64,000 nucleotides of DNA from an uncultured Rhodocyclaceae bacterium (GTDB lineage Bacteria > Pseudomonadota > Gammaproteobacteria > Burkholderiales > Rhodocyclaceae), in assembly GCA_907163075.1 (NCBI GenBank), contig CAJQTY010000003.1, forward strand, positions 424,637-488,636, in the 5' to 3' direction. This document shows positions 1-64,000 of the stretch, piece by piece. Each line of letters opens with the position of its first letter. Position 1 is the stretch's first letter. The position numbers were made by a program, and so were the translations under genes. A model generated the notes under the pieces. That model made no database searches. It saw nothing but the letters and a program-made list of their open reading frames with translations, and was not told the DNA's origin.

Positions 1-464
1 TAGGTAGGGCTTGCCTTGTGACTAGCGATAGCGGCGTTGAGTTGGTCCAGTGACGGCATGGTGAAGCTCACAGGCTGGTACAAGCCGTGCAGTTCTGCCA
101 GCGCGGCAAGTGCCTTCACCCGCGAATGGGCGTTCTTGTTGTTGGCCGGGTCTGCCATCTCATAGAGCTTGACGGAAACCCGATCCTTGATAATGGTCTG
201 CATGTGCTGCTCGGTGGGCTGTACGTCCCCTGCAAAGACGGTGGCGAAGTACAGATGGCCGCTGCTCAATGTGATAGCCACACGCATTGCGGCAACGGTA
301 TCAAGCACGCGCTGCCATACGGCGGCAGGCGACTCCCAGACCTGTGCAAGAACATCTCTGCTCCCATTGACTAGCCAGATGGTGTAACGCTCTACCGGCG
401 CGGTTCGCTCGTCGTCGAACACGACATACAGGCGCTTGTCTTGGTCGGTGTGGGTAACGATCAT
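1..464 (-). CDS. Unidentified protein of integrated element, partial at window edge
   Basis: The minus-strand frame stays open from an ATG at 464 to the left edge, giving at least 154 residues with no stop. An AAGGAG ribosome-binding site lies 8 bases before the ATG, and the gene follows the terminase-like gene by 13 bases, so it is probably co-transcribed. The product looks soluble, with no signal peptide or membrane segment, and begins MIVTHTDQDKRLYVVFDDE. I do not recognise a family. Only two bases of the next codon (TA) are visible, so the gene may end at the window boundary. Confidence 0.6.
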   Translation of the reverse strand, partial: MIVTHTDQDKRLYVVFDDERTAPVERYTIWLVNGSRDVLAQVWESPAAVWQRVLDTVAAMRVAITLSSGHLYFATVFAGDVQPTEQHMQTIIKDRVSVKLYEMADPANNKNAHSRVKALAALAELHGLYQPVSFTMPSLDQLNAAIASHKASPT

Positions 465-477
465 GTGATTCTCCTTC

Positions 478-1233
478 TTATGGTGTTGGTAGGGCTGGCT
501 GTGTGCTGTACAGCCCGCTAACGGTGTCGGCTGCGATGTACGGCACGTCCAGCTTCTTGAAGATCGCTTGCAGGTTGCCAATCTCGGCGGGGGTCAGCTT
601 GGCCCGCACCTCGTCGCGGAGCGTGGGACGCTCTACGCGGTCGGGGGCTGTCGGGCTATGCATCTTCTCCAGCAGGTAGCCGTAGAGGTGCATTTCGTTC
701 ATGTCCAGCTTGCTAAGGTCGTAGGCCGGTTCCTGCTCGGTGACGGTCACTTCCTGCTGGAGCTTGGTTGCTGCATCTAGACCAAGGAGCTTGGCGCGTC
801 TTTCGGAGACCTTGACCGCAACATGAATGGCGGCCAGTTTGGGTGCCTTGTCCTCAACGACTCGCGTCAGCACATCGCCTGTCTCGGGGTTGCGAATCGG
901 CTCCCCTTGATTGTTCAACATGGGGGCGCTTACGATCTTTCCGCCCGACACCATCGGGTGAAACGCCTTCACGGTCTGCATCGCCTCGGTCAGCAGAACG
1001 TCGCAGCGGCCTAGCTCAAGGGTCAGCAGTTCTTCGGCTGGTTCGCGGGTTTGGGCAGTCAGTGCCCGGCTGATAACACGATGCACCGTGTCTGCGCCAA
1101 CGCTCATGTGAGCGCCGATTTGTTCCAGCGTCCAGCCCTGAACGCGAAGGGATAGCATCTCAGCGCGGCGCTCTGCATCGCGGATGCTCTTCGCGCTGGT
1201 GATAGCTCTTGGACCTTTGCCTGTCTTTGTCAT
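478..1233 (-). CDS. HTH protein resembling phage terminase small subunit
   Basis: The 251-residue product has a basic N-terminus and a helix-turn-helix-like stretch at about residues 28-58 (SLRVQGWTLEQIGAHM, then a recognition-helix-like segment). A central part carries a motif often seen in small terminase subunits and related packaging proteins (SERRAKLLGLDA, near residue 150). Small terminases recognise the packaging site on phage DNA and hand it to the large subunit, which is not in the window. Its place in an element with integrase, AlpA-like and primase genes supports a phage or satellite origin. The assignment rests on motif resemblance; a general DNA-binding role remains possible. Confidence 0.5.
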   Translation of the reverse strand: MTKTGKGPRAITSAKSIRDAERRAEMLSLRVQGWTLEQIGAHMSVGADTVHRVISRALTAQTREPAEELLTLELGRCDVLLTEAMQTVKAFHPMVSGGKIVSAPMLNNQGEPIRNPETGDVLTRVVEDKAPKLAAIHVAVKVSERRAKLLGLDAATKLQQEVTVTEQEPAYDLSKLDMNEMHLYGYLLEKMHSPTAPDRVERPTLRDEVRAKLTPAEIGNLQAIFKKLDVPYIAADTVSGLYSTQPALPTP

Positions 1234-1298
1234 TCGTTACTCCAACGATGACAGGCACTGTGCGGCATGTGCCGCAGGTTATCGCCTGATGATGCGGA

Positions 1299-1847
1299 TT
1301 ACATGAACACGCTGATGCGGGAAAACTCGCGGGCGAGGCCAGCGATACGGGCTTTGGAGTTGCCCAGCGACTCAACAACACGATGCACCTGATCGGTGTT
1401 GTCCAGCGACGAGAAACCTTCCACGGTCGCGCCTGCCTGCTTCGCTAGGAATTGCGACTCACGCCACTTATCAAAATCAGCGGTCAGCGCATCAACGGCA
1501 GCAGACAGAGCGGCGGCTAGGGGTTCCAGCCCGCCGAACTTCTCCACCGACTGAGCCAGCAGCGCGTCGGCGTTCTTCTTGAGGCGGGCGGCATGGGTAG
1601 CACGCTCCACCTCGGCAGCGTCGTTGATCTGGCTGACCAGTGCGTCACGCTGCACTTCCAGCCGTTGGAGGACACGCGCTGCCTTTTCCATTTCCGCTTC
1701 CAGCTTGTCGGCGGTCTTGTCGTCGCCCTTGGCTGCGGCGGTCGTCCATTCGGCTTTCCGCAAGGCTTGGGCAGTGGTTGCCTCGTCAAGCTGTTGGAGG
1801 ACAGCTTGCAGGGCGTCGTTCAGTTTCGCGGTATCAGGGGCGTTCAT
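1299..1847 (-). CDS. Coiled-coil hypothetical protein of the element
   Basis: The product has 182 residues, rich in Ala, Glu, Lys, Leu and Gln, with heptad-like spacing over residues 10-110 that suggests a long coiled coil. It has no signal peptide or transmembrane segment. Codon use and strand match its neighbours in the element. I recognise no family; phage scaffold-like or accessory proteins often have such composition, but that is only a comparison. Confidence 0.55.
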   Translation of the reverse strand: MNAPDTAKLNDALQAVLQQLDEATTAQALRKAEWTTAAAKGDDKTADKLEAEMEKAARVLQRLEVQRDALVSQINDAAEVERATHAARLKKNADALLAQSVEKFGGLEPLAAALSAAVDALTADFDKWRESQFLAKQAGATVEGFSSLDNTDQVHRVVESLGNSKARIAGLAREFSRISVFM

Positions 1848-1871
1848 TTCGGTTCCTTTGTGGTTGATGGA

Positions 1872-2276
1872 TTACTTCTGCCGATGCTGGTTATTCGCGT
1901 CCAGCATGGCGTTGATGCGGGCTTTGTGAGCCACACCAGTGGGGCCGCCGTTCGCCTGAACTTCGCGGGCGTCCAGATGATCGTTGATCAGCTTGGTCTT
2001 GAACTGTGCAAGCTCGGCGGTTTCGCTGGCGGTCAGGCCAGCCGGTTTCTGCTTGGTTTGGTCTTCACGATACTGATTGGTCTTCACGGTCGATGCTCCT
2101 TGGTTGAGAAGGTGGGTTAATGCGTCTTGGCGGGTACATCCCGCCCCAAGACTCTGTCTGACCTGCTCCACGGCTTGGAGAAGGTCTTTGTTCAGGGTGA
2201 ATTCGACGCGAGCGCCGCCCTCGTCTTTCAGTCGGTCGCGGAATGCCTGCTGGTTCCTTGCGTTGTCGGTTGGCAA
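1872..2276 (-). CDS. Small hypothetical protein, possibly DNA-binding
   Basis: The 134-residue product probably starts at a TTG, preceded by a GAAGAGG ribosome-binding site about 6 bases upstream; no ATG lies nearby in frame. Residues 20-55 (EFTLNKDLLQAVEQVRQSLG and following) have a strand-helix-helix flavour like ribbon-helix-helix repressors. The C-terminal half is hydrophilic and Gln-rich. Function is unknown. Confidence 0.5.
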   Translation of the reverse strand: MPTDNARNQQAFRDRLKDEGGARVEFTLNKDLLQAVEQVRQSLGAGCTRQDALTHLLNQGASTVKTNQYREDQTKQKPAGLTASETAELAQFKTKLINDHLDAREVQANGGPTGVAHKARINAMLDANNQHRQK

Positions 2277-2636
2277 AGCTGGCCTCTTCTCGGCTGGTGT
2301 GTTGTGATGAAGGCAGCATATGGCAAATTACCGGTAATAGCTTGATGAAAGCCCTGCATCTAGTAGCAGCCAACCATCAAACAACTAGCGGTAGTGGTCT
2401 GCGGGCACTTAGCGGCGGCTCGCCAAGATCGCCGATTCCGTACATGCTTCTTACACGATTGTTCGCATGAGCAAAAAAGCTGAAGCATTCCAATCCGTTA
2501 CGGGGCAACCGGACAGTTCCGTTAGTTACCCGCGTATGAGAAAACAGGCGAATGCGGACAACGCGCTGTAGGCGATCAATGCGCGGTGCCGGTGCATGGG
2601 TATTGGCAACACCGGCGCCGCTGCCTGTGCCGCCCG
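2277..2636. other. Intergenic stretch of the element, no convincing gene
   Basis: These 360 bases separate two minus-strand genes. Open frames here are arginine-rich or merely extend out of frame from the next gene, and none has a ribosome-binding site. The only clear structure is an inverted repeat at 2588-2616. A promoter for the downstream genes may lie here, but I cannot point to one. Confidence 0.5.
2588..2616. repeat. Inverted repeat GCCGGTG/CACCGGC
   Basis: Arms at 2588-2594 and 2610-2616 are perfect, and they extend outward with one wobble pair. It lies just after the stop of the minus-strand gene ending at 2637. No T-run follows in either direction, so it is not a classical terminator; it could stabilise the mRNA end. 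Confidence 0.45.
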
Positions 2637-3227
2637 CTACGCGGCAGCTTCCCCGGTTGCTGGCGGGGTGTGCCAGAAATGGCCAACATGGGTAATGGCG
2701 GGAATCGTTTTGCCGCCGTCTCCCCGGTAGTCGATCATCACTTGGCAACCGATCATCAGCGGCAGAATGTCTTGCAACGTGGAGTTTTCGTTGCTGGCGA
2801 TACCCGTGGCATCGACCAACATAAGGAACTGTTCCCGCTCCCGCTCTTGCGCCACCGGGTTCTCACAGCCATAGACGCTATAGTTCAACGTCAGGTGATG
2901 CCCACTGGAAAGGCGGAACTTCACGGTCATAAGGTGACTGCCGAACCGTAACAGTTCAGCGGAAACAATCTCCGCCTTGTACCAGCCCGGTTGAGCATGG
3001 AGGGATGCGGGCAGCATGGCATCCCGCACGTCGAACAGATATTCGGTTCTCCTATTGGAAAGACCGTCAAAGCGGGTCTGTGCATCCTGCATCCGCTTCT
3101 TCGCGTTGATATAGACCCGCTGCACTTCGTTGTAGGCTTCCTCCGCAGCTTGGCGTTCCCGACGAGCAGCTATCAGGGCATGTTCCAGCAGGGTCATTTC
3201 GTTGGCGTTGTCGGTTTTAACTTCCAT
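2637..3227 (-). CDS. Coiled-coil plus probable OB-fold protein (DUF669-like)
   Basis: The start is placed at the ATG at 3227 because AAGGAG sits 7 bases before it; a longer upstream reading lacks a ribosome-binding site. The product has 196 residues. Residues 10-65 form a charged helix likely to be a coiled coil. The rest has an alternating strand pattern typical of phage DUF669/OB-fold single-strand-binding proteins, including WYKAEIVSAE, LSSGHHLTLNYSVYG and a C-terminal IPAITHVG strand. It lies directly downstream of the primase-helicase gene, where an ssDNA-binding partner would fit. The OB-fold is inferred from pattern only. Confidence 0.5.
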   Translation of the reverse strand: MEVKTDNANEMTLLEHALIAARRERQAAEEAYNEVQRVYINAKKRMQDAQTRFDGLSNRRTEYLFDVRDAMLPASLHAQPGWYKAEIVSAELLRFGSHLMTVKFRLSSGHHLTLNYSVYGCENPVAQEREREQFLMLVDATGIASNENSTLQDILPLMIGCQVMIDYRGDGGKTIPAITHVGHFWHTPPATGEAAA

Positions 3228-3509
3228 TTCACTACTCCTTGGATAACTATGGTTTGGATGGCTTACTGCTGGCGGAAACTTGGGAATGATTCGCAACGCG
3301 TATGAACTGTTTTCCGTTATTGCAAATGCATAAAAACAGCGCGTTGAAATGCGCGTTAAACATTCGCGTTGCCCTATAGGGAAAAAACCCGCAACGCGCA
3401 TAAGGCTGCGCGGTTGCTTTCCCGGGTGTTTGCGTTCGCGTTAAAACTCCCAACGCGGAAGCAACGCGAAACAACGCGCAACGCGGAAGCGGGTGAGGAA
3501 CTACGCTTT

Positions 3510-5615
3510 TCATGCGTCAATCCCTCCATCAACAGCCCGCAGCCAAGTGTTCTTCCCGCTACCTTCGGGAACGATTTTTTCCTTCAGTTCGAGGCGGGCG
3601 ATAGCGTTGCGGAGCTGTGCCTGCGCGAATGGCCGGTTCAACTGCTGTTCCATCTTTTCGCGGTCGCCCTCCAACTTCCTGCCGCTGTAGCGCATCCCCT
3701 TGCTAAATCCGTCCTTGATCCATTGGAGGACAAGCGCCTCTTCCTCTGCATGTCGTGCGGCAACGTCCGGGGGCACCGTTTCCGGTCTATTGGCATCTGT
3801 CGGCTGGCTGACGGTCAGCGAGGTAATCTCGTCGCCGTCTGCGTCGTACCCGAGCGCGACCCGGAGCATGGTGAAGGGGTACGCCGTGCCGCTCGCGTCG
3901 TCCTTCACCTTGTCGAGCACAAACTGCCCGTCGAGCGGATGCCATTCCTCGTCGCGCCAACACTTGATCGCAAAGTCGAGCGCACCGCGCAGACCTGACC
4001 AGCCGCGCATCCCTGCCGAGGCGTTTTTCCCGCTGTGATGGATGACCAGCACAACACCGCCAAGCCGATGCTGAAGCTCTTGGAAGATGCCGATCATCTC
4101 GCCCATCCCCTCGCTGGTGTTTTCCTCGATACCCTGTCCAGCCTGCGCCAGCGTGTCGATGCACAACACACCGCCAGCCCACCCCATTTCGCTCAGTGTT
4201 GCCACCAGCGTTTCGCGGTCGGCAGCTTCGCGGAGGTTCATCCGGTCGGTGATGAATCGAATGTTGGTGGATACGTCACGCCCCACCATGTGGGACGTCG
4301 CGAGACGCCATGCCTGAACACGCTTTGGAATACCGCCTTGCCCCTCGAATGGGATATAGACGGTCGGCGCTGCTGCAACGCGATGCCCGAACCAAGTCTG
4401 GCCGTTTCCGATATGTGCCAGCAGATCGAGCGTCAGGAACGATTTGAAGGTTCCAGAATCCCCATAAATTACGCCGACGCCGCTATCGGGAATGATGCGT
4501 TTAACCAGCCATTGCTGAGGCGGAAGCTGCTGAAGGTCGCTATCGGTCAGCAGTGCGAATCGGCGTATGCTGTCGATGGGCTTCGCGGCGGGCACTCTGG
4601 CACCGTTGCTGTTCGGGTTTATCCAGCCATGCCGCTGCGCTACGGCAAAAACCGCCTGATAGCCGGTGTGCTGTGGTTTGAAGCTATCCCATTTCTTCGC
4701 GGCGTCCTTCGGGTCGAACTTGTCGGAGGTTGCAGACCAGTCCATCCACAAGCCGCGCCCGGTGTCGCCTAGCTCTTTCAGGGCGTGCCCCATTGCTACC
4801 CACAAATCGCGGTCGTCGGAACGCATGTGCATCAGCGCAGAACGAAGCTCCGTGATGGTTCGCGCTTCGACTTGCACTGTCCCGGCGTCAGCTTGCGGCT
4901 GACTGGTGTTCGTTCGGCTATGCCGTGGGGCAAGCTGCGCCACCACAAAATCGGCAATGCAGGTCACAGGCACATCCCGAATCACATTCCCGGTGACGGT
5001 GAAGTACCGACCGCCAGCGTAAGCCTCAATCCCGCTCCCATTGCTGCCGAGCGTGGCAAAGTGCCTGCCGTACCCGATAGCATGGATGCCGTTACCGCTA
5101 GGGCTAAATTCGACATACCCCGGCGCACTGTTCGCTAGGCTGGCTAATTGGTTGTCGGGAATCTTGTCCAGGTCAATGCCCTGCCAGAAACCGCCCGCCT
5201 CGTCCTGCCCAAGAGCGAACCCGATACCAGCGAAGCGCCCCCCGCTGTTGGCGACAGCGGCAGCAGCGTCCTTGAAGGTAGTCAGAGCAGCCCGGTCAGT
5301 CTCTGAGTCCAGCGTGCCATTTCGCGGGGTGCCGTTCGCGTAAAACGGCTTCTTGTCCTGATTCCACACAAGCCAGCGTCTCGCAGCCTGCATAGAGGCG
5401 AACGTGCCGGATTGCTGGGCGACAGGGGCGACGATCGGCACTGCGCCGCCGCACTGGTATTGAGCGCCTACCGCGTCAGCAGGCACGGGCGGCAAATTGT
5501 CAGAGCCGGTGCAGATGGTGCCCGCTAAACTACCTTCCGCAGTACCTCTATCAGTGGGTGTTCCTTGCAGTGGGGAGGTTTCAGGCACCTCTCCACTGTT
5601 CTTCTTCTCGGTCAT
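3510..5615 (-). CDS. Bifunctional primase-polymerase / RepA-like helicase
   Basis: The product has 701 residues from the ATG at 5615, which has GGGGAGG 6 bases upstream; a GTG 15 bases earlier has no such site. After a variable N-terminus, residues ~70-230 show a prim-pol-type domain (GIDLDKIPDN acidic motif, FSPSGNGIHAIGYG, EAYAGGRYFTVTG). Residues ~250-335 match a PriCT-type linker (DLWVAMGHALKEL, MDWSATSDKFD). The C-terminal half is a RecA-fold ATPase like RepA/AAA_25: Walker A variant GDSGTFKS, Walker B VLCIDTLAQ, and the later VIHHSGKN motif. Such proteins start and drive replication of plasmids, phages and satellites. It is the key replication gene of this element. Confidence 0.85.
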   Translation of the reverse strand: MTEKKNSGEVPETSPLQGTPTDRGTAEGSLAGTICTGSDNLPPVPADAVGAQYQCGGAVPIVAPVAQQSGTFASMQAARRWLVWNQDKKPFYANGTPRNGTLDSETDRAALTTFKDAAAAVANSGGRFAGIGFALGQDEAGGFWQGIDLDKIPDNQLASLANSAPGYVEFSPSGNGIHAIGYGRHFATLGSNGSGIEAYAGGRYFTVTGNVIRDVPVTCIADFVVAQLAPRHSRTNTSQPQADAGTVQVEARTITELRSALMHMRSDDRDLWVAMGHALKELGDTGRGLWMDWSATSDKFDPKDAAKKWDSFKPQHTGYQAVFAVAQRHGWINPNSNGARVPAAKPIDSIRRFALLTDSDLQQLPPQQWLVKRIIPDSGVGVIYGDSGTFKSFLTLDLLAHIGNGQTWFGHRVAAAPTVYIPFEGQGGIPKRVQAWRLATSHMVGRDVSTNIRFITDRMNLREAADRETLVATLSEMGWAGGVLCIDTLAQAGQGIEENTSEGMGEMIGIFQELQHRLGGVVLVIHHSGKNASAGMRGWSGLRGALDFAIKCWRDEEWHPLDGQFVLDKVKDDASGTAYPFTMLRVALGYDADGDEITSLTVSQPTDANRPETVPPDVAARHAEEEALVLQWIKDGFSKGMRYSGRKLEGDREKMEQQLNRPFAQAQLRNAIARLELKEKIVPEGSGKNTWLRAVDGGIDA

Positions 5616-5709
5616 AGCAGACCTCCCCACACCGACTCATTCCATACGCAGCCCATACAGACGAACGCGCCCATCGCTAGAAGCGATTGTTTGAATGTCG
5701 TTTTCATGT

Positions 5710-6012
5710 TCAAGCCCCCGCAATGTGGGCTTTAGGGCGGTTCGGTTGCAGCCAGTCCGGTAACGGAGTGGATGCTTTCGGTGCCTGTATTTCCGCAGGT
5801 TCTACCGTTTGGCTTTCAAGCCAACGGGCGACCACTACCGGGTCATAGCGAACAAGGTCGCCAACTCTGATTGATGCAGGACCGCGATTGCGCTGAGTCC
5901 ATGCGGTGAGGGTTCCAACTTTGACCCCAAGAATCGGGGCAAGCTGCTCGCGGGACAACAGCCCTGCTGATGCAAGCAGCTTTTCAATGACGGTAAGACG
6001 AGGCTCTTCCAT
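5710..6012 (-). CDS. AlpA/excisionase-like HTH regulator
   Basis: The 100-residue product contains a MerR-like winged helix-turn-helix of the HTH_17/AlpA kind at residues ~17-70 (LLSREQLAPILGVKVGTLTAW, then RVGDLVRYDPVVVARWLE), followed by a proline-rich tail. Such proteins act as excisionases or as activators of integrase genes in prophages and satellites. It lies between the integrase and the primase-helicase on the same strand. Its GGAG ribosome-binding site lies inside one arm of a perfect 10-bp inverted repeat, so translation may be controlled by RNA folding. Confidence 0.75.
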   Translation of the reverse strand: MEEPRLTVIEKLLASAGLLSREQLAPILGVKVGTLTAWTQRNRGPASIRVGDLVRYDPVVVARWLESQTVEPAEIQAPKASTPLPDWLQPNRPKAHIAGA

Positions 6013-6015
6013 GTT

Positions 6016-6057
6016 GCGTAACTCCGGAAAACCCCTGACGAGTTTTTGGAGTTACGC
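6016..6057 (-). promoter_or_regulatory. RNA hairpin that would sequester the ribosome-binding site of the AlpA-like gene
   Basis: Arms at 6016-6025 and 6048-6057 are perfect complements (GCGTAACTCC and GGAGTTACGC). In the minus-strand transcript the 3' arm contains the only GGAG before the ATG at 6012. Inner A4 and U4 runs can lengthen the stem. DNA-level operator function is an alternative reading. Confidence 0.55.
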
Positions 6058-6278
6058 GAGTCCAGCAGGCTGCGGACTTAGGCGGTGACCCGGTACTTAG
6101 CGTGACCGGGATGGATGCGGATGTACTTAACTGCACTAGCAGGCACAGCATAACAACACTCTCGATGGCAGTGTTTGATGCCTTTACGTCAAACTTGCCA
6201 TGCTCCGCGCTGATGGTCGCATCAGCATTCACCCGGCGTCAAACCGGGCGAATTAGCTATCTTGTAAGTAGGGTTATT
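6058..6278. promoter_or_regulatory. Control region upstream of the AlpA-like gene with clustered inverted repeats
   Basis: This gap between the integrase stop and the AlpA-like gene holds no credible gene. It contains several short palindromes: CCCGGT/ACCGGG (6089-6094, 6105-6110), GTTTGATG/CGTCAAAC (6173-6180, 6187-6194) and CCCGG/CCGGG (6232-6236, 6244-6248). These are plausible repressor or excisionase sites, but no binding protein can be named. Confidence 0.4.
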
Positions 6279-7568
6279 TCAAGCGCGTGCGGGCATTGCA
6301 ACGACATTCGCGCCGGACTGCTGCGCCGCATAAATTGCCCCCTGCTGTTCAAACCAATCAGCTATCGCCTGCGCTTGCGGCAGGTAGTGGCGCAAGTCCT
6401 CCGAGTCCCGGTAGTGCTTGGCGGTGACACCGGTAGGGGCATGCCCGGTAAGCAATTCCACGATATGACTCTGGATGCCCACGGTTTCCCCTGCCTGCAC
6501 TAGCCCGCGCCGAAAGTCGTGGGCACTGATCTTCCCCCCGGCTATGTCGCCAACGTGGTGGAGTGTCTTGTAGAGAATCTTGACGTGGCTTTTCCGAGTG
6601 CGACCGACGAAGACATACGGGTTGCCAGCTTGCCGACGCTCCCATTGCAGACGCAGCAAGCGATTGAGCGTCGTCGTGATTGGCAGCATGAGGCGGCGAT
6701 GCTGTTTGGTTTCAGTAAATTCGATATACGGCTTTTCATCGTCCAGATGCACCGCCGTCCATTTGAGGGTTGCCAGTTCGTTGAAGCGGGCACCAACGAT
6801 CATCAGGCACAGTGCCAGCGCGGCGTTGTGATTGTCGTTCGGCGTGAATTTGTCAGCGTCCAGCCTCTGCTCCAGCAGGTGCCATACCGCTCCCGTTCTA
6901 TCGGTGGGAACGCGACGCGTGCGAGGCTTCACGTGGTTGTACTTCACAAGCTGCCGGAACGCGATAACGACCGGGTTATGAGCGCAGATGGTAGGAATGC
7001 CCTCAGCATTGATGCTCTTGTCCCGTACCCATGAAAATAAGCTGCGGAGCGTGCCCATGACGATGTTGGCCTGCACTGGTGCCCGTTCGCTAATCTCGCG
7101 GAAGCGTTGCGCCACCATCAGGTGAGTGATGCTGGTCATGGGCTTGCTACACCAGTCGGCTAGGTTGTGTTCTACATGCCCCCGGAGCTTTTCCTTCGTG
7201 CTATCGCGAAGCGGACCGTAGGCACTGCGCCGGTGTTGCAGGTAGTCCTCAAGAGCTTCTTGCAATGTGACGCCCTCGATTTTGACTTGCTTCTTCCGCT
7301 CGACAGGCGAGGTGCCTTGGCGCATCAAGAGCAGGGCGGCATGACACTGAACGCGGGCATCATCAACGGAAAGCTGATCGCACCGCCCAAGCGTCACCCG
7401 AACGGTCTTGCCTTGAACCTGTCCTTGCGCGATGTATGACCTCGACCCTGCCGCAGTGACACGCACAGCCAGCCCCCGCTCTTTGGCGCACCAATGGAAC
7501 GCCTGCCCCTTCGCTGGAACCGGGAGGGATGCAACAATGTCGTCTGTGAGCTTGATCTTCTTAACCAT
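6279..7568 (-). CDS. int: Tyrosine recombinase (integrase)
   Basis: The start is set at the ATG at 7568, with AGGAG 8 bases upstream, giving 429 residues. An N-terminal arm-binding-like domain (residues ~1-100) is followed by a SAM-like core-binding domain and the catalytic domain. Visible catalytic signatures are the first Arg in GARFNELATLKW, the HDFRRG box, the LLTGH box and the nucleophile Tyr in KHYRDSE. It integrates and excises the element by site-specific recombination. It lies at the right end of the element, next to the likely attachment site, as is usual. Confidence is high for the family; the target site is inferred. Confidence 0.92.
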   Translation of the reverse strand: MVKKIKLTDDIVASLPVPAKGQAFHWCAKERGLAVRVTAAGSRSYIAQGQVQGKTVRVTLGRCDQLSVDDARVQCHAALLLMRQGTSPVERKKQVKIEGVTLQEALEDYLQHRRSAYGPLRDSTKEKLRGHVEHNLADWCSKPMTSITHLMVAQRFREISERAPVQANIVMGTLRSLFSWVRDKSINAEGIPTICAHNPVVIAFRQLVKYNHVKPRTRRVPTDRTGAVWHLLEQRLDADKFTPNDNHNAALALCLMIVGARFNELATLKWTAVHLDDEKPYIEFTETKQHRRLMLPITTTLNRLLRLQWERRQAGNPYVFVGRTRKSHVKILYKTLHHVGDIAGGKISAHDFRRGLVQAGETVGIQSHIVELLTGHAPTGVTAKHYRDSEDLRHYLPQAQAIADWFEQQGAIYAAQQSGANVVAMPARA

Positions 7569-7624
7569 GAACCGTTCTCCTAAGTGCGAGGTTATCACCG
7601 ACACGAACAGACGTGTACGGAGTT

Positions 7625-7654
7625 TGTACGGGGAATCGCGTGTTTTCCCGTACA
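7625..7654. repeat. Inverted repeat upstream of integrase
   Basis: The 8-bp arms TGTACGGG and CCCGTACA are separated by 14 bases and lie 57 bases upstream of the integrase start. It is a candidate operator or arm-type recombinase site. Confidence 0.5.
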
Positions 7655-7710
7655 TGCTGATACACCTACATACTAGGAGATTTTTTCGTAATGCATTGAT
7701 TTATATACCA

Positions 7711-7740
7711 ACATACACTGACATACATTTACGTGTATGT
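7711..7740. repeat. Inverted repeat near the element end
   Basis: The 8-bp arms ACATACAC and GTGTATGT are separated by 14 bases, the same spacing as the neighbouring repeat at 7625-7654. They lie just before the base-composition change that marks host sequence. Confidence 0.5.
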
Positions 7741-7761
7741 GACAATAACAACTTGAACCAC

Positions 7762-7860
7762 AGCCCACGTTTCTGGGCCATCGTCGGGCAGCTTTATCCG
7801 GATTACAAGGCGGCGCGCAACGAGCTGAAAACGCTCGCGGCGCACTGCCCGCACTGGTAG
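7762..7860 (+). pseudogene. C-terminal fragment of a host gene cut by the integrated element
   Basis: From about 7762 the plus strand has a 32-codon open stretch ending in TAG, with strongly GC-rich third positions like host genes. It encodes a tail of the type SPRFWAIVGQLYPDYK, and upstream of it the composition is that of the element. It has no start codon or ribosome-binding site of its own. It most likely is the 3' end of a protein gene into which the element inserted. I cannot name the gene. Confidence 0.45.
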
Positions 7861-7894
7861 CGTCGCTGGCGACTCGGTCAACTTCGCTACTTCA

Positions 7895-9310
7895 CTACTT
7901 CGCCAGCGGCGCGGCGCTCAGTTTCTCCGCTTCGGTCACCCAGCCACCGCCCATCGCGTTGTAGAGATTGATCGAAGCCTGGAGCAGCGTCTGTTGCGTC
8001 TGCGTGTATTGCAACTGGGCGTTGAACAGGCTGCGTTCGGCGTCGAGCACTTCGATATAGCTGGTGTAGCCGTTGTCGTAACGCAGGCGGGCGGTTTCCG
8101 CGTATTGCTGCAGCGCCTCGACCTGCAGGCGTTGCGAGGCCAGTTGCGCCCGCGTCCGGTCCTGGTCGATCAGTGCGTCATTGACTTCGCGGAAGGCGTT
8201 CTGAATCGCTTTCTGGTACGTGAACAGCGCCTGCTGCTGCTGCGCCTCGGCGACCTGGACCTGTCCGGCCAGCAGGCCGCCGGTGAAGATCGGCAGGCCC
8301 AGGGCGCCGCCGTATTGCCAGATCTTCGACGGGCCGCTGAACAGATCCGATAGGCTGGTGCTGGCGACGCCAAGCAGCCCGGTCAGCGAGATGCTCGGAT
8401 AGTAGGCGGCCTTGGCGGCGCCGATCTGCGCGTTGGCGGCAATCAGGTTCTGTTCCGCCTGACGCAAATCCGGGCGCCGTTCGAGCAGGCTCGAAGGCAA
8501 GCCTTCCGGGGTGAGCGGCGGGATCAATTCGTCGATCGTCTTGCCGCGCGCGATGGGTCCGGGGTTGCGGCCGAGCAATACGCTCAGCGCATTTTCCTGC
8601 TGGGCGATGGTCTTTTCGAGCGCCGGAATGGTGGCCAGTGCTTCTTCATACTGCGACTTGTTCTGGCTCAGTTCCAGAATCGAGATAACGCCGCCGGAAT
8701 AGCGGTCCTGGAACAGCTTGTACGAACCGCCACGGGCCTTGGCCGTGCTGATGGCGATCTCGAGTTGCCGATCCAGGTCGCGCAGGTTGATGTAGGCGCC
8801 GGCGACGCTGGAGACCAGGGTCAGGATGACGCCCTGCTTGCCTTCCTCGCTGGCCACGATCTGGGCGCGCGCGGCTTCGCTCTGGCGGCGGATCTTGCCC
8901 CACAGGTCGATCTCCCAACTGGCGCCGAGGAACGCGTCGTAGGTGCTGTAGGTGTCCTTGACGGTCGTCCCGGGAACGGTGTTTTTTTGCCGGGCGGCGT
9001 CTGCACCGAGGCCAAGCTGCGGGTAGATCTGCGAACGGGTAATGCCGTAGCGGCCGGCAAATTCCTCGATACGCGCGCTGGCAATCAGCAGGTCCTTGTT
9101 CTCGCGCAGCGCCGTGGCGACCAGATCGTTAAGCACCGAGTCATTGAACTGTTCCCACCAGGCCGTATTGGCCAGGTCGTTCGCCTTCTGGTCGCTCAGT
9201 CGCCAGGCGGCCGGCGCATCGATCGCCGGGCGGAAATAATCGGGACCGATCATGCAGCCGCTGGTCGCCAGTGCCAGAACCGTGAGAGTCATCGAGGCAA
9301 TCTTACGCAT
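7895..9310 (-). CDS. RND efflux outer-membrane channel lipoprotein (OprM/NodT family)
   Basis: The ATG at 9310 is preceded by GGAGG 5 bases upstream and overlaps the stop of the pump gene by 8 bases. The 471-residue product has a lipoprotein signal (LATSGC, cleavage before Cys near residue 19) and the start of the mature NodT family (MIGPDYFRP). It has two TolC-type repeats with coiled-coil helices, for example the RPDLRQAEQNLIAANAQIGA segment. It forms the outer-membrane exit duct of the tripartite pump encoded upstream. Family and role are secure; substrates are not visible. Confidence 0.93.
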   Translation of the reverse strand: MRKIASMTLTVLALATSGCMIGPDYFRPAIDAPAAWRLSDQKANDLANTAWWEQFNDSVLNDLVATALRENKDLLIASARIEEFAGRYGITRSQIYPQLGLGADAARQKNTVPGTTVKDTYSTYDAFLGASWEIDLWGKIRRQSEAARAQIVASEEGKQGVILTLVSSVAGAYINLRDLDRQLEIAISTAKARGGSYKLFQDRYSGGVISILELSQNKSQYEEALATIPALEKTIAQQENALSVLLGRNPGPIARGKTIDELIPPLTPEGLPSSLLERRPDLRQAEQNLIAANAQIGAAKAAYYPSISLTGLLGVASTSLSDLFSGPSKIWQYGGALGLPIFTGGLLAGQVQVAEAQQQQALFTYQKAIQNAFREVNDALIDQDRTRAQLASQRLQVEALQQYAETARLRYDNGYTSYIEVLDAERSLFNAQLQYTQTQQTLLQASINLYNAMGGGWVTEAEKLSAAPLAK

Positions 9311-12300
9311 GGCCGCCTCCCTCCTCGTCCGGGGTGGTATCAGGTGGTGTTTTGGTGTCACCCTTGTGACCGAGTTTCTCGACGACATAGAAGGTCACCG
9401 GCACGATGAAGATGGCGATGAACGACGCCGCCAGCATGCCACCGATCACGGTGCTGCCCATCACCTGCCGCGAAATCGAGCCGGCGCCCTGGGCGATGGC
9501 CAGCGGAACGCAGCCGAGAATGAAGGCGAACGAAGTCATCAGGATCGGACGCAGACGCAGACGGGCGCCTTCGAGGGTCGCTTCGATCAACGTTCGCTCG
9601 CCTTTCTCGGCCTCCATTTTGGCAAACTCGACGATCAGGATAGCATTCTTGGCCGCCAGGCCGATCAGCATGACCAGTCCGATCTGCGCATAGATATTGT
9701 TCTCCTGCCCGCGCAGCAGCAGTGCGCCAAAGGCCCCGGCGACCGCTATCGGCGTGCCGAGCAACACCGAGAAGGGCAGCGACCAGCTTTCGTACTGCGC
9801 CGCGAGGATCAGGAAGACGCAGAGCAGCGAGAAGGCGAAGATGACCATTGGCGAAATGCCTTCCTGGGCTTTCTTTTCCTGGTATGACATACCCATGTAG
9901 TCGTAACCCATGTCCTTGGGCATGGTTTCAGCAAAAACTTCCTCCAGTGCCTGCATGACCTGCGCCGAACTGACGCCGGGCGCGCCGGAGGCGTTGATCT
10001 GCGCGCTGCGGTAGAGGTTGTAGCGCATGGTGAATTCTGGCCCGGAGATGCGCCGGATCGAGGTTAGCGCCGAGAGCGGCACGCTCTCGCCCTTGGCGTT
10101 GCGCACGTAGAACTGGCCGATGTTCTCGATATTCGTGCGGTAATCGCCTTCGGCCTGGATATAGACCTGCCACTGGCGGCCGAAGCGGTTGAAGTAGTTG
10201 ATGAAGCCGCTGCCGAGGAAGCTTTGCAGCGTCTTGTACACGTCACTGATCTCGACGCCCTGTTTGAGTGCCTGGTCGCGGTCGACGTCGATGAAGATCT
10301 GCGGCACGGTCGGGCGGAAGGTTGTCGAAACACTGGCCAGTTCCGGGCGTTTCTTCGCCGCCTCGATGAACTTGTTCGTGTTCTCTGTCAGGAAAGACAG
10401 ATCCTTGCCGGCGCGATCTTCCAGAATGAAGGTGGCGCCGCCCGAAGTGCCGACGCCGGGAATGGCGGGTGGCGGGAAGGCGAAGCCGATGGCTCCGGGA
10501 ATGGAGCCAAGTTTTCTGCTTAATTCGCTCTTGATGGTTTCGTACTTCTTTTCGGGCGTTTTGCGCGTAGCCCACTCGTCGAGCGTAATGAAGTAAAAGG
10601 TGCTGTAGGTGCTGGTCACGCCGCTCAGCATGTTGTAACCAATGATGCTGGAGACGTACTTGACGCCGGGCGTAGACTTGATGAGTTCTTCTGCCTGCTT
10701 GGAAATGTCGCCGGTTCGTCCCAGTGACGAAGCGTCGGGTAACTGAATCCCGGCAAAGATGTAGCCCTGATCCTCGTCGGGCAGGAAGCCTGTAGCCACC
10801 GACTTGCCGAAGATTCCAGCCGCGACGGTAACGCCAAGCAAGAAAATGATGCTGAAGAAGCTCTTGTGGATGGCGAAGCGGCAAACGCCGACATAACCAT
10901 CGGTCACGCGGCCGAAACCGCGGTTGAACCAGGCATAGAATCTCTGTATCGGGCTATTGCTCTTGACCTTCGGCTTGAGCAGCAGGGCGCACAAGGCCGG
11001 GCTGAGGGTCAGCGCGTTGAAGGCCGAAATGATCACCGAGATGGCGATGGTGACGGCAAACTGCTGGTAGAGCTGGCCGGTAATGCCGGGGATGAAGGCG
11101 GTAGGAACGAATACGGCGGCCAGAATAACGGCAATGGCGATGACCGGGCCGGTCACTTCTTCCATGGCCTTGAGCGTAGCCTCCTTTGGCGACATGCCGT
11201 GTTCGATGTGGTGTTCGACGGCTTCGACGACGACGATGGCGTCATCGACGACCAGACCGATGGCCAGCACCAGGCCGAACAGCGACAAGGTGTTGATCGA
11301 AAAGCCGAACATCGGGAAAAGCATGAAGGTGCCGACCAGCGACACCGGAACCGCGAGCAGCGGGATCAACGTCGCGCGCCAGCCTTGCAGAAAGAGGAAG
11401 ACGACGAGGATAACCAGCACCAGGGCTTCAACCAGCGTGTGCTGGATTTCGACGATGCCTTCGGTAATCGACAGCGTGGTATCGAGCGCGACGACGTAGT
11501 CAAGATCGGGCGGGAAGCCTTCCTTGATCTTGTCCATCATCTTCTTGGCACCATTGGCTGCTTCGATCGCATTGGCGCCGGGCATCAGGTAGAGGGCGAC
11601 AAGAGCGGCCGGCTTACCGTTAAGGCGACCTTCGAGGCTGTAGGTTTGTGCACCCAGTTCAATGCGTGCGACATCCTTGACGCGAACGATGGAGCCGTCG
11701 GTATTGGCGCGCAGGACGACATTTCCGAACTCTTCCGGGCTTTGCAGACGTCCTTGGGCACGTACGGCGTAGGTATATTCTTGCCCCTTCGGGATGGGTT
11801 CGGCGCCAACGGTTCCTGCCGGGTTGACCGTATTCTGGGTGTTGACCGCGTTAATGATCTCCGGGATGGTGATATTCAGTTTGGCCAGTTGATCCGGCGC
11901 GACCCACAAACGCATGGCGTACTGGCCGGCACCGAACACGGTGACGCTGGCAATACCCTTGACCCGGGTCATCTGGTCATTGATGTTGATGTAGGCGTAG
12001 TTCGCCAGAAAGACGTTGTCGTAGGTGCCGTTCGGCGAGGTCAGCGCGAACATGAGCAGCGGCGATGCCGTTGATTTCGCAACCGTGACCCCGTAGTTGC
12101 GCACGTCCGAGGGCAGCTTCGATTCGGCCTGACCCTTGCGCATCTCGGTGAGCAGTTGGTCGGTGTTCGGATCGGTGGATACGTCGAAGTTGACCGTCAG
12201 GTTCATTTCGCCATTGTTGGCGTTGATCGAGTACATGTAGTTCATGTTGTCGACGCCCGACATCTCCTGCTCTATGGGCGTGGCGACCGCCTGCTCGACG

Positions 12301-12467
12301 GTTTGGGCATCGGCGCCGGTGTAGGTGCTCTTCACCTTCATTTCCGGCGGGACGATGTTGGGGAACTGGGCAGTCGGCAGGCCGGACATGGCGACCAGGC
12401 CGATAATGGTCATCAGGATGGAGATGACCATCGCCACGATCGGGCGATTGATGAAGAACTTGGACAT
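9303..12467 (-). CDS. RND multidrug efflux transporter, HAE1 family (AcrB/MexB-like)
   Basis: The 1054-residue length is typical of AcrB/MexB. It opens with the canonical FFINRPIVAMVISILM first membrane helix. The proton-relay pair is visible in helix 4 (IGLVVDDAIVVVEA) and the conserved Lys in helix 10 (IGLAAKNAILIVEFAK). Two large periplasmic loops follow helices 1 and 7. It is an inner-membrane proton antiporter that moves drugs or other amphiphiles into the outer-membrane channel. It lies 6 bases after the membrane fusion protein gene in one operon. No local regulator gene is adjacent. Confidence 0.95.
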   Translation of the reverse strand: MSKFFINRPIVAMVISILMTIIGLVAMSGLPTAQFPNIVPPEMKVKSTYTGADAQTVEQAVATPIEQEMSGVDNMNYMYSINANNGEMNLTVNFDVSTDPNTDQLLTEMRKGQAESKLPSDVRNYGVTVAKSTASPLLMFALTSPNGTYDNVFLANYAYININDQMTRVKGIASVTVFGAGQYAMRLWVAPDQLAKLNITIPEIINAVNTQNTVNPAGTVGAEPIPKGQEYTYAVRAQGRLQSPEEFGNVVLRANTDGSIVRVKDVARIELGAQTYSLEGRLNGKPAALVALYLMPGANAIEAANGAKKMMDKIKEGFPPDLDYVVALDTTLSITEGIVEIQHTLVEALVLVILVVFLFLQGWRATLIPLLAVPVSLVGTFMLFPMFGFSINTLSLFGLVLAIGLVVDDAIVVVEAVEHHIEHGMSPKEATLKAMEEVTGPVIAIAVILAAVFVPTAFIPGITGQLYQQFAVTIAISVIISAFNALTLSPALCALLLKPKVKSNSPIQRFYAWFNRGFGRVTDGYVGVCRFAIHKSFFSIIFLLGVTVAAGIFGKSVATGFLPDEDQGYIFAGIQLPDASSLGRTGDISKQAEELIKSTPGVKYVSSIIGYNMLSGVTSTYSTFYFITLDEWATRKTPEKKYETIKSELSRKLGSIPGAIGFAFPPPAIPGVGTSGGATFILEDRAGKDLSFLTENTNKFIEAAKKRPELASVSTTFRPTVPQIFIDVDRDQALKQGVEISDVYKTLQSFLGSGFINYFNRFGRQWQVYIQAEGDYRTNIENIGQFYVRNAKGESVPLSALTSIRRISGPEFTMRYNLYRSAQINASGAPGVSSAQVMQALEEVFAETMPKDMGYDYMGMSYQEKKAQEGISPMVIFAFSLLCVFLILAAQYESWSLPFSVLLGTPIAVAGAFGALLLRGQENNIYAQIGLVMLIGLAAKNAILIVEFAKMEAEKGERTLIEATLEGARLRLRPILMTSFAFILGCVPLAIAQGAGSISRQVMGSTVIGGMLAASFIAIFIVPVTFYVVEKLGHKGDTKTPPDTTPDEEGGGHA

Positions 12468-12473
12468 GGCGGT

Positions 12474-13667
12474 TTACCCCTTCTTGTCCGCTGGCTTGTT
12501 CGCTTCGGGCGTTGCCGGCTTGGCTTCCGGCGCAAAGGGTTTGGGAGTGACGATGGCGCCCGGGCGAACTTTCTGTGTTCCTTCAACGATGATCTTTTCG
12601 CCGGACTTGAGGCCTTCGCTGATGATCCAGTCCGAGCCGACGCGATCGCCCGGCATGACTGGCCGTACATCCACCTTGTTGTCCTCGCCAACCACGGCGA
12701 CCAGATACTTGCCCTGGATCTCGGTGACGGCGCGCTGCGGAACGAGCAGGGCGTCCTTGTGCACGGTTGTCGTGGCCCGGATCTTGGCGAATTGCCCCGG
12801 ACGCAGGCGCGCATCGGGGTTGGCGAACAGGGCGCCGACCTTGAAGGTGCCGGTCGTCGGGTCCACCTGGCGGTTGAACAGGCTGAACTTGCCCTTCTTC
12901 GGATAGGTGGTGCCATCGACGAGGATCAGCTCAAGCGGAATTTCTTCGAGCTTGGCCGTCGACATTTTTCCCTGACCCAGCAGATACTCGCGTTCGCTGA
13001 TGTTGATGTACACCTTGATCGGATCAACCGTCGATACCGTCGTCAATTCACTGGTGGCGCTGGGGCTGAGGAGGTCGCCGATCTGCGCCTTGGCGATACC
13101 GGCAATGCCGTTGATCGGCGAGGTGATCCGGGTGAATCCTAGGTTGAGCTTGGCTGTGTCGAGCGCGGCCGTGGCCTGATCGAGGGCGGCACTGGCCGAC
13201 AATTCCGATCCGGTGGCGTCGTCCAGGTCCTTCTGGCTGACGGCGTTCTTCGCGGCCAGCGGCTTGATCCGCGCCAGGTTCGCGGCAGCGTTGGCGTAAA
13301 TGGCTTTTTGCTTGTTACGCGCGGCATTGGCCTGATCCAGCGCGGCCTGGAAGGTGCGCGGGTCGATCTCGAAGAGCACCTGTCCTTTCTTGACGGCGTC
13401 GCCTTCGCGATAATTTTGCTTGACCAGGTAGCCGGTGACCTGCGGACGGATCGTTGCATTGACGTCGCCGTCCAGCGCGCCGACCCACTCGCGGTAGATC
13501 GGGACGTCCTTCCGCACGACGGTAATGACATCGACGACCGCCGGCGCCGGGGGCGGCGGGGCGGCCTTGTCGCAGCCTGCGAAAACCAGCATCGCCAGGC
13601 AGACAAGGCCAATGGAAGTCGGCCGGAAGCCGCTGGTACCAAGGCAATATTTCGATCCGATGCGCAT
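12474..13667 (-). CDS. RND efflux periplasmic adaptor (AcrA/MexA-like lipoprotein)
   Basis: The start at 13667 (ATG, GGGAG about 8 bases upstream) gives 397 residues with a lipoprotein signal ending LVFAGC near residue 30. The HlyD/AcrA layout is clear: a biotinyl-lipoyl half (VTGYLVKQNYREGDAVKKGQ), an alpha-hairpin (residues ~95-160), the second lipoyl half (ITSPINGIAGIAKAQIGDLL), beta-barrel and membrane-proximal domains. It bridges the pump and the outer-membrane channel. It is the first gene of the three-gene operon; the promoter must lie in 13668-13909. Confidence 0.93.
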   Translation of the reverse strand: MRIGSKYCLGTSGFRPTSIGLVCLAMLVFAGCDKAAPPPPAPAVVDVITVVRKDVPIYREWVGALDGDVNATIRPQVTGYLVKQNYREGDAVKKGQVLFEIDPRTFQAALDQANAARNKQKAIYANAAANLARIKPLAAKNAVSQKDLDDATGSELSASAALDQATAALDTAKLNLGFTRITSPINGIAGIAKAQIGDLLSPSATSELTTVSTVDPIKVYINISEREYLLGQGKMSTAKLEEIPLELILVDGTTYPKKGKFSLFNRQVDPTTGTFKVGALFANPDARLRPGQFAKIRATTTVHKDALLVPQRAVTEIQGKYLVAVVGEDNKVDVRPVMPGDRVGSDWIISEGLKSGEKIIVEGTQKVRPGAIVTPKPFAPEAKPATPEANKPADKKG

Positions 13668-13909
13668 TGTTTCCGCTCCCAGAATAATTGTTTCATTCGA
13701 TGCTAACACGGCCAATTGCCCCGCAACTCAAGAGTCGCCGGCTCCTCCGGGAACTTTCCGGGGGTCTTGTGGCAAATGAAACAGCCGCTAAAAAATATGC
13801 AACTATTACTTAAGTTTTACATTCTAACGCAAGACACGTGGCAGGAAGCGTCCGCTACCTCGATGCGCAGTCAAAATATCCCGCGCGCACGCCGTCAAGG
13901 CGCAACGGC

Positions 13910-14581
13910 TCAGCCGCCGAGCGCCCTGATTGCGGCGACCAGCACCGTGCCCAGCCCGGCCATCATGATTCCGACCTTCCAGCTGCCGTAGCCCGCGTAA
14001 CGCCCGAGAGCGAGGCCGCCGAAGAACAGCATGGTTAGCGCAATGGCGCGCGACACGTTCTTCGCCATTTCGACATCCGCGAATAGCGCGAAGGGCAGCA
14101 CGACGGGAAAGGTCGACGCGACGACGATCAGGAAGATGGCCAGGGCGGCGAGCAGATCATTCCCTTCCAGCCGCGGCCGCTCCGGCATCACCGTCATGGC
14201 GACGATACGCCCGCGGATGGCCTCGACCTCCGCCGGCGACACCAGATCCGCCGCCGCTCGCGACAGGGAACGCGCGATGATTTTGTGTCCTGACTCCGTG
14301 TCCGGGGCGCTGCGCACGGATCTGACCAGGCTCATGAAGCGGCCGCGGTCCGTGAGCGTGCGCACCAGGTACATGACCGCGTCGACGAGCCCCCAGGCCA
14401 GGTTGCAGCCAAGCGCGGAGATGAACATGGCGCGGACTTCCTGGCGCCCGGACTCGGCGACCGAGACGGCGCCGACGAAGGTAAGCGCCATGAACAGGCC
14501 GAAGAGGAGTTCCGACACACGATCGACGGGACTGAGCACCGGTTCACGGACCTCATGCTTGGTGACATTCATTGCGCTCAT
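13910..14581 (-). CDS. Small integral membrane protein, VIT1/CCC1-like
   Basis: With the ATG at 14581 (CTGGAG upstream) the product has 223 residues; an ATG three codons later is an alternative. It shows about five hydrophobic segments: two in residues ~20-70 (LLFGLFMALTFVGAV, then LGCNLAWGLVDAVMYLV) and three near the C-terminus. The first pair, with its N-terminal gap, resembles the CCC1/VIT1 fold of Fe/Mn transporters. No conserved metal-site residues can be confirmed by eye. It is divergent from the SulP gene. Confidence 0.6.
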   Translation of the reverse strand: MSAMNVTKHEVREPVLSPVDRVSELLFGLFMALTFVGAVSVAESGRQEVRAMFISALGCNLAWGLVDAVMYLVRTLTDRGRFMSLVRSVRSAPDTESGHKIIARSLSRAAADLVSPAEVEAIRGRIVAMTVMPERPRLEGNDLLAALAIFLIVVASTFPVVLPFALFADVEMAKNVSRAIALTMLFFGGLALGRYAGYGSWKVGIMMAGLGTVLVAAIRALGG

Positions 14582-14757
14582 CTCGATGCACTCCAGTACG
14601 TTCGCAAAGCCTGCCGGCTCTGCCACCGATCGTCGAGACGGCGAGGGTGTGCGGCGAATGACAAGCCGGAAATTAGTGACTAGAATGAAACAAGGTTCCC
14701 GGCTAAGCACAAGACCTTACGCCGATTGAACTTGCGCAGCAAGCGGGAGAAGACAGC

Positions 14758-16449
14758 ATGAAGCAGCATCTGACTGACACCGGGCCAAGTTCTTCCGCTG
14801 CGGCAACTTTGCGTTTTGACGTGGTGGCTGGCCTGACGGCAGCGGCAGTCGTTTTGCCCAAGGCCATGGCCTATGCGACGGTTGCCGGCCTGCCCGTTGC
14901 CGTCGGCCTCTATACCGCTTTTGTTCCGATGCTCGTGTACGCGCTGCTCGGTTCGTCGCGCGTGCTCAGCGTCAGTTCCACCACCACGCTGGCGATTCTC
15001 GCCGGCACCCAGCTTGGCCTGGCCGTGCCGGACGGCGACCCGGCGCGGCTGATCACGGCGACCGCGATGCTGAGCGCGTTGGTCGGCGCCATGCTCTTGC
15101 TGGCCAGGCTGCTGCGCCTGGGTTTCGTTGCCAATTTCATTTCCGCGCCCGTGCTGACCGGTTTCAAGGCCGGGATCGGATTCGTTATCGTCCTCGATCA
15201 GCTGCCGAAACTGATGGGCATCCATATCGCGAAAGAGGGCTTCTTTCGCGATCTGCTCAGCGTCGTGCATCACGTGCCCGAGACGTCGCTGATCACGCTG
15301 GCGGTAGCGCTAGCCACGCTGCTCGTGCTGATTGGCATGGAGCGCCTGTGGCCGCATTCGCCGGCGCCGCTGGTCGCCGTCGGCGGCGGCATCGCCGCGG
15401 CCTGGCTGCTGGGGCTGCAGGCGCTGGGCGTGTCCCTGGTCGGTCACATCCCGCAGGGACTGCCGTCGCTGACGATGCCGAATCTCGCGCTGGTCGAACA
15501 GTTGTTGCCGGGGGCGCTCGGCATCGCGCTGATGAGTTTCACCGAGACGATCGCGGCGGGGCGGGCCTTCATCCAGCCCGGCGATCCGCCCATTGACGCG
15601 AATCGGGAACTGGTCGCCACCGGCGCCGCGAACCTGGGCGGTGCGCTGTTTGGCGCCATGCCGGCCGGCGGCGGCACCTCGCAGACCGCCGTCGTGCGCG
15701 CCACCGGCGGCCGTTCGCAGAAGGCCTCGCTGGTGACCGCCGGCGTGGCCGCCGCCACCATGCTGCTGCTGGCGCCGCTGCTCGGCTTGCTGCCGCACGC
15801 CACGCTCGCGGCGATCGTCATCGTGTACTCGGTCGGGCTGATCCAGCCGGCGGAGTTCCTGGCCATTCGCAAGGTGCGCCTGATGGAGCTGCGCTGGGCC
15901 ATTATCGCGGCGCTTGGCGTGCTGGTGTTCGGGACGCTCAAGGGCATCGTGATTGCGATCATCATTTCACTCATCGGCCTCGCCAGCCAGACGGCTCACC
16001 CGCGCGTCTCGGTCATCGGCCGCAAGCGCGGCGCCGACGTGCTGCGGCCGCTGTCCCCCGAACACCCGGACGACGAGACGTTTCCCGGCCTGCTGATCGT
16101 GCGTCCGGAGGGCCGCCTGTTTTTCGTCAATGCCCAGCAGGTGGCGGCTGAGATCCGGGCGCTGGTCGCCGAGCACAAGCCACGGGTGCTTGCCATTGAC
16201 CTGAGCCGGGTTCCCGACATCGAGTACTCGGCGTTGCAGATGCTCGCGGACGGCGACAAGCGCGCGAATGAACTGGGCGCCACGCTGTGGCTGGTCGGAC
16301 TCAACCCCGGCGTGCTCGAGGTGGTGCAGCATTCCGGTCTGGCCGAAATCCTGGGCCGCGAGCGCATGCTGTTCAACGCGCGCACGGCGATCGAACGCTA
16401 TCAGGCGCTGCAGGAGCGGGCAGGCGGTGCGGCGTCCGCCGCGCCGTGA
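14758..16449 (+). CDS. SulP family anion transporter with STAS domain
   Basis: The 563-residue product has 10-14 membrane helices in residues 1-410, opening with the SulP signature region (AAAVVLPKAMAYATVAGLPVA), followed by a C-terminal STAS domain (residues ~440-550; VLAIDLSRVPDIEYSALQML). SulP proteins carry sulfate, bicarbonate or dicarboxylates across the inner membrane; the substrate here cannot be read from sequence. GGGAGAAG lies before the ATG. PPK2 follows 143 bases downstream on the same strand. Confidence 0.92.
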   Translation: MKQHLTDTGPSSSAAATLRFDVVAGLTAAAVVLPKAMAYATVAGLPVAVGLYTAFVPMLVYALLGSSRVLSVSSTTTLAILAGTQLGLAVPDGDPARLITATAMLSALVGAMLLLARLLRLGFVANFISAPVLTGFKAGIGFVIVLDQLPKLMGIHIAKEGFFRDLLSVVHHVPETSLITLAVALATLLVLIGMERLWPHSPAPLVAVGGGIAAAWLLGLQALGVSLVGHIPQGLPSLTMPNLALVEQLLPGALGIALMSFTETIAAGRAFIQPGDPPIDANRELVATGAANLGGALFGAMPAGGGTSQTAVVRATGGRSQKASLVTAGVAAATMLLLAPLLGLLPHATLAAIVIVYSVGLIQPAEFLAIRKVRLMELRWAIIAALGVLVFGTLKGIVIAIIISLIGLASQTAHPRVSVIGRKRGADVLRPLSPEHPDDETFPGLLIVRPEGRLFFVNAQQVAAEIRALVAEHKPRVLAIDLSRVPDIEYSALQMLADGDKRANELGATLWLVGLNPGVLEVVQHSGLAEILGRERMLFNARTAIERYQALQERAGGAASAAP

Positions 16450-16592
16450 CCGGAAACATTTCGGCGGAACCGTCGATTCCGGTGGCAGCAGCGGGCGGCG
16501 GCGTCTAAGATGAACATGCACCGTCCGGCCGGACGGTGCACGAGCCAGGGCCGGCGACGGCAGATTTTCCTTTCGACTTCATGGAGAGCATC

Positions 16593-17450
16593 ATGGCAGG
16601 CAAGAAAAAGAAAAAGGATCTTCCGGCAACGGAAACCCCGAACGCAGCGCTTGACACCAGGACCTACGACAAGGAACTCAAGCGCCTGCACGTCGAACTC
16701 GTCAAGCTGCAGCAATGGGTCGTGCATAAGGGGCTCAAGGTCTGCATCGTCTTCGAAGGGCGTGACGGCGCCGGCAAGGGCGGCACCATCAAGGCCATCA
16801 CCGAACGCGTCAGTCCGCGCGTGTTCCGCGTCGTCGCCCTGCCGGCGCCGACCGAGCGCCAGAAGAGCCAGATGTACGTGCAGCGCTACATTGAACACTT
16901 CCCGGCCGCCGGCGAAGTCGTCATCTTCGACCGCAGCTGGTACAACCGGGCCGGCGTCGAACGCGTCATGGGTTTCTGCAAGCCCGAGCAGGTCAAGAAA
17001 TTCCTGGACGCCGTACCGATGGTCGAGCGCGCCATGGTCGAGTCCGGCATCATCCTGCTCAAGTACTGGCTCGAAGTCAGCCCGGAGGAACAGGAACGGC
17101 GACTGAGCGACCGCATTAACGACGGGCGCAAGGTATGGAAACTGTCGCCGATGGACGTCAAATCCTTCACCCGCTGGGACGACTACACGCAGGCGCGCGA
17201 CGACATGTTCGCCGCCACCGACTCGTCCTGGGCGCCGTGGTATGTGGCTCTCTCGGAGGACAAGAAACGGGTGCGGCTGAACGTGATCAATCATCTGCTC
17301 AAGCACGTGCCCTACGAGGACATACCGGCTGAAAAGGTCAAGCTGCCCAAGCGCAAGATCGGCAGTTACAAGGCGGCCGACTATCCGTTCAAGTACATCT
17401 CCGAGTATTTGCCAGCCCAGGGCGATCCAGAGAAACACGACAAGACATAG
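16593..17450 (+). CDS. ppk2: Polyphosphate kinase 2 (class I, single-domain)
   Basis: The start is set at the ATG at 16593, which has GGAG 6 bases upstream, giving 285 residues; upstream in-frame ATGs are less well placed. The PPK2 core is clear: Walker A GRDGAGKGGTIKAI (residues ~55), a lid-associated segment PTERQKSQMY, and Walker B VIFDRSWYNRAGVE. Length and single-domain form fit class I enzymes, which phosphorylate nucleoside diphosphates with polyphosphate or run the reverse reaction. The N-terminus is Lys-rich. The GC-rich leader has no clear promoter; it may be read through from the SulP gene. Confidence 0.93.
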   Translation: MAGKKKKKDLPATETPNAALDTRTYDKELKRLHVELVKLQQWVVHKGLKVCIVFEGRDGAGKGGTIKAITERVSPRVFRVVALPAPTERQKSQMYVQRYIEHFPAAGEVVIFDRSWYNRAGVERVMGFCKPEQVKKFLDAVPMVERAMVESGIILLKYWLEVSPEEQERRLSDRINDGRKVWKLSPMDVKSFTRWDDYTQARDDMFAATDSSWAPWYVALSEDKKRVRLNVINHLLKHVPYEDIPAEKVKLPKRKIGSYKAADYPFKYISEYLPAQGDPEKHDKT

Positions 17451-17581
17451 CAGGCGCAAGGGGTGAAGCGCTGACAAATCGCTATGCAAGGAAAGCAGGG
17501 CGGCGACCTTCTTCAAGACCAGTGCCGTGACAGCCAATATTCATGCGGCTCTCACGGCCCACCACCTCAAGAACGGCTATT

Positions 17582-17631
17582 CAAGCGGGCTCCAGGGCAA
17601 CCCCCGCCCATTCGGTCGGGGTTCCCGCTTG
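17582..17631. repeat. Nested inverted repeat between ppk2 and the DUF2950 gene
   Basis: Outer arms CAAGCGGG (17582-17589) and CCCGCTTG (17624-17631) enclose inner arms AACCCC and GGGGTT. The structure lies between two convergent genes, one base before the end of the DUF2950 gene. There is no U-run, so it is not a standard intrinsic terminator, but it could stabilise both mRNA ends. Confidence 0.5.
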
Positions 17632-17632
17632 C

Positions 17633-18592
17633 TCAAGACGGATCTTCAATCCGCTTCCACGACGCAGTCGGGTTGAATTCCCTGATCTGCGACGCACTCT
17701 TGCCGACATTCTTCTGATAGATCTTCCCGCCATTGCTGACGATGAAGGTCATCACGCCGCTAACACCATACTCGGCCGGATAGGCGACCATGGCAAAGCC
17801 GGCGATCATGCGGCCGTTGATGATATAGCTAAACGCACCGCCCGGTGCGCTCTTGCCTTGCCGCGTCAGGATGCGAAAGTGGTATCCGCGGTAAGCGTCA
17901 CCCACCGCGTGCCCTTTCAGATACTCCGCACTGGCGGCAATCAGCGGCCCGAAGGGGCTGGCCTCTTCGCCCTTGGCCAGGTCCGCCGGCCAATAAAGGC
18001 CGTCCTGTTTGCCAGGCGTGCTGGCCAGCTTCTGGGCGTACTCCAGGACATCGTCGCCGTTGCGGTCCTTGGCCGCGTACTGCCGCTGAGCGTCGAGATA
18101 GGCGCGCAGCACGACAATGGCTTCCCGCTCGTTGGCACCGATCCGGCGATTGATGATTTCATCTTCGCCCAGCTCGGTGGCAAAGCGCCAGGCGCCGTTC
18201 TTCATCACAAGGGGTATCGGCACCGGCCAGGCATCCACACCGATCAGCAAGGTGCGGCGACCCGGGCCCGATTCTTCAATGGCATGAAAAGCCTGAAATG
18301 CAGCGACCGATTTTGCGCGTGAGGCCGAGTTCGCCGCTTTGTCCGGCGAAACGACCAGGCGCTGGTGCTCCTCGCCGAAAATCGCGATCAGTGCAGCATC
18401 GTCATCGGCCTTGAGGGCTTCGACCAATGCGCTCACCGCATCCTCAGGCGTGGCGAAGGTTTTTTGTTCTGCGGCCACACCGAGCACGGGGATGGAAAGC
18501 AGCATGGCCAGCGCCACGCTGCGCAACGCGGACATGAACCGCGAAAGCTGAATTGACATGGAAATCCTCTTGGAAGTATTGATCGTGGTCAT
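17633..18592 (-). CDS. DUF2950 family exported protein
   Basis: The ATG at 18592 has AAGGAG 6 bases upstream, overlapping the stop of the DUF3300 gene; an ATG at 18559 with AAGAGG is also possible. The 319-residue product has a signal peptide (ALRSVALAMLLSIPVLGVAA). The mature part has the DUF2950 pattern: TFATPEDAVSALVEALKADD, the central YLDAQRQYAAKDRNGDDVLEYAQK stretch, and the GYHFRILTRQG region. Function is unknown in the family. It regularly accompanies DUF3300 genes, as here, which suggests an envelope partnership. Confidence 0.9.
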   Translation of the reverse strand: MTTINTSKRISMSIQLSRFMSALRSVALAMLLSIPVLGVAAEQKTFATPEDAVSALVEALKADDDAALIAIFGEEHQRLVVSPDKAANSASRAKSVAAFQAFHAIEESGPGRRTLLIGVDAWPVPIPLVMKNGAWRFATELGEDEIINRRIGANEREAIVVLRAYLDAQRQYAAKDRNGDDVLEYAQKLASTPGKQDGLYWPADLAKGEEASPFGPLIAASAEYLKGHAVGDAYRGYHFRILTRQGKSAPGGAFSYIINGRMIAGFAMVAYPAEYGVSGVMTFIVSNGGKIYQKNVGKSASQIREFNPTASWKRIEDPS

Positions 18593-18602
18593 CTTGTTCT
18601 CC

Positions 18603-19946
18603 TTATCGACGGCGACCGCCACCACCGCCACCACCGCCGGCACGACCGCCACCGCCGCCGCCGCCGCTAAATGACCTGCTCCCGCCACCCCCTCCAGCGC
18701 CCTGGAATGATTGTCCTCCACCGCCCCCTCCCCCGAACGATGATTGCCCGCGTCCCGATGACGACATCGACTCGCGGCTCGATGCACCGCGCGAACTATC
18801 CGCACGCGCACTGCTACCCGAGCCGTAACCGCCAAAGGCATCGCCGCCGCCACGGTTCTGGGCACTCCGATCGCTCGCCGATGCACCACCGCGATCACTC
18901 ATGCCCGAACTTGCCCGTGAGGCAGGCTGGTTTGATGCTCGTGCACCACCGCCTGCGCTTTGTCGGTCGCCTGCGCCTTGTCGGTCGCCTGCGCCTTGTC
19001 GGTCGCCGGCACCCTGTCTGTCACCGCCTCGTTGCGCATCACCGACACGCGCGCTGCTGGCGGAGCGACCGGCGCCACTGCTGACTTGCCCCGGCTTCTT
19101 GTCGGACTTCCAGGCGGTTCCTTGCGCCGAGTTTCCCGAACCGCGGTTGAAGGTGTTGCCGCCGCCGGTGTTAATGGTCGTATTGCGATTAATGTTGACA
19201 TCGTTGTTGCCGCCACCGTAGTTGCAGCCCCAACGGCCCCCGTTCCATGCGGCGCCAATCGCCGCGCCCCAGATCAGGCCGGTGGCCAGGGCGGCACCTG
19301 GCGGGTAAGGGTAGTAGTAGACCGGATACGGCGACGGCATATAGCCATAGCTCGCATAGCCGCCCGACACAACGATGGTCGAAGGGTTGTACTGCGGCAC
19401 GTAGATCACCTCGGGGTTGGCCTGCACCACCTGGATGACTTCCTTTTCGACGATGACCGTCTGTTTGTCGTCGGATTTCAGATTGCCTGCTGCTTGCACC
19501 TGGCGGCGGAAACGCTGGATCGACTCCAGCACGGACCTCTGATCCGCCACCACGGCCTCACCCAGGTCGGCTGTCCAGTCGATGTCAGTGCTCATTTTCT
19601 TGACCACATCGGGGTAGTTCAGAAGCGATTTGATCGATTCCTGCCAGGCGTCATTGACCGGCAGGTTCTTGTCGCTCTTGCGCTTGTCGAGATAACGATC
19701 AGCCTGCACGATTTCGAGCGGATAGGTCGCCGACGGCAGAATGATGGCGATCAGATCATCCGGATAGAGCGCGATCGGAGCGACCAGCTGGTCAAGCTGA
19801 GCGGCGCTCATGGGCGGCGCCCCACCCTCTGCGGAAGGCGCCTGCGCGAAAGCGCAGCAGCTTACTAACGCCATCCAGAGCGCCAGGACTGTGCTCAGCA
19901 TTGAGCGTCTTGTTTCTCCGACCGGATTCCCGTGAATCGTATTCAT
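18603..19946 (-). CDS. DUF3300 family exported protein with Gly/Ser-rich tail
   Basis: The ATG at 19946 is preceded by GGAGG. The 447-residue product has a signal peptide ending CCAFAQA and then the DUF3300 domain at residues ~45-200 (LDQLVAPIALYPDDLIAIIL, DVVKKMSTDIDWT, NPEVIYVPQYNPSTIVV). The C-terminal ~200 residues are low complexity, rich in Gly, Ser and Arg. They include a tandem DRQGAG hexapeptide repeat and a poly-Gly end. Such a tail suggests a flexible surface or periplasmic segment. It is the middle gene of a three-gene operon; the biochemical role is unknown. Confidence 0.9.
   Translation of the reverse strand: MNTIHGNPVGETRRSMLSTVLALWMALVSCCAFAQAPSAEGGAPPMSAAQLDQLVAPIALYPDDLIAIILPSATYPLEIVQADRYLDKRKSDKNLPVNDAWQESIKSLLNYPDVVKKMSTDIDWTADLGEAVVADQRSVLESIQRFRRQVQAAGNLKSDDKQTVIVEKEVIQVVQANPEVIYVPQYNPSTIVVSGGYASYGYMPSPYPVYYYPYPPGAALATGLIWGAAIGAAWNGGRWGCNYGGGNNDVNINRNTTINTGGGNTFNRGSGNSAQGTAWKSDKKPGQVSSGAGRSASSARVGDAQRGGDRQGAGDRQGAGDRQGAGDRQSAGGGARASNQPASRASSGMSDRGGASASDRSAQNRGGGDAFGGYGSGSSARADSSRGASSRESMSSSGRGQSSFGGGGGGGQSFQGAGGGGGSRSFSGGGGGGGRAGGGGGGGGRRR
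18951..19022. repeat. Four tandem 18-bp units inside the DUF3300 gene
   Basis: Four copies of an 18-bp unit (consensus GCCTGCGCCTTGTCGGTC on the plus strand) lie head to tail. The first three differ by at most one base and the fourth has several changes. They encode DRQGAG-type hexapeptides on the minus strand. Unit number may vary by slippage without breaking the frame. Confidence 0.85.
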
Positions 19947-19994
19947 CCTTACCTCCCGTTGTTTCCGTGGTTGCTGATGCACTATCTTGATTCT

Positions 19995-20459
19995 CTATTT
20001 GACGCTGTAGCCGCGTCCTTCGAGACAGGCGGCACGCGCCTTCGCGAAAGCGGATTGCTGCTGTTGCGTGGCGGCCTGCTGTTGTTGTTGCCCCTGCTGT
20101 GCGGCTGCGGCATTCTGCCGGCGGCTTTGTCCGCGGGCCGCAGCAGCCCCGACCGCGGCGCCGGTACCGGCATCTCCGCCGAGCGCGCTGCCCACGATCG
20201 CACCACGTGCGGCACCACGCATTCCTGCGCCCGGCGTCGTTCCCGTTGCTGTCGTCGGGGGCGTGGTCGCGGCTTGTGGCGGTGGCGGTTTCGCGGGGTC
20301 GAAACCACTTTGTTGAACCGCCCAGGAGTAGCAGGCCGATTCATCGCTCTTTTGCTGCTGCGCCGACTGCCCCTTGGCGGGGTATACGTACTGCTGGGCG
20401 CCAGCTTCAGCGATCAGGAAGACAGGCAGTGCCAGCAGGTAAAGGATACGTTGATTCAT
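19995..20459 (-). CDS. Glycine-zipper exported protein
   Basis: The ATG at 20459 has GGGAGAA about 8 bases upstream. The 154-residue product has a signal peptide ending EAGA. A Pro/Thr-rich linker and a glycine-zipper segment follow (GAARGAIVGSALGGDAGTG, residues ~80-105), then a Gln-rich stretch and a conserved-looking Cys near the end (ARAACLEGRGY). Glycine zippers insert in or associate with membranes. It lies 48 bases upstream of the DUF3300 gene and is probably the first gene of that operon. Function is unknown. Confidence 0.8.
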   Translation of the reverse strand: MNQRILYLLALPVFLIAEAGAQQYVYPAKGQSAQQQKSDESACYSWAVQQSGFDPAKPPPPQAATTPPTTATGTTPGAGMRGAARGAIVGSALGGDAGTGAAVGAAAARGQSRRQNAAAAQQGQQQQQAATQQQQSAFAKARAACLEGRGYSVK

Positions 20460-20942
20460 TATTGCGTTCTCCCGGGTGATTGGCGCCGACTGGAGCGGCG
20501 CGGCTATAGTTTGCGTTAAGTCTAGTCCACAGTGCACAGCAAAAGTAGGAAGAAATTTCGCCGCCGGAAAACCGCTATTTCGTTTGCATACCTGACGGCG
20601 CCGCCTGTCCGACGGTTCTGCAATCGACGGTGTTCACCGGTTCGGCACGAATCACCGGAAGCAAGCGTGGCGACCGAAGCGAAGCGGCGACCGTCGCCGC
20701 CGCGGCTCGGTCAATCGGTGGAAACGGCTTGCGCAGTGGCCGGTTGATCCCGGCCTGTCATTCCGGCGCCCGCCGGAATCCAGCTTGGCGGCGCACTGAC
20801 TGGGTCCCGGCCCGCTCCGGGACGACAACATTTGGGGATAAACATGAAGCTTGCGGAACTCCCTTGAATAGCCGTGGCATTCAAGCTATTGCCCTGAGCG
20901 CTTAGCTGATTAAACAACTATCTTGTCCGACTTGCGTACAGT
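20460..20942. other. Intergenic region with REP-like repeat
   Basis: This gap of 483 bases separates the start of the glycine-zipper gene from the 3' end of the sigma-54 regulator. The left part should hold the promoter of the three-gene operon, but I see no strong match. The right part contains paired REP-like palindromes. Open frames crossing it lack ribosome-binding sites and family resemblance. Confidence 0.5.
20760..20823. repeat. REP-like double palindrome
   Basis: Two hairpins lie side by side. The first is ATTCCGGC-GCCC-GCCGGAAT at 20760-20779, and the second is GTCCCGG/CCGGGAC at 20804-20823. The GTCATTCCGGC...GCCGGAATCC pattern is a common form of dispersed extragenic repeat in proteobacteria. 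It lies between genes, as such repeats do. Only one copy is present in this window. Confidence 0.6.
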
Positions 20943-22319
20943 TCATGATGCGATGCCATTGCCGCTCCGAGCGATCATTGCAAGTTTCCGGTAGAGCGTT
21001 CTTGGGCTGAGTGCGAGACGTTCGGCCAATGCCGCGCGGTCGCCATCGAAACGCTGTGAAACCCAGGCGATATAGCGCTGTTCAACTTCCTCAAGCGGCA
21101 TCGGTGTGTCGACGACAAAGGCCCCGGCCTGCGACGAAGTCGTCAGTTCGGATCGCTCCGCCGCCTGCGCGGTATCCATATCGAAATGCCGGTCGGTGAT
21201 TTCTTCGCCATCGGCGAGTATTGTCGCCCGCTCGATGAGATTTCGCAGTTCGCGGATGTTGCCTGAATAGCGCCGCTCCCTGAGCCCGGAAATGGCGGCC
21301 TGCGACAAATGCAGCTTGCGTTCGCCGGCAACGCGTTTGAGAAAGGAATCCGCCAGCAGCGGGATATCGTCGACCCGCTCAGCAAGCGAAGGTACGTGAA
21401 TCGGAAACGTGCTGATCCGGTGGAAGAGGTCGCGCCGAAAGTCTTCCTGCTCAACCATCTGGTCAAGGTCGCGGTGGGTGGCGCAGATGAGCCGGAAATC
21501 CGAGCGCAGCGTGTCCACCCCGCCGACACGCCGGAACGTGCCGCTTTCCAGCAAACGCAGCAGCTTCACCTGAAGCGGCAGCGGAATGTCGCCGACCTCG
21601 TCAAGCAGGAGTGTTCCGCCGCCGGCGGATTCGACCAAACCCGTCTTGCGGTGCAAGGCGCCGGTAAATGCGCCCTTTTCATAACCGAACAGTTCGCTCT
21701 CGAATAACGATTCGGTCAGCCCCGAGCAGTCGACGGCGACAAAGGGCCCGCTGGCATTCTTGCCCGCCTCGTGCAGCAAGCGGGCCACCAGTTCCTTGCC
21801 GGTGCCGGTCTCGCCCTGCAGAAGAACAGCGGCGCTGGTCGGCGCCACGCGCATCGCCAGCGCGAGCATTTGCTTGAAGCGGGCTGAACGGCCCACCAGC
21901 CCTTCGGCCGCCGGGCTGCTGAAGGCCTGCTTGACGACCCGCATCGTCTCGACGAAGTAAATGATGTGGCCCTGCTCGTCGCGGATGGGCGTCGTTTCGA
22001 CGTCCACATGCTCTTCACCGCGCGCCGTGTGATGCAGATGCAACACCCGCTGCACCTGCCCGCTCTCCTGACTCATGCGCAAGGGACAAGGCTCACCCGC
22101 CTGATCACAGGGCGCGCTGAAATGATGGGAGACCTCGTAGCAGTGGCGCCCGGCGACCGGACCGAATTGCGCGAAGGCTTCGGTGTACGCGCGATTGGCG
22201 GCAACGATTCGATAGTCGGCATCCATGACGATACGCGGTTCCGCCTGGCTCTCAAGGAAAGAAACCAGTTCGGGCAGCGACTTGACAGGGAAATCCATGG
22301 CGGACCCGGAGAGTGTCAT
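20943..22319 (-). CDS. Sigma-54-dependent activator with Cys-containing PAS domain
   Basis: The 458-residue protein has three parts. The PAS domain (residues ~20-130) carries Cys60, Cys71 and Cys78 in an arrangement (RHCYEV, then APC, then EPCPL) seen in redox- or metal-sensing PAS domains. The AAA+ domain (~140-370) has Walker A GETGTGKE at 169-176, the sigma-54 contact loop GAFTGA and Walker [10 protein letters not shown] Fis-type HTH ends the protein ([19 protein letters not shown]). There is no receiver domain, so it should sense directly. The start is uncertain: ATG at 22319 or 22298, neither with a good ribosome-binding site. It is divergent from a tiny membrane-peptide gene and borders the octaheme cytochrome operon. 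Confidence 0.9.
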
Positions 22320-22452
22320 TTATGGCGCCAATATATCAGAACCCAGCCATAAACTGACAACAATGGCACAACAACCCTGACAACCTTCCACGATGATCTT
22401 CATTGTTCATAAAAAACAGTCACTTGAGAGAATGCAGGCGGTGCAAAGAAGC

Positions 22453-22468
22453 GGGCACGATCCTTGAG
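22453..22468 (+). promoter_or_regulatory. Possible sigma-54 promoter for the small membrane peptide gene
   Basis: GGGCAC-N5-TTGA has the correct -24/-12 spacing and the -24 GG, but the -12 GC is GA here. It lies 39 bases before the ATG at 22507. Two CTGACAAC copies at 22353-22380 or close by could be activator sites. The match is incomplete, so confidence is low. Confidence 0.3.
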
Positions 22469-22506
22469 TGTTAACCATCGGCACACCCTATTTCAGGAGC
22501 ACTTTG

Positions 22507-22677
22507 ATGACTACCCATGCACTCGGACATAACGCCGCTCAGACCGCCCAGGCAATCGCACTGGCCCCCGTTCTGCTTGCCGCGCTGATCGGCGCCCTCC
22601 CGTTGCTCATTCCTTGCGTCGTTTGCCGTTGCTGCAAGGGTTTGTTCACCAAACTGATGCAGTCCATCCAGCACTGA
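22507..22677 (+). CDS. 56-residue Cys-rich single-pass membrane peptide
   Basis: The ATG at 22507 has AGGAG 8 bases upstream; an upstream in-frame GTG lacks such a site. The product has 56 residues: a polar N-terminus, one hydrophobic segment at about residues 17-39 (ALAPVLLAALIGALPLLIP), then CVVCRCC and a basic end (KGLFTKLMQSIQH). A strong terminator lies 66 bases downstream, so it is a compact monocistronic unit. The four clustered Cys next to the membrane could bind metal or form disulfides. I recognise no family. Divergent placement to a cysteine-PAS activator suggests it is that regulator's target, which is inference. Confidence 0.6.
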   Translation: MTTHALGHNAAQTAQAIALAPVLLAALIGALPLLIPCVVCRCCKGLFTKLMQSIQH

Positions 22678-22742
22678 AACGACGAGACGCGCGGACGAAT
22701 CCACTCGCACCGCGCCGTGCAATCCTCCTTACTCCCGGACGG

Positions 22743-22772
22743 AGCCCCCATCTCCCACCGGGGCTATTTTTT
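22743..22772 (+). terminator. Intrinsic terminator after the small membrane peptide gene
   Basis: Stem AGCCCC (22743-22748) pairs with GGGGCT (22760-22765), followed by ATTTTTT. It ends the plus-strand unit just before the convergent DsrE gene. Confidence 0.8.
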
Positions 22773-22792
22773 GTATGTGGAATCCGGCCGCC

Positions 22793-23215
22793 TCAGTAGC
22801 TCAGCACCTTTACGCCGGGTTGCAGCATATGGGCCGTCACGTCAGCCGGCTTGGCAACACCGATACCGTCAATCAAGTCAGCCGGTTTCCAATCGCTATT
22901 GGGCAAAAACAAAGCACAGACCTCAACCTTGGCTCCCGCCTTCATGAGACCTTGCAGCATGTCCTTTGGAGTAACGTTGCGCGGCTTGAGCACGGTCGAC
23001 TCCCTGTCTTTTATACCCAACTGACCACCTTCGCTGCACAACAGCACACGCACGCCAACTTTCTGTTCGATGGCTTGATTTGCCAGAACCAGCGCCATGC
23101 CTTGGGTCTGTGGATTACCGGAATTGAGGGTGACGAAAAGATCGGTCGCTGATTCGGCGTGAACCGGCAAGACAACGGAAACCCCCAGCGCAAGAGTGAT
23201 GAGCAACTTCTTCAT
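22793..23215 (-). CDS. Exported DsrE family protein
   Basis: The ATG at 23215 gives 140 residues with a signal peptide (MKKLLITLALGVSVVLPVHA). The mature part has the DsrE/DsrF-like fold pattern (DLFVTLNSGN, GMALVLANQAIEQKVGVRVLLCSEGGQLG, VEVCALFLPN). Two Cys, in LLCSEG and VEVCAL, could carry persulfide. DsrE proteins bind or transfer sulfane sulfur; a periplasmic form next to a triple rhodanese fits sulfur handling outside the cytoplasm. It is the last gene of the operon that starts with the octaheme cytochrome. Confidence 0.85.
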   Translation of the reverse strand: MKKLLITLALGVSVVLPVHAESATDLFVTLNSGNPQTQGMALVLANQAIEQKVGVRVLLCSEGGQLGIKDRESTVLKPRNVTPKDMLQGLMKAGAKVEVCALFLPNSDWKPADLIDGIGVAKPADVTAHMLQPGVKVLSY

Positions 23216-23267
23216 GGTCTGATCCCAGTAAAGTGGATGAAATTGGTTTAGCGCCGAAAGGCGGAGT

Positions 23268-24416
23268 CTATTTTTTTTGCGCCATGCTGTAGCCGCCATC
23301 ACCAGTGAACTTGATATCAGCGTCGATAAAATACGCCTGCACCTCGGCGCGCAGCAGCTTCACGGTATCGTAGGCCTCGCCGGACCGGGCGCCGGTGCCG
23401 CAGATGAACACCACCGGCTTGTCCGTGGGCAGCGTGCCGACCTTCTTCTCCAGGTCATTGATCGGCAGGCTGACGGCACCCTTGATCGTACCAACGGCAA
23501 ACTCCTTGGGATCGCGCACGTCAACGAGCATGATCGACGCCGGGGCCTCCTTCCAGACCTTCTCAAACGACTCGACGGTCACAGAGCCTTTCTCCTTGCC
23601 CGGCACCAGGGCTGCCGTCGCCGGCTGGCTTGGTGCGCCGGACGTTGCAGTCGCCGGCGCCGCACCGTGGATCTTTTCCCATTCCGGATAGCCTTCCGGG
23701 TAGGTCAGGACGTTTGTATATCCAAGCTTTCTGGCCTTTTCGGCTGATTTGTCCGAAAGCAGGCAATCCAGCCCGCCGCAGTAGTAGATCAGCGGCGTGG
23801 CCTTGTCGGCCGGCAACTTGTCGATCTGCTTGTCGAAATCGGTATCGGAGATGTTGATCGAGGTCGGGATCATTCCCTTGTCGGAAACCCGCTTGGGGCG
23901 TGCGTCGATCAGGGCATACGTCGCTTTCTCGTCGATCAGCTTCTTGATGTGAGCCGCGGAAACGGAGACCGGACCGCCCTTCTCCTTCCACTCCGGCATG
24001 CCGGCGGCGTACACCGTGATGCGGGTGTATCCCAGCTTCTCGGCCTTGAACGCCGAGTTGTGGCTGAGCATGCAGTCCAGCCCGCCGCAATAGAAGATCA
24101 ACTGGGTCGATTTGTCGGCCGGCAACTTGTCGACCTGTTTGTCGAACTGCGTATCGGGAATATTGATGGCGCCGGGAATGTGCCCCGGATCGAACTGCCG
24201 TGCGGCCGGACGCGAGTCGATGAGCATCACGCCCTTCTTGGGCGGGATATCCACGTTCTGACGGACGAAGTCGAAATCGGCCAGCACCTTGTACCAGCCC
24301 TCCTTGGGCTGGATCACCGATGCGTCGGCAGCCTGCACCGAGGCCGGATAGACGCCCGGCAGAAGCACCAGGCTGGCCGCAACGGCAGCCAGAAAACCGA
24401 GTCGTTTTGCGTTCAT
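23268..24416 (-). CDS. Exported triple-rhodanese protein
   Basis: The ATG at 24416 has AGGAG 7 bases upstream and gives 382 residues. After a signal peptide (LVLLPGVYPASVQA) there are three rhodanese domains. Domains 1 and 2 (residues ~45-150 and ~155-250) are near-duplicates, each with a YCGGLDC motif, and domain 3 (~280-380) has the loop ICGTGARSG. Each active loop has a Cys, so all three could bind persulfide. A Pro/Ala linker separates domains 2 and 3. Rhodaneses transfer sulfane sulfur, for example from thiosulfate. Its place between a cytochrome and DsrE suggests work with the tetrathionate-reductase-type enzyme. Confidence 0.92.
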   Translation of the reverse strand: MNAKRLGFLAAVAASLVLLPGVYPASVQAADASVIQPKEGWYKVLADFDFVRQNVDIPPKKGVMLIDSRPAARQFDPGHIPGAINIPDTQFDKQVDKLPADKSTQLIFYCGGLDCMLSHNSAFKAEKLGYTRITVYAAGMPEWKEKGGPVSVSAAHIKKLIDEKATYALIDARPKRVSDKGMIPTSINISDTDFDKQIDKLPADKATPLIYYCGGLDCLLSDKSAEKARKLGYTNVLTYPEGYPEWEKIHGAAPATATSGAPSQPATAALVPGKEKGSVTVESFEKVWKEAPASIMLVDVRDPKEFAVGTIKGAVSLPINDLEKKVGTLPTDKPVVFICGTGARSGEAYDTVKLLRAEVQAYFIDADIKFTGDGGYSMAQKK

Positions 24417-24445
24417 GTTGTTCTCCTGAATGGGGCTTGAAGGGA

Positions 24446-24838
24446 TCAGCTGCAACTGGCCGGTGCTTCGCCGTCCTTGGCACCCTTGGTCACGAAGGCC
24501 TTGATGTCGTCGAGCAGTTCCTGATCCGGCACGTCGGCGAACTTCTCGGCGGCCTTGTTGGCGGACTTGATGCTGGCACGGTATTCCTTGCTCACATACT
24601 GCTTGACCGTATCCTTGCCCTTGGCGTGCTTGTCGGCCTGCATGTAGCCCGACCACTCGGCCATGGTCTTCGCGCTTGGGTTGATCGAACCGACCGGCAA
24701 AGCCACGTGGCAGGAGGTGCATACGCTGCGGTAGTAGATGCGGCCGCGCTTCCAGTCCGCGTCGTAGGCGCTGGCGGAGAACGAGGCCCCGAGCAGTGCA
24801 AGCAGTGCGATGGACGTGAGCGGTTTGGTGATCTTCAT
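24446..24838 (-). CDS. Monoheme cytochrome c, periplasmic
   Basis: The 130-residue product has a signal peptide ending SFSASA and one heme-binding motif, CTSCH, near residue 40. The remainder is helical and Lys-rich, with a C-terminal ASCS containing a further Cys. Candidate Met ligands exist but cannot be chosen by eye. It is placed between the cytochrome b and the rhodanese gene and probably shuttles electrons between the membrane cytochrome and the octaheme enzyme. Confidence 0.9.
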   Translation of the reverse strand: MKITKPLTSIALLALLGASFSASAYDADWKRGRIYYRSVCTSCHVALPVGSINPSAKTMAEWSGYMQADKHAKGKDTVKQYVSKEYRASIKSANKAAEKFADVPDQELLDDIKAFVTKGAKDGEAPASCS

Positions 24839-24884
24839 GGTCTGGACTCCCTTAAGTTGGTTTGAAATTCGTTGAATGAAAAAT

Positions 24885-25478
24885 TCAGCTTTCCTCCCAG
24901 CCGGTGATCATGGCCTTGATGTGTGCCGTCGCCGTATGGCCGGTAGTCACCAGATAGATATGCGAAACGAAGAAGGCCAGCATCAGGAAGGCGCCGATGG
25001 TGTGGCCGGTGGCGACCCATTCGAGGCGCAGGCTGGATAGCCCCCAGGCCAGCCAGTCGGCATGGAAGAGATAGAGCCAGCCGGTGATCCAGATCAGCGG
25101 ACTGATGAACAGCAACACGCCGAGATAGGTCAGGCGTTGCAACGGGTTGTGCTTGTTGAGCTGGCTCGGCTTGAAGGGGTGCGGCTCGTGCCTGAAAATA
25201 CCCGACGAGTAATAGCGGGCCATCACCAGAACCTTCTCGGTGGTCGGAATGTAGTGCCGCCATTCACCGGTTGTCAGGTGCCAGAAGATGGCGAAGACCC
25301 ACAGCCCGACCAGTGTCCACGCGGCGATGGTGTGATAGTTAACCGCCCGCTCGAAACCGAAGTTGGCGTAGCTGCCGTGGATTTCAAAGCCGGTGAGCAT
25401 CATGAACATGATCAGCCCGGCCTGCGCCCAGTGCCAAAAACGCTCGAAGCCTTTGAAGATATAAACGCGTTCGCCCAT
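24885..25478 (-). CDS. Membrane cytochrome b (Ni/Fe-hydrogenase or formate-dehydrogenase gamma type)
   Basis: The second ATG of a MKMGERVY start (25478) is chosen because GGAG lies 7 bases upstream; the first is too close. The 197-residue product has four membrane helices with heme-ligand His candidates (FERFWHWAQAGLIMF, NYHTIAAWTLVGLWVFAIFWH, GHTIGAFLMLAFFVSHIYLV). This family passes electrons between quinol and periplasmic redox partners. Next to a membrane-anchored octaheme cytochrome, it would be the quinol-facing subunit. Confidence 0.92.
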   Translation of the reverse strand: MGERVYIFKGFERFWHWAQAGLIMFMMLTGFEIHGSYANFGFERAVNYHTIAAWTLVGLWVFAIFWHLTTGEWRHYIPTTEKVLVMARYYSSGIFRHEPHPFKPSQLNKHNPLQRLTYLGVLLFISPLIWITGWLYLFHADWLAWGLSSLRLEWVATGHTIGAFLMLAFFVSHIYLVTTGHTATAHIKAMITGWEES

Positions 25479-25489
25479 TTTCATTCTCC

Positions 25490-27097
25490 TCAGTGCTTAC
25501 GGCGAGCGGCAAAGCGCATCAGCCCATGACCCAGCGAGCCAATCAGCGACAGCAGGGCAATGCCCCAGCCCAGCCTATCGACCAGCGGATTGGCGTCGCG
25601 GCCCGGGATATACACGCCCTGAATGCCGGCCAGGCGACCATTCTTGCTATGGCATTCGCTACAGGCCAGCGCTTTTTCCTTGGGCGCGACCATGTGCGTG
25701 ATCGGCCAGAACATCTCGGTCTTGACGAAATCGACCTTGCCCGAGAAAGGCAGGCCGGCGTCCTTCATGCCGGTCTCGATAGCCTTGTCCCAGACCAGAT
25801 TTTTCCAGTATCCGGTATCGTCGTTGCCGGCGGTGTGCGGCTTGACCAGCGTCTTGTTCTCCGGATCGTAGGGTTGCGAGCCGCGGAACACCTTGACCGG
25901 CCAGATCATCGACTTGCCGTCGGTGGGGCTGCCGCCCAGCCAGTTGATGCGGGTGACGCCGTCGGGTTTGTCGATCTTGTCGGTAACCAGCGTGTAATTG
26001 ACGTCGCCGTTGAACCAGAAGTATTCGGGCCTGACGTTCTCGCCCAGTTCAAAGGCGCCCTTGCGCGATTCGTAGATGATGCGGCCCTTGGCGTCCTTGC
26101 GCGTAATCTGCTTGCCTTCGGCATCGCGTTCACCGGCCTTGGACCAGTCCCAGCTCATCTTGGTGGCCACACCGCCACGGGCGAATTCAGGGATATGACA
26201 GGTCTGGCAGGCCAGTTTGGTGGCGTGCTGGTTGAGTCGCTCATCCTTTTTGTGCGGGGTATTGTCGTGGCAGGAGACACAGGTTGCCGGATTGCTCTTG
26301 TCCTCCTTGCCGCGCACGTGGGCGCCTTCCTTGTCCATCGCCGTCGGCGTGTAGCGGCTGCCGGCGACGTCGTGGCTGGATGTCTTGTGGCACGTGGCGC
26401 AGGTGAAGTCGAGACCGGTGGCATCCATGTGCACGTCAAGCTCCTTGTCCGGCGCAGCCATCGAACTGTCGAGATCGCCATGCTTGACGCCATCGCCACC
26501 GCCGCCGAAGAAGTGGCAGGAACCGCAGGTGTCGCGGCTGGACTTGCCCACTTTCTGTGCAACCTTGGTGATATCGATGCCCTTGACGATCTTGCCGGAA
26601 CCGGGTGGCAGTTCCGTGTCCTTGACCACCGGGTTGCCGGCCAGCCCGGGCGGTTTCTTGTAGATTCCGGTAGTGTCATGACAGACCAGGCAATCGACAT
26701 TCTCTTCGACGCTGAAATCGAAGCTGGCATCTTTCCAGCCGTAACCGACGTGGCAGCTTGTACAGGCCGAGTAGTTCGAAGCGACCGAAATGCAGAAGTT
26801 ATTGAGGACGCTCTTTTTGCCCAGCGTCTGCCCGCTGACGGGGTTGAGGAACTCCCATTTCCAGTGTTTGGTGCGGTGGATCTGACCGGCTGCCTCGGTG
26901 TGGCAACTCAAGCAGGCCTTGGTGACGTCCGGCCCGGACTGGAACTCGCGCTGCAACTCCTTGAACTTGGAGTGATCCGCCGTGGTGGTGAGCTTGAGCG
27001 GCCTCGGCGCGTCTGCCGCCACCGTGTTTGCGGAAAATAGACACAACAAGCCGGCAAGGCAGAGCCCCGCGGCCTGTCGTAAGGAATTGAGCCCCAT
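25490..27097 (-). CDS. otr: Octaheme c-type cytochrome, tetrathionate reductase (OTR) family
   Basis: The ATG at 27097 has GGGAGGGG before it and gives 535 residues. The order is signal peptide (LCLAGLLCLFSANTVAADA), then eight CxxCH motifs (CLSCH, CTSCH, CLVCH, CGSCH, CATCH, CVSCH, CQTCH, CSECH), then a C-terminal membrane anchor (LGWGIALLSLIGSLGHGLM). Eight hemes and this spacing match the OTR family known from Shewanella, whose member reduces tetrathionate and also nitrite or hydroxylamine in vitro. The anchor and the following cytochrome b gene suggest direct quinol coupling. The physiological substrate here is inferred from sulfur-handling neighbours. Confidence 0.88.
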   Translation of the reverse strand: MGLNSLRQAAGLCLAGLLCLFSANTVAADAPRPLKLTTTADHSKFKELQREFQSGPDVTKACLSCHTEAAGQIHRTKHWKWEFLNPVSGQTLGKKSVLNNFCISVASNYSACTSCHVGYGWKDASFDFSVEENVDCLVCHDTTGIYKKPPGLAGNPVVKDTELPPGSGKIVKGIDITKVAQKVGKSSRDTCGSCHFFGGGGDGVKHGDLDSSMAAPDKELDVHMDATGLDFTCATCHKTSSHDVAGSRYTPTAMDKEGAHVRGKEDKSNPATCVSCHDNTPHKKDERLNQHATKLACQTCHIPEFARGGVATKMSWDWSKAGERDAEGKQITRKDAKGRIIYESRKGAFELGENVRPEYFWFNGDVNYTLVTDKIDKPDGVTRINWLGGSPTDGKSMIWPVKVFRGSQPYDPENKTLVKPHTAGNDDTGYWKNLVWDKAIETGMKDAGLPFSGKVDFVKTEMFWPITHMVAPKEKALACSECHSKNGRLAGIQGVYIPGRDANPLVDRLGWGIALLSLIGSLGHGLMRFAARRKH

Positions 27098-27138
27098 ACC
27101 CCTCCCCTTGCGCGACAGCACGAGTAAATATCACTTAA

Positions 27139-27183
27139 TTAGTATGCACTAATAGATTACATCACTCCGCCCGCCAAAATCAA
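27139..27183 (-). promoter_or_regulatory. Probable promoter and operator of the otr operon
   Basis: On the minus strand a sigma-70-like pair, TTGATT (27183-27178) and TAATCT (27159-27154), is spaced by 18 bases. The palindrome TTAGT-N4-ACTAA (27139-27152) overlaps the expected start of transcription and is a good operator candidate. No good sigma-54 site is visible, so the sigma-54 activator downstream may not control this operon. Confidence 0.45.
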
Positions 27184-27185
27184 TC

Positions 27186-27208
27186 CCGTATTTTTTATAC
27201 GGTTTTTT
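27186..27208 (+). terminator. Hairpin with T-run, upstream of the otr promoter
   Basis: CCGTAT and ATACGG flank a T-rich loop and are followed by TTTTTT on the plus strand. No plus-strand gene lies upstream of it, so a terminator role is uncertain; it may be an insulator or a chance AT-rich structure. Confidence 0.35.
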
Positions 27209-27528
27209 GGCAACCCCGACAAACCCCGGCTCGTTTTCCGTTCCCCGCAGAAAAATTGAAAATGGATTCGGTCAGTTGATGGCTTTCGCGCAGATGCCGG
27301 AAGTTCAGCAGCGCGTGGCATCGGGAGCCGATTCCCGGTTCAGATCAATGCCCTCAGCGGATGGCCTGGCTGTCGTGCAAGGCCTCTTCGACACCTTCAC
27401 TCTTGTCGAAACATCAGGAATGAATCAGCGTTTCCTTTGCTCACACGCGTGCCCGGATTGACCAACCGGCTTCCTCTATTCATTGACTCGGAACTGTTGC
27501 GCTTGGCAATTGAAACCGCCCTAAACAA
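27209..27528. other. Intergenic region between otr promoter and ffh
   Basis: These 320 bases hold no convincing gene. One plus-strand open frame of 84 codons has no ribosome-binding site and no family resemblance. I see no clear ffh terminator in the minus direction. Confidence 0.5.
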
Positions 27529-28884
27529 TCAGCGCATTCCCGGCAACATCCCTTTCATTCCGCGCATCAATTTTGCCATGCCCCCCTTGGAGAACTGCTT
27601 CATCATTTTCTGAGTTTGTTCAAACTGCTTGAGCAGACGATTGACTTCCTGCACCGGAACGCCGGCGCCCATGGCAATGCGGCGCTTGCGCGAAGCCTTG
27701 AGCAACTCGGGCTTGCTGCGTTCCGCAGGCGTCATCGAATTGATGATGCCTTCAATCCGCCCGATCGTCTTCTCTTCACCGCCGGCCTGCATCTGGCTGG
27801 CGGCCTGCGCGAACTGCGCCGGCAACTTGTCCATCATCGACGAGATCCCGCCCATCTTGCGCATCTGGCCGATCTGATCCTTGAAGTCGTTGAGGTCAAA
27901 GCCCTTGCCGGCCTTGAGTTTCTTGGCGAACTCGACCGCCTGTTGCTCATCGATCCCCTTCTTCGCATCCTCAATCAATGACAGCACGTCGCCCATGCCC
28001 AGGATGCGCGAGGCCATGCGCTCGGGGTGGAAGGCCTCGAGCCCGGACAGCTTTTCGCCGACGCCGGCATATTTGATCGGGCGACCCGTCACATGGCGCA
28101 CGGAAAGTGCCGCACCGCCACGCGCATCGCCATCGAGCTTGGTGAGAATCACGCCGGTAAGCGGTAACGCCTCGCTGAAGGCCTTGGCCGTATTGATCGC
28201 GTCCTGGCCGAGCATGGCATCGACGACAAACAGGGTTTCAATCGGATTGATCGCCGCGTGAAGCTCGGCGATTTCCTTCATCATTGCTTCGTCAATCGAC
28301 AGACGACCAGCCGTATCGACAAGCAGGACATCATGATAGTGACGCCTGGCCCAATCAACGGCGTTGCGTGCGATATCGACCGGCCGGTCGCTCTGCGCGG
28401 ACGGGAAAAATTCGGCGCCGGCCTGTTCGGCAACGGTCTTCAACTGTTCGATCGCCGCTGGACGATAGATGTCGCAAGAGACAACAAGCACTTTCTTCTT
28501 TTGTGTTTCGCGCAGCAATTTGGCCAGCTTGCCAACCGTGGTGGTTTTGCCGGCCCCCTGCAAACCGGCCATGAGGACAATTGCCGGCGGCTGCGTGGCG
28601 AGATTGAGTCCGTTGTGTGCCTCGCCCATGAGTCGGGTCAACTCACGATGGACAACGCCGATCAGGGCCTGACCAGGGCTCAGTGAACCGATCACCTCCT
28701 CGCCGATCGCTTTTTCCTTGACGGCGGCGATCAAGGCCTTGATGGCCGGCAAGGCAACGTCGGCTTCGAGCAGGGCGAGACGAACCTCGCGCAGGGCATC
28801 GGCGATATTGTCCTCGGTCAGTCGCGCTTCGCCGCGTAGCGTCTTCATGACACGGGCAAGGCGCTGGGTCAGGTTGTCGAGCAT
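27529..28884 (-). CDS. ffh: Signal recognition particle protein Ffh
   Basis: The 451-residue length is standard for Ffh. The N domain opens MLDNLTQRLARVMKTLRGEAR. The G domain has GLQGAGKTTTVGKLA, the DTAGR box and the TKLDGDARGGAAL region, and the C-terminal M domain is Met-rich and ends GGMAKLMRGMKGMLPGMR. It binds 4.5S RNA and signal sequences to target membrane proteins co-translationally. It is divergent from the ypjD-like gene by 30 bases, an arrangement common in betaproteobacteria. Confidence 0.97.
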   Translation of the reverse strand: MLDNLTQRLARVMKTLRGEARLTEDNIADALREVRLALLEADVALPAIKALIAAVKEKAIGEEVIGSLSPGQALIGVVHRELTRLMGEAHNGLNLATQPPAIVLMAGLQGAGKTTTVGKLAKLLRETQKKKVLVVSCDIYRPAAIEQLKTVAEQAGAEFFPSAQSDRPVDIARNAVDWARRHYHDVLLVDTAGRLSIDEAMMKEIAELHAAINPIETLFVVDAMLGQDAINTAKAFSEALPLTGVILTKLDGDARGGAALSVRHVTGRPIKYAGVGEKLSGLEAFHPERMASRILGMGDVLSLIEDAKKGIDEQQAVEFAKKLKAGKGFDLNDFKDQIGQMRKMGGISSMMDKLPAQFAQAASQMQAGGEEKTIGRIEGIINSMTPAERSKPELLKASRKRRIAMGAGVPVQEVNRLLKQFEQTQKMMKQFSKGGMAKLMRGMKGMLPGMR

Positions 28885-28914
28885 TTGGCTTCCTGCTTGG
28901 TGTAGACTTGTTGA

Positions 28915-29754
28915 ATGCCGGACATTCTACTGCACCTTCTGCCTCTTATCGTTTCGTGCCTGCTTTACGCCGCGCTGGGCTTCCATTTTTGGCGGACACG
29001 CTGGAGTGAAAACGGCCACCCCGTCGCCCCCTTGCCAATGCAGCCCTGGGAACGTCTGGCGATCTTCGCCGCATTGACCTGCCAGGGCATCGGCCTGTAT
29101 GACGGGCTGTTCGGCGCCGGCGGAATGCGCTTCTCCTTCAGTTTCGCCTTGTCGCTAATGCTTTGGCTCGCCGTTCTCATCTACTGGCTGGAAAGTTTTC
29201 GCTCGCGCATGGACGGTCTGCAGCCGATGGTGCTGCCGCTGGCCGCGGTATGCGCGGCACTGCCGGCGCTTTTCCCGCAGGTGCACGTCATTGCGCACGC
29301 CGACGCCTGGGGCTTCAAGCTTCATTTCCTGGCCGCCATGCTGGCTTATAGCCTGTTCACCCTCTCTGCCCTGCATGCAGTTTTCATGGGCTTTGTCGAA
29401 CGCAAACTTCACCACCGCGTGATCAACAAGCACCTGGCTAGCCTGCCGCCGATACTGGCGATGGAAGCCGTGCTCTTTCGCATGATCGTCGTCGCGTTCC
29501 TGTTGCTGACCGTCGCCCTGGGAAGCGGTGTCATGTTTTCAGAGGAGCTTTTTGGCAAAGCCCTCGTTCTTGACCACAAAACCCTGTTTGCTTTCGTATC
29601 GTGGGGAATCTTTGCGGCGCTGCTGGTCGGGCGCCAGGCTTACGGCTGGCGAGGCCGGATTGCCCTGCGCTGGACTTTGGCCGGCTTCATGGTGCTGCTA
29701 CTCGCCTACATTGGCAGCCGCTTTGTTTCCGAGGTTCTGCTTGGACGCATATAG
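28915..29754 (+). CDS. ypjD: CcsA/HemX-type inner membrane protein (YpjD-like)
   Basis: The 279-residue product has eight hydrophobic helices and the cytochrome c assembly family layout, including conserved His positions (AWGFKLHFLAAMLAYSLF and LDHKTLFAFVSWGIFAALL). Family members are related to heme-handling CcsA/CcmC proteins. Next to ffh the orthologue is called YpjD, without an established function. Direct c-type maturation is possible but not shown. Confidence 0.85.
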   Translation: MPDILLHLLPLIVSCLLYAALGFHFWRTRWSENGHPVAPLPMQPWERLAIFAALTCQGIGLYDGLFGAGGMRFSFSFALSLMLWLAVLIYWLESFRSRMDGLQPMVLPLAAVCAALPALFPQVHVIAHADAWGFKLHFLAAMLAYSLFTLSALHAVFMGFVERKLHHRVINKHLASLPPILAMEAVLFRMIVVAFLLLTVALGSGVMFSEELFGKALVLDHKTLFAFVSWGIFAALLVGRQAYGWRGRIALRWTLAGFMVLLLAYIGSRFVSEVLLGRI

Positions 29755-29929
29755 TCCCAGTTTGCGAACCAGGTTTGCCATCGACGACCGCCGGAATACG
29801 ATTTCATTTCAAGCCACGCCACTTGATCGCTCCTTTACAAAAGTCGTGACTCAATGCATGATCAAAGTGGCAGCTTCTCTGTTGCTCCTGTCTTGATTGC
29901 CGGTCATATCATGCGCCTTTTAGCGAACT

Positions 29930-31645
29930 ATGGTAGCTAACTCGCCTCAATCGCCTCTCAACGGCCTGGCGCGCGCGTTGGTCCAGGCCGGAAGAATCAA
30001 GGAGGTGGAAGCGGAGATGTTACTGACGCAAGCCGCCGCGACCCGCACCTCGTTCATCGAGCAATTGGTCAACAACAAGAAAATAAGCTCGCCCGACGTC
30101 GCGCGTTTTGCCGCCGACACCTTTGGCTATCCCTTGCTCGATCTTAGCGCGTTTGACGACGCGCATATTCAAAGGAGCGCGATCGATCGCAAGCTGATCG
30201 CGACACATCGTGTCGTTCCCCTGCACAAGCGCGGCAACCGTCTTTCGGTCGCCATTGCCGACCCGACCAACCTGCGTGCGCTCGATGAAATTCGTTTCCA
30301 GACGGGAATGGCCGTCGACCCGGTCATCGTTGAAGAGAGTCAACTTGCGCCGCTCGTCACCAAGCTTTCGGAATCGGCCGAGGATGTCCTCAAAAGTCTG
30401 ACCAACGAGGACATCAATCTCGAGTTCTCTGACGAAGAGGCCACAGAAAAGGCCGACGATGCCTCGGCGCTTGAGGTCGATGACGCCCCGGTGGTCAAGT
30501 TCATCCAGAAGATGTTGCTCGACGCAATCAATGACGGCGCTTCGGACATTCACTTCGAGCCCTACGAGAAAAGCTACCGTATCCGTTTTCGCACCGATGG
30601 GGTTTTGCGCGAAATCGCCGCGCCGCCCCTGGTGATCAAGGAGAAAATCGCTTCACGCATCAAGGTGATCTCGCGCCTGAACATCGCCGAGAAGCGTGTG
30701 CCGCAAGACGGGCGCATGCGGCTCGTGCTGTCCAGGAGCCGCGCGATCGACTTCCGTGTCAGTACCTTGCCGACCATGTACGGCGAAAAAATTGTTCTGC
30801 GGATTCTCGATCCGAGCAGCGCGACCCTCGGCATCGAGGCGCTGGGATACGAGCCGGAACAGAAGTCCCTGCTGCTCGATGCCATTCAGCGGCCATACGG
30901 CATGGTTCTGGTTACCGGACCGACCGGATCGGGGAAAACCGTTTCGCTCTACACTTGCCTCAATATCCTGAACAAACCCGGTATCAATATCTCGACGGCG
31001 GAAGATCCCGCGGAAATCCCCTTGCCCGGCATCAACCAGGTGAATATCGACGACCGCCAGGGGCTGACTTTCCCGGTAGCGCTCAAGGCCTTTCTGCGCC
31101 AGGACCCGGACATCATCATGGTCGGTGAAATTCGCGACCTGGAAACCGCGGAGATATCGATCAAGGCAGCACAGACGGGGCACATGGTTCTTTCAACCCT
31201 GCACACCAACGATGCGCCATCAACACTGACCCGGCTCATGAACATGGGCATCCCGACCTTCAACATCGCCTCGAGTATTCTACTGATCACCGCACAGCGC
31301 CTCGTTCGCCGGCTTTGCTCGTGTAAGAAACCGATTGATGTCCCCGTTGCGACGCTGCAGAACGCCGGGTTCGCCGAGGACGACATGGACGGCAGCTGGA
31401 AGCTCTACGGACCCGAGGGATGCGAGCGCTGCAAAGGCTCGGGCTACAAGGGGCGAGTCGGTATCTACCAGGTCATGCCGGTCACCGAAGCGATCCAGCG
31501 CATTATCATGACGAGTGGAACCTCGCTGGATATTGCCGAACAGGCTCGAAAGGAAGGCGTCAATGATTTGCGCCGTTCCGGGCTGCTGAAAGTCAAACAG
31601 GGACTAACTTCGCTTGACGAAGTGCTGGGAAGCACCAACGAATAA
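29930..31645 (+). CDS. pilB: Type IV pilus assembly ATPase PilB
   Basis: The 571-residue product has an N-terminal MshEN-like domain (residues ~10-150) and the GspE/PilB ATPase: Walker A TGPTGSGKTVSLY, Asp box, Walker B IIMVGEIRDLETAEI, and His box TGHMVLSTLHTND. It has the zinc-binding tetracysteine (CSCKKP ... CERCKGSGYKG) typical of PilB. It powers pilus extension from the inner membrane. It is followed by pilC after 17 bases and then pilD. The ribosome-binding site is weak. Confidence 0.96.
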   Translation: MVANSPQSPLNGLARALVQAGRIKEVEAEMLLTQAAATRTSFIEQLVNNKKISSPDVARFAADTFGYPLLDLSAFDDAHIQRSAIDRKLIATHRVVPLHKRGNRLSVAIADPTNLRALDEIRFQTGMAVDPVIVEESQLAPLVTKLSESAEDVLKSLTNEDINLEFSDEEATEKADDASALEVDDAPVVKFIQKMLLDAINDGASDIHFEPYEKSYRIRFRTDGVLREIAAPPLVIKEKIASRIKVISRLNIAEKRVPQDGRMRLVLSRSRAIDFRVSTLPTMYGEKIVLRILDPSSATLGIEALGYEPEQKSLLLDAIQRPYGMVLVTGPTGSGKTVSLYTCLNILNKPGINISTAEDPAEIPLPGINQVNIDDRQGLTFPVALKAFLRQDPDIIMVGEIRDLETAEISIKAAQTGHMVLSTLHTNDAPSTLTRLMNMGIPTFNIASSILLITAQRLVRRLCSCKKPIDVPVATLQNAGFAEDDMDGSWKLYGPEGCERCKGSGYKGRVGIYQVMPVTEAIQRIIMTSGTSLDIAEQARKEGVNDLRRSGLLKVKQGLTSLDEVLGSTNE

Positions 31646-31662
31646 CGGGCAAAGGGATCAGC

Positions 31663-32895
31663 ATGGCGACCGCCACGAAAACTGCAAAGCGCACCCAGGA
31701 CGTTAAAGAAAATGTCTATATATGGACCGGCAAGAACAAGGCTGGAAAGATCGTGCGCGGCGAACAGCGGGCCATCAGTGAAGCGGTCGTCAACGCCACG
31801 CTGAGGCGCCAGGGAATCCTTGTCACCAAGCTCTCGAAACAGGGCTTCAAAACCGGCGGCAAGGTGACCGACAAGGATGTCGCGCTATTTACCCGGCAAT
31901 TGGCGACCATGATGAAATCCGGCGTGCCGCTGCTGCAAACCTTCGACATCGTCGGCCGCGGGCACGACAACCCGGCGGTCGGCAAACTTCTGCTCGATCT
32001 GAAGTCCGATGTCGAAACCGGAAGCTCGCTTTCCCAGGCCTTCCGCAAGTTTCCACTGTACTTTGACCAGCTCTACTGCAACCTGATCGAAGCCGGAGAA
32101 CAGGCGGGTATTCTGGAGACCCTGCTCGACCGCCTGGCGACTTACAAAGAGAAGATGATCGCCATCAAGTCGAAAATCAAATCCGCCCTGTTTTATCCGA
32201 TAGCCATCATCATCGTCGCCTTTGTCATTACGGCGGTGATCATGATTTTCGTCATCCCCGCCTTCAAGCAGGTTTTTACGAGCTTTGGCGCCGACCTGCC
32301 AGCTCCCACGTTGATCGTGATGGCCATTTCCGATTATTTCGTCGCTTACTGGTGGGCCATTTTTGGCGGCATAGGCGGCGGGCTCTACGCCTTCTTCTAC
32401 GTGTGGAAGCGGTCGGAGGCGATGCAGTTCGCCATGGATCGTCTCCTGCTCCGCGTGCCGGTCTTTGGCAGCCTCGTTCGCAAATCGGTGATTGCGCGGT
32501 GGACGCGCACCCTGTCGACCATGTTCGCCGCTGGCGTTCCCTTGGTCGAATCGCTCGACTCGGTCGGCGGCGCGGCCGGCAATTACGTCTACAAGGTGGC
32601 GACCAAGCAGATCCAGAGCGAAGTCAGCACCGGCACCAGCCTGACCTCGGCCATGCAGGCCACCGAGCTATTCCCCAACATGGTCAATCAAATGGTGGCC
32701 ATTGGCGAAGAATCCGGCGCACTCGACTCCATGCTAGGCAAGGTCGCCGACTTCTTCGAGGCGGAAGTCGACGATGCGGTCGACGCCCTCTCCAGCCTGA
32801 TGGAGCCGATCATCATGGTCGTTTTGGGAACGCTGATTGGCGGTATGGTCATCGCCATGTACTTGCCCATTTTCAAGCTGGGCGCCGTCGTCTGA
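31663..32895 (+). CDS. pilC: Type IV pilus inner-membrane platform PilC
   Basis: The 410-residue product has the two T2SSF domains (residues ~70-200 and ~270-400), with LFTRQLATMMKSGVPLLQTF and its repeat WTRTLSTMFAAGVPLVESL. Three membrane helices are visible. PilC is the platform under the pilin fibre and the partner of PilB. The TGA stop overlaps the pilD ATG by one base. Confidence 0.96.
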   Translation: MATATKTAKRTQDVKENVYIWTGKNKAGKIVRGEQRAISEAVVNATLRRQGILVTKLSKQGFKTGGKVTDKDVALFTRQLATMMKSGVPLLQTFDIVGRGHDNPAVGKLLLDLKSDVETGSSLSQAFRKFPLYFDQLYCNLIEAGEQAGILETLLDRLATYKEKMIAIKSKIKSALFYPIAIIIVAFVITAVIMIFVIPAFKQVFTSFGADLPAPTLIVMAISDYFVAYWWAIFGGIGGGLYAFFYVWKRSEAMQFAMDRLLLRVPVFGSLVRKSVIARWTRTLSTMFAAGVPLVESLDSVGGAAGNYVYKVATKQIQSEVSTGTSLTSAMQATELFPNMVNQMVAIGEESGALDSMLGKVADFFEAEVDDAVDALSSLMEPIIMVVLGTLIGGMVIAMYLPIFKLGAVV

Positions 32896-33758
32896 TGGAG
32901 GCCAGCGGGCTCGCCGGGTTCACGGATCCGACCGTTTTTACCCTGTGCCTCGGTATTCTTGGCCTGCTGGTCGGCAGTTTCCTCAACGTCGTCATTCATC
33001 GCCTGCCAAAGATGATGGAGCGCGACTGGCACAGCCAGTGCGCGGAGCTGCGGGGCGAAGCGGCCGCGGTCGGCGAACCGCTGTCTCTGGTCAAGCCGCG
33101 CTCGCGCTGCCCGCAATGCGGGCACCCGATCTCGGCGCTGGAAAACATCCCGGTGATCAGCTGGCTGGTCTTGCGCGGCAAGTGCTCGGCCTGCCGGACT
33201 TCGATTTCGCCGCGCTATCCGATCATCGAGGCACTAAGCGGACTGCTCTGCGCCCTTGCCGCCGCTCACTTCGGCTTCGGCTGGGCGGCGGCGGGAGCGG
33301 TTCTGCTGATATGGAGCCTGATCGCACTGACTTTCATCGACTTCGACACCCAGTTGCTGCCCGATTCGATCACCCTGCCGCTACTGTGGGCCGGGCTGCT
33401 GTTCAATGTGTTTGGCACTTACACCGACCTGCAGTCCGCCGTTATTGGAGCGACCGGCGGCTACCTCGCACTGTGGTCGGTTTATTGGGGGTTCAAGCTC
33501 GCCACCGGCAAGGAAGGCATGGGGTACGGCGACTTCAAGCTGCTCGCCGCGCTCGGTGCATGGCTGGGATGGCAAATTCTGCCCCTGACCATCCTGTTCT
33601 CCTCGCTGGTTGGCGCCGTAGTCGGCATTTTTCTCATTGTTCTGGCCAAACGCGGGCGCAACGTGCCCATCCCCTTCGGCCCCTATCTGGCCACCGCCGG
33701 ATTGCTCGCCATCTTCTACGGCAAGGAACTGACCGAGGCTTACCTGCGCCTGATGTAA
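32895..33758 (+). CDS. pilD: Prepilin peptidase / N-methyltransferase PilD
   Basis: The start is the ATG at 32895, overlapping the pilC stop, giving 287 residues. The N-terminal cytoplasmic domain has the two CxxC pairs (SRCPQCGHPI and KCSACRTSI), and catalytic Asp residues sit in TFIDFDTQLLPD and GMGYGDFK. Several membrane helices follow. It cleaves and N-methylates type IV prepilins, and would also serve the MSHA pilins of the cluster near the right edge. Confidence 0.96.
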   Translation: MEASGLAGFTDPTVFTLCLGILGLLVGSFLNVVIHRLPKMMERDWHSQCAELRGEAAAVGEPLSLVKPRSRCPQCGHPISALENIPVISWLVLRGKCSACRTSISPRYPIIEALSGLLCALAAAHFGFGWAAAGAVLLIWSLIALTFIDFDTQLLPDSITLPLLWAGLLFNVFGTYTDLQSAVIGATGGYLALWSVYWGFKLATGKEGMGYGDFKLLAALGAWLGWQILPLTILFSSLVGAVVGIFLIVLAKRGRNVPIPFGPYLATAGLLAIFYGKELTEAYLRLM

Positions 33759-33865
33759 TCGATTGAAAACAGAGCTTTTGCCCCCATCTCGAAAACGGTT
33801 GGGTCGGCGAAACTCACCGCCATTCGGTTATAATTCGTCACTTTGTAGCTCATTCAAGGTTAGCC

Positions 33866-34132
33866 ATGCCTATCTATGCCTATCGCTGCAATTCCTGCGG
33901 TTCTGAAAAGGATCACCTGCAAAAACTGAGTGATCCGGTGTTAAGCATCTGCCCCGAGTGCGGCGCGCCGTCGTATGTAAAACAGGTGACCGCTGCCGGC
34001 TTTCAACTCAAGGGCAACGGCTGGTATGCCACCGACTTCAAGGGCGGCGCCAGCACGCCGGCCCCGGCAAAAACGGAAAGCGCCCCGCCCTGTACAGGCT
34101 GTCCTGGAGCAGACGCGTGCGCGGGCAACTGA
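33866..34132 (+). CDS. FmdB-type zinc-ribbon protein
   Basis: The 88-residue product has the FmdB-like zinc ribbon MPIYAYRCNSCG ... CPECGAP, followed by the usual VKQVTAAGFQLKGNGWYATDF stretch and a second Cys cluster at the end ([12 protein letters not shown]). The role in the cell is unclear; it may be regulatory. Its end overlaps the DUF502 gene by 16 bases, a linkage typical of betaproteobacteria upstream of aspS. Confidence 0.9.
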   Translation: MPIYAYRCNSCGSEKDHLQKLSDPVLSICPECGAPSYVKQVTAAGFQLKGNGWYATDFKGGASTPAPAKTESAPPCTGCPGADACAGN

Positions 34133-34764
34133 TCAAACGTTATTTCATCACCGGGCTGTTGATCTGGGTACCTTTGGCGATCACCGCCTGGGTACTGTCG
34201 CTGATTGCCGGCGCCGCCGATCAATCCCTGCGGCTGCTACCGGAATCGGTGCAGCCGCACGCGCTTCTGGGGATCGACATTCCAGGCGCCGGCGTCGTCC
34301 TGACGCTGCTGATCATTCTCAGCACCGGCTTGCTCGCCACCAATTTCATTGGTCAACGACTGGTGATCTGGTGGGAAAAACTGCTGGCCCGCATTCCGGT
34401 CGTCAGTTCAATCTACAACAGCGTCAAGCAGGTTTCCGACACGCTTTTTTCATCGTCCGGCAATGCCTTCCGCAAGGCGCTACTGGTCCAGTACCCGCGC
34501 GAAGGTTCGTGGACGATCGCCTTTCTCACGGGCAAGCCGGGCGGCGACGTCGCCAATCATCTCGATGGCGACTACGTCAGCGTCTACGTGCCAACAACCC
34601 CGAACCCGACCTCGGGTTTTTTTCTGATGCTGCCCAAGAGCGAGGTCGTCGAACTCGACATGGCGGTCGACGAAGCGCTGAAATACATCATCTCGATGGG
34701 GGTCGTAGCACCGCCTCCGCGAAACAAACACCAATCTGCCCCCTCGAAAATCCAACACTCGTAA
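34117..34764 (+). CDS. DUF502 family membrane protein
   Basis: The best start is the GTG at 34117, with TGGAG about 8 bases upstream and overlap with the previous gene, giving 215 residues. Two membrane helices ([21 protein letters not shown], and [18 protein letters not shown]) are followed by the DUF502 signature ([36 protein letters not shown]). Function is unknown. aspS follows 13 bases later. Confidence 0.88.
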
Positions 34765-34777
34765 CCCCGGAAACAGC

Positions 34778-36592
34778 ATGCGAACTCATTATTGCGGACA
34801 AGTCAATTCACAAACGATCGGCCAGGAAGTCACCCTCTGCGGCTGGGCGCACCGTCGACGCGATCACGGCGGCGTCATCTTCATCGACCTGCGCGACCGC
34901 GAAGGAATTGCGCAGGTCGTTTGCGATCCCGACCGGCCTGAGATGTTCGCCATCGCAGAATCGGTGCGCAACGAGTTCTGCCTGAAAATCACCGGTAAAG
35001 TGCGCGCCCGACCGGCCGGCACGATCAACGCCAACATGCCGAGCGGCGAAGTCGAGATTCTTTGCCATGAAATCGACGTCCTCAACCCGTCGGTCACTCC
35101 GCCGTTCCAACTCGACGAGGACAACCTCTCCGAGAACGTCCGCCTGCTGCACCGCGTCATCGATCTGCGCCGTCCGCAGATGCAGAAAAACATGCAGTTG
35201 CGTTACAAGACGGCGCGCGCTTTCCGCCGCTTCCTCGACGACGCCGGTTTCATCGACATCGAAACGCCGATGCTGACCAAAAGCACCCCGGAAGGCGCCC
35301 GCGATTACCTCGTACCGTCGCGCGTCCATGCCGGCCAGTTCTTCGCCCTGCCCCAGTCGCCGCAACTCTTCAAGCAACTGCTGATGGTCGCCGGCTTCGA
35401 CCGCTACTACCAGATCACAAAATGCTTCCGCGACGAAGATCTGCGCGCCGACCGGCAACCGGAATTCACCCAGGTCGATATCGAAACATCCTTCCTCAAT
35501 GAAGTCGAAATCACGGCCATCATGGAAGATCTCATCCGTACCGTGTTCAAGGAAGCAATTGACGCCGATCTGCCCAAGCCCTTCCCGCGCCTGAGTTACG
35601 CCGAGGCCATGCAACGCTACGGGTCGGACAAGCCGGATCTGCGTGTCACGCTGGAACTGAGCGAAATCACCGATGTGGTGAAAGACGTACCGTTCAAGGT
35701 TTTTGCCAACGTCGCCAACAGTGCGGACGGCCGCGTTGCGGGCCTGCGCATTCCCGGAGGCGCCACCCTCACCCGTGGCGAAATCGACGCCTACGCAAGC
35801 TTCGTCGCCATCTACGGTGCCAAGGGGCTGGCCTACATCAAGGTAAATGATGTCACCCAGATCAACGAGACCGGACTGCAATCGCCGATCGTCAAGAACC
35901 TCCACGCCGCGGCGCTGAAATCCATCGTCGAACGCACCGGCGCGCAGTCCGGCGACCTGATCTTCTTCTGTGCCGACCGCGCCAAGGTGGTCAACGACGC
36001 CCTCGGCGCGCTGCGCGTCAAGATCGGACACGAAAAAGGCTTCGTCAACGGCAAGGCCTGGGAACCCCTGTGGATCGTCGACTTCCCGATGTTCGAGTAC
36101 GACGAAGAAAACAAGCGCTGGGCCGCCTGCCACCACCCTTTCACCAGCCCGAAGGACGAACATCTCGCACTGCTGGCCAGCGATCCGGGCAAGTGCCTGG
36201 CCAAGGCCTACGACCTGGCACTCAATGGCTGGGAACTCGGCGGCGGTTCGGTGCGTATCCACCGCGCCGACATACAGGAGCAGGTCTTCAAGGCGCTCGG
36301 CATCGGCGAGGAGGAAGCACGGCTCAAGTTCGGCTTCCTGCTCGACGCCCTCAAGTACGGCGCACCGCCGCATGGCGGCCTGGCCTTCGGTCTCGACCGG
36401 ATCGTCACCATGATGACCGGCTCCGAATCGATCCGCGACGTGATCGCCTTCCCGAAAACGCAGCGCGCCCAGTGCCTGCTCACTGACGCGCCCAGCCCTG
36501 TCGACGAGAAGCAGTTGCGCGAGCTGCACATCCGCCTGCGCCAGAAAGTCGAAGTGCAAGCCGCGGCGCAGACCGACCCCGGCCAGCACTGA
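34778..36592 (+). CDS. aspS: Aspartyl-tRNA synthetase
   Basis: The 604-residue protein is the full bacterial AspRS. It has an N-terminal OB-fold anticodon domain ([22 protein letters not shown]), class II motif 2 ([26 protein letters not shown] split over residues ~205-230), a GAD insert domain, and motif 3 near the end ([14 protein letters not shown]). It charges tRNA-Asp; whether it is discriminating cannot be told by eye. A secreted RNase gene starts 5 bases after the stop. Confidence 0.98.
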
Positions 36593-36597
36593 TCGCC

Positions 36598-37011
36598 GTG
36601 TCGCGCCTCGCCGCATGCCTCCGGCTAACGCTGTTTCTGGCGCTGGCCGCCGTTTTAGGGCTAAGCGCCGGCGTTCAGGCGCGCGAGGACTATCGCCGCG
36701 ACAACATCGCCAGTGCCAGCCTGGCCGAGCTTCCTGCGGAGGCCCAACGCACCCTGACGCTGATCAAACGTGGCGGGCCTTTCCCCTATCCGCACAAGGA
36801 CGGTAGCGTCTTCGGCAATTTTGAACGACGGTTGCCGCCACAGGCTCGTGGCTACTACCGTGAATACACCGTTCCCACGCCAGGCAGCCGCGACCGCGGT
36901 CCCCGTCGCATCGTTGCCGGCCGTGGCAAGGATCGCGATGTGGCGACCTCCGGCGAGTACTACTACACCGGCGACCACTACCGCACGTTCCGCCGGATAC
37001 GCGAACCATGA
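36598..37011 (+). CDS. Secreted guanyl-specific ribonuclease, RNase Sa/barnase superfamily
   Basis: The GTG start gives 137 residues with a signal peptide ending in GVQA. The mature part aligns by eye with RNase Sa from Streptomyces. The catalytic Glu is E89 in YYREYTV, the Arg residues are R100 and R104 in GSRDRGPRRI, and the catalytic His is H127 in the YYTGDHYRTF motif. It should cut RNA after G. No Cys pair is present, unlike RNase Sa. The barstar-type gene overlaps its stop, as expected for a toxin and its cytoplasmic inhibitor. Roles in nutrient release or competition are inference. Confidence 0.88.
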   Translation: MSRLAACLRLTLFLALAAVLGLSAGVQAREDYRRDNIASASLAELPAEAQRTLTLIKRGGPFPYPHKDGSVFGNFERRLPPQARGYYREYTVPTPGSRDRGPRRIVAGRGKDRDVATSGEYYYTGDHYRTFRRIREP

Positions 37012-37481
37012 CCCAGCCCAAACCCCGTAACCCCACCGATCCCCTTGCCGAGCGTGCGGCGGAACCGGGCAACGCCGGCATCTTCAGGCTGGCGCGTAGC
37101 GATCTGCCCGCGCTCAAGCAAGCTGCCGACGAGCTCGGGCAGGCATTTTTCAGTGTTGACCTGAGGCGTGCCGGCAATGTCCCCGGCTTCATCGCCGCCT
37201 TCAACCGCGACCTCGATTTTCCCGCATGGTTTGGCGGCAATCTCGACGCGCTCCATGACTGTCTTAGCGATTTCTCCTGGCACCCGGCGCCCGGCTACGT
37301 CATCGCCCTTACCGGATGCGAGACACTGAGCGCCAATCCGACCAGTTTTGCCGCGTTCAACGCGGTACTGGCGAGCGCCGTCGATGCCTGGCGGGCGAGG
37401 AATATTCCGTTCCGTATCTTCTACGTGCAGGACGACCCGGCCCCGGTCACGCGGCAAGACGCTTCTCCCGGCACGACATGA
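37008..37481 (+). CDS. Barstar-family ribonuclease inhibitor
   Basis: The ATG overlaps the stop of the RNase gene in ATGA. The 157-residue product has no signal peptide, consistent with protecting the cytoplasm. The barstar core lies at residues ~40-145, with the signature DFPAWFGGNLDALHDCLSDF, in which the acidic helix normally plugs the RNase active site. The N-terminal ~30 residues are an extension with no clear role. Its stop overlaps the nudB start. Confidence 0.9.
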   Translation: MTQPKPRNPTDPLAERAAEPGNAGIFRLARSDLPALKQAADELGQAFFSVDLRRAGNVPGFIAAFNRDLDFPAWFGGNLDALHDCLSDFSWHPAPGYVIALTGCETLSANPTSFAAFNAVLASAVDAWRARNIPFRIFYVQDDPAPVTRQDASPGTT

Positions 37482-37924
37482 GCGCTTACAAACGGCCGGT
37501 CTCGGTACTGGTCGTCATCCACACGCCGGACCTGCGCGTGCTGCTGCTCGAACGCGCCGCCCACGCCGGTTACTGGCAGTCAGTGACCGGGAGCCAGGAA
37601 GACGGCGAAAGCCTGATTGAAACCGCCGCGCGCGAAGTCGAAGAAGAAACCGGAATCGCCGCGCACCAAGGCGCCTTCCGCGATTGGCAACTAAGCAATC
37701 GCTTCGAGATATTCGCCGAGTGGCGTTATCGCTATGCGCCGGGCGTCACGCACAATACCGAGCACGTTTTTTCGCTGGAGCTTCCGGCCATCCAGCCCGT
37801 AGTCATCGCACCTGACGAGCACTTGAACTACCGCTGGTTGCCCTGGCGCGAAGCGGCTGAAAACTGCTTCTCGTGGAGCAATCGCGACGCCATCCTCATG
37901 TTGCCCGAGCGGACAACTCGCTGA
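37478..37924 (+). CDS. nudB: Dihydroneopterin triphosphate diphosphatase (Nudix)
   Basis: The 148-residue product contains a complete Nudix box (GSQEDGESLIETAAREVEEE and following TG), and the family tail SWSNRDAIL. The NudB type removes pyrophosphate from dihydroneopterin triphosphate in folate synthesis. Its ATG overlaps the barstar stop, so aspS, RNase, barstar and nudB form one run. In betaproteobacteria nudB often follows aspS directly, so the RNase/barstar pair looks inserted into that order. Confidence 0.88.
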   Translation: MSAYKRPVSVLVVIHTPDLRVLLLERAAHAGYWQSVTGSQEDGESLIETAAREVEEETGIAAHQGAFRDWQLSNRFEIFAEWRYRYAPGVTHNTEHVFSLELPAIQPVVIAPDEHLNYRWLPWREAAENCFSWSNRDAILMLPERTTR

Positions 37925-38096
37925 TACGCTGATCAAGGCACGCCGGGCAGAAGCATGTGGCAGCGGCATCCGGAGCGAACAAGCCGCTTGGTTTCTCCAT
38001 GCACCAGCAGGTCGACAGGCCGGCGACGGCACCGCAGACGAAAGATGCGCCGCATCGGGCACACACGCTGGAACCGGCTTCCTGTTCGACGTCCAT
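37896..38096 (-). CDS. Cysteine-rich CWC family protein
   Basis: The ATG at 38096 has GAGGG 6 bases upstream. The 66-residue product has the CWC-family Cys pattern: CARCGASFVCG, then CWC, then CFCPACLDQ, about nine Cys in all, consistent with metal binding. Function is unknown. The 3' end overlaps the convergent nudB gene by 29 bases. It follows the sigma factor and zinc-finger genes on the same strand, 24 bases after the latter. Confidence 0.78.
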   Translation of the reverse strand: MDVEQEAGSSVCARCGASFVCGAVAGLSTCWCMEKPSGLFAPDAAATCFCPACLDQRISELSARAT

Positions 38097-38120
38097 GGTG
38101 TACCCTCGCATTCAACGTAA

Positions 38121-38294
38121 TCACTCACCCGGAAAGCGCCTCAGCGCCTGGCGCATCAGTTTCATCTGCCGCTCGAAGCGACGGCATGCGGAACACATCA
38201 GCAGATGCATACGCACCGCGAGGCGTTCGCCGAAACCGAATTTGCGGTCCTGCCCTTCGCTCACCAGGCGGTGGATTTCCCAGCACGACTTCAT
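38121..38294 (-). CDS. Minimal zinc-finger (ZAS-like) protein, putative anti-sigma factor
   Basis: The ATG at 38294 has GAGG 8 bases upstream, overlapping the sigma factor stop. The 57-residue product is little more than a zinc-binding anti-sigma motif: an N-terminal SCWEIHRLVSEG and HLLMCSACRRF (HxxxCxxC), with no membrane helix. It lies directly after the ECF sigma gene, the usual place for an anti-sigma factor. The lack of a sensor or membrane part is unusual. Confidence 0.75.
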   Translation of the reverse strand: MKSCWEIHRLVSEGQDRKFGFGERLAVRMHLLMCSACRRFERQMKLMRQALRRFPGE

Positions 38295-38299
38295 CCCGA

Positions 38300-38860
38300 T
38301 CACCTCGCGTCAAACCAGCGCAACTGCAGGCATTCGCGCAGTCGCATGCGTGCCCGGTAGAGCACCACCCAACAATTGGACGAACTCATCTTCAGTTCCT
38401 TACAGATTTCGTCGGTCTCGAAGCCGAGAATTTCGCGCATGGTAAAAACACGCGCCAGATTCTCCGGCAAGGCCTTCATGCACAGTTCCAGGACATCGTA
38501 TAAACCGCGCTGCTCAAGTACCACCGCCGGATCGCCCCAGTCGCCGGGCACCTCCTGCCAGTGGCCGCTGCCATCGAAGAGCGCGTCAAAATCCTCGTCG
38601 CCTTGCTCGTCGAGCAGCGGCAGTATCCCTTCGCGCGACGTGCGACGCAGATAATCGACAATCTTGTTGCGCAAGATCGAAACGGCCCAGGTCTTGAACT
38701 GTGATCTTCCGGAAAACGCGCTCTTGCCCTCCAGCGCGGCGAGCAACGTTTCCTGCACGACATCCTCGGCCGCCGCCTCGTTGCGCAGTTGTAGCATGGC
38801 AAAGCGCAACAGCGTCGGGCGAATTCGCTGCAGGGATTGCTGAACGTCGGGATCGGTCAT
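38300..38860 (-). CDS. ECF-type RNA polymerase sigma factor
   Basis: The 186-residue product has sigma region 2 (MLQLRNEAAAEDVVQETLLAAL, FKTWAVSILRNKIVDYLR) and region 4 (LPENLARVFTMREILGFETDEICKEL, then SSSNCWVVLYRARMRLRECL). Both are present without region 1 or 3, as in ECF factors. An insert of about 50 acidic residues separates them. It should be held by the small zinc-finger protein encoded 6 bases downstream. Target genes are unknown. Confidence 0.9.
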   Translation of the reverse strand: MTDPDVQQSLQRIRPTLLRFAMLQLRNEAAAEDVVQETLLAALEGKSAFSGRSQFKTWAVSILRNKIVDYLRRTSREGILPLLDEQGDEDFDALFDGSGHWQEVPGDWGDPAVVLEQRGLYDVLELCMKALPENLARVFTMREILGFETDEICKELKMSSSNCWVVLYRARMRLRECLQLRWFDAR

Positions 38861-38922
38861 CGCGACACTGTATCGACAGCGGCAGAGACACGCAAGCGCG
38901 CGCCACCGATCAAAAATGAGGC

Positions 38923-38950
38923 CTTGAAAACGCTTCCACCCGCCCTATAT
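38923..38950 (+). promoter_or_regulatory. Sigma-32 heat-shock promoter of hsp20
   Basis: CTTGAAA (38923-38929), a 13-base spacer and CCCTATAT (38943-38950) match the RpoH consensus closely. The promoter lies 48 bases before the hsp20 ATG. Confidence 0.8.
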
Positions 38951-38997
38951 AGGTGTTGTGCGGCAACCAGACACTTTTTATTCATACGGAGGAAATC

Positions 38998-39411
38998 ATG
39001 AACAAACTGACCCGTTTCGATCCGCTTGACGATCTGTTCCGCGGCTTTTTTGTCCGTCCCGTGGATATGAACACGCCAGCCAACACGCCGGCGATCAAGA
39101 TGGATGTGATCGAACAGCCGAAAAGCTTCGTCGTGCACGCCGAAATACCAGGCGTCAAGAAGGATGATATCCATGTCCAGATCGATGGCAATCAGGTAAC
39201 GATCTCGGCCGAGATCAAGCAGGAGAAGGAAATAAAGGACGGTGAACGCGTCCTGCGCTCCGAACGTTATTTCGGGCAGGTTTCACGCTCGTTCCAACTG
39301 GCTCAGGACATTGACGACGGCCAGGCCGCCGCCAAATTCACCGATGGCGTACTCGAACTGACGCTGCCGAAGCGGGCCGCCGGTACCAGCAAACGGCTGA
39401 CCATCGAATGA
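38998..39411 (+). CDS. Small heat-shock protein Hsp20
   Basis: The ATG at 38998 has GGAGG 6 bases upstream. The 137-residue product has the alpha-crystallin domain at residues ~35-125 (VHAEIPGVKKDDIHVQIDGN, RSERYFGQVSRSFQL, the conserved DGVLELTLPK). The C-terminus is KRLTIE with an I-x-I-like end. It is an ATP-independent holdase chaperone in the cytoplasm. A sigma-32 promoter precedes it and a terminator follows, so it is a one-gene heat-shock unit. Confidence 0.95.
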   Translation: MNKLTRFDPLDDLFRGFFVRPVDMNTPANTPAIKMDVIEQPKSFVVHAEIPGVKKDDIHVQIDGNQVTISAEIKQEKEIKDGERVLRSERYFGQVSRSFQLAQDIDDGQAAAKFTDGVLELTLPKRAAGTSKRLTIE

Positions 39412-39436
39412 TCGGCTGACGCCTTCCCGGCTCACC

Positions 39437-39480
39437 GGCCGGGGGCCTCGCGCTGCGCGGGACCTCCGGCCTTTTTATTT
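39437..39480 (+). terminator. Intrinsic terminator after hsp20
   Basis: A long GC-rich stem with a few mismatches (GGCCGGGGGCCTCGCG pairing with GCGGGACCTCCGGCC) is followed by TTTTTATTT. It separates hsp20 from argB. Confidence 0.8.
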
Positions 39481-39497
39481 GGCGTGGTGCCGAGTAG

Positions 39498-40415
<918 letters not shown>

Positions 40416-40438
40416 CAAGAATAGGCCGTGAGCCGCCA

Positions 40439-41140
40439 GTGGAGCGGAGTGAGCAGCACGGGCGGGCGGCTGGCCGCTTTCAGGCCGTCCACGCCCCGCG
40501 CCTGGCGCCGCGCACCTGGCTGTTCGATCTCGACAACACGCTGCATGACGCCAGCCCGCACATTTTCCCGCACATCAACCGGGCGATGACGGCGTACATC
40601 TGCACGCATCTGAATATCGACGATGCCGCGGCCGCAAGCCTCCGCCAGAACTACTGGCGGCGCTACGGCGCCACGCTGCTCGGCCTGATGCGCCACCACG
40701 GCACCGACCCGCACCACTTTCTGCACCACACGCACCAGTTCCCCGACCTCGCGCGCATCGTGCTTGCCGAACGCGGCCTGCAGGCCATGCTGCGCCGACT
40801 GCCGGGACGCAAGATCATCTTCTCCAACGCGCCGCTGAAATACGCCGAGGCGGTGCTGGCGATTGCCGGCATCGACCGCTGCTTCGACACGGTCTACAGT
40901 GTCGAACGCCTGCGCTTTCAGCCCAAACCGGCGATCCGTGCCTTTCTTCACCTGCTGCGCAGCGAAGGGCTCGACCCGCGTTCCTGCATCATGGTCGAAG
41001 ACACGCTGGACAACCTGAAGACCGCCAAACGGCTCGGCATGAAAACCGTGTGGGTGAGTGCCTGCACACGCCAGCCGCCTTATGCGGACGTGAAAGTCGC
41101 TTCAGTGCTGGATTTGCCGAAGCGTCTCGGGCGGCTATAA
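40439..41140 (+). CDS. HAD-family pyrimidine 5'-nucleotidase
   Basis: The product has 233 residues from a GTG at 40439; the ribosome-binding site is weak, so the start is uncertain. HAD motifs are visible: WLFDLDNTLHDA (motif I, nucleophile Asp), IFSNAP (II), the Lys in QPKPAI (III) and IMVEDTLDNL (IV). The helical cap fits the SDT1/pyrimidine 5'-nucleotidase group, which in betaproteobacteria lies between argB and slmA, as here. Confidence 0.88.
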   Translation: MERSEQHGRAAGRFQAVHAPRLAPRTWLFDLDNTLHDASPHIFPHINRAMTAYICTHLNIDDAAAASLRQNYWRRYGATLLGLMRHHGTDPHHFLHHTHQFPDLARIVLAERGLQAMLRRLPGRKIIFSNAPLKYAEAVLAIAGIDRCFDTVYSVERLRFQPKPAIRAFLHLLRSEGLDPRSCIMVEDTLDNLKTAKRLGMKTVWVSACTRQPPYADVKVASVLDLPKRLGRL

Positions 41141-41177
41141 TCGACGCTGTAGAATAAACAGATCAGGGGGCATCGCC

Positions 41178-41774
41178 ATGTCCAGGCCGGGGGAAAGAAG
41201 GCTGCAAATCCTGCAAACGCTGGCCGCGATGCTGGAAGACCCGAAAGCGGAAAAAATCACCACCGCCGCGCTGGCGGCCCGGCTCGACTGCTCGGAAGCA
41301 GCGCTCTATCGGCACTTCGCCAGCAAGGCGCAAATGTACGAGGGACTGATCGAATTCATCGAAACCAGCCTGTTCGGTGTCATCAACCAGATCTCCGCCG
41401 AGGAAGCGCAGGGCTTGCAACAGGTCGAACACATCCTGACGCTGCTGCTCAACTTCGCCCAGCGCAATCGCGGCATGACCAAGGTGCTGATCGGCGATGC
41501 GCTGGTCAACGAAAACGAGCGCCTGCAGTTGCGCATCAACCAGTTGCACGACAAGATCGAGGCCGCACTCAAGCAGGCGTTGCGCGTCGCCGCGACGCAG
41601 GCGCAAATTTCCGCCACGGCCGACTTCGGCGGACTGGCCAACCTCCTCCTCTGCTACGTCATCGGCCGCTGGCAGCAGTACGCCAAGAGCGGCTTCAGCC
41701 GCGAACCGCTGACCCAGTGGGCGCAGCAGTGGCCGATGCTGTGCGTGGCCTGCCTGAGCCAGCGTGAGGCATGA
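41178..41774 (+). CDS. slmA: Nucleoid occlusion factor SlmA (TetR family)
   Basis: The 198-residue product opens with a TetR-type HTH (ITTAALAARLDCSEAALYRHFASKAQMYEGLIEF, split at residues ~30-65). It continues with the SlmA-type ligand domain (LLLNFAQRNRGMTKVLIGDALVNENERL). SlmA binds chromosome sites and blocks FtsZ assembly over the nucleoid. AGGGGG precedes the ATG. The stop overlaps the acyltransferase start in ATGA. Confidence 0.93.
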   Translation: MSRPGERRLQILQTLAAMLEDPKAEKITTAALAARLDCSEAALYRHFASKAQMYEGLIEFIETSLFGVINQISAEEAQGLQQVEHILTLLLNFAQRNRGMTKVLIGDALVNENERLQLRINQLHDKIEAALKQALRVAATQAQISATADFGGLANLLLCYVIGRWQQYAKSGFSREPLTQWAQQWPMLCVACLSQREA

Positions 41775-42838
41775 GCGCTGGCAGCGGGCGGCTGGCCTTT
41801 ATCGATGCGCTGAAAGCCGTCGCTTCGCAACTGATCGTGCTGCACCATCTGGCCTTCTACGGCCCGATGTCGGACTACGTCCAGCCGCTCGCGCCAGAGT
41901 TGATCTCCTGGCTCTCGCAGTACGCCAGGATCGCCGTTCAGGCCTTTCTCGTAATCGGCGGCTTTCTCGCCGCGCAGGCGCTGGCGCGCGACGGAACGCT
42001 GACGATCAGGCCGCTGCCGGAACTGATCTGGCGCCGCTACCTGAAGCTGGTTCCGCCCTACCTCGGCGCGCTGTTGCTGGCCATCGCCTGTAGCGCGCTG
42101 GCCAGCCGCCTGATCGTGTACGAATCAATTCCCGAACCGGCAACACTGCCGCAATTCATCGCACACATTCTCCTGCTGCAAGGCGTTCTCGGTTTCGATG
42201 GACTTTCGGCCGGCGTCTGGTACGTGGCCATCGACTTTCAGCTCTACACGCTGCTGCTCCTGACGCTGTGGCTTGGGCGCCGCGCCATGCCGCAGGCGCC
42301 GGCCGCCGGCCGCGCGCTGGTCGTCGCGCTGATACTCGCCTCGCTGTTCTACTTCAACCGTGACGAGGCCTGGGACAACTGGGCGCCCTACTTCTTCGGC
42401 GCCTACGGGCTGGGCGCCCTCGTATTCTGGAACGTCGGCCGCCGTGCCGCGCCGCCCTGGCTTGGTCTGATCGTGATACTGGTCGCGGCCGCGCTGGTGC
42501 TCGACTACCGCTCGCGCATCGCCGTCGCGCTGTTCGTCGCGCTGGCCTTGGGTGTCGCCCGCCACACCGGATTCATCGAAAGCTGGCCACGGTCGAAAGT
42601 TTTCGCCTGGCTCGGACAGATTTCCTACTCGGTATTTCTCGTGCACTTCCCGATCTGCCTGGCGGTCAACGCCCTGTTCGAGCGTTATGCACCGCATACG
42701 GCAGGAATTCAGTCGGCCGGCATGATCGTCGCGTGGCTGGCCAGCATCGGCGGCGGCGCGCTGTTCTACCGCCAGATCGAATGCCGGGCGCAGGCGCTGC
42801 TGTCACGAAAGGCCGGAACAGCACGAGCCGCCCGGTAA
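41771..42838 (+). CDS. Membrane acyltransferase 3 family protein
   Basis: The 355-residue product has about ten membrane helices and the Acyl_transf_3 start (RLAFIDALKAVASQLIVLHHLAFYG, with the His pair of the family). Such proteins O-acylate exported sugars or lipids at the inner membrane. The substrate cannot be inferred. It is translationally coupled to slmA by a 4-base overlap, which is noteworthy because no functional link is known. Confidence 0.88.
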   Translation: MSAGSGRLAFIDALKAVASQLIVLHHLAFYGPMSDYVQPLAPELISWLSQYARIAVQAFLVIGGFLAAQALARDGTLTIRPLPELIWRRYLKLVPPYLGALLLAIACSALASRLIVYESIPEPATLPQFIAHILLLQGVLGFDGLSAGVWYVAIDFQLYTLLLLTLWLGRRAMPQAPAAGRALVVALILASLFYFNRDEAWDNWAPYFFGAYGLGALVFWNVGRRAAPPWLGLIVILVAAALVLDYRSRIAVALFVALALGVARHTGFIESWPRSKVFAWLGQISYSVFLVHFPICLAVNALFERYAPHTAGIQSAGMIVAWLASIGGGALFYRQIECRAQALLSRKAGTARAAR

Positions 42839-42931
42839 CGGCCGCCAATCGGCGGTCTGCGGAAGAATGTCCGGACCAGTGGCGTCCGGGACATCATTTT
42901 GAAGGTGCTTGAATTCATTGTTTTGCAGCCC

Positions 42932-42967
42932 TGCGTATAAGCGGCGGAACTACGCTGCTTATACGCA
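42932..42967. repeat. Perfect 11-bp inverted repeat
   Basis: TGCGTATAAGC (42932-42942) and GCTTATACGCA (42957-42967) are exact complements around a 14-base loop that can pair further. It lies between two convergent genes, with no T-run after it. It could be a transcript end structure, a protein site or a remnant of a small mobile element. Confidence 0.6.
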
Positions 42968-43043
42968 TGCTGTGCGTGCCCTGGCGTTCGGCAGTGAAAC
43001 GGCCAGGGCGGGGAGTTCACCCCGGGCAGGGCTTAGTTCACGA

Positions 43044-43454
43044 CTACTTGAACATTCCCAGGATATCGCTGATACCGGCTTCGCTCTGCGGCAATTGACC
43101 GTCCGGAGTCATCTTGTCGACGACCCCCGGCAGCACTTGGGCTAATTGGCTGGTCAAGTCCTGTTCCGACAATCCGAGTTGCTGCGCAAAACCGGCCAAA
43201 CTTCCGCCACCGAGGACCGAACTGAGTTGATCCGGCGATATCGGCTGGTTTTGCCCGGTTCCCACCCAGGAAGCCATGATATCGCCGAGCCCGCCGGCTT
43301 CGAAAGACCTCATCAGGCCGCCCAGGCCACCGCCGCCTTGCTGATTGCCGGCGAGCAGTTGCGCGATGATTTCCAGTAGCGGGCTTTGCTGCGAAGTGTT
43401 GGCCCCGTTCAGTGAGCCCAGCACCTGGCCCGCGATTGCATCGAGAAGACCCAT
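43044..43454 (-). CDS. YidB family protein (DUF937-like)
   Basis: The 136-residue product matches the YidB/DUF937 pattern: MGLLDAIAGQVLGSL, a Gly-rich linker (NQQGGGGLGGLM), and GLGDIMASWVGTGQNQPISP followed by LGLSEQDLTSQLAQVLPGVVDKMTPDG. The family's function is unknown. The ATG is preceded by AGGAG. It is soluble, with no signal peptide. Confidence 0.9.
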   Translation of the reverse strand: MGLLDAIAGQVLGSLNGANTSQQSPLLEIIAQLLAGNQQGGGGLGGLMRSFEAGGLGDIMASWVGTGQNQPISPDQLSSVLGGGSLAGFAQQLGLSEQDLTSQLAQVLPGVVDKMTPDGQLPQSEAGISDILGMFK

Positions 43455-43578
43455 GAATTTCTCCTGTTATGCGGCATAAAACCAAGCGAGGGCGCATTTC
43501 CACGGTCCGCGAAAATGCCTTTGCCCTAGCTATTACGTGTGTGCAGTTCACTATCGCCCAGAAAAACCTTACAGCGGC

Positions 43579-43953
43579 CTACAGCAATTCCGCCGGTATG
43601 TTGCCGCCATTTTCGGCCAGCTTCGTGAGAACGGCTTTGTGCAACCACATATTCATCTGCGCGGAATCGCCCATCTTGTCAGCCGGGCAGCCGAGTTCGC
43701 CGGCGAGTTCCTTGCGCGCGCCAAGGCTGCTATCAAGCCCGAGGAGCTTCATCAGATCGACGATGGAAGTTTTCCAGTTAAGCTTTTCGGCGTGTGCTTT
43801 GGCCATACCTTCAAGCTTGGAGACGACATCGATTGCGCTGATCGCCTTGGGCGCATCCGGGGCTGCGGCCGCGGCAGTTTCACTGACCGGAGCTGACGCC
43901 GGCTGCTCGCCGCCAAATCCAAGCTTGGCCAGGATCGTGCTGAAAATACCCAT
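43579..43953 (-). CDS. DUF3597 family protein
   Basis: The 124-residue product begins MGIFSTILAKLGFG, has an Ala/Pro-rich linker, and then the DUF3597 domain (LNWKTSIVDLMKLLGLDSSL and WLHKAVLTKLAENGGNIPAEL). This LysM-free stress-type domain has no known activity. It lies on the same strand as the YidB-like gene, 124 bases upstream. Confidence 0.88.
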   Translation of the reverse strand: MGIFSTILAKLGFGGEQPASAPVSETAAAAAPDAPKAISAIDVVSKLEGMAKAHAEKLNWKTSIVDLMKLLGLDSSLGARKELAGELGCPADKMGDSAQMNMWLHKAVLTKLAENGGNIPAELL

Positions 43954-44138
43954 GAGAGTTCCTTTGCTTACGTAGATTGCGTTGAAAAAACATCTTGCCG
44001 ATTCGGCCTCATGGCTTTGCGTACGCTGCCATGAACACAGGTTGCCACAATAAATGCCCGGTGGACGCGAATTCGCAATATTTTACCTTGTCGCCGGAGC
44101 GGACAAGGCGCAGCGCTGCCAGGGCCACCGTCCCAGGT

Positions 44139-45221
<1,083 letters not shown>

Positions 45222-45239
45222 TTACTCCTAATCAGCAGA

Positions 45240-45336
45240 TGGTACACGCCGTCTCCCGCTTCATCTCCCTGAGCGGGCGCCTTACGTCTAGTTAAGGCAT
45301 TTTGCCCCCGACTGTCATTGAGCCGGGGGCTTTTTG
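45240..45336 (+). ncRNA. Candidate small RNA with CUCCC loop and intrinsic terminator
   Basis: The gap between hemB and engB holds three hairpins in a row on the plus strand. They are CCCGCT/AGCGGG (45255-45260, 45272-45277) with a loop containing TCTCCC, CCTTA/TAAGG (45280-45284, 45293-45297), and GCCCCCG/CGGGGGC (45304-45310, 45324-45330) followed by TTTTT. Both flanking genes are on the minus strand, so this plus-strand terminator needs its own transcript. A second CTCCC precedes the first stem. Unpaired CUCCC motifs can pair with ribosome-binding sites, as known for several bacterial sRNAs. The 5' end and promoter are not defined. Confidence 0.55.
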
Positions 45337-46043
45337 TTTCCGGCCGCCTTGGCCCCGCTTCTGGCGCTCCAGCCAACGGCCTTGCGGTTCTTCGGCCGCG
45401 CCACCTTCTCGCTACGCAAGCCGACGGGCGGAATCGTTTCCTGCACCGGCGTCATATCGAGCCATGCGCCAAGAATCACCTCGGCTTCAGCCACCCCGGT
45501 TTTCTTCAGGCTGGAAAACAGTTGCAGCGTACAGTTATCGCTGATCCTGGCCAACTCCCCCTGCACTTCACGCAAGGCCAGCGCCTGCTCCTGGCGGGTC
45601 AACTTGTCGGCCTTCGAAAGCAGGATATGGATCGGCTTGCCGGTCTGCGCGAACCAGCCGAGCATCTGCAAATCAAGCTCGGTCAGCGGATGCCGGCTGT
45701 CCATGATCAAAACCAGGCCGACCAGCGGCACGCGAAAACGCAGATAGGGCGCCAGCAGGCCCTCCCACTGCGAGCGGATGTCCTCGGGCGCCTTGGCGAA
45801 ACCGTAACCCGGCAGATCGACGAAGTACTTCCCCTCATCAAGGGTAAAATAATTGAGATGCTGCGTACGGCCTGGTGTCTTGGAGACAAAAGCGAGGCGC
45901 GTGTGATTGGCGAGTGTATTGATGGCCGACGACTTCCCGGCATTCGAACGCCCGGCAAAAGCGATCTCGCGCTGCGAATCGAACGGCATATCGCGCAAAT
46001 TGGCGACGGTCGTGTGAAAAACCGCCTTCTGAAAAAGTGGCAT
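45315..46043 (-). CDS. engB: Ribosome biogenesis GTPase EngB (YihA/YsxC)
   Basis: The 242-residue product has all G motifs: GRSNAGKSS (G1), [11 protein letters not shown] (G3), [12 protein letters not shown] (G4) and an FSSLKKTG (G5) region. A basic C-terminal tail of about 40 residues extends beyond the common length. It is essential for 50S assembly in many bacteria. Its 3' end overlaps, antisense, the terminator stem of the candidate small RNA. Confidence 0.95.
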
Positions 46044-46152
46044 TGGCAGACCGAAGGGGTTGAGGGTTAGCTGACTAAGCCCTAAAGTGCTATAGAATAT
46101 CAGGTTTGGGAATTTGCTTCTCTGAACTCGGACTCATAAAAGGAGTTTGTAC

Positions 46153-46788
46153 ATGATTCGCACGACTGCACTCGCGGTTCTCATCACCGCCAGCTTCTCC
46201 GTTTTTGCAGCAGAAGAAGCGAAAATCAAACCTGATCTGGCAAAAGGCAAGGCGATCGCCGAGTCGGTTTGCGTCGCCTGCCACGGCGCCGACGGCAACA
46301 GCCCTACGTCGGCCAACCCGAATCTGGCAGGGCAGGGGGCGGAGTATCTGTTCAAGCAACTGTCCGATTTCAAGGCCGCCGAAGGCAAGCCAGCCATGCG
46401 CAGCAATCCGATCATGGGCGGCATGGCAGCACCCCTGAGCGTTGAAGACATGAAGAGCCTGGCTCTCTACTTCTCGCAACAGAAGCAAAAGCCGTCTGCC
46501 GCGACCGACACCAAGCTGGTGGCGAGCGGTCAGAGCATTTGGCGCAAAGGCGACTTCGAGCGCGGCGTACCGGCCTGTGCAGGTTGCCACGGTCCGGCTG
46601 GCGCCGGGGTCCCGGCGCAGTATCCGCGTCTCGCGGGACAGTACGCCGAGTATACCGAAACGCAGTTGAAGAACTTTCGCAGCGAAGAACGGTCGAACGA
46701 TCCCGAAAAAGTGATGCGAACCATTTCCGACAAACTCTCGGACAAACAGATCAAGGCAGTCGCCGACTACATCGCCGGCCTGCGCTGA
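46153..46788 (+). CDS. Cytochrome c4 (diheme)
   Basis: The ATG at 46153 has AGGAG 7 bases upstream, giving 211 residues. After the signal peptide (ALAVLITASFSVFA) are two homologous class I domains with CVACH (near residue 42) and CAGCH (near residue 142). Each has a Met ligand candidate (NPIMGGMAAPL and KVMRTISDKL). Cytochrome c4 carries electrons to cytochrome oxidases in the periplasm. It is divergent from engB, a common arrangement in this group. Confidence 0.93.
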   Translation: MIRTTALAVLITASFSVFAAEEAKIKPDLAKGKAIAESVCVACHGADGNSPTSANPNLAGQGAEYLFKQLSDFKAAEGKPAMRSNPIMGGMAAPLSVEDMKSLALYFSQQKQKPSAATDTKLVASGQSIWRKGDFERGVPACAGCHGPAGAGVPAQYPRLAGQYAEYTETQLKNFRSEERSNDPEKVMRTISDKLSDKQIKAVADYIAGLR

Positions 46789-46856
46789 TTTTTTCCAACC
46801 TAAAAACTATAAACAAAGAACGAAGCCTTGGCTTTTACTCCACACAAGGATGCATC

Positions 46857-47288
46857 ATGAAAACACTCAAACAACTCCTTGAGAGCAAGAACGGTAATCT
46901 TGCCTCCATCGCGCCCGAGCAGACCGTACTGCGTGCGCTCGAGATAATGGCCGAATACGATGTCGGCGCCTTGCTCGTTTGCGATGGAAAACATCTGGCG
47001 GGAGTTTTCTCGGAACGTGACTATGCACGCAAGGTGATCCTGCAGGGCAAGTCCTCAAAGCACACGAAGGTCAGCGAAGTAATGTCCGGCAAGGTGGTTT
47101 ACGTGACGCTTGATCGTACGATCGAGGAATGCATGGCGATCATGACGGACAAACACATCCGTCACTTGCCTGTTCTCGATGACCAGCACAATGTTGTCGG
47201 TATCGTTTCGGTTGGCGACATGATCAAGGAAACAATCAGCCAGCAGAAGTTCATCATCGAACAGCTTGAAGGCTATATCGCCAGCTGA
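46857..47288 (+). CDS. Two-CBS-domain protein
   Basis: The 143-residue product consists of a CBS pair (residues ~10-65 and ~75-130) with the typical EYDVGALLVCDGKHLAGVFS and DKHIRHLPVLDDQHNVVGIV strands. Stand-alone CBS proteins bind adenine nucleotides and act as regulators. No enzyme domain is attached. It may be co-transcribed with cytochrome c4, 68 bases upstream. Confidence 0.92.
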   Translation: MKTLKQLLESKNGNLASIAPEQTVLRALEIMAEYDVGALLVCDGKHLAGVFSERDYARKVILQGKSSKHTKVSEVMSGKVVYVTLDRTIEECMAIMTDKHIRHLPVLDDQHNVVGIVSVGDMIKETISQQKFIIEQLEGYIAS

Positions 47289-47314
47289 CGCCCACGTCGG
47301 CTACGTAAAAAAAA

Positions 47315-47343
47315 GAGCAGGGGTTTTCCCCTGCTCTTTTTCT
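47315..47343. terminator. Bidirectional intrinsic terminator
   Basis: The perfect stem GAGCAGGGG/CCCCTGCTC (47315-47323, 47328-47336) with a TTTT loop is flanked by an A-run on the left and TTTTTCTT on the right. It can end both the CBS gene and the convergent gpmI gene. Confidence 0.9.
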
Positions 47344-47376
47344 TCCGCGATTACCGCTGCCGGGCGGATGTCTGGC

Positions 47377-49029
47377 CTATTTTATTTCCAGCAGGCTCTC
47401 GTCCCATTTGGCATGTTTTTCGAGGCCGAGAAGATTGGCCGTCGTCGCCGCGATGTTGGATAGCCCGGCGGTCGCCGTCTGTTTCAGGCCGAGCTTGCCG
47501 CCAGTCGCATTGTCGTAGAGGATCAGCGGAACCGGGTTTAGGGTGTGCGCGGTCTTGGCCTTGAACGACCCGTCCTTGTTCTGTGCCGGCAGCTTGGTCT
47601 TCTTGTCCAGTTCATACATTTCGTCGGCGTTGCCGTGGTCGGCGGTGATCAGCGCAACGCCGCCCAGCGCATCGATCACCGGCAGGATGCGCGCAATTTC
47701 GAGGTCAACCGCCTCGATCGCCATCGTCGCCGCGCGGAAATTACCCGTGTGACCGACCATGTCGCCGTTGGCGAAATTGCAGCGCAGCGTCCTGTACTTG
47801 CCGCTTTTCAGCGCCTCGATCATGGCATCGGCGATTTCGGCCGCCTTCATCCACGGGCGCTGCTCGAACGGAACCACGTCGCTCGGTACTTCCTGGTAAG
47901 TTTCACCTTCGAACTTGCCGGAGCGGTTGCCGTTCCAGAAGTAGGTCACATGGCCAAACTTCTGTGTCTCGGAACAGGCGAACTGCGTGATCCCGCCCTT
48001 GGCGAACCACTCGCCAGAGGTATCGAGAATGGCTGGCGGATTGACCAGAAAGCGCTTCGGCAGCTTCAGGTCGCCATCGTATTGCAGCATGCCGGCATAG
48101 GTGACTTTCGGCACGCGGATGCGGTCGAACTTGTCGAAATTCGTTTCCTCGAAGGCACGGGTAATTTCGATCGCGCGGTCACCGCGGAAGTTGTAGAAGA
48201 CCACCGAGTCGCCGTCCTCGACCGTGCCGACCGGCTTGCCGTCGCGGGCGATGACGAAGGGCGGCAGATCCTGGTCGATGGTTCCGGGAAACTTGACGCG
48301 CAGTTCCTTCACCGCCGCCGAGGCGCTGGCGAACTGATCGCCTTCGCCCAGGATATGCGTATGCCAGCCCCGGTCGACCATGCTCCAGTTGGCGTCGTAA
48401 CGGTCCATGGTGATATTCATGCGGCCGCCACCCGAGGCGATCTGCGCATCGAAACCGCCGCCATTGACTTCGGCGAGAAAGGCCTCAAACGGTTCGACGT
48501 AGTCGAGCGCGCTGGTTTCCGGCACATCACGGCCGTCAAGCAGGGCGTGGATGCGCACCGCCTTGACGCCCTCTTCCCTGGCACGCAGCACCATGGCCTT
48601 CAGGTGATCGATGTGGCTATGCACGTTGCCGTCAGAAAACAGACCGATGAAGTGAATCGCGCCGGCTTTTCCGTTGGCCCCGGCCTTGGCGCCGGCAACC
48701 ACCTGCTGCCACGCCTCGCCCTGCCAGATGGCGCCCGACGCAATGGCGTCGGCGACCAGCGATGCGCCCTGACTGTACACCTGGCCGGCACCGATGGCGT
48801 TGTGACCGACTTCGGAATTGCCCATGTCCTCGTCGGACGGCATGCCTACCGCCGTGCCGTGCGCGCGCAGGGTGATGTTCGGATAATTGGCGAAGAGCCG
48901 GTCAAGCGTCGGCTTTTTCGCCGCGGCAATGGCGCTGCCGGCATCGGACTTGGGCAGGCCGTAGCCGTCCATGACGATGGTAACCACCGGGCCCTGGACT
49001 CCGGCGAACGAGGCAAGTTTTTTCAACAT
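47377..49029 (-). CDS. gpmI: Cofactor-independent phosphoglycerate mutase
   Basis: The ATG at 49029 gives 550 residues. The alkaline-phosphatase-fold motifs are visible: VTIVMDGYGLPKSD, the catalytic Ser in DMGNSEVGHNAIGAG, MGRFDA-like MNITMDRYDANWS, and metal ligands in LITADHGNADEM and KTKLP...TAHTLNPVPLIL. It interconverts 3- and 2-phosphoglycerate with manganese. It stands alone between convergent and bio genes. Confidence 0.95.
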   Translation of the reverse strand: MLKKLASFAGVQGPVVTIVMDGYGLPKSDAGSAIAAAKKPTLDRLFANYPNITLRAHGTAVGMPSDEDMGNSEVGHNAIGAGQVYSQGASLVADAIASGAIWQGEAWQQVVAGAKAGANGKAGAIHFIGLFSDGNVHSHIDHLKAMVLRAREEGVKAVRIHALLDGRDVPETSALDYVEPFEAFLAEVNGGGFDAQIASGGGRMNITMDRYDANWSMVDRGWHTHILGEGDQFASASAAVKELRVKFPGTIDQDLPPFVIARDGKPVGTVEDGDSVVFYNFRGDRAIEITRAFEETNFDKFDRIRVPKVTYAGMLQYDGDLKLPKRFLVNPPAILDTSGEWFAKGGITQFACSETQKFGHVTYFWNGNRSGKFEGETYQEVPSDVVPFEQRPWMKAAEIADAMIEALKSGKYRTLRCNFANGDMVGHTGNFRAATMAIEAVDLEIARILPVIDALGGVALITADHGNADEMYELDKKTKLPAQNKDGSFKAKTAHTLNPVPLILYDNATGGKLGLKQTATAGLSNIAATTANLLGLEKHAKWDESLLEIK

Positions 49030-49107
49030 GATGTATTCCTGCAATGGATTGAAAAATCGGAAACAAACGGCGGGGACGAAGCATTTATCATAGTCAATTT
49101 ATGCCGC

Positions 49108-49995
49108 TTAGCGAAGCCGTTGCTTCGGGTCGAAGCGGACAATCGTACTCCCGTCCGCAGACTTTCTCGGCTGGGCCTTCCAGGCATGTCCGTAAACTAC
49201 CTCGAATGTCGCCGGCAAGCGCCCGTCATCAAACAGTTTCTCATAGTTCGCACGCGCCGCCAGCCACGCCGAGCGGCCCGTCAGCCCGCGGCGGCGCGCC
49301 AGCATGGCGCAGCCGGAACCACTCTGGCGCAGGTCCCGGAACAGGTCGTCGAGACTTGAATAGGTCATAGTCAGCACTTCCACGTCCATGACCGGATCGC
49401 TGAAGCCGCACTCGAGCAACATGTCGCCGTAATCATGCATGTCGGCAAAACGCTGGGTATGCTCGTAACCGTCGGAAAAACTGGCGCGCAGTTCTTTCAG
49501 CGTATCCGGGCCAAAGGTGGAAAACATCAGCAGGCCGCCGACACCCAGCGTGCGCTGCAACTCGCGGAAGGCCGGCACGGGATTATCCAGCCAGTGCAGC
49601 ATCAGGTTCGACCAGATCAAGCCGAGCGACCCCGCCTTGACCGGCAGGGCCAGCGCATCGGCGGCGAGCAGCGCGGTCCTGTTGCCGCGCAGGAAGGGGA
49701 GCAGCCAGCGCAGGCGCGAACGCTGCCCGCGTCCGGCGTTGAGCATGGCTTCGCTGACATCGGCGGCGAGCAATTGCGACTTCGGATAACGTTCGCCCAG
49801 CGCGGCAAGGCTAGCCCCGGTACCGCAGCCCAGATCAAGCACGCGCTCGGGTTCGATCTTGACGTAGTCGAGCCGTTCGAGCATGCGGCTGCCGATTTCG
49901 CGCTGCAGAACGGCGACGCCATCGTAGCTCGCCGCCGCACGCGCGAAATTGCGCCGCACCTGGCGCGAATCGACGAATGGCGCCGGCGCATCCAT
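49108..49995 (-). CDS. bioC: Malonyl-ACP O-methyltransferase BioC
   Basis: The ATG at 49995 gives 295 residues; its ribosome-binding site is weak, and coupling to bioB, 6 bases upstream, is likely. SAM-binding motif I is VLDLGCGTGASLAAL, followed by the BioC-type SNLMLHWLDNPVPAFRELQR segment and FSTFGPDTLKELR. BioC methylates malonyl-ACP to start pimelate synthesis for biotin. Confidence 0.92.
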   Translation of the reverse strand: MDAPAPFVDSRQVRRNFARAAASYDGVAVLQREIGSRMLERLDYVKIEPERVLDLGCGTGASLAALGERYPKSQLLAADVSEAMLNAGRGQRSRLRWLLPFLRGNRTALLAADALALPVKAGSLGLIWSNLMLHWLDNPVPAFRELQRTLGVGGLLMFSTFGPDTLKELRASFSDGYEHTQRFADMHDYGDMLLECGFSDPVMDVEVLTMTYSSLDDLFRDLRQSGSGCAMLARRRGLTGRSAWLAARANYEKLFDDGRLPATFEVVYGHAWKAQPRKSADGSTIVRFDPKQRLR

Positions 49996-50001
49996 GAACA
50001 A

Positions 50002-50988
50002 TCAGATCGGGCGCAAACCAAGCTTGTCGAACAGTTCCAGGTCGCGACTGGTTCCGGCATTGCTCGTGGTCAACAGCTTGTCGCAATAGAAAATCGAATT
50101 GGCGCCGGCGAAGAAACACATCGCCTGCATTTCGTCCGACATCGCCTCGCGACCCGCCGAAAGACGGACAAAACTGGTCGGCATGGTGATGCGCGCGGCG
50201 GCAATGGTGCGAACGAACTCGAAGCTGTCGACTTTTTCCGTCGCCGCCAGCGGCGTGCCCGGGATAGCCACCAGGTTATTGATCGGCACCGATTCCGGCG
50301 GCGGATTCAGGTTGGCGAGCTGCGCCACCATCGCCGCTCGGTTGCGGCGCGACTCGCCGAGGCCCAGGATGCCGCCCGAGCAGACCTTGATGCCGGCCTG
50401 GCGCACCTGCGCGATGGTATCGATGCGATCGGAATGCTTGTGCGTGGTGATGACTTTGTCGTAGTACTCGGAGTCGGTATCCAGATTGTGGTTGTAGTAG
50501 TCAAGACCGGCGTCCTTGAGCTTGTCGGCCTGCCCATCCTTGAGCATGCCCAGCGTCACGCAGGTTTCCATGCCCAGGGATTTGACCTCGCGGATCATCT
50601 GGGTGACGACCTCAAGTTCCTTTTCCTTGGGACCACGCCACGCCGCGCCCATGCAGAAACGCGTCGCGCCCTTGGCCTTGGCTTCCCTGGCGGCGGACAG
50701 CACGTCCTCGATCTGCATCAATGCCTCGCGCTCGGTCGACTTGTAACGCGCCGACTGCGAACAGTAATTGCAATCCTCCGGACAGCCGCCGGTCTTGATC
50801 GAAATCAGCGCCGAGCGCTGGACCGCATTAGGGTCGAAGTGCTCGCGGTGCACCTGCTGCGCGCGGAATAACAGATCCATCAGCGGCAACTGGTAAAGGG
50901 CCTCGACCTGCGAGACTGTCCATTTGGCCGTACCGGCCGGAAAGGCCGCAGCGGGAGTTAGCGACACGGCGGGAGAAATCGTATTCAT
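50002..50988 (-). CDS. bioB: Biotin synthase
   Basis: The 328-residue radical SAM enzyme has its iron-sulfur motif in [15 protein letters not shown] and the second-cluster region with conserved Arg near [19 protein letters not shown]. BioB inserts sulfur into dethiobiotin. It is followed by bioC in one operon; bioA, bioF and bioD are not in the window. Confidence 0.97.
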
Positions 50989-51068
50989 GGGCAGGACCTA
51001 GAGGAAAGAAGGAGACATGCTGGAAACATGCGTGCACAATAGTCGAACCGCTCAGGGACGGTTCGGAA

Positions 51069-51821
51069 ATGTCGATTTTAACCCAAAAAAAGGTCTCGAA
51101 TGCCGGCACCCGACGCCTGCTCGGCAGGCTGTTCGCCCAGGATTGCCTGCTCTGCGCTGCCGCCAGTGCCGACCGCATCCTCTGCCGCGCCTGTGCCGCC
51201 GACCTGCCCCGGCTTCCGAAACCTTGCTGCCCCCGATGCGCCCTGCCGACACCGAATGGCGAAATCTGCGGCCACTGCCTGGCCAAACCGCCTCACTACG
51301 ACGCCACGCTTGCCGCCTATCGCTATGACTTCCCACTGGACAAACTGGTTCAATCGTTCAAGTACGGGCATCGCCTGGCCCTTGGTGCCTACTTCGGGCA
51401 ACAACTGGCCGTGCTCGCCGAAACGCTGGCCGGAGCGTTGTCCGAAACGCTCCCCAAACCGTTCGCCGCCGACGTGATCATGCCACTGCCGCTCCACCCC
51501 GAGCGCCTGCGCGAACGCGGCTTCAATCAGGCGCTTGAACTCGCGCGCCCGGTCGCCGCGGCGTTGCACCGACCGCTTGACACGGCCACTTGCCGCCGTA
51601 CGCGCAACACGCCGGCGCAGGCCAACCTGGCCTGGCGGGAGCGGATGAAGAATATCCATGGCGCCTTCCACTGCTCGGCTGATCTGACGGGACAGCGCAT
51701 AGTTCTCGTCGATGACGTGATGACCACCGGCGCATCGCTCGACGAGTGCGCGCGCACGCTAAAATTGCATGGCGCCGCCGAGATTGTTGTGCTGGTCGTG
51801 GCGCGGGCACTGCCAAAGTAA
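51069..51821 (+). CDS. comF: ComF family phosphoribosyltransferase-like protein
   Basis: The 250-residue product has an N-terminal Cys cluster of the double-zinc-ribbon type (CLLC, CRAC, CCPRC, CGHC; residues ~25-75). A PRTase-like domain follows with the PRPP loop VLVDDVMTTGASLDEC and the RGFNQALELARPVA region. ComF is needed for DNA uptake in transformable species. It is divergent from bioB. The IS element starts 37 bases after its stop. Confidence 0.92.
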   Translation: MSILTQKKVSNAGTRRLLGRLFAQDCLLCAAASADRILCRACAADLPRLPKPCCPRCALPTPNGEICGHCLAKPPHYDATLAAYRYDFPLDKLVQSFKYGHRLALGAYFGQQLAVLAETLAGALSETLPKPFAADVIMPLPLHPERLRERGFNQALELARPVAAALHRPLDTATCRRTRNTPAQANLAWRERMKNIHGAFHCSADLTGQRIVLVDDVMTTGASLDECARTLKLHGAAEIVVLVVARALPK

Positions 51822-51854
51822 TTCCGCTTCGCCGTGGAACCTGTCTGGCTATGA

Positions 51855-51858
51855 CTAA
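51855..51858. repeat. Left target-site duplication of the IS (CTAA)
   Basis: CTAA here and at 53049-53052 flank the IS element exactly outside its inverted ends. A 4-bp duplication fits IS5-family transposition. Confidence 0.75.
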
Positions 51859-53048
51859 GGATGGTCTGAACAACTGCCGCCAAAGCTGAGCATCGGTGTC
51901 AGAACGCAACAGCAAGAGCAGCTGATTCGTAAAACGAGGCGGTTTGGCGGCGGTTTTCGCATGAACTTCCGTGTATCCCGTTTCATGGGCACACCTCGGG
52001 TGTCATCGCCAACAATCGCCGCCGAGCCATCCAGAGATTTGATAAGGCGAAGAGCGTCATCAACGCCGCGGTATTCTTGGCCAGGCCGCGATAGCGAACT
52101 TTCGTGAATCCGAACTGGCGCTTGATGACGCGGAACGGATGTTCAACCTTGGCGCGGATGCTGGCCTTGAGATGTTCAAGTTGCTCGATGAGCGTCGTTG
52201 ATTTCAGGCTCTTGTCGAGCACGCGACGCTTCCCCGGACGCATGGCGACGTTCCAGCGCGCCTTGCCCGTGGCGTCAGGGCGTTTCTCGGCGCCTTGATA
52301 GCCCGCGTCGCCGAACGCCTCTTCCTCCTCACCATGCAGCAAGGCATTGGCTTGGGTCACGTCATTAACGTTCGCTGCCGTGCCAATCACCGTATGAACC
52401 AGGCCTGAATCGGCATCGACGCCGATGTGCGCTTTCATTCCGAAATGCCACTGATTGCCTTTCTTGGTCTGATGCATCTCGGGGTCGCGCTTGCCGTCCT
52501 TATTCTTGGTCGAACTCGGCGCGGCAATGAGCGTGGCGTCGACCGCCGTGCCGTGTCGCAACGAAAGGCCTTTCTCCGACAGCACCGCATTGACCTCGGC
52601 AAACAGCGCGACCGCCAGTGCATTAGCTTCAAGAAGATGGCGGAACTTCAGGATCGTTGTCTCGTCCGGGATCGTATCCTCAAAGGCGTCCAAGCCAGCG
52701 AACTGGCGCAAGAGCGGAATGTCATGCAGCGCTTCTTCCATTGCCGGGTCCGAGTAGCCAAACCAGTGCTGCATAAAGTGAATCCGCAACATCACCGACA
52801 GAGGCATCGGACGGCGGCCACGACCAGCCTTCGGATAAACCGGTTCAATCAGGCCTTCGAGCCGAAACCACGGCACCACCGCGTTCATCTCCGCAAGAAA
52901 CTCAGCCTTGCGCGTCACCTTGCCACGCTTCGGCAGAAATCCCGTTTCGGCCAGACTCAGTTGCTTCATCGATTTCTCGCTCATCTCGGTGCAATACCGA
53001 AATTATCCCCGCTCAGCTCAGCCATGTCCTGACTTGATCAGAGTCTCC
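51859..53048 (-). mobile_element. IS5-family insertion sequence, 1190 bp
   Basis: Imperfect terminal inverted repeats begin GGATGGTCTGAACAA on the left and GGAGACTCTGATCAA on the right (read inward). They share GGA, TCTGA and CAA in register. One transposase gene fills the interior, and both ends abut a CTAA duplication. The element looks complete and recently inserted, since the duplication is intact. It lies between two convergent chromosomal genes, comF and mshN. Confidence 0.85.
51983..52984 (-). CDS. IS5-family DDE transposase
   Basis: The 333-residue product has the DUF772 N-terminal domain (LSVMLRIHFMQHWFGYSDPA) and a DDE catalytic core. Asp residues are seen in TAVDATLIAAPS and AFGDAGYQGAEKR, and the Glu lies in RAKVEHPFRVIKRQFGF. 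It is uninterrupted and full length, so the element may be active. Confidence 0.93.
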   Translation of the reverse strand: MSEKSMKQLSLAETGFLPKRGKVTRKAEFLAEMNAVVPWFRLEGLIEPVYPKAGRGRRPMPLSVMLRIHFMQHWFGYSDPAMEEALHDIPLLRQFAGLDAFEDTIPDETTILKFRHLLEANALAVALFAEVNAVLSEKGLSLRHGTAVDATLIAAPSSTKNKDGKRDPEMHQTKKGNQWHFGMKAHIGVDADSGLVHTVIGTAANVNDVTQANALLHGEEEEAFGDAGYQGAEKRPDATGKARWNVAMRPGKRRVLDKSLKSTTLIEQLEHLKASIRAKVEHPFRVIKRQFGFTKVRYRGLAKNTAALMTLFALSNLWMARRRLLAMTPEVCP

Positions 53049-54179
53049 CTAACGCAGCTTCTGGTCGACCAGCGCCGACAATTCCGCGTTGAGGCTGCCG
53101 CTTTGCCGGGCGCGCAGAAAGGCTTCCCTGGCCTCGACGCTGCTTCCCTCGGCCTCCAGCGTCAGGCCCAGGCCGAGCCACCAGCGCCCGTCGCCCGGTG
53201 CCAGGCGACTTGCCGTTTGATAGTGCTCAGCCGCCTCCCGGTGGCGCCCGAGGCGCTGCAGAATGTGCCCGGTGAAGCCCTGATAGTCGGCATTGCCACC
53301 CGCCGCCGGCTGCGAGTAATTGAGCGTCTGCCAGGCCCCGGCAAGATCGCCACGGTCGACCTGCAGACGTGCCAGGCTCATCGCCCAGCCGAGCTGCGCC
53401 GGCTGCGCCTGCAAGCCGTCCTGCAGGACCTGCATGGCCTCCTCCGGCCGCTTGGCTTCGAGCAGCAAGCGAACCAGCAACTGCCGCGAGGCGCTATGAA
53501 AGACGTCCTGCCGCAGCGCGCTGCGCAAACCGTCCATGGCTTCCGCAAGGCGCCCCTGGTTGACCGCGGCGATGGCCTTGCGATACTCGCCCTCGGCCCG
53601 ATCACGTGGCGAACCGGCTGCATCGCTGCGCTCGATCGGCGCCGGACGGCCGGGTTTTACGGCCTCCACAGGCACGGCGGCGACCGCGGGCAGCGGCGGC
53701 CGTTCGGGCGCGACGGCCCGGTTGCGCTCGTCGATGGGCTTCTTTTCGGCAGCTTTCTCGGCGGTAACTGGCCGTGTTTCAAGCTTTTTTTCTTCCTGCG
53801 GTTTTATCATCTCGGACATGCGCAGGCTGCCGTCAAGCTCTTGCAGGGGCGAGGCGGCCGGTGGCTCCGGCTCGGCCGGTGGCGGTTCGGCCTGAACGGC
53901 TTTTTCCGGCGCGCCGACGGGCGCTGCCGGAAGTGCCGGCGGTAACGCGACGACGACCGGCACGGCCGGAGCAGCGGCGGCTGGAGCTTCGTTCCTCGCC
54001 GCCCACTGCTGGAAGGCAAAGGCGCCGGCCAGCAGCACCGTGACCAGCCCGAGGATGAGCGGCAGACGCGAGGCCGGGGCTTTCGGCAAGGGGCGCACGT
54101 CGTTCGGCAGGCTGGCGCCAACGCCGTGCGCTGCCCGCCGCGCATCGAGATCCTGCAGCATCTGGTTGATCAGACTCAT
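53049..54179 (-). CDS. mshN: MSHA biogenesis protein MshN (TPR)
   Basis: The ATG at 54179 gives 376 residues; the longer upstream frame overlaps mshM and is not used. The protein begins MSLINQMLQDLDARR, typical of MshN. It has one membrane helix (RLPLILGLVTVLLAGAFAF, residues ~35-55), a long Pro/Ala-rich periplasmic linker, and TPR repeats at residues ~210-376. Its TAG stop is part of the CTAA duplicated by the IS, so the gene is intact although the IS begins next to it. It is the last gene of the msh operon. Confidence 0.88.
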   Translation of the reverse strand: MSLINQMLQDLDARRAAHGVGASLPNDVRPLPKAPASRLPLILGLVTVLLAGAFAFQQWAARNEAPAAAAPAVPVVVALPPALPAAPVGAPEKAVQAEPPPAEPEPPAASPLQELDGSLRMSEMIKPQEEKKLETRPVTAEKAAEKKPIDERNRAVAPERPPLPAVAAVPVEAVKPGRPAPIERSDAAGSPRDRAEGEYRKAIAAVNQGRLAEAMDGLRSALRQDVFHSASRQLLVRLLLEAKRPEEAMQVLQDGLQAQPAQLGWAMSLARLQVDRGDLAGAWQTLNYSQPAAGGNADYQGFTGHILQRLGRHREAAEHYQTASRLAPGDGRWWLGLGLTLEAEGSSVEAREAFLRARQSGSLNAELSALVDQKLR

Positions 54180-54183
54180 GCCA

Positions 54184-55017
54184 TCAGTCCCAGAACCAGC
54201 CGAGGCGGCGCGCGCCTTCGGTATCCCGGCGCGCCAGCCTGACGTGGCGGACCTTGGCCAACTGGCGGCCTTCGCCAAAAACCGACAACAGGGACTTGTG
54301 CGCAAGAATGTTGATCAGGCGTGGCGTGCCGCCGCTGGCGCGGTACAGGGCGCGCAGCGCCGCCGCAGAAAACAGGCCGTCGCCCCGGTATCCCGCGACA
54401 CGCAGTCGATGCGTAACGTAGTGGCCGATTTCGCTCTTCCTTAGGCCGCCCAGATGGTAATGAAAGGCGATACGCTGGAGGAGTTGACGCACTTCCGGGC
54501 GATGCAGCTTTTCGTCAAGTTCCGGCTGCCCGAAAAGGACGATGTGCAACAGCTTGCACTTCTCGGTTTCCAGGTTGGAAAGCAGGCGCAAGGCCTCCAG
54601 CGTTTCGACCGGCATCGCCTGCGCTTCATCGATACAAACGACGACCCGCTTCTTCTGACGCGCGTAGTCGAGCAGGGCATGGTTGATCCGGCGTACCAGA
54701 TGATACTGATCGAGCGCCGCGGCGTCGTCGATGCCCAACTCCTCGGCCAGCGCCAGAAACAGGGTGCGTGCATCGAAGTTGGGATTGGGCAGATACGCCG
54801 TGACCCAGCCATCGTCCAGTGTCTGCAGCAGGCGGCGGCAGAGCAGCGTCTTTCCGGTCCCGACTTCGCCGCTGATCTTGACGAAGCCTTCACCCCCGTT
54901 GAGCGCCAGCAGCAGCGTGTTGAGCGCTTCCTGATGATACTGGACGGAATAGGTGAAGCTGGTGTCCGGCGTGATGCCGAACGGCAACTCGCTCAACCCG
55001 AAATGTTTCAGATACAA
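54184..55017 (-). CDS. mshM: MSHA biogenesis ATPase MshM (ExeA-like)
   Basis: The start is taken as TTG at 55017, giving MYLKHFGLSELPFGITPD, the usual MshM/ExeA opening, and 277 residues. The AAA domain has GEVGTGKTLLCRRLL (Walker A), CIDEAQAMPVETLEALRLL (Walker B) and the QPELDEKLHRPEVRQLLQRI sensor region. It probably helps assemble or remodel the pilus complex in the cytoplasm. It lies between mshL and mshN. Confidence 0.9.
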   Translation of the reverse strand: MYLKHFGLSELPFGITPDTSFTYSVQYHQEALNTLLLALNGGEGFVKISGEVGTGKTLLCRRLLQTLDDGWVTAYLPNPNFDARTLFLALAEELGIDDAAALDQYHLVRRINHALLDYARQKKRVVVCIDEAQAMPVETLEALRLLSNLETEKCKLLHIVLFGQPELDEKLHRPEVRQLLQRIAFHYHLGGLRKSEIGHYVTHRLRVAGYRGDGLFSAAALRALYRASGGTPRLINILAHKSLLSVFGEGRQLAKVRHVRLARRDTEGARRLGWFWD

Positions 55018-55033
55018 CGTCGTCCCCGCTCCA

Positions 55034-56791
55034 TCACGGCCGTGCCGGCCGAACCAGACGCGGGTCGAGTTGCTCGACGCGGCCCTGCGTTTCGACCAGG
55101 TCATCCTTCCAGCTCGACTCGTTGCGGATGATGGTCGGCTTGATCAGAATGACCAGTTCGCGTTTTCTCAGGTAGCTGTTTCGCGTTCCGAACAACAGGC
55201 CCCAGCCGGATGACGCCGTCGTTCCGGGCAGGCCGTTGGAATCCGACGCCTGCTCCTGCTTCATCAGCCCGCCGATGGCGACGATGTTGCCGTCCTGCAC
55301 GCGCACCACGCTGTCGGTTTCATTGACCGCACTGTTGGCCAGCGGCAGGGTAAATTCGCCGAGCGTTCCGAGATCAATGACCGTCTGCTTCGTCTTCACC
55401 AGACTGATCGACGGGTGAACATGCAGAATGATATTGTTCTCGCCGTCGATCTGCGGCGTCACATCCAGGGCAATGCCGGAAAAGAAGGGCTGCAGGGTGA
55501 TCGACGGTGTGGTTACGTTACTGTTCCCGGACGTGGTCACGTTGGAACTCACATTGGTCACGAAGAATTCGTCGACACCGACCTTGAGCACCGCCATCTG
55601 GTTGTTGATGCTGGCGATTCTCGGGCTCGACAGGACCTGGACATTGCCCTGCGTTTCGAGGAAGTTGAGCAGCGCCGCAAAGTTGGCACTCTGAAACGCC
55701 AGGCCGAAGAAACCACTGCCCAATTTGGTTGCGGCGGCAATGCCACCGGCACCCGGCAGGATACCGACGCCCGGCCCGGCGATCGCACCCGCTCCGCTCT
55801 GGGCCACCCCCGAACTGTCAAAACCGGCGCGGTTCGTCGTATTCAGGAAGGTTCCCGGCTGCATCGCGCCGTACGCAAAGCGGTTGTTGGTCCCACCAAA
55901 CTGGCTCCAGTTAACCCCGGACTGAAACTCTTCGTTCAGCTCCACCTCAATGATCTTGGCTTCCAGCATCACCTGCCGCTCGACGATCAGCTGGGTGACG
56001 CGCAGGTAGTTCTCGACGGACCGGATATCCGCTGGAAAAGCCTTGACCAGCACCACACCGGATCCCGGGTTGACGATCACGGCACGTCCGTCGCGATCGC
56101 CGACGATGCTGGTCAGCGCACGCGTGAGATCACGCCAGAAATCGCTGTTGGTGCTGGTCGAGATCTGGCTGCTCGGCGGGCCGGTGATTACCCCGCCGGC
56201 AGAACCCGACGAATTGGACGATGCGGGCGTCGGGCTTGTCGTCCCGGAGGCCGGAGGCAGAGTCGAGGACATGGTATTGGAAATTACCCGCACTTCGGAT
56301 TGACCCTGCCGCTTGCCGTCCAGGTAGTTGAGCTGGAAGATGCGCGTCTGCATGGTGTTGGGCTGGATGTAAATGCGCGTTCCCTGGTACCGGAACTCGT
56401 AGCCGTACAGCTCGCGCAGTGTCTCCAGCGCCTCGCGCACGGTCACGCTCTTCAGGTTGACCGTCACGCTACCGGACAATTCCGGCGCCACCAGCATGCT
56501 GTAGCGCGTTCCGCTGACCAGGGCCATGAACACCTGCGCGGCAGGCGCATTGTTCACGGCCAGATCGAAGCGCGGCTCGACGCTTTTGGCCGATTCCGGC
56601 AGGTCGAGTTGCAGCGGCGGCAACATGGCCTGATTCAATGCCTCCTCGGCGCCTCTCGGGCGGGCGCCGACGGCCCCCTGCATTTCCTGCCCGATGCGCT
56701 CGAAGGTGGCTCCCGGTGCCTTCTGATGCGTTGCGCATCCAGCGGCAAGAAATGGCAACAATACGGCGAGCACAATCAATCTGAACGTCAT
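55034..56791 (-). CDS. mshL: MSHA secretin MshL
   Basis: The ATG at 56791 has GGGG upstream and gives 585 residues. A lipoprotein signal (VLLPFLAAGC) is followed by a secretin N-domain (VNLKSVTVREALETLRELYGY), another N-domain, a Ser/Gly-rich loop (TTSPTPASSNSSGSAGG), and the C-terminal secretin pore (VQVLSSPRIASINNQMAVLKVG, with GGLMKQEQ near the end). It forms the outer-membrane ring through which the pilus exits. It overlaps mshK by 4 bases. Confidence 0.95.
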   Translation of the reverse strand: MTFRLIVLAVLLPFLAAGCATHQKAPGATFERIGQEMQGAVGARPRGAEEALNQAMLPPLQLDLPESAKSVEPRFDLAVNNAPAAQVFMALVSGTRYSMLVAPELSGSVTVNLKSVTVREALETLRELYGYEFRYQGTRIYIQPNTMQTRIFQLNYLDGKRQGQSEVRVISNTMSSTLPPASGTTSPTPASSNSSGSAGGVITGPPSSQISTSTNSDFWRDLTRALTSIVGDRDGRAVIVNPGSGVVLVKAFPADIRSVENYLRVTQLIVERQVMLEAKIIEVELNEEFQSGVNWSQFGGTNNRFAYGAMQPGTFLNTTNRAGFDSSGVAQSGAGAIAGPGVGILPGAGGIAAATKLGSGFFGLAFQSANFAALLNFLETQGNVQVLSSPRIASINNQMAVLKVGVDEFFVTNVSSNVTTSGNSNVTTPSITLQPFFSGIALDVTPQIDGENNIILHVHPSISLVKTKQTVIDLGTLGEFTLPLANSAVNETDSVVRVQDGNIVAIGGLMKQEQASDSNGLPGTTASSGWGLLFGTRNSYLRKRELVILIKPTIIRNESSWKDDLVETQGRVEQLDPRLVRPARP

Positions 56792-57165
56792 GGATACCCC
56801 CCACTCTGCGCACGTTTGGCGGCAGACGATTTTCTGGTGATGTTGGTTTTCTCGACACCCGGCGTCAGCATCAGGTGCTCGACACCGGACGGGCCCGCGA
56901 GGACGGCCTCGCGCTCGGTCACGCGGATCAGGCGGCTGTCGCCGTAGCGCTCGCCGAGCCGGACCTGTCGCCCGCCGATAATCGCCACCGGCTTGCCCGT
57001 CTTCGGAATGACCACCGACTGTAACACCGGACCGGTCTGCTCCCCGATTTCCGCTGCCGGCGCGGAAACAAACGCAGGCGGGCGGGTGGGATCCTGCAAG
57101 ACCGCTTGCGCCCGCGCCAGCGGGGCGGCCAGGAGCAGTAGCGCGAGGAGGCTCAGGCGCTTCAT
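56788..57165 (-). CDS. mshK: MSHA biogenesis protein MshK
   Basis: The ATG at 57165 overlaps the mshJ stop (ATGA). The 125-residue product has a signal peptide (LLALLLLAAPLARA), the PilP-like DPTRPP motif and a short beta domain (PVAIIGGRQVRLGERYGDSRLI). MshK is a periplasmic pilotin or PilP-like link between the inner-membrane complex and the secretin. Identity rests on position plus the DPTRPP motif. Confidence 0.85.
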   Translation of the reverse strand: MKRLSLLALLLLAAPLARAQAVLQDPTRPPAFVSAPAAEIGEQTGPVLQSVVIPKTGKPVAIIGGRQVRLGERYGDSRLIRVTEREAVLAGPSGVEHLMLTPGVEKTNITRKSSAAKRAQSGGYP

Positions 57166-57851
57166 ACAACGAGCCATGTCCGGTCCAGACTCAGGGTATG
57201 GACGGTCAGCGTCAGCACCAGCCTGGGATGTCGGTCAGCCGATAGAGAAACCTTGCTCCACAACAGTTTCATCCTGGATTGCTCGAGTCGTTCGAGGTAG
57301 GCGGCCAGTTCCTGATAGCTGCCCTCCAGCCTGATCTCGACGCCGTGCTTGAAGAGCCCGGTCGAAGGATTCGCCTGCTTATCGTCGGCTTTGGCCGGCC
57401 CACCGTCCTCGGTGCCGGTTTTCTTCTCGAGCAGGGGCGCTACCGGCAGGGTTTTCAGGCCGAGCAGGCGCAGACCGCTGTTGCGACCGATCATGTCCTC
57501 GAGCAGTGCGGGCATACTGTGCGGCGGCACCAGCGAGCTTTCCAGGCGGCGCATGCGGCCGGAGAGCCTGTCCAACTGCTGCTTCAGGCTGTCCAGCTCA
57601 AGCCGCGCGGCGCTGTCAGGATCGTTGCCCGGCGCCTGCAGGGCCGCGCTCTGGGCCTGCAGGCTGGCCAGTTGCGCGCGCTGTTCGGCCAGATTGCGTT
57701 GCGCCACCTGGGCGCGCCTCATTGCCGGCTCGACAAAGAGACTGTAGCCGATCAGCACGATGCCGCCGAGCACGGCCGCCGCAACCAGCCAGCGCTCGCG
57801 CAATTGCAGCGCATCGAAGCGCGCCGCGTATTTCGCCCAGTGCGCCTTCAC
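57162..57851 (-). CDS. mshJ: MSHA biogenesis protein MshJ (PilO-like)
   Basis: The GTG at 57851 overlaps the previous stop, with GGGAG upstream, giving 229 residues. It has one membrane helix (WLVAAAVLGGIVLIGYSLFV), a coiled coil at residues ~45-110 and a ferredoxin-like C-terminal part (GVEIRLEGSYQELAAYLERL). This is the PilO/MshJ layout of the inner-membrane alignment complex. Confidence 0.87.
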   Translation of the reverse strand: MKAHWAKYAARFDALQLRERWLVAAAVLGGIVLIGYSLFVEPAMRRAQVAQRNLAEQRAQLASLQAQSAALQAPGNDPDSAARLELDSLKQQLDRLSGRMRRLESSLVPPHSMPALLEDMIGRNSGLRLLGLKTLPVAPLLEKKTGTEDGGPAKADDKQANPSTGLFKHGVEIRLEGSYQELAAYLERLEQSRMKLLWSKVSLSADRHPRLVLTLTVHTLSLDRTWLVV

Positions 57852-58519
57852 GGGTTCGCTCCCGCCTGCGCGGCCGCATCGAGGCCGCCGGCATTCTCGG
57901 AGCGCAGGGAAAATTCGACATAACGCGGCAAGCCGGGCGCCGAGGGCTGGCCCGCCTTCGGCTCCTCGGGATCGACACCGCGCATCTCCAGGGCAGCAAA
58001 GCGACGCCCCCGAAAGACCGGTTCGCGGCTCAGGTGCAGCACATAGGCGGGCAGTCTGGCCGGGTCGAGCAGGCGTCCGCGGATTTCGATCTCCTCGCCG
58101 CCTTTCGACACCTGAAACCCGGTCAGCCACAAATCGCTTTGCGACTGCCGGGCGAAACCCGACATCAGCGCCGAAAAGCCGGAGGTATTGCCCAAGCTGC
58201 CGGAATCGAGTATGGCCACCACTTCCTGGCGGATGGACAGCATCGCCCGCGCACTTTCCTGTTCGGCCAACAGCGCCGGCGATACCCGGCGCTGCGCCAG
58301 CGTCTTGCTCAGCGCCACCAGCTTCTCCTGCTGTTCGACCAACTGTTTCGCGGACACGGCAGCCGCTTGACTCTTCCGCTCCGCGTCGTCGCGCGTCCAT
58401 AGCGCAAGCACCGTCATCAGGAGCAGCAGGACCAGCGCCGCCAGTCCGACATTGCGCGACGTCGGCAGCTCATGGCGCGGCCGCAGGCGGACTTCATAGA
58501 GATTGATCTGCTGGCTCAC
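57848..58519 (-). CDS. PilN-like inner-membrane pilus protein (MshI2 type)
   Basis: The 223-residue product starts with the PilN-type sequence QQINLYEVRLRPR and has one membrane helix (GLAALVLLLLMTVLALW) and a coiled coil. A fimbrial-assembly fold follows (FARQSQSDLWLTGFQVSKGG, EIRGRLLDPARLPAYVLHL). It pairs with the PilM-like MshI encoded just upstream and the PilO-like MshJ downstream. Its start and stop both overlap neighbours, showing tight coupling. Confidence 0.85.
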   Translation of the reverse strand: MSQQINLYEVRLRPRHELPTSRNVGLAALVLLLLMTVLALWTRDDAERKSQAAAVSAKQLVEQQEKLVALSKTLAQRRVSPALLAEQESARAMLSIRQEVVAILDSGSLGNTSGFSALMSGFARQSQSDLWLTGFQVSKGGEEIEIRGRLLDPARLPAYVLHLSREPVFRGRRFAALEMRGVDPEEPKAGQPSAPGLPRYVEFSLRSENAGGLDAAAQAGANP

Positions 58520-59460
58520 GCCGCCGCTTCCCCGCCACGCAGTGCGGCGCCGATGGCCAGCAGGTTCCTGGCCTGGAATTGCGGATTGCGCAGTTCCGGT
58601 ACCGCCGGAAAATCCACCACCGTGGACAGATCCATCTCGCGCACCGGCACATAGGTGTTCTCGGCCAGTTCGGAGGCAAGGTTTTCGACCAGAGGAAAAG
58701 TGGCGATGACCACCTTTGAAATGGGAATGTGGCTGTACTGGCGATCAAAATTATCCAGGCTGCGCTGCAGTTCGAGCACCAGGCGTTCCTTCACGCGCGC
58801 ACGCTGCTCCGCATCGCTTCCATTGAGCTGGGGCGTACCGATATCGCCGCGGCGAACGGCGATCAGTTCGCCATGGAAAGTCAGCGTCAGCATCATGCCG
58901 CTCTGGTCGATACGCAGGAAAGCCAGGCCACGGTTGTCGTCTTCCAGCAGTGCCGCCACGTTGCGCTGCGCAAGTTCGGGAATATCCACGGCCTCCAGCG
59001 CGACTCTTGCCGCTTCGAACGGAGCCGCCCGCAAGCGCACGGCCTGCTCGCCCGCCGACACCACCAGGACGCCCGATACCCGTCCCGGCGGCGGGCCATC
59101 GCTGGGAATGTCGAGCACATCGACACAGGCGCTGTCGAGCGGATAAGTCACCATCTCCTTGAGCGCCCAGCGCAACGCTTCCCGGCGCTCTTCGCGCGGC
59201 ACGGGCGGGGCATCAAGCTGGGTGAGGTTGTACTCGCCGTCGCCCATCAGGGTCGTGCGGGCATAGCCGCGGATCTTGCCTGTGGCACGCAAGCGCTGCA
59301 GGGCTTCGGTTTCGCCCTGCTCCAGCACGAAGCTATCCAGCCACGTGACTTCAGGACGGGAATCCGGGCCGCCTACCACGTGCGCAAGCGTCATCGACCC
59401 GCCTCCTGAAAGGATGGCCAGCCAGCCCGGCTTGCGTCGTACGGAGAAGAACGGAATCAT
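58516..59460 (-). CDS. mshI: MSHA biogenesis protein MshI (PilM-like)
   Basis: The 314-residue product looks cytoplasmic, with an actin-like PilM/MshI fold. It has an N-terminal MIPFFSVRRKPGWLAIL, a central LRWALKEMVTYPLDSACVDVLD segment and a C-terminal LLAIGAALRGG end. It should bind the N-terminal tail of the PilN-like protein. An 82-bp AT-rich gap separates it from mshQ upstream, which may hold an internal promoter. Confidence 0.86.
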   Translation of the reverse strand: MIPFFSVRRKPGWLAILSGGGSMTLAHVVGGPDSRPEVTWLDSFVLEQGETEALQRLRATGKIRGYARTTLMGDGEYNLTQLDAPPVPREERREALRWALKEMVTYPLDSACVDVLDIPSDGPPPGRVSGVLVVSAGEQAVRLRAAPFEAARVALEAVDIPELAQRNVAALLEDDNRGLAFLRIDQSGMMLTLTFHGELIAVRRGDIGTPQLNGSDAEQRARVKERLVLELQRSLDNFDRQYSHIPISKVVIATFPLVENLASELAENTYVPVREMDLSTVVDFPAVPELRNPQFQARNLLAIGAALRGGEAAA

Positions 59461-59542
59461 CCTGGGGCCTTAATGATATTTTAGGTCAAAGATACCTATT
59501 AACCTACTAAATAACAATGGTTTTTTCAATAACCTGACGGTT

Positions 59543-62500
59543 TCAGTAGTTTTCCCGGCGATAGATTAATGGCCTTTTGTACGGCCCGAACGTCGCGCGC
59601 GCGACCGGATTACCGACGGTACCGGTCCAGTTGAACTGCAGCCAGGGCGAATTGGCCGTCGTTGCCGCCGGACCGGCCGCTCCGGGCGCCAGGCAGCGGT
59701 TGCCGGTGGCCGTTGGCGCGAGATTGAGAAGGACATCCGCCCAGCCGGCGTTCCCGGCGCCTGGCCGGGCCAGTATGGCCTTATAGTTCGGTGCGCCCCC
59801 GCTGACGCTGATCGCCGTCTCGCAAGCCGAAAGAGCATTTCCGCTGCCTGGAAAGGCGAACGCAAAATCCGACGCCTGGATTGCCGTGCAGGTATCGGAG
59901 ACATTGGTCTGCCACCCCTGCGTCGCGCCGACCCAGTACTGCAGCCGCAGATCCAGCGGCAGGTCGAGCAGCTCCGAGCCGTAGGCATTGCTCAGGCCAA
60001 CCCGTCCGCTACGCAGGCTGGCGGCAGCCGCCGCGCCCGCCGAGCCACTGTTGTCGGCATCGGTGGCGGCGATGCCGATATCAGTGGCTGCCGTCGGGTT
60101 GATCGTAAAGGCATAGGTGGCCAGGGGATGATTGGCGTCCGACCCGTTCAACGCTGCCGCTCCGTTACTGAAGGCCAGACCTGGAAGCGTGGCGCTGCCG
60201 CCCACCGTAATGCTGCCTTTGCCGGTGTTGTCGGTGAGCGTAACGGCCTTGGCGAAACTGAAGGCCGGGCTGCTCGAACCCTGGTAGTTGATCAGCGTCG
60301 CGGCGCTGCCGGCGGCCTTGGCGCTGACCGTCAGCAGCGGGAAAGGCTGGCGATCGTAGGTAAAGCCACCGGCCGGGCAGCCCTGCGTGAGCGCCGTGTC
60401 CAAATGATGGGCATAGAATCGCCCGACGTTGCCGCTCTGCGTACCGACGACATCGGCCGTGCCCATATAGCCGCCGGATTTGAGCCGCGGCGTAAGTTTG
60501 ATGATGCCCACCTCCGGCCAACTCAGCGTCGCCGTGCCGGCGCCATTGGTAAAGCTGAAGTCCGCGACAGTCGTTAGCGCCGGGTTGTCGCTCAGCCCCA
60601 GCCCGGCGGCAAGTTGCTGGTCGAACTTGATGCCTTCGGGGCTTACTTCGCGGCCAAAATTCTTGACGACGCCGGGCACGGCGCAGTTATTGCGCGCCTC
60701 CGCGGTGACCTTGAATGGCGTTCCGGCAGCGACAAACTTGCCGCCGGTCGCGTCCGCCGCGGCCGGGTTGCTGGCCAGGGCCATATCGGTGGTGCCGGTC
60801 ACGACGAAGCCGGCGGGCCGAACAACCAGGCTGCCGCTGCCAGTCACGCCGGTCGCGGCGGAATCCCGGACGCGAAGCGTCAACTTTCCAACGTCGGCGT
60901 ATTTGACGCGAACACGCGCCGTCGCCGCGCCGTCGAAGGTTACTGCGACCGGGGTCGGCGCGCTGGCGCTGGTCGGACTGGCGGTCGCCAGGTTCACCGC
61001 GCTCGCCCACGCGTCCTTGCTTAGTTGCAGCACGCGGGTGGCATCGGCCGTCGTGGCGGGGTCGGTGTAGTTGAACCAGAACTGCAGATTCTTGGACGCG
61101 CCGGCATAACCGCTGCTGCATGCCTTGATGAGAATGTCGCCGGAGTCGTCGCAAGCGACCTGCGACGTAGCGGGAAAGGTAAGGCCGAACCCGGCGGCGG
61201 CGGCATTGACGGTCAAGTTGCAGGAAATGGTCGTCGACGTTCCGGGCACCACGCAATGTGAGGCGTAAGTCGCCGGATTTTTCAGGGCGGGCCATACGCT
61301 CTTGGTTTTGTCGATATCAAGTGCCACGGTCCCGGTGGCCGTTTGCGACAATTGCAGGATGCCGCTGCCGCCGATCAGCTTGACGGTGTCTCCGCCCACC
61401 CAGCCGGAGGGCTTGAGCGTAACATAGACGTCGCCGCCGGTGACTGGCGTGCAACTCGGGGCGGCGTCGGAGCACGCCGTCACCTTGATCGTCTTCGCCT
61501 GGCAGTTGTCCATGGTGCCCGGATTCTCAAAACGGAAGTGGTCGATGGCGGCCGTCGAAGCGATCATTTTTGTCGCACACACCTGCAAATCGTCGATCTC
61601 GTGAATGTTCTTCGACCCGCCGGTACCGCCGGCGAACGACAGCCAGAAATTCGCCGGAATCGACGGCAGCGTCACGCCGGCGCCAAAGATCGCGCCGAGG
61701 CGCGACATCAGGTTGAAAGACGGCACCGGCGTGACGTAGGTGACGCCACCGTCCGTGCTGCGCTCGACCTGCACCCATTGTTCGCCGTGCACCCGCGAGT
61801 CGATGGTGATGCGATACCAGTCGCCGCGCCCACCACCGGCGCCGACGCTGGTCGTCGAGCCGAGGATGGGGGTCAGCGCAGCGGTGCCCGCCACGTACGG
61901 GTAGCCGTTGGCGTAGCTGTTGCCCGGCGCGACCGAGTAAAAGCTGTTGGCCGGGCCGCGAATGGCGATTGAATTGGCAACGAGTCCGGGGCCCAGCTTG
62001 CGGTTCTCCGTCGGGCTGGAAAAGTTCCCGTATTCGTCTATGCCCACGCCCAGCCAGCCCCCGGCGAAACCCGGCGTGTTTGCCGGCGCGCTGTACTGGG
62101 CGTAACCGATCGACCCGCCGCTGCCGCCGGCGACCGGCGCCACGCTGGCGTCCGAAAAGATCGTCACGAGACCGTCGGCGCCGCCCGCGCCGCCGCCATT
62201 CGGGTAGGCGTACTGCCGGAAGGTGACGACGACCTTGTTGCCGGCCGCGGGAAAGTAGCGTTGCAGCGTTGCCAGCGTCGCCTGGTCGTTCGCGTTCTGC
62301 GTCAGCTCCAGGCGCCGGTTAGCGCCGGTGGTGTTGATCAGCGGATTGAAACCGCCCTTGGAGTTGCTGGCGGACCAGTCGGCGCCCAGGGCCGCGCGAT
62401 TGAAGTTGTCGGTAAAACAGATGTCGGCGGAAACCGCGGTCAGGGCGATGGTCTGCCCGACGTAATCGCCACTCGTGCCAGCCGCCGTTCTCACCCCGGT

Positions 62501-63157
62501 GAGTCCGTCGCTGGCGATCTGTTCGTAGGCCAGGGCCAGTTGCACGCCGCTGGCGCCGGCGATGGCACTGGCTTTTCCGTTGGTCGGAACCGTCATGCTC
62601 GCTTGCGGAATGATGCCTGTCGCCACCCCGGTCGTCCCGAAAAAACTCATCAGCATTCCATTGCTGTAGGCGGCGGCCACCTCGGGAGCGACGATCGTGC
62701 TGCCGCTGCCCGCGCGCCCATCCGCGCCATTGATCGCCAGGTTGGTATCGACCCCGGCAATGTCGACAAGAATCAGCGCGCCATGAACGGATTTCGAAAA
62801 GGACCACGTATAGCTGGCGGGTTCCGTGTTGGAACGGATCGTCCAGTAGATGCGCTGCTGGATACCCGCGCCGCTTTGCGCAATCGACGAAATTTCAGTC
62901 CAGCCGCCAGGCTTGGTGACCGTCGCCGTCGCGTTGTCGAGCGTGAGTTGAACAACCAGCAGGTCGGCACGCGACGCGCCGGCGATCGGCGCGATCGACA
63001 GCGAGGTGGCGGCGGTGCTTCCCGTGCTCGCTGACTTGGCCGCGGTGACGCTGATCGCGGCGCACGCCGCGCCAGCGCCGAGCGCGAGCAGCAGCACGGC
63101 GCCAAACACGGCGGTCAGCCGCCGGCACAGGCCGTGCATCACCGATGTCGCTCTCAT
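59543..63157 (-). CDS. mshQ: MSHA protein MshQ-like, lectin-type domain plus DUF6701
   Basis: The ATG at 63157 has GGAGG 6 bases upstream. The 1204-residue product has a signal peptide (GAVLLLALGAGAACA), a first beta-rich domain (~30-240) and an L-type-lectin-like domain (~245-480; FTDNFNRAALGADWSASNS, GGWLGVGIDEYGNF). A long Cys-bearing DUF6701 part (~530-1200) ends near PLIYRRENY. It is probably exported to the surface or pilus tip and could bind glycans; binding is inferred from the fold. It lies between mshP and mshI, whereas in Vibrio mshQ ends the cluster. Confidence 0.87.
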   Translation of the reverse strand: MRATSVMHGLCRRLTAVFGAVLLLALGAGAACAAISVTAAKSASTGSTAATSLSIAPIAGASRADLLVVQLTLDNATATVTKPGGWTEISSIAQSGAGIQQRIYWTIRSNTEPASYTWSFSKSVHGALILVDIAGVDTNLAINGADGRAGSGSTIVAPEVAAAYSNGMLMSFFGTTGVATGIIPQASMTVPTNGKASAIAGASGVQLALAYEQIASDGLTGVRTAAGTSGDYVGQTIALTAVSADICFTDNFNRAALGADWSASNSKGGFNPLINTTGANRRLELTQNANDQATLATLQRYFPAAGNKVVVTFRQYAYPNGGGAGGADGLVTIFSDASVAPVAGGSGGSIGYAQYSAPANTPGFAGGWLGVGIDEYGNFSSPTENRKLGPGLVANSIAIRGPANSFYSVAPGNSYANGYPYVAGTAALTPILGSTTSVGAGGGRGDWYRITIDSRVHGEQWVQVERSTDGGVTYVTPVPSFNLMSRLGAIFGAGVTLPSIPANFWLSFAGGTGGSKNIHEIDDLQVCATKMIASTAAIDHFRFENPGTMDNCQAKTIKVTACSDAAPSCTPVTGGDVYVTLKPSGWVGGDTVKLIGGSGILQLSQTATGTVALDIDKTKSVWPALKNPATYASHCVVPGTSTTISCNLTVNAAAAGFGLTFPATSQVACDDSGDILIKACSSGYAGASKNLQFWFNYTDPATTADATRVLQLSKDAWASAVNLATASPTSASAPTPVAVTFDGAATARVRVKYADVGKLTLRVRDSAATGVTGSGSLVVRPAGFVVTGTTDMALASNPAAADATGGKFVAAGTPFKVTAEARNNCAVPGVVKNFGREVSPEGIKFDQQLAAGLGLSDNPALTTVADFSFTNGAGTATLSWPEVGIIKLTPRLKSGGYMGTADVVGTQSGNVGRFYAHHLDTALTQGCPAGGFTYDRQPFPLLTVSAKAAGSAATLINYQGSSSPAFSFAKAVTLTDNTGKGSITVGGSATLPGLAFSNGAAALNGSDANHPLATYAFTINPTAATDIGIAATDADNSGSAGAAAAASLRSGRVGLSNAYGSELLDLPLDLRLQYWVGATQGWQTNVSDTCTAIQASDFAFAFPGSGNALSACETAISVSGGAPNYKAILARPGAGNAGWADVLLNLAPTATGNRCLAPGAAGPAATTANSPWLQFNWTGTVGNPVARATFGPYKRPLIYRRENY

Positions 63158-63173
63158 GTCACCTCCTCATGGT

Positions 63174-63608
63174 TCATCGACTGACGCTGGCGGAGACCTG
63201 GCGCTCGACGAAGCCAAGCGCGCCGGGCAACGCCCCCGGGCTGCGCGCCGTCGACTCCAGGCGATACAGGGACACGGCTTGCCCGCCCTCGGTGTACGGG
63301 CCGTAGGCCGTACAGTTCACGATCACCGTGAAGCCTTCGATCGGGGCCGGCAAGGTGGTGGACGCCGCGCATGCGGGAAGCGCCGGCACCATCACCTGAT
63401 ACAAACCCCATTCGAGCCCGGCGCGCGCCGCATGGTGGGCACGCGCACCCTGCACGTCGAGCGTTGACGTCGTGCTCTGGGTGGTCGAGACGGTCACCAG
63501 GAAGGCCGCCAGCGCGGCCAGGATGACCAGCAGGAAAATGGCGCTGGGCAGCACGAAGCCGGCTTCGGCCAATGGCCTGGAACGACCAGGACCCACCCTT
63601 CGCTTCAT
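63174..63608 (-). CDS. mshP: MSHA minor pseudopilin-like MshP
   Basis: The 144-residue product has a basic leader and a prepilin-like hydrophobic N-terminus (AGFVLPSAIFLLVILAALAAF) as in PilX/MshP proteins. A globular part with two Cys follows (PACAAS and VNCTAYG). It would be processed by PilD if the G/F site is used. Its ATG overlaps the mshO stop. Confidence 0.87.
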   Translation of the reverse strand: MKRRVGPGRSRPLAEAGFVLPSAIFLLVILAALAAFLVTVSTTQSTTSTLDVQGARAHHAARAGLEWGLYQVMVPALPACAASTTLPAPIEGFTVIVNCTAYGPYTEGGQAVSLYRLESTARSPGALPGALGFVERQVSASVSR

Positions 63609-64000
63609 GGCGTGTTCTCCACGCTGACCTGGTGCTGCAGCACTACGGCTTCGCCCGCTTGCCGGATTTCAAGAGCGATCGAGACCAGCCCATAGCGCTG
63701 CAGGGGGCCGGGAGAATAGGCGAACCGGCAGGCGCTGACACTCGACGCCAGCGCCGGAGTGCCTGCCGGCACGGCCGGGCACGCGGCGGGGCGCGGGTAA
63801 GGCAGCGTCCGTGCCAGACGATAGAGTGTGCCGAGCCCGTCACCCGCCGCCGACGTGCCGGCACCGCTGCACACGTAGACGAGCACCTGCTCGCCACCGG
63901 GGATCACATGAAAGCGATTGCTGGCGGAAGCCAGGGGGAAAAGCCTGGGCGCGATGCTGATCGTGGTTTCCTGGCTGGCGGCATTCCAGGCCGGCGCGCT
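63605..64000 (-). CDS. mshO: MshO-like minor pilin, C-terminal part (runs off right edge)
   Basis: The minus-strand frame is open from the right edge to a TGA at 63605, giving 131 visible residues without the N-terminus. The visible C-terminal domain (LFPLASASNRFHVIPGGEQV, VLVYVCSGAG, and SVSACRFAYSPG near the end) has the MshO/PilW minor-pilin pattern with two Cys. Position directly before mshP supports mshO. Confidence 0.75.
   Translation of the reverse strand, partial: SAPAWNAASQETTISIAPRLFPLASASNRFHVIPGGEQVLVYVCSGAGTSAAGDGLGTLYRLARTLPYPRPAACPAVPAGTPALASSVSACRFAYSPGPLQRYGLVSIALEIRQAGEAVVLQHQVSVENTP

Follow-up and report, generated by a model that had tools for sequence, protein, structure and literature searches.

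The window analysed here is a stretch of 64,000 nucleotides of DNA from an uncultured Rhodocyclaceae bacterium, in which hemB and engB (yihA) flank a candidate small RNA of the plus strand, predicted to span about 45236-45336. Both neighbours lie on the minus strand, as the sequence-only reading of this DNA had said, with hemB divergent from the RNA and engB convergent with it. The name engB is our assumption, made from that reading's call and from matches to E. coli YihA. The features of the locus, those of the RNA and its promoter being predictions, are:

44139-45164, minus strand: hemB, divergent neighbour (Pfam PF00490, ALAD, 455.7 bits)
45202-45208, plus strand: predicted sigmaE -35 element GGAACTA, taken from the motif count in betaproteobacterial loci
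45226-45230, plus strand: predicted sigmaE -10 element TCCTA, with a 17-nt spacer to the -35 element
45237-45242 / 45249-45254, plus strand: 5' hairpin AGATGG/CCGTCT, outside the Rfam model
45252-45337, plus strand: match to Rfam RF02837 (anti-hemB), 66 bits, full model 1-81, cut-off 49.5
45255-45260 / 45272-45277, plus strand: C/U-rich loop hairpin CCCGCU/AGCGGG, 6-bp stem, the presumed target-pairing site
45279-45284 / 45293-45298, plus strand: third hairpin GCCTTA/TAAGGC, with covariation support
45304-45310 / 45324-45330, plus strand: intrinsic terminator GCCCCCG/CGGGGGC, followed by T5 at 45331-45335
45315-46043, minus strand: engB/yihA, convergent neighbour (Pfam PF01926, MMR_HSR1, 62.5 bits)

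The predicted fold of positions 45236-45337 of the plus strand has four hairpins and an energy of -43.3 kcal/mol (z = -4.14); none of 200 shuffled sequences folded as well. The loop of the 45255-45277 hairpin displays UCAUCUCCCUG, with the core CUCCCU. A terminator-like site was also called by a separate scan of 45100-45450. The sequence-only reading had described three hairpins, namely a 6-bp stem with a C/U-rich loop, a second small stem and a 7-bp GC terminator stem with T5. All three are present in the sequence where it placed them; its count needs correction to four, the 5' hairpin starting before 45240.

The RNA is a member of Rfam family RF02837, as its score exceeds the gathering cut-off and its place between hemB and engB fits. 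The earlier statement that no RNA had been described at this locus was thus mistaken, because the locus is that of RF02837 and of ncS04. In Burkholderia cenocepacia J2315, ncS04 is a 105-nt RNA with the same family name, anti-hemB, for which the part of the paper available gives a mapped start, 3' RACE and a Northern panel (PMC5688073). It lies in the gap between BCAL0264 and BCAL0265, in the arrangement <- -> <- (PMC5688073), and it co-purifies with Hfq (PMC5688073, PMC4603805); its level did not change significantly under any of the conditions tabulated in that part (PMC5688073). Anti-hemB also appears among the predicted RNAs of a B. pseudomallei study (PMC3521395, available in part). A review, likewise available in part, mentions an Hfq-bound Burkholderia RNA named Bc7, conceivably the same one, with hemB as its predicted target and the sigmaE-dependent RybB as its homologue. 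No paper on RF02837 itself was found, and the accessible parts of the papers found give no function for anti-hemB. The window RNA shares with ncS04 and RF02837 its sequence, loop hairpin, third hairpin and terminator, and like them it sits in the same orientation in a gap flanked by two minus-strand genes; the RF02837 model lacks the 5' hairpin.

Conservation of the fold and the loop

A covariance search across relatives gave RF02837 scores above cut-off for 94 of the 121 genomes from the family to which the window belongs, and for 190 of the 300 sampled from its order. Weak matches at E <= 0.001 turned up in 3 of the 14 control genomes but stayed below cut-off, and we therefore used only matches that were above cut-off or had E <= 1e-6. 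The beta set comprises 160 loci above cut-off, one per genome: 91 of the 94 from the family and 69 better-scoring ones from the order. A motif scan also saw the RNA in 22 of 24 named loci located via EngB (among them Propionivibrio, Accumulibacter, Rhodocyclus, Azonexus and Dechloromonas), several of which seem to coincide with loci of the main set, so that the two sets are not independent. Model R1, built from a first set of 93 aligned sequences, matched nine of the ten named loci on which it was run, including L088; on the contig of the tenth, L101, the RNA is present just beyond the fetched stretch (L040).

Compensatory change was examined in 144 sequences, which are the 160 loci minus near-duplicates, with no hand picking. 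The four helices were paired in 94.5% of cells, as against at most 52.6% for structures slid along the alignment, a comparison that favours the real version in that the structure was taken from the window sequence. Both-sided changes were seen in 19 of 25 pairs, and a shuffle control, which ignores kinship, gave a mean of 10.8, with none of 500 shuffles as high. In the 5' hairpin all six pairs showed such changes (about 91% of cells paired), as did five of six in the third hairpin (91.7%) and seven of seven in the terminator (95.4%). The stem of the loop hairpin was nearly invariant, with 99.2% of cells paired and both-sided changes in one of its six pairs. The first set gave the same picture, the 5' hairpin included; its 93 sequences were hand-picked from 143 free of near-duplicates, and Burkholderia-type sequences were among the 50 dropped.

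CTCCCT is present in 159 of the 160 beta loci and in 22 of 23 loci from outside the order. The proposal of a separate plus-strand small RNA with a loop suited to pairing with ribosome-binding sites is well supported: it has conservation, compensatory changes and a promoter-like element of its own behind it, and a Burkholderia transcript belonging to this family has been published. The terminator loop contains another C-rich motif, CCCCUU, in 121 of the 160 beta loci; the window copy (45311-45323) does not have it. At least two RF02837-type matches in one place or genome were noted at L351 and L358 and in genomes G348, G364 and G393.

A predicted sigmaE-type promoter upstream of the RNA

The pair GGAACTA and TCCTA would place the start of transcription near 45236; no sigma70-type promoter was found in 45100-45450. 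Upstream of the RNA most beta loci carry GGAACTT-N16/17-TCNNA. With one cut locus excluded, 159 beta loci remain, and 117 of them have a strict motif, GGAAC-N17..20-TCNNA, within 90 nt upstream of the RNA (75 of 91 from the family and 42 of 68 from the order); this count includes the loci in which the motif was first noticed. It occurred in none of the opposite strands, in 0 of 316 upstream blocks and in 1 of 315 downstream blocks, and shuffled sequences gave a mean of 1.0 and a maximum of 3. Relaxation to [GT]GAAC raised the count to 130 of 159, so that 29 of the 42 loci missing the strict motif still lacked it. Among the named loci (24 fetched), 20 of the 22 that are RNA-positive in the motif scan carry the strict motif. 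The beta element resembles the sigmaE consensus of Salmonella micA and rybB, GGAACTTTT and GTCAAA, as given in the accessible part of PMC1804206; Bordetella SigE uses the E. coli sigmaE promoter rpoHP3 and permits deletion of E. coli rpoE, according to the part available of PMC3490749.

The window's own genome encodes one RpoE above the TIGR02939 cut-off (324 bits), with neighbours that we read by eye as rseC and mucD (L202). No rseA/rseB-like frame was noticed between rpoE, rseC and mucD at that locus. In relatives, 28 of 30 rpoE loci have [GT]GAACT[AT]-N14-17-GTC upstream of the gene, as against 0 of 30 in each control, the motif having been chosen after looking at those loci; unlike these, the own rpoE had no GAACT-type element that we could find upstream. 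Within the family, the RNA was above cut-off in 91 of 110 genomes with RpoE and in 3 of 11 without it (Fisher p 2.5e-4, uncorrected for kinship); 19 of the 110 had no RNA above cut-off, and three genomes without a detected RpoE retain both the RNA and the promoter. Genome-wide, the strict pattern is rarer in the own genome than its reversed control (5 matches versus 31), and the genes downstream of the five matches form no regulon-like set. We infer from the element and its conserved position that the window RNA is probably under sigmaE control. Among the matches listed in our literature search on sigmaE-dependent small RNAs of betaproteobacteria, judged from titles and the beginnings of abstracts, none describes this RNA as sigmaE-dependent.

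Distant homologues and the search for targets

In a GTDB sample of the class (185 genomes), 48 genomes had an RF02837 match at E <= 1e-6 and 10 had one above cut-off, each figure including the own genome and another from its order; control genomes gave none at E <= 1e-6. Outside the order this leaves 46 genomes, and 23 of them supplied one locus each; these loci are mostly better-scoring and were chosen as RF02837 matches. Model R1, built from betaproteobacterial sequences, matched all 23, with rough E-values of 4.3e-13 to 8.2e-6. None of the 23 has hemB beside the RNA. Searches with E. coli proteins located polA in 15 of 23, engB/yihA in 15 and both in 11, whereas polA was found beside the RNA in 0 of 60 beta loci. 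Ten of the 11 loci with both genes have the order polA, RNA, engB, and there engB reads in the direction opposite to polA and the RNA; the remaining locus, L367, has this order inverted. Of the 23 RNAs, 17 are preceded by a relaxed, GAACT-type promoter (controls 0 of 23 each), which leaves six without it, and four by the strict motif.

In E. coli K-12 the place between polA and engB is occupied by Spot 42 (spf), in the order polA, small RNA, yihA/engB and in the same orientation as in the 10 distant loci. Model R1 has no match at E <= 1 in the Spot 42 region of E. coli. Conversely, membership of the Spot 42 family (RF00021) was rejected for the window RNA, that family being unreported for the window at gathering and for 45100-45450 at E <= 1; at gathering it is also unreported in 20 distant loci.

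The CUCCCU core resembles the anti-Shine-Dalgarno end of 16S rRNA, and the loop may pair with ribosome-binding sites. The step in which CUCCCU would cover a Shine-Dalgarno sequence is drawn by analogy with ErsA on algC and S17 on BP2158. In the own genome, TCAGGGAG-N1-11-ATG had 24 matches and the reversed pattern 7, an enrichment that Shine-Dalgarno use would itself give. Three of the 24 are the antisense strand of other C/U-loop RNAs of that genome. The others lie scattered, and several of them lack a long reading frame; products were judged by eye, and one of them (L245) looks TolC-like. Porin starts in 29 of 30 fetched loci have mostly GAGGAG-type sites, some automatic start choices being doubtful, and their duplexes with the common Rhodocyclaceae loop range from -5.8 to -11.0 kcal/mol, scored without a control gene set. 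The exact 12-mer TCAGGGAGGTGA occurs at 59 places in 61 genomes, of which 26 are the RNA's own antisense strand; no gene start recurred, by eye, in 30 of the other 33. These searches yielded no recurrent target.

Eight further RNA candidates lie in the own genome outside the window (L002-L007, L012 and L013), each with a C/U-rich stretch and a terminator and all below Rfam cut-offs; most have, by eye, an upstream ACAGACGC-type motif. Three of them (L005, L006 and L007, on contig C3 at about 731, 745 and 717 kb) are very similar copies spaced by about 13.9 kb, and their flanks share 92-98% identity over stretches of 0.2-1.4 kb.

Interpretation and relation to known RNAs

We consider it likely that the locus encodes an independent, trans-acting envelope-stress small RNA of about 100 nt, driven by RpoE, whose CUCCCU loop acts on Shine-Dalgarno sequences and which is probably the ErsA of betaproteobacteria. 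RpoE (sigmaE) would transcribe it from the GGAACTA-N17-TCCTA promoter, and transcription would stop at the RNA's own terminator. Under envelope stress the exposed C/U-rich loop would pair with Shine-Dalgarno regions of mRNAs, probably with Hfq, and such pairing would mostly repress the mRNAs bound. The fold with its compensatory changes, the conservation, the promoter-like element in a fixed position and the engB/polA context were computed here; transcript, terminator end and Hfq co-purification are in print for B. cenocepacia, in the parts available of PMC5688073 and PMC4603805.

Regulation in cis, by transcription against hemB or engB or by overlap with their mRNAs, would agree with the family name, and wherever hemB was found (128 of the 160 beta loci) it diverges from the RNA, whose 5' end lies a median of about 76 nt away. 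Both genes are nearby in 51 of the 59 loci L019-L077; 100 of the 160 loci are no longer than about 700 nt, so that missing neighbours are partly a matter of truncation. Nevertheless, hemB is missing within 1.5 kb from four full-length RNA-bearing beta loci (L065, L072, L075 and L076, the last two from one genus) as well as from all the distant ones, and structure and loop persist there. The sequence-only reading had noted that the 3' end of the RNA is antisense to the last codons of engB. That holds in the window, and the 3' end overlaps the end of engB in 85 of the 134 loci in which a convergent engB stop was located; it is no fixed feature across loci, the overlap ranging from -347 to +159 nt, and in 10 of the 145 beta loci in which engB was found (135 convergent) engB is on the strand of the RNA. 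Antisense regulation of engB was rejected because the overlap is not constant. The near-invariant part of the RNA is, moreover, the internal loop and not the overlap. We thus regard a cis-acting role as improbable, the hemB neighbour of the beta RNA as incidental and the name anti-hemB as denoting a neighbour, not a target.

A somewhat less remote, still unlikely alternative to an envelope-stress RNA is a C/U-loop RNA, either constitutive or with a housekeeping promoter, that tunes metabolism like the RF02278 RNAs (S17/bdhR1). The lack of significant change of ncS04 across the tabulated conditions would fit this, as would the presumed Burkholderia-type loci L049, L050 and L066, which lack the strict sigmaE promoter that the window RNA has; repression through pairing with ribosome-binding sites is the presumed mode of action of related C/U-loop RNAs, shown on one target for S17, which has a sigmaA promoter. 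Against it stand the sigmaE element, which holds a nearly constant position in 117 of the 159 beta loci and recurs, relaxed, in most of the distant ones, and the lack of a detectable sigma70-type promoter in this region of the window. The unregulated look of the RNA in Burkholderia may be because the promoter differs there. That only a terminator with incidental hairpins lies here, with no separate RNA, is scarcely credible, given that all four hairpins show compensatory changes, that the promoter-like element is conserved and that a transcript of this family has been published.

The RNA itself is already known as a catalogued Rfam family and as the published ncS04 transcript. What is new, within the literature searched, is computational throughout: a fourth hairpin, a sigmaE-type promoter, and the link to polA-engB and ErsA. 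If our reading is true, this would be the first sigmaE-dependent small RNA recognised in betaproteobacteria, within that same literature. A family named after its neighbour would gain a candidate role, as the small-RNA arm of the betaproteobacterial sigmaE envelope-stress response and as a probable counterpart of ErsA. A precise promoter, start site and loop are now defined, by prediction, for changing.

Among known systems, MicA and RybB of enterobacteria are sigmaE-dependent, with conserved GGAACTT-type promoters, and act on mRNAs of outer-membrane proteins; the likeness noted here is one of promoter, and neither family is reported for the window. The RF02278 RNAs (bdhR1 and B. pertussis S17) have, like the window loop, C/U-rich unpaired stretches complementary to ribosome-binding sites, whereas they are shorter, have two hairpins and lie at other loci. 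RF02278 was rejected for the window RNA, being unlisted for the window at gathering or at E <= 1. Another locus of the own genome (L009) has an RF02278 match above cut-off, at 61.6 bits. In the accessible part of its paper, S17 directly represses BP2158, one target, through pairing with the ribosome-binding site; its transcription begins at a sigmaA promoter, and RNase E cleaves it (PMC11722255).

The probable counterpart is ErsA of Pseudomonas aeruginosa. As far as the accessible parts of the sources go, ErsA depends on sigma22 (AlgU) and represses both algC, by pairing together with Hfq at the ribosome-binding site, and the porin OprD (PMC6321483), and it activates amrZ, reportedly independently of Hfq (PMC5819304; a further source on ErsA is PMC7565897). 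SPA0122 of P. aeruginosa is described as a putative Spot42 whose context is conserved with E. coli and Salmonella, and is listed at PA5492/engB (PMC3349714, available in part). ErsA has 132 nt, whereas the window RNA is predicted to have about 100 nt and has hemB in place of polA; Hfq is reported for both ErsA and ncS04. We take SPA0122 to be ErsA, in part from the coordinates tabulated for ErsA, and polA is presumably the other-side neighbour of the engB-adjacent RNA in Pseudomonas. ErsA and the window RNA would then have in common the place at engB, by way of that identification, and a sigmaE-type promoter, which for the window RNA is known from sequence alone. From place and promoter, not alignment, the beta anti-hemB RNA is probably orthologous to ErsA. 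We incline, with rather less assurance than for the role proposed above, to the view that RF02837, ErsA and the other proteobacterial polA-engB small RNAs are one ancient sigmaE-driven RNA, which would have kept its CUCCCU loop and its place at engB through the split of beta- and gammaproteobacteria, with Burkholderia having moved off sigmaE and enterobacteria carrying Spot 42 instead.
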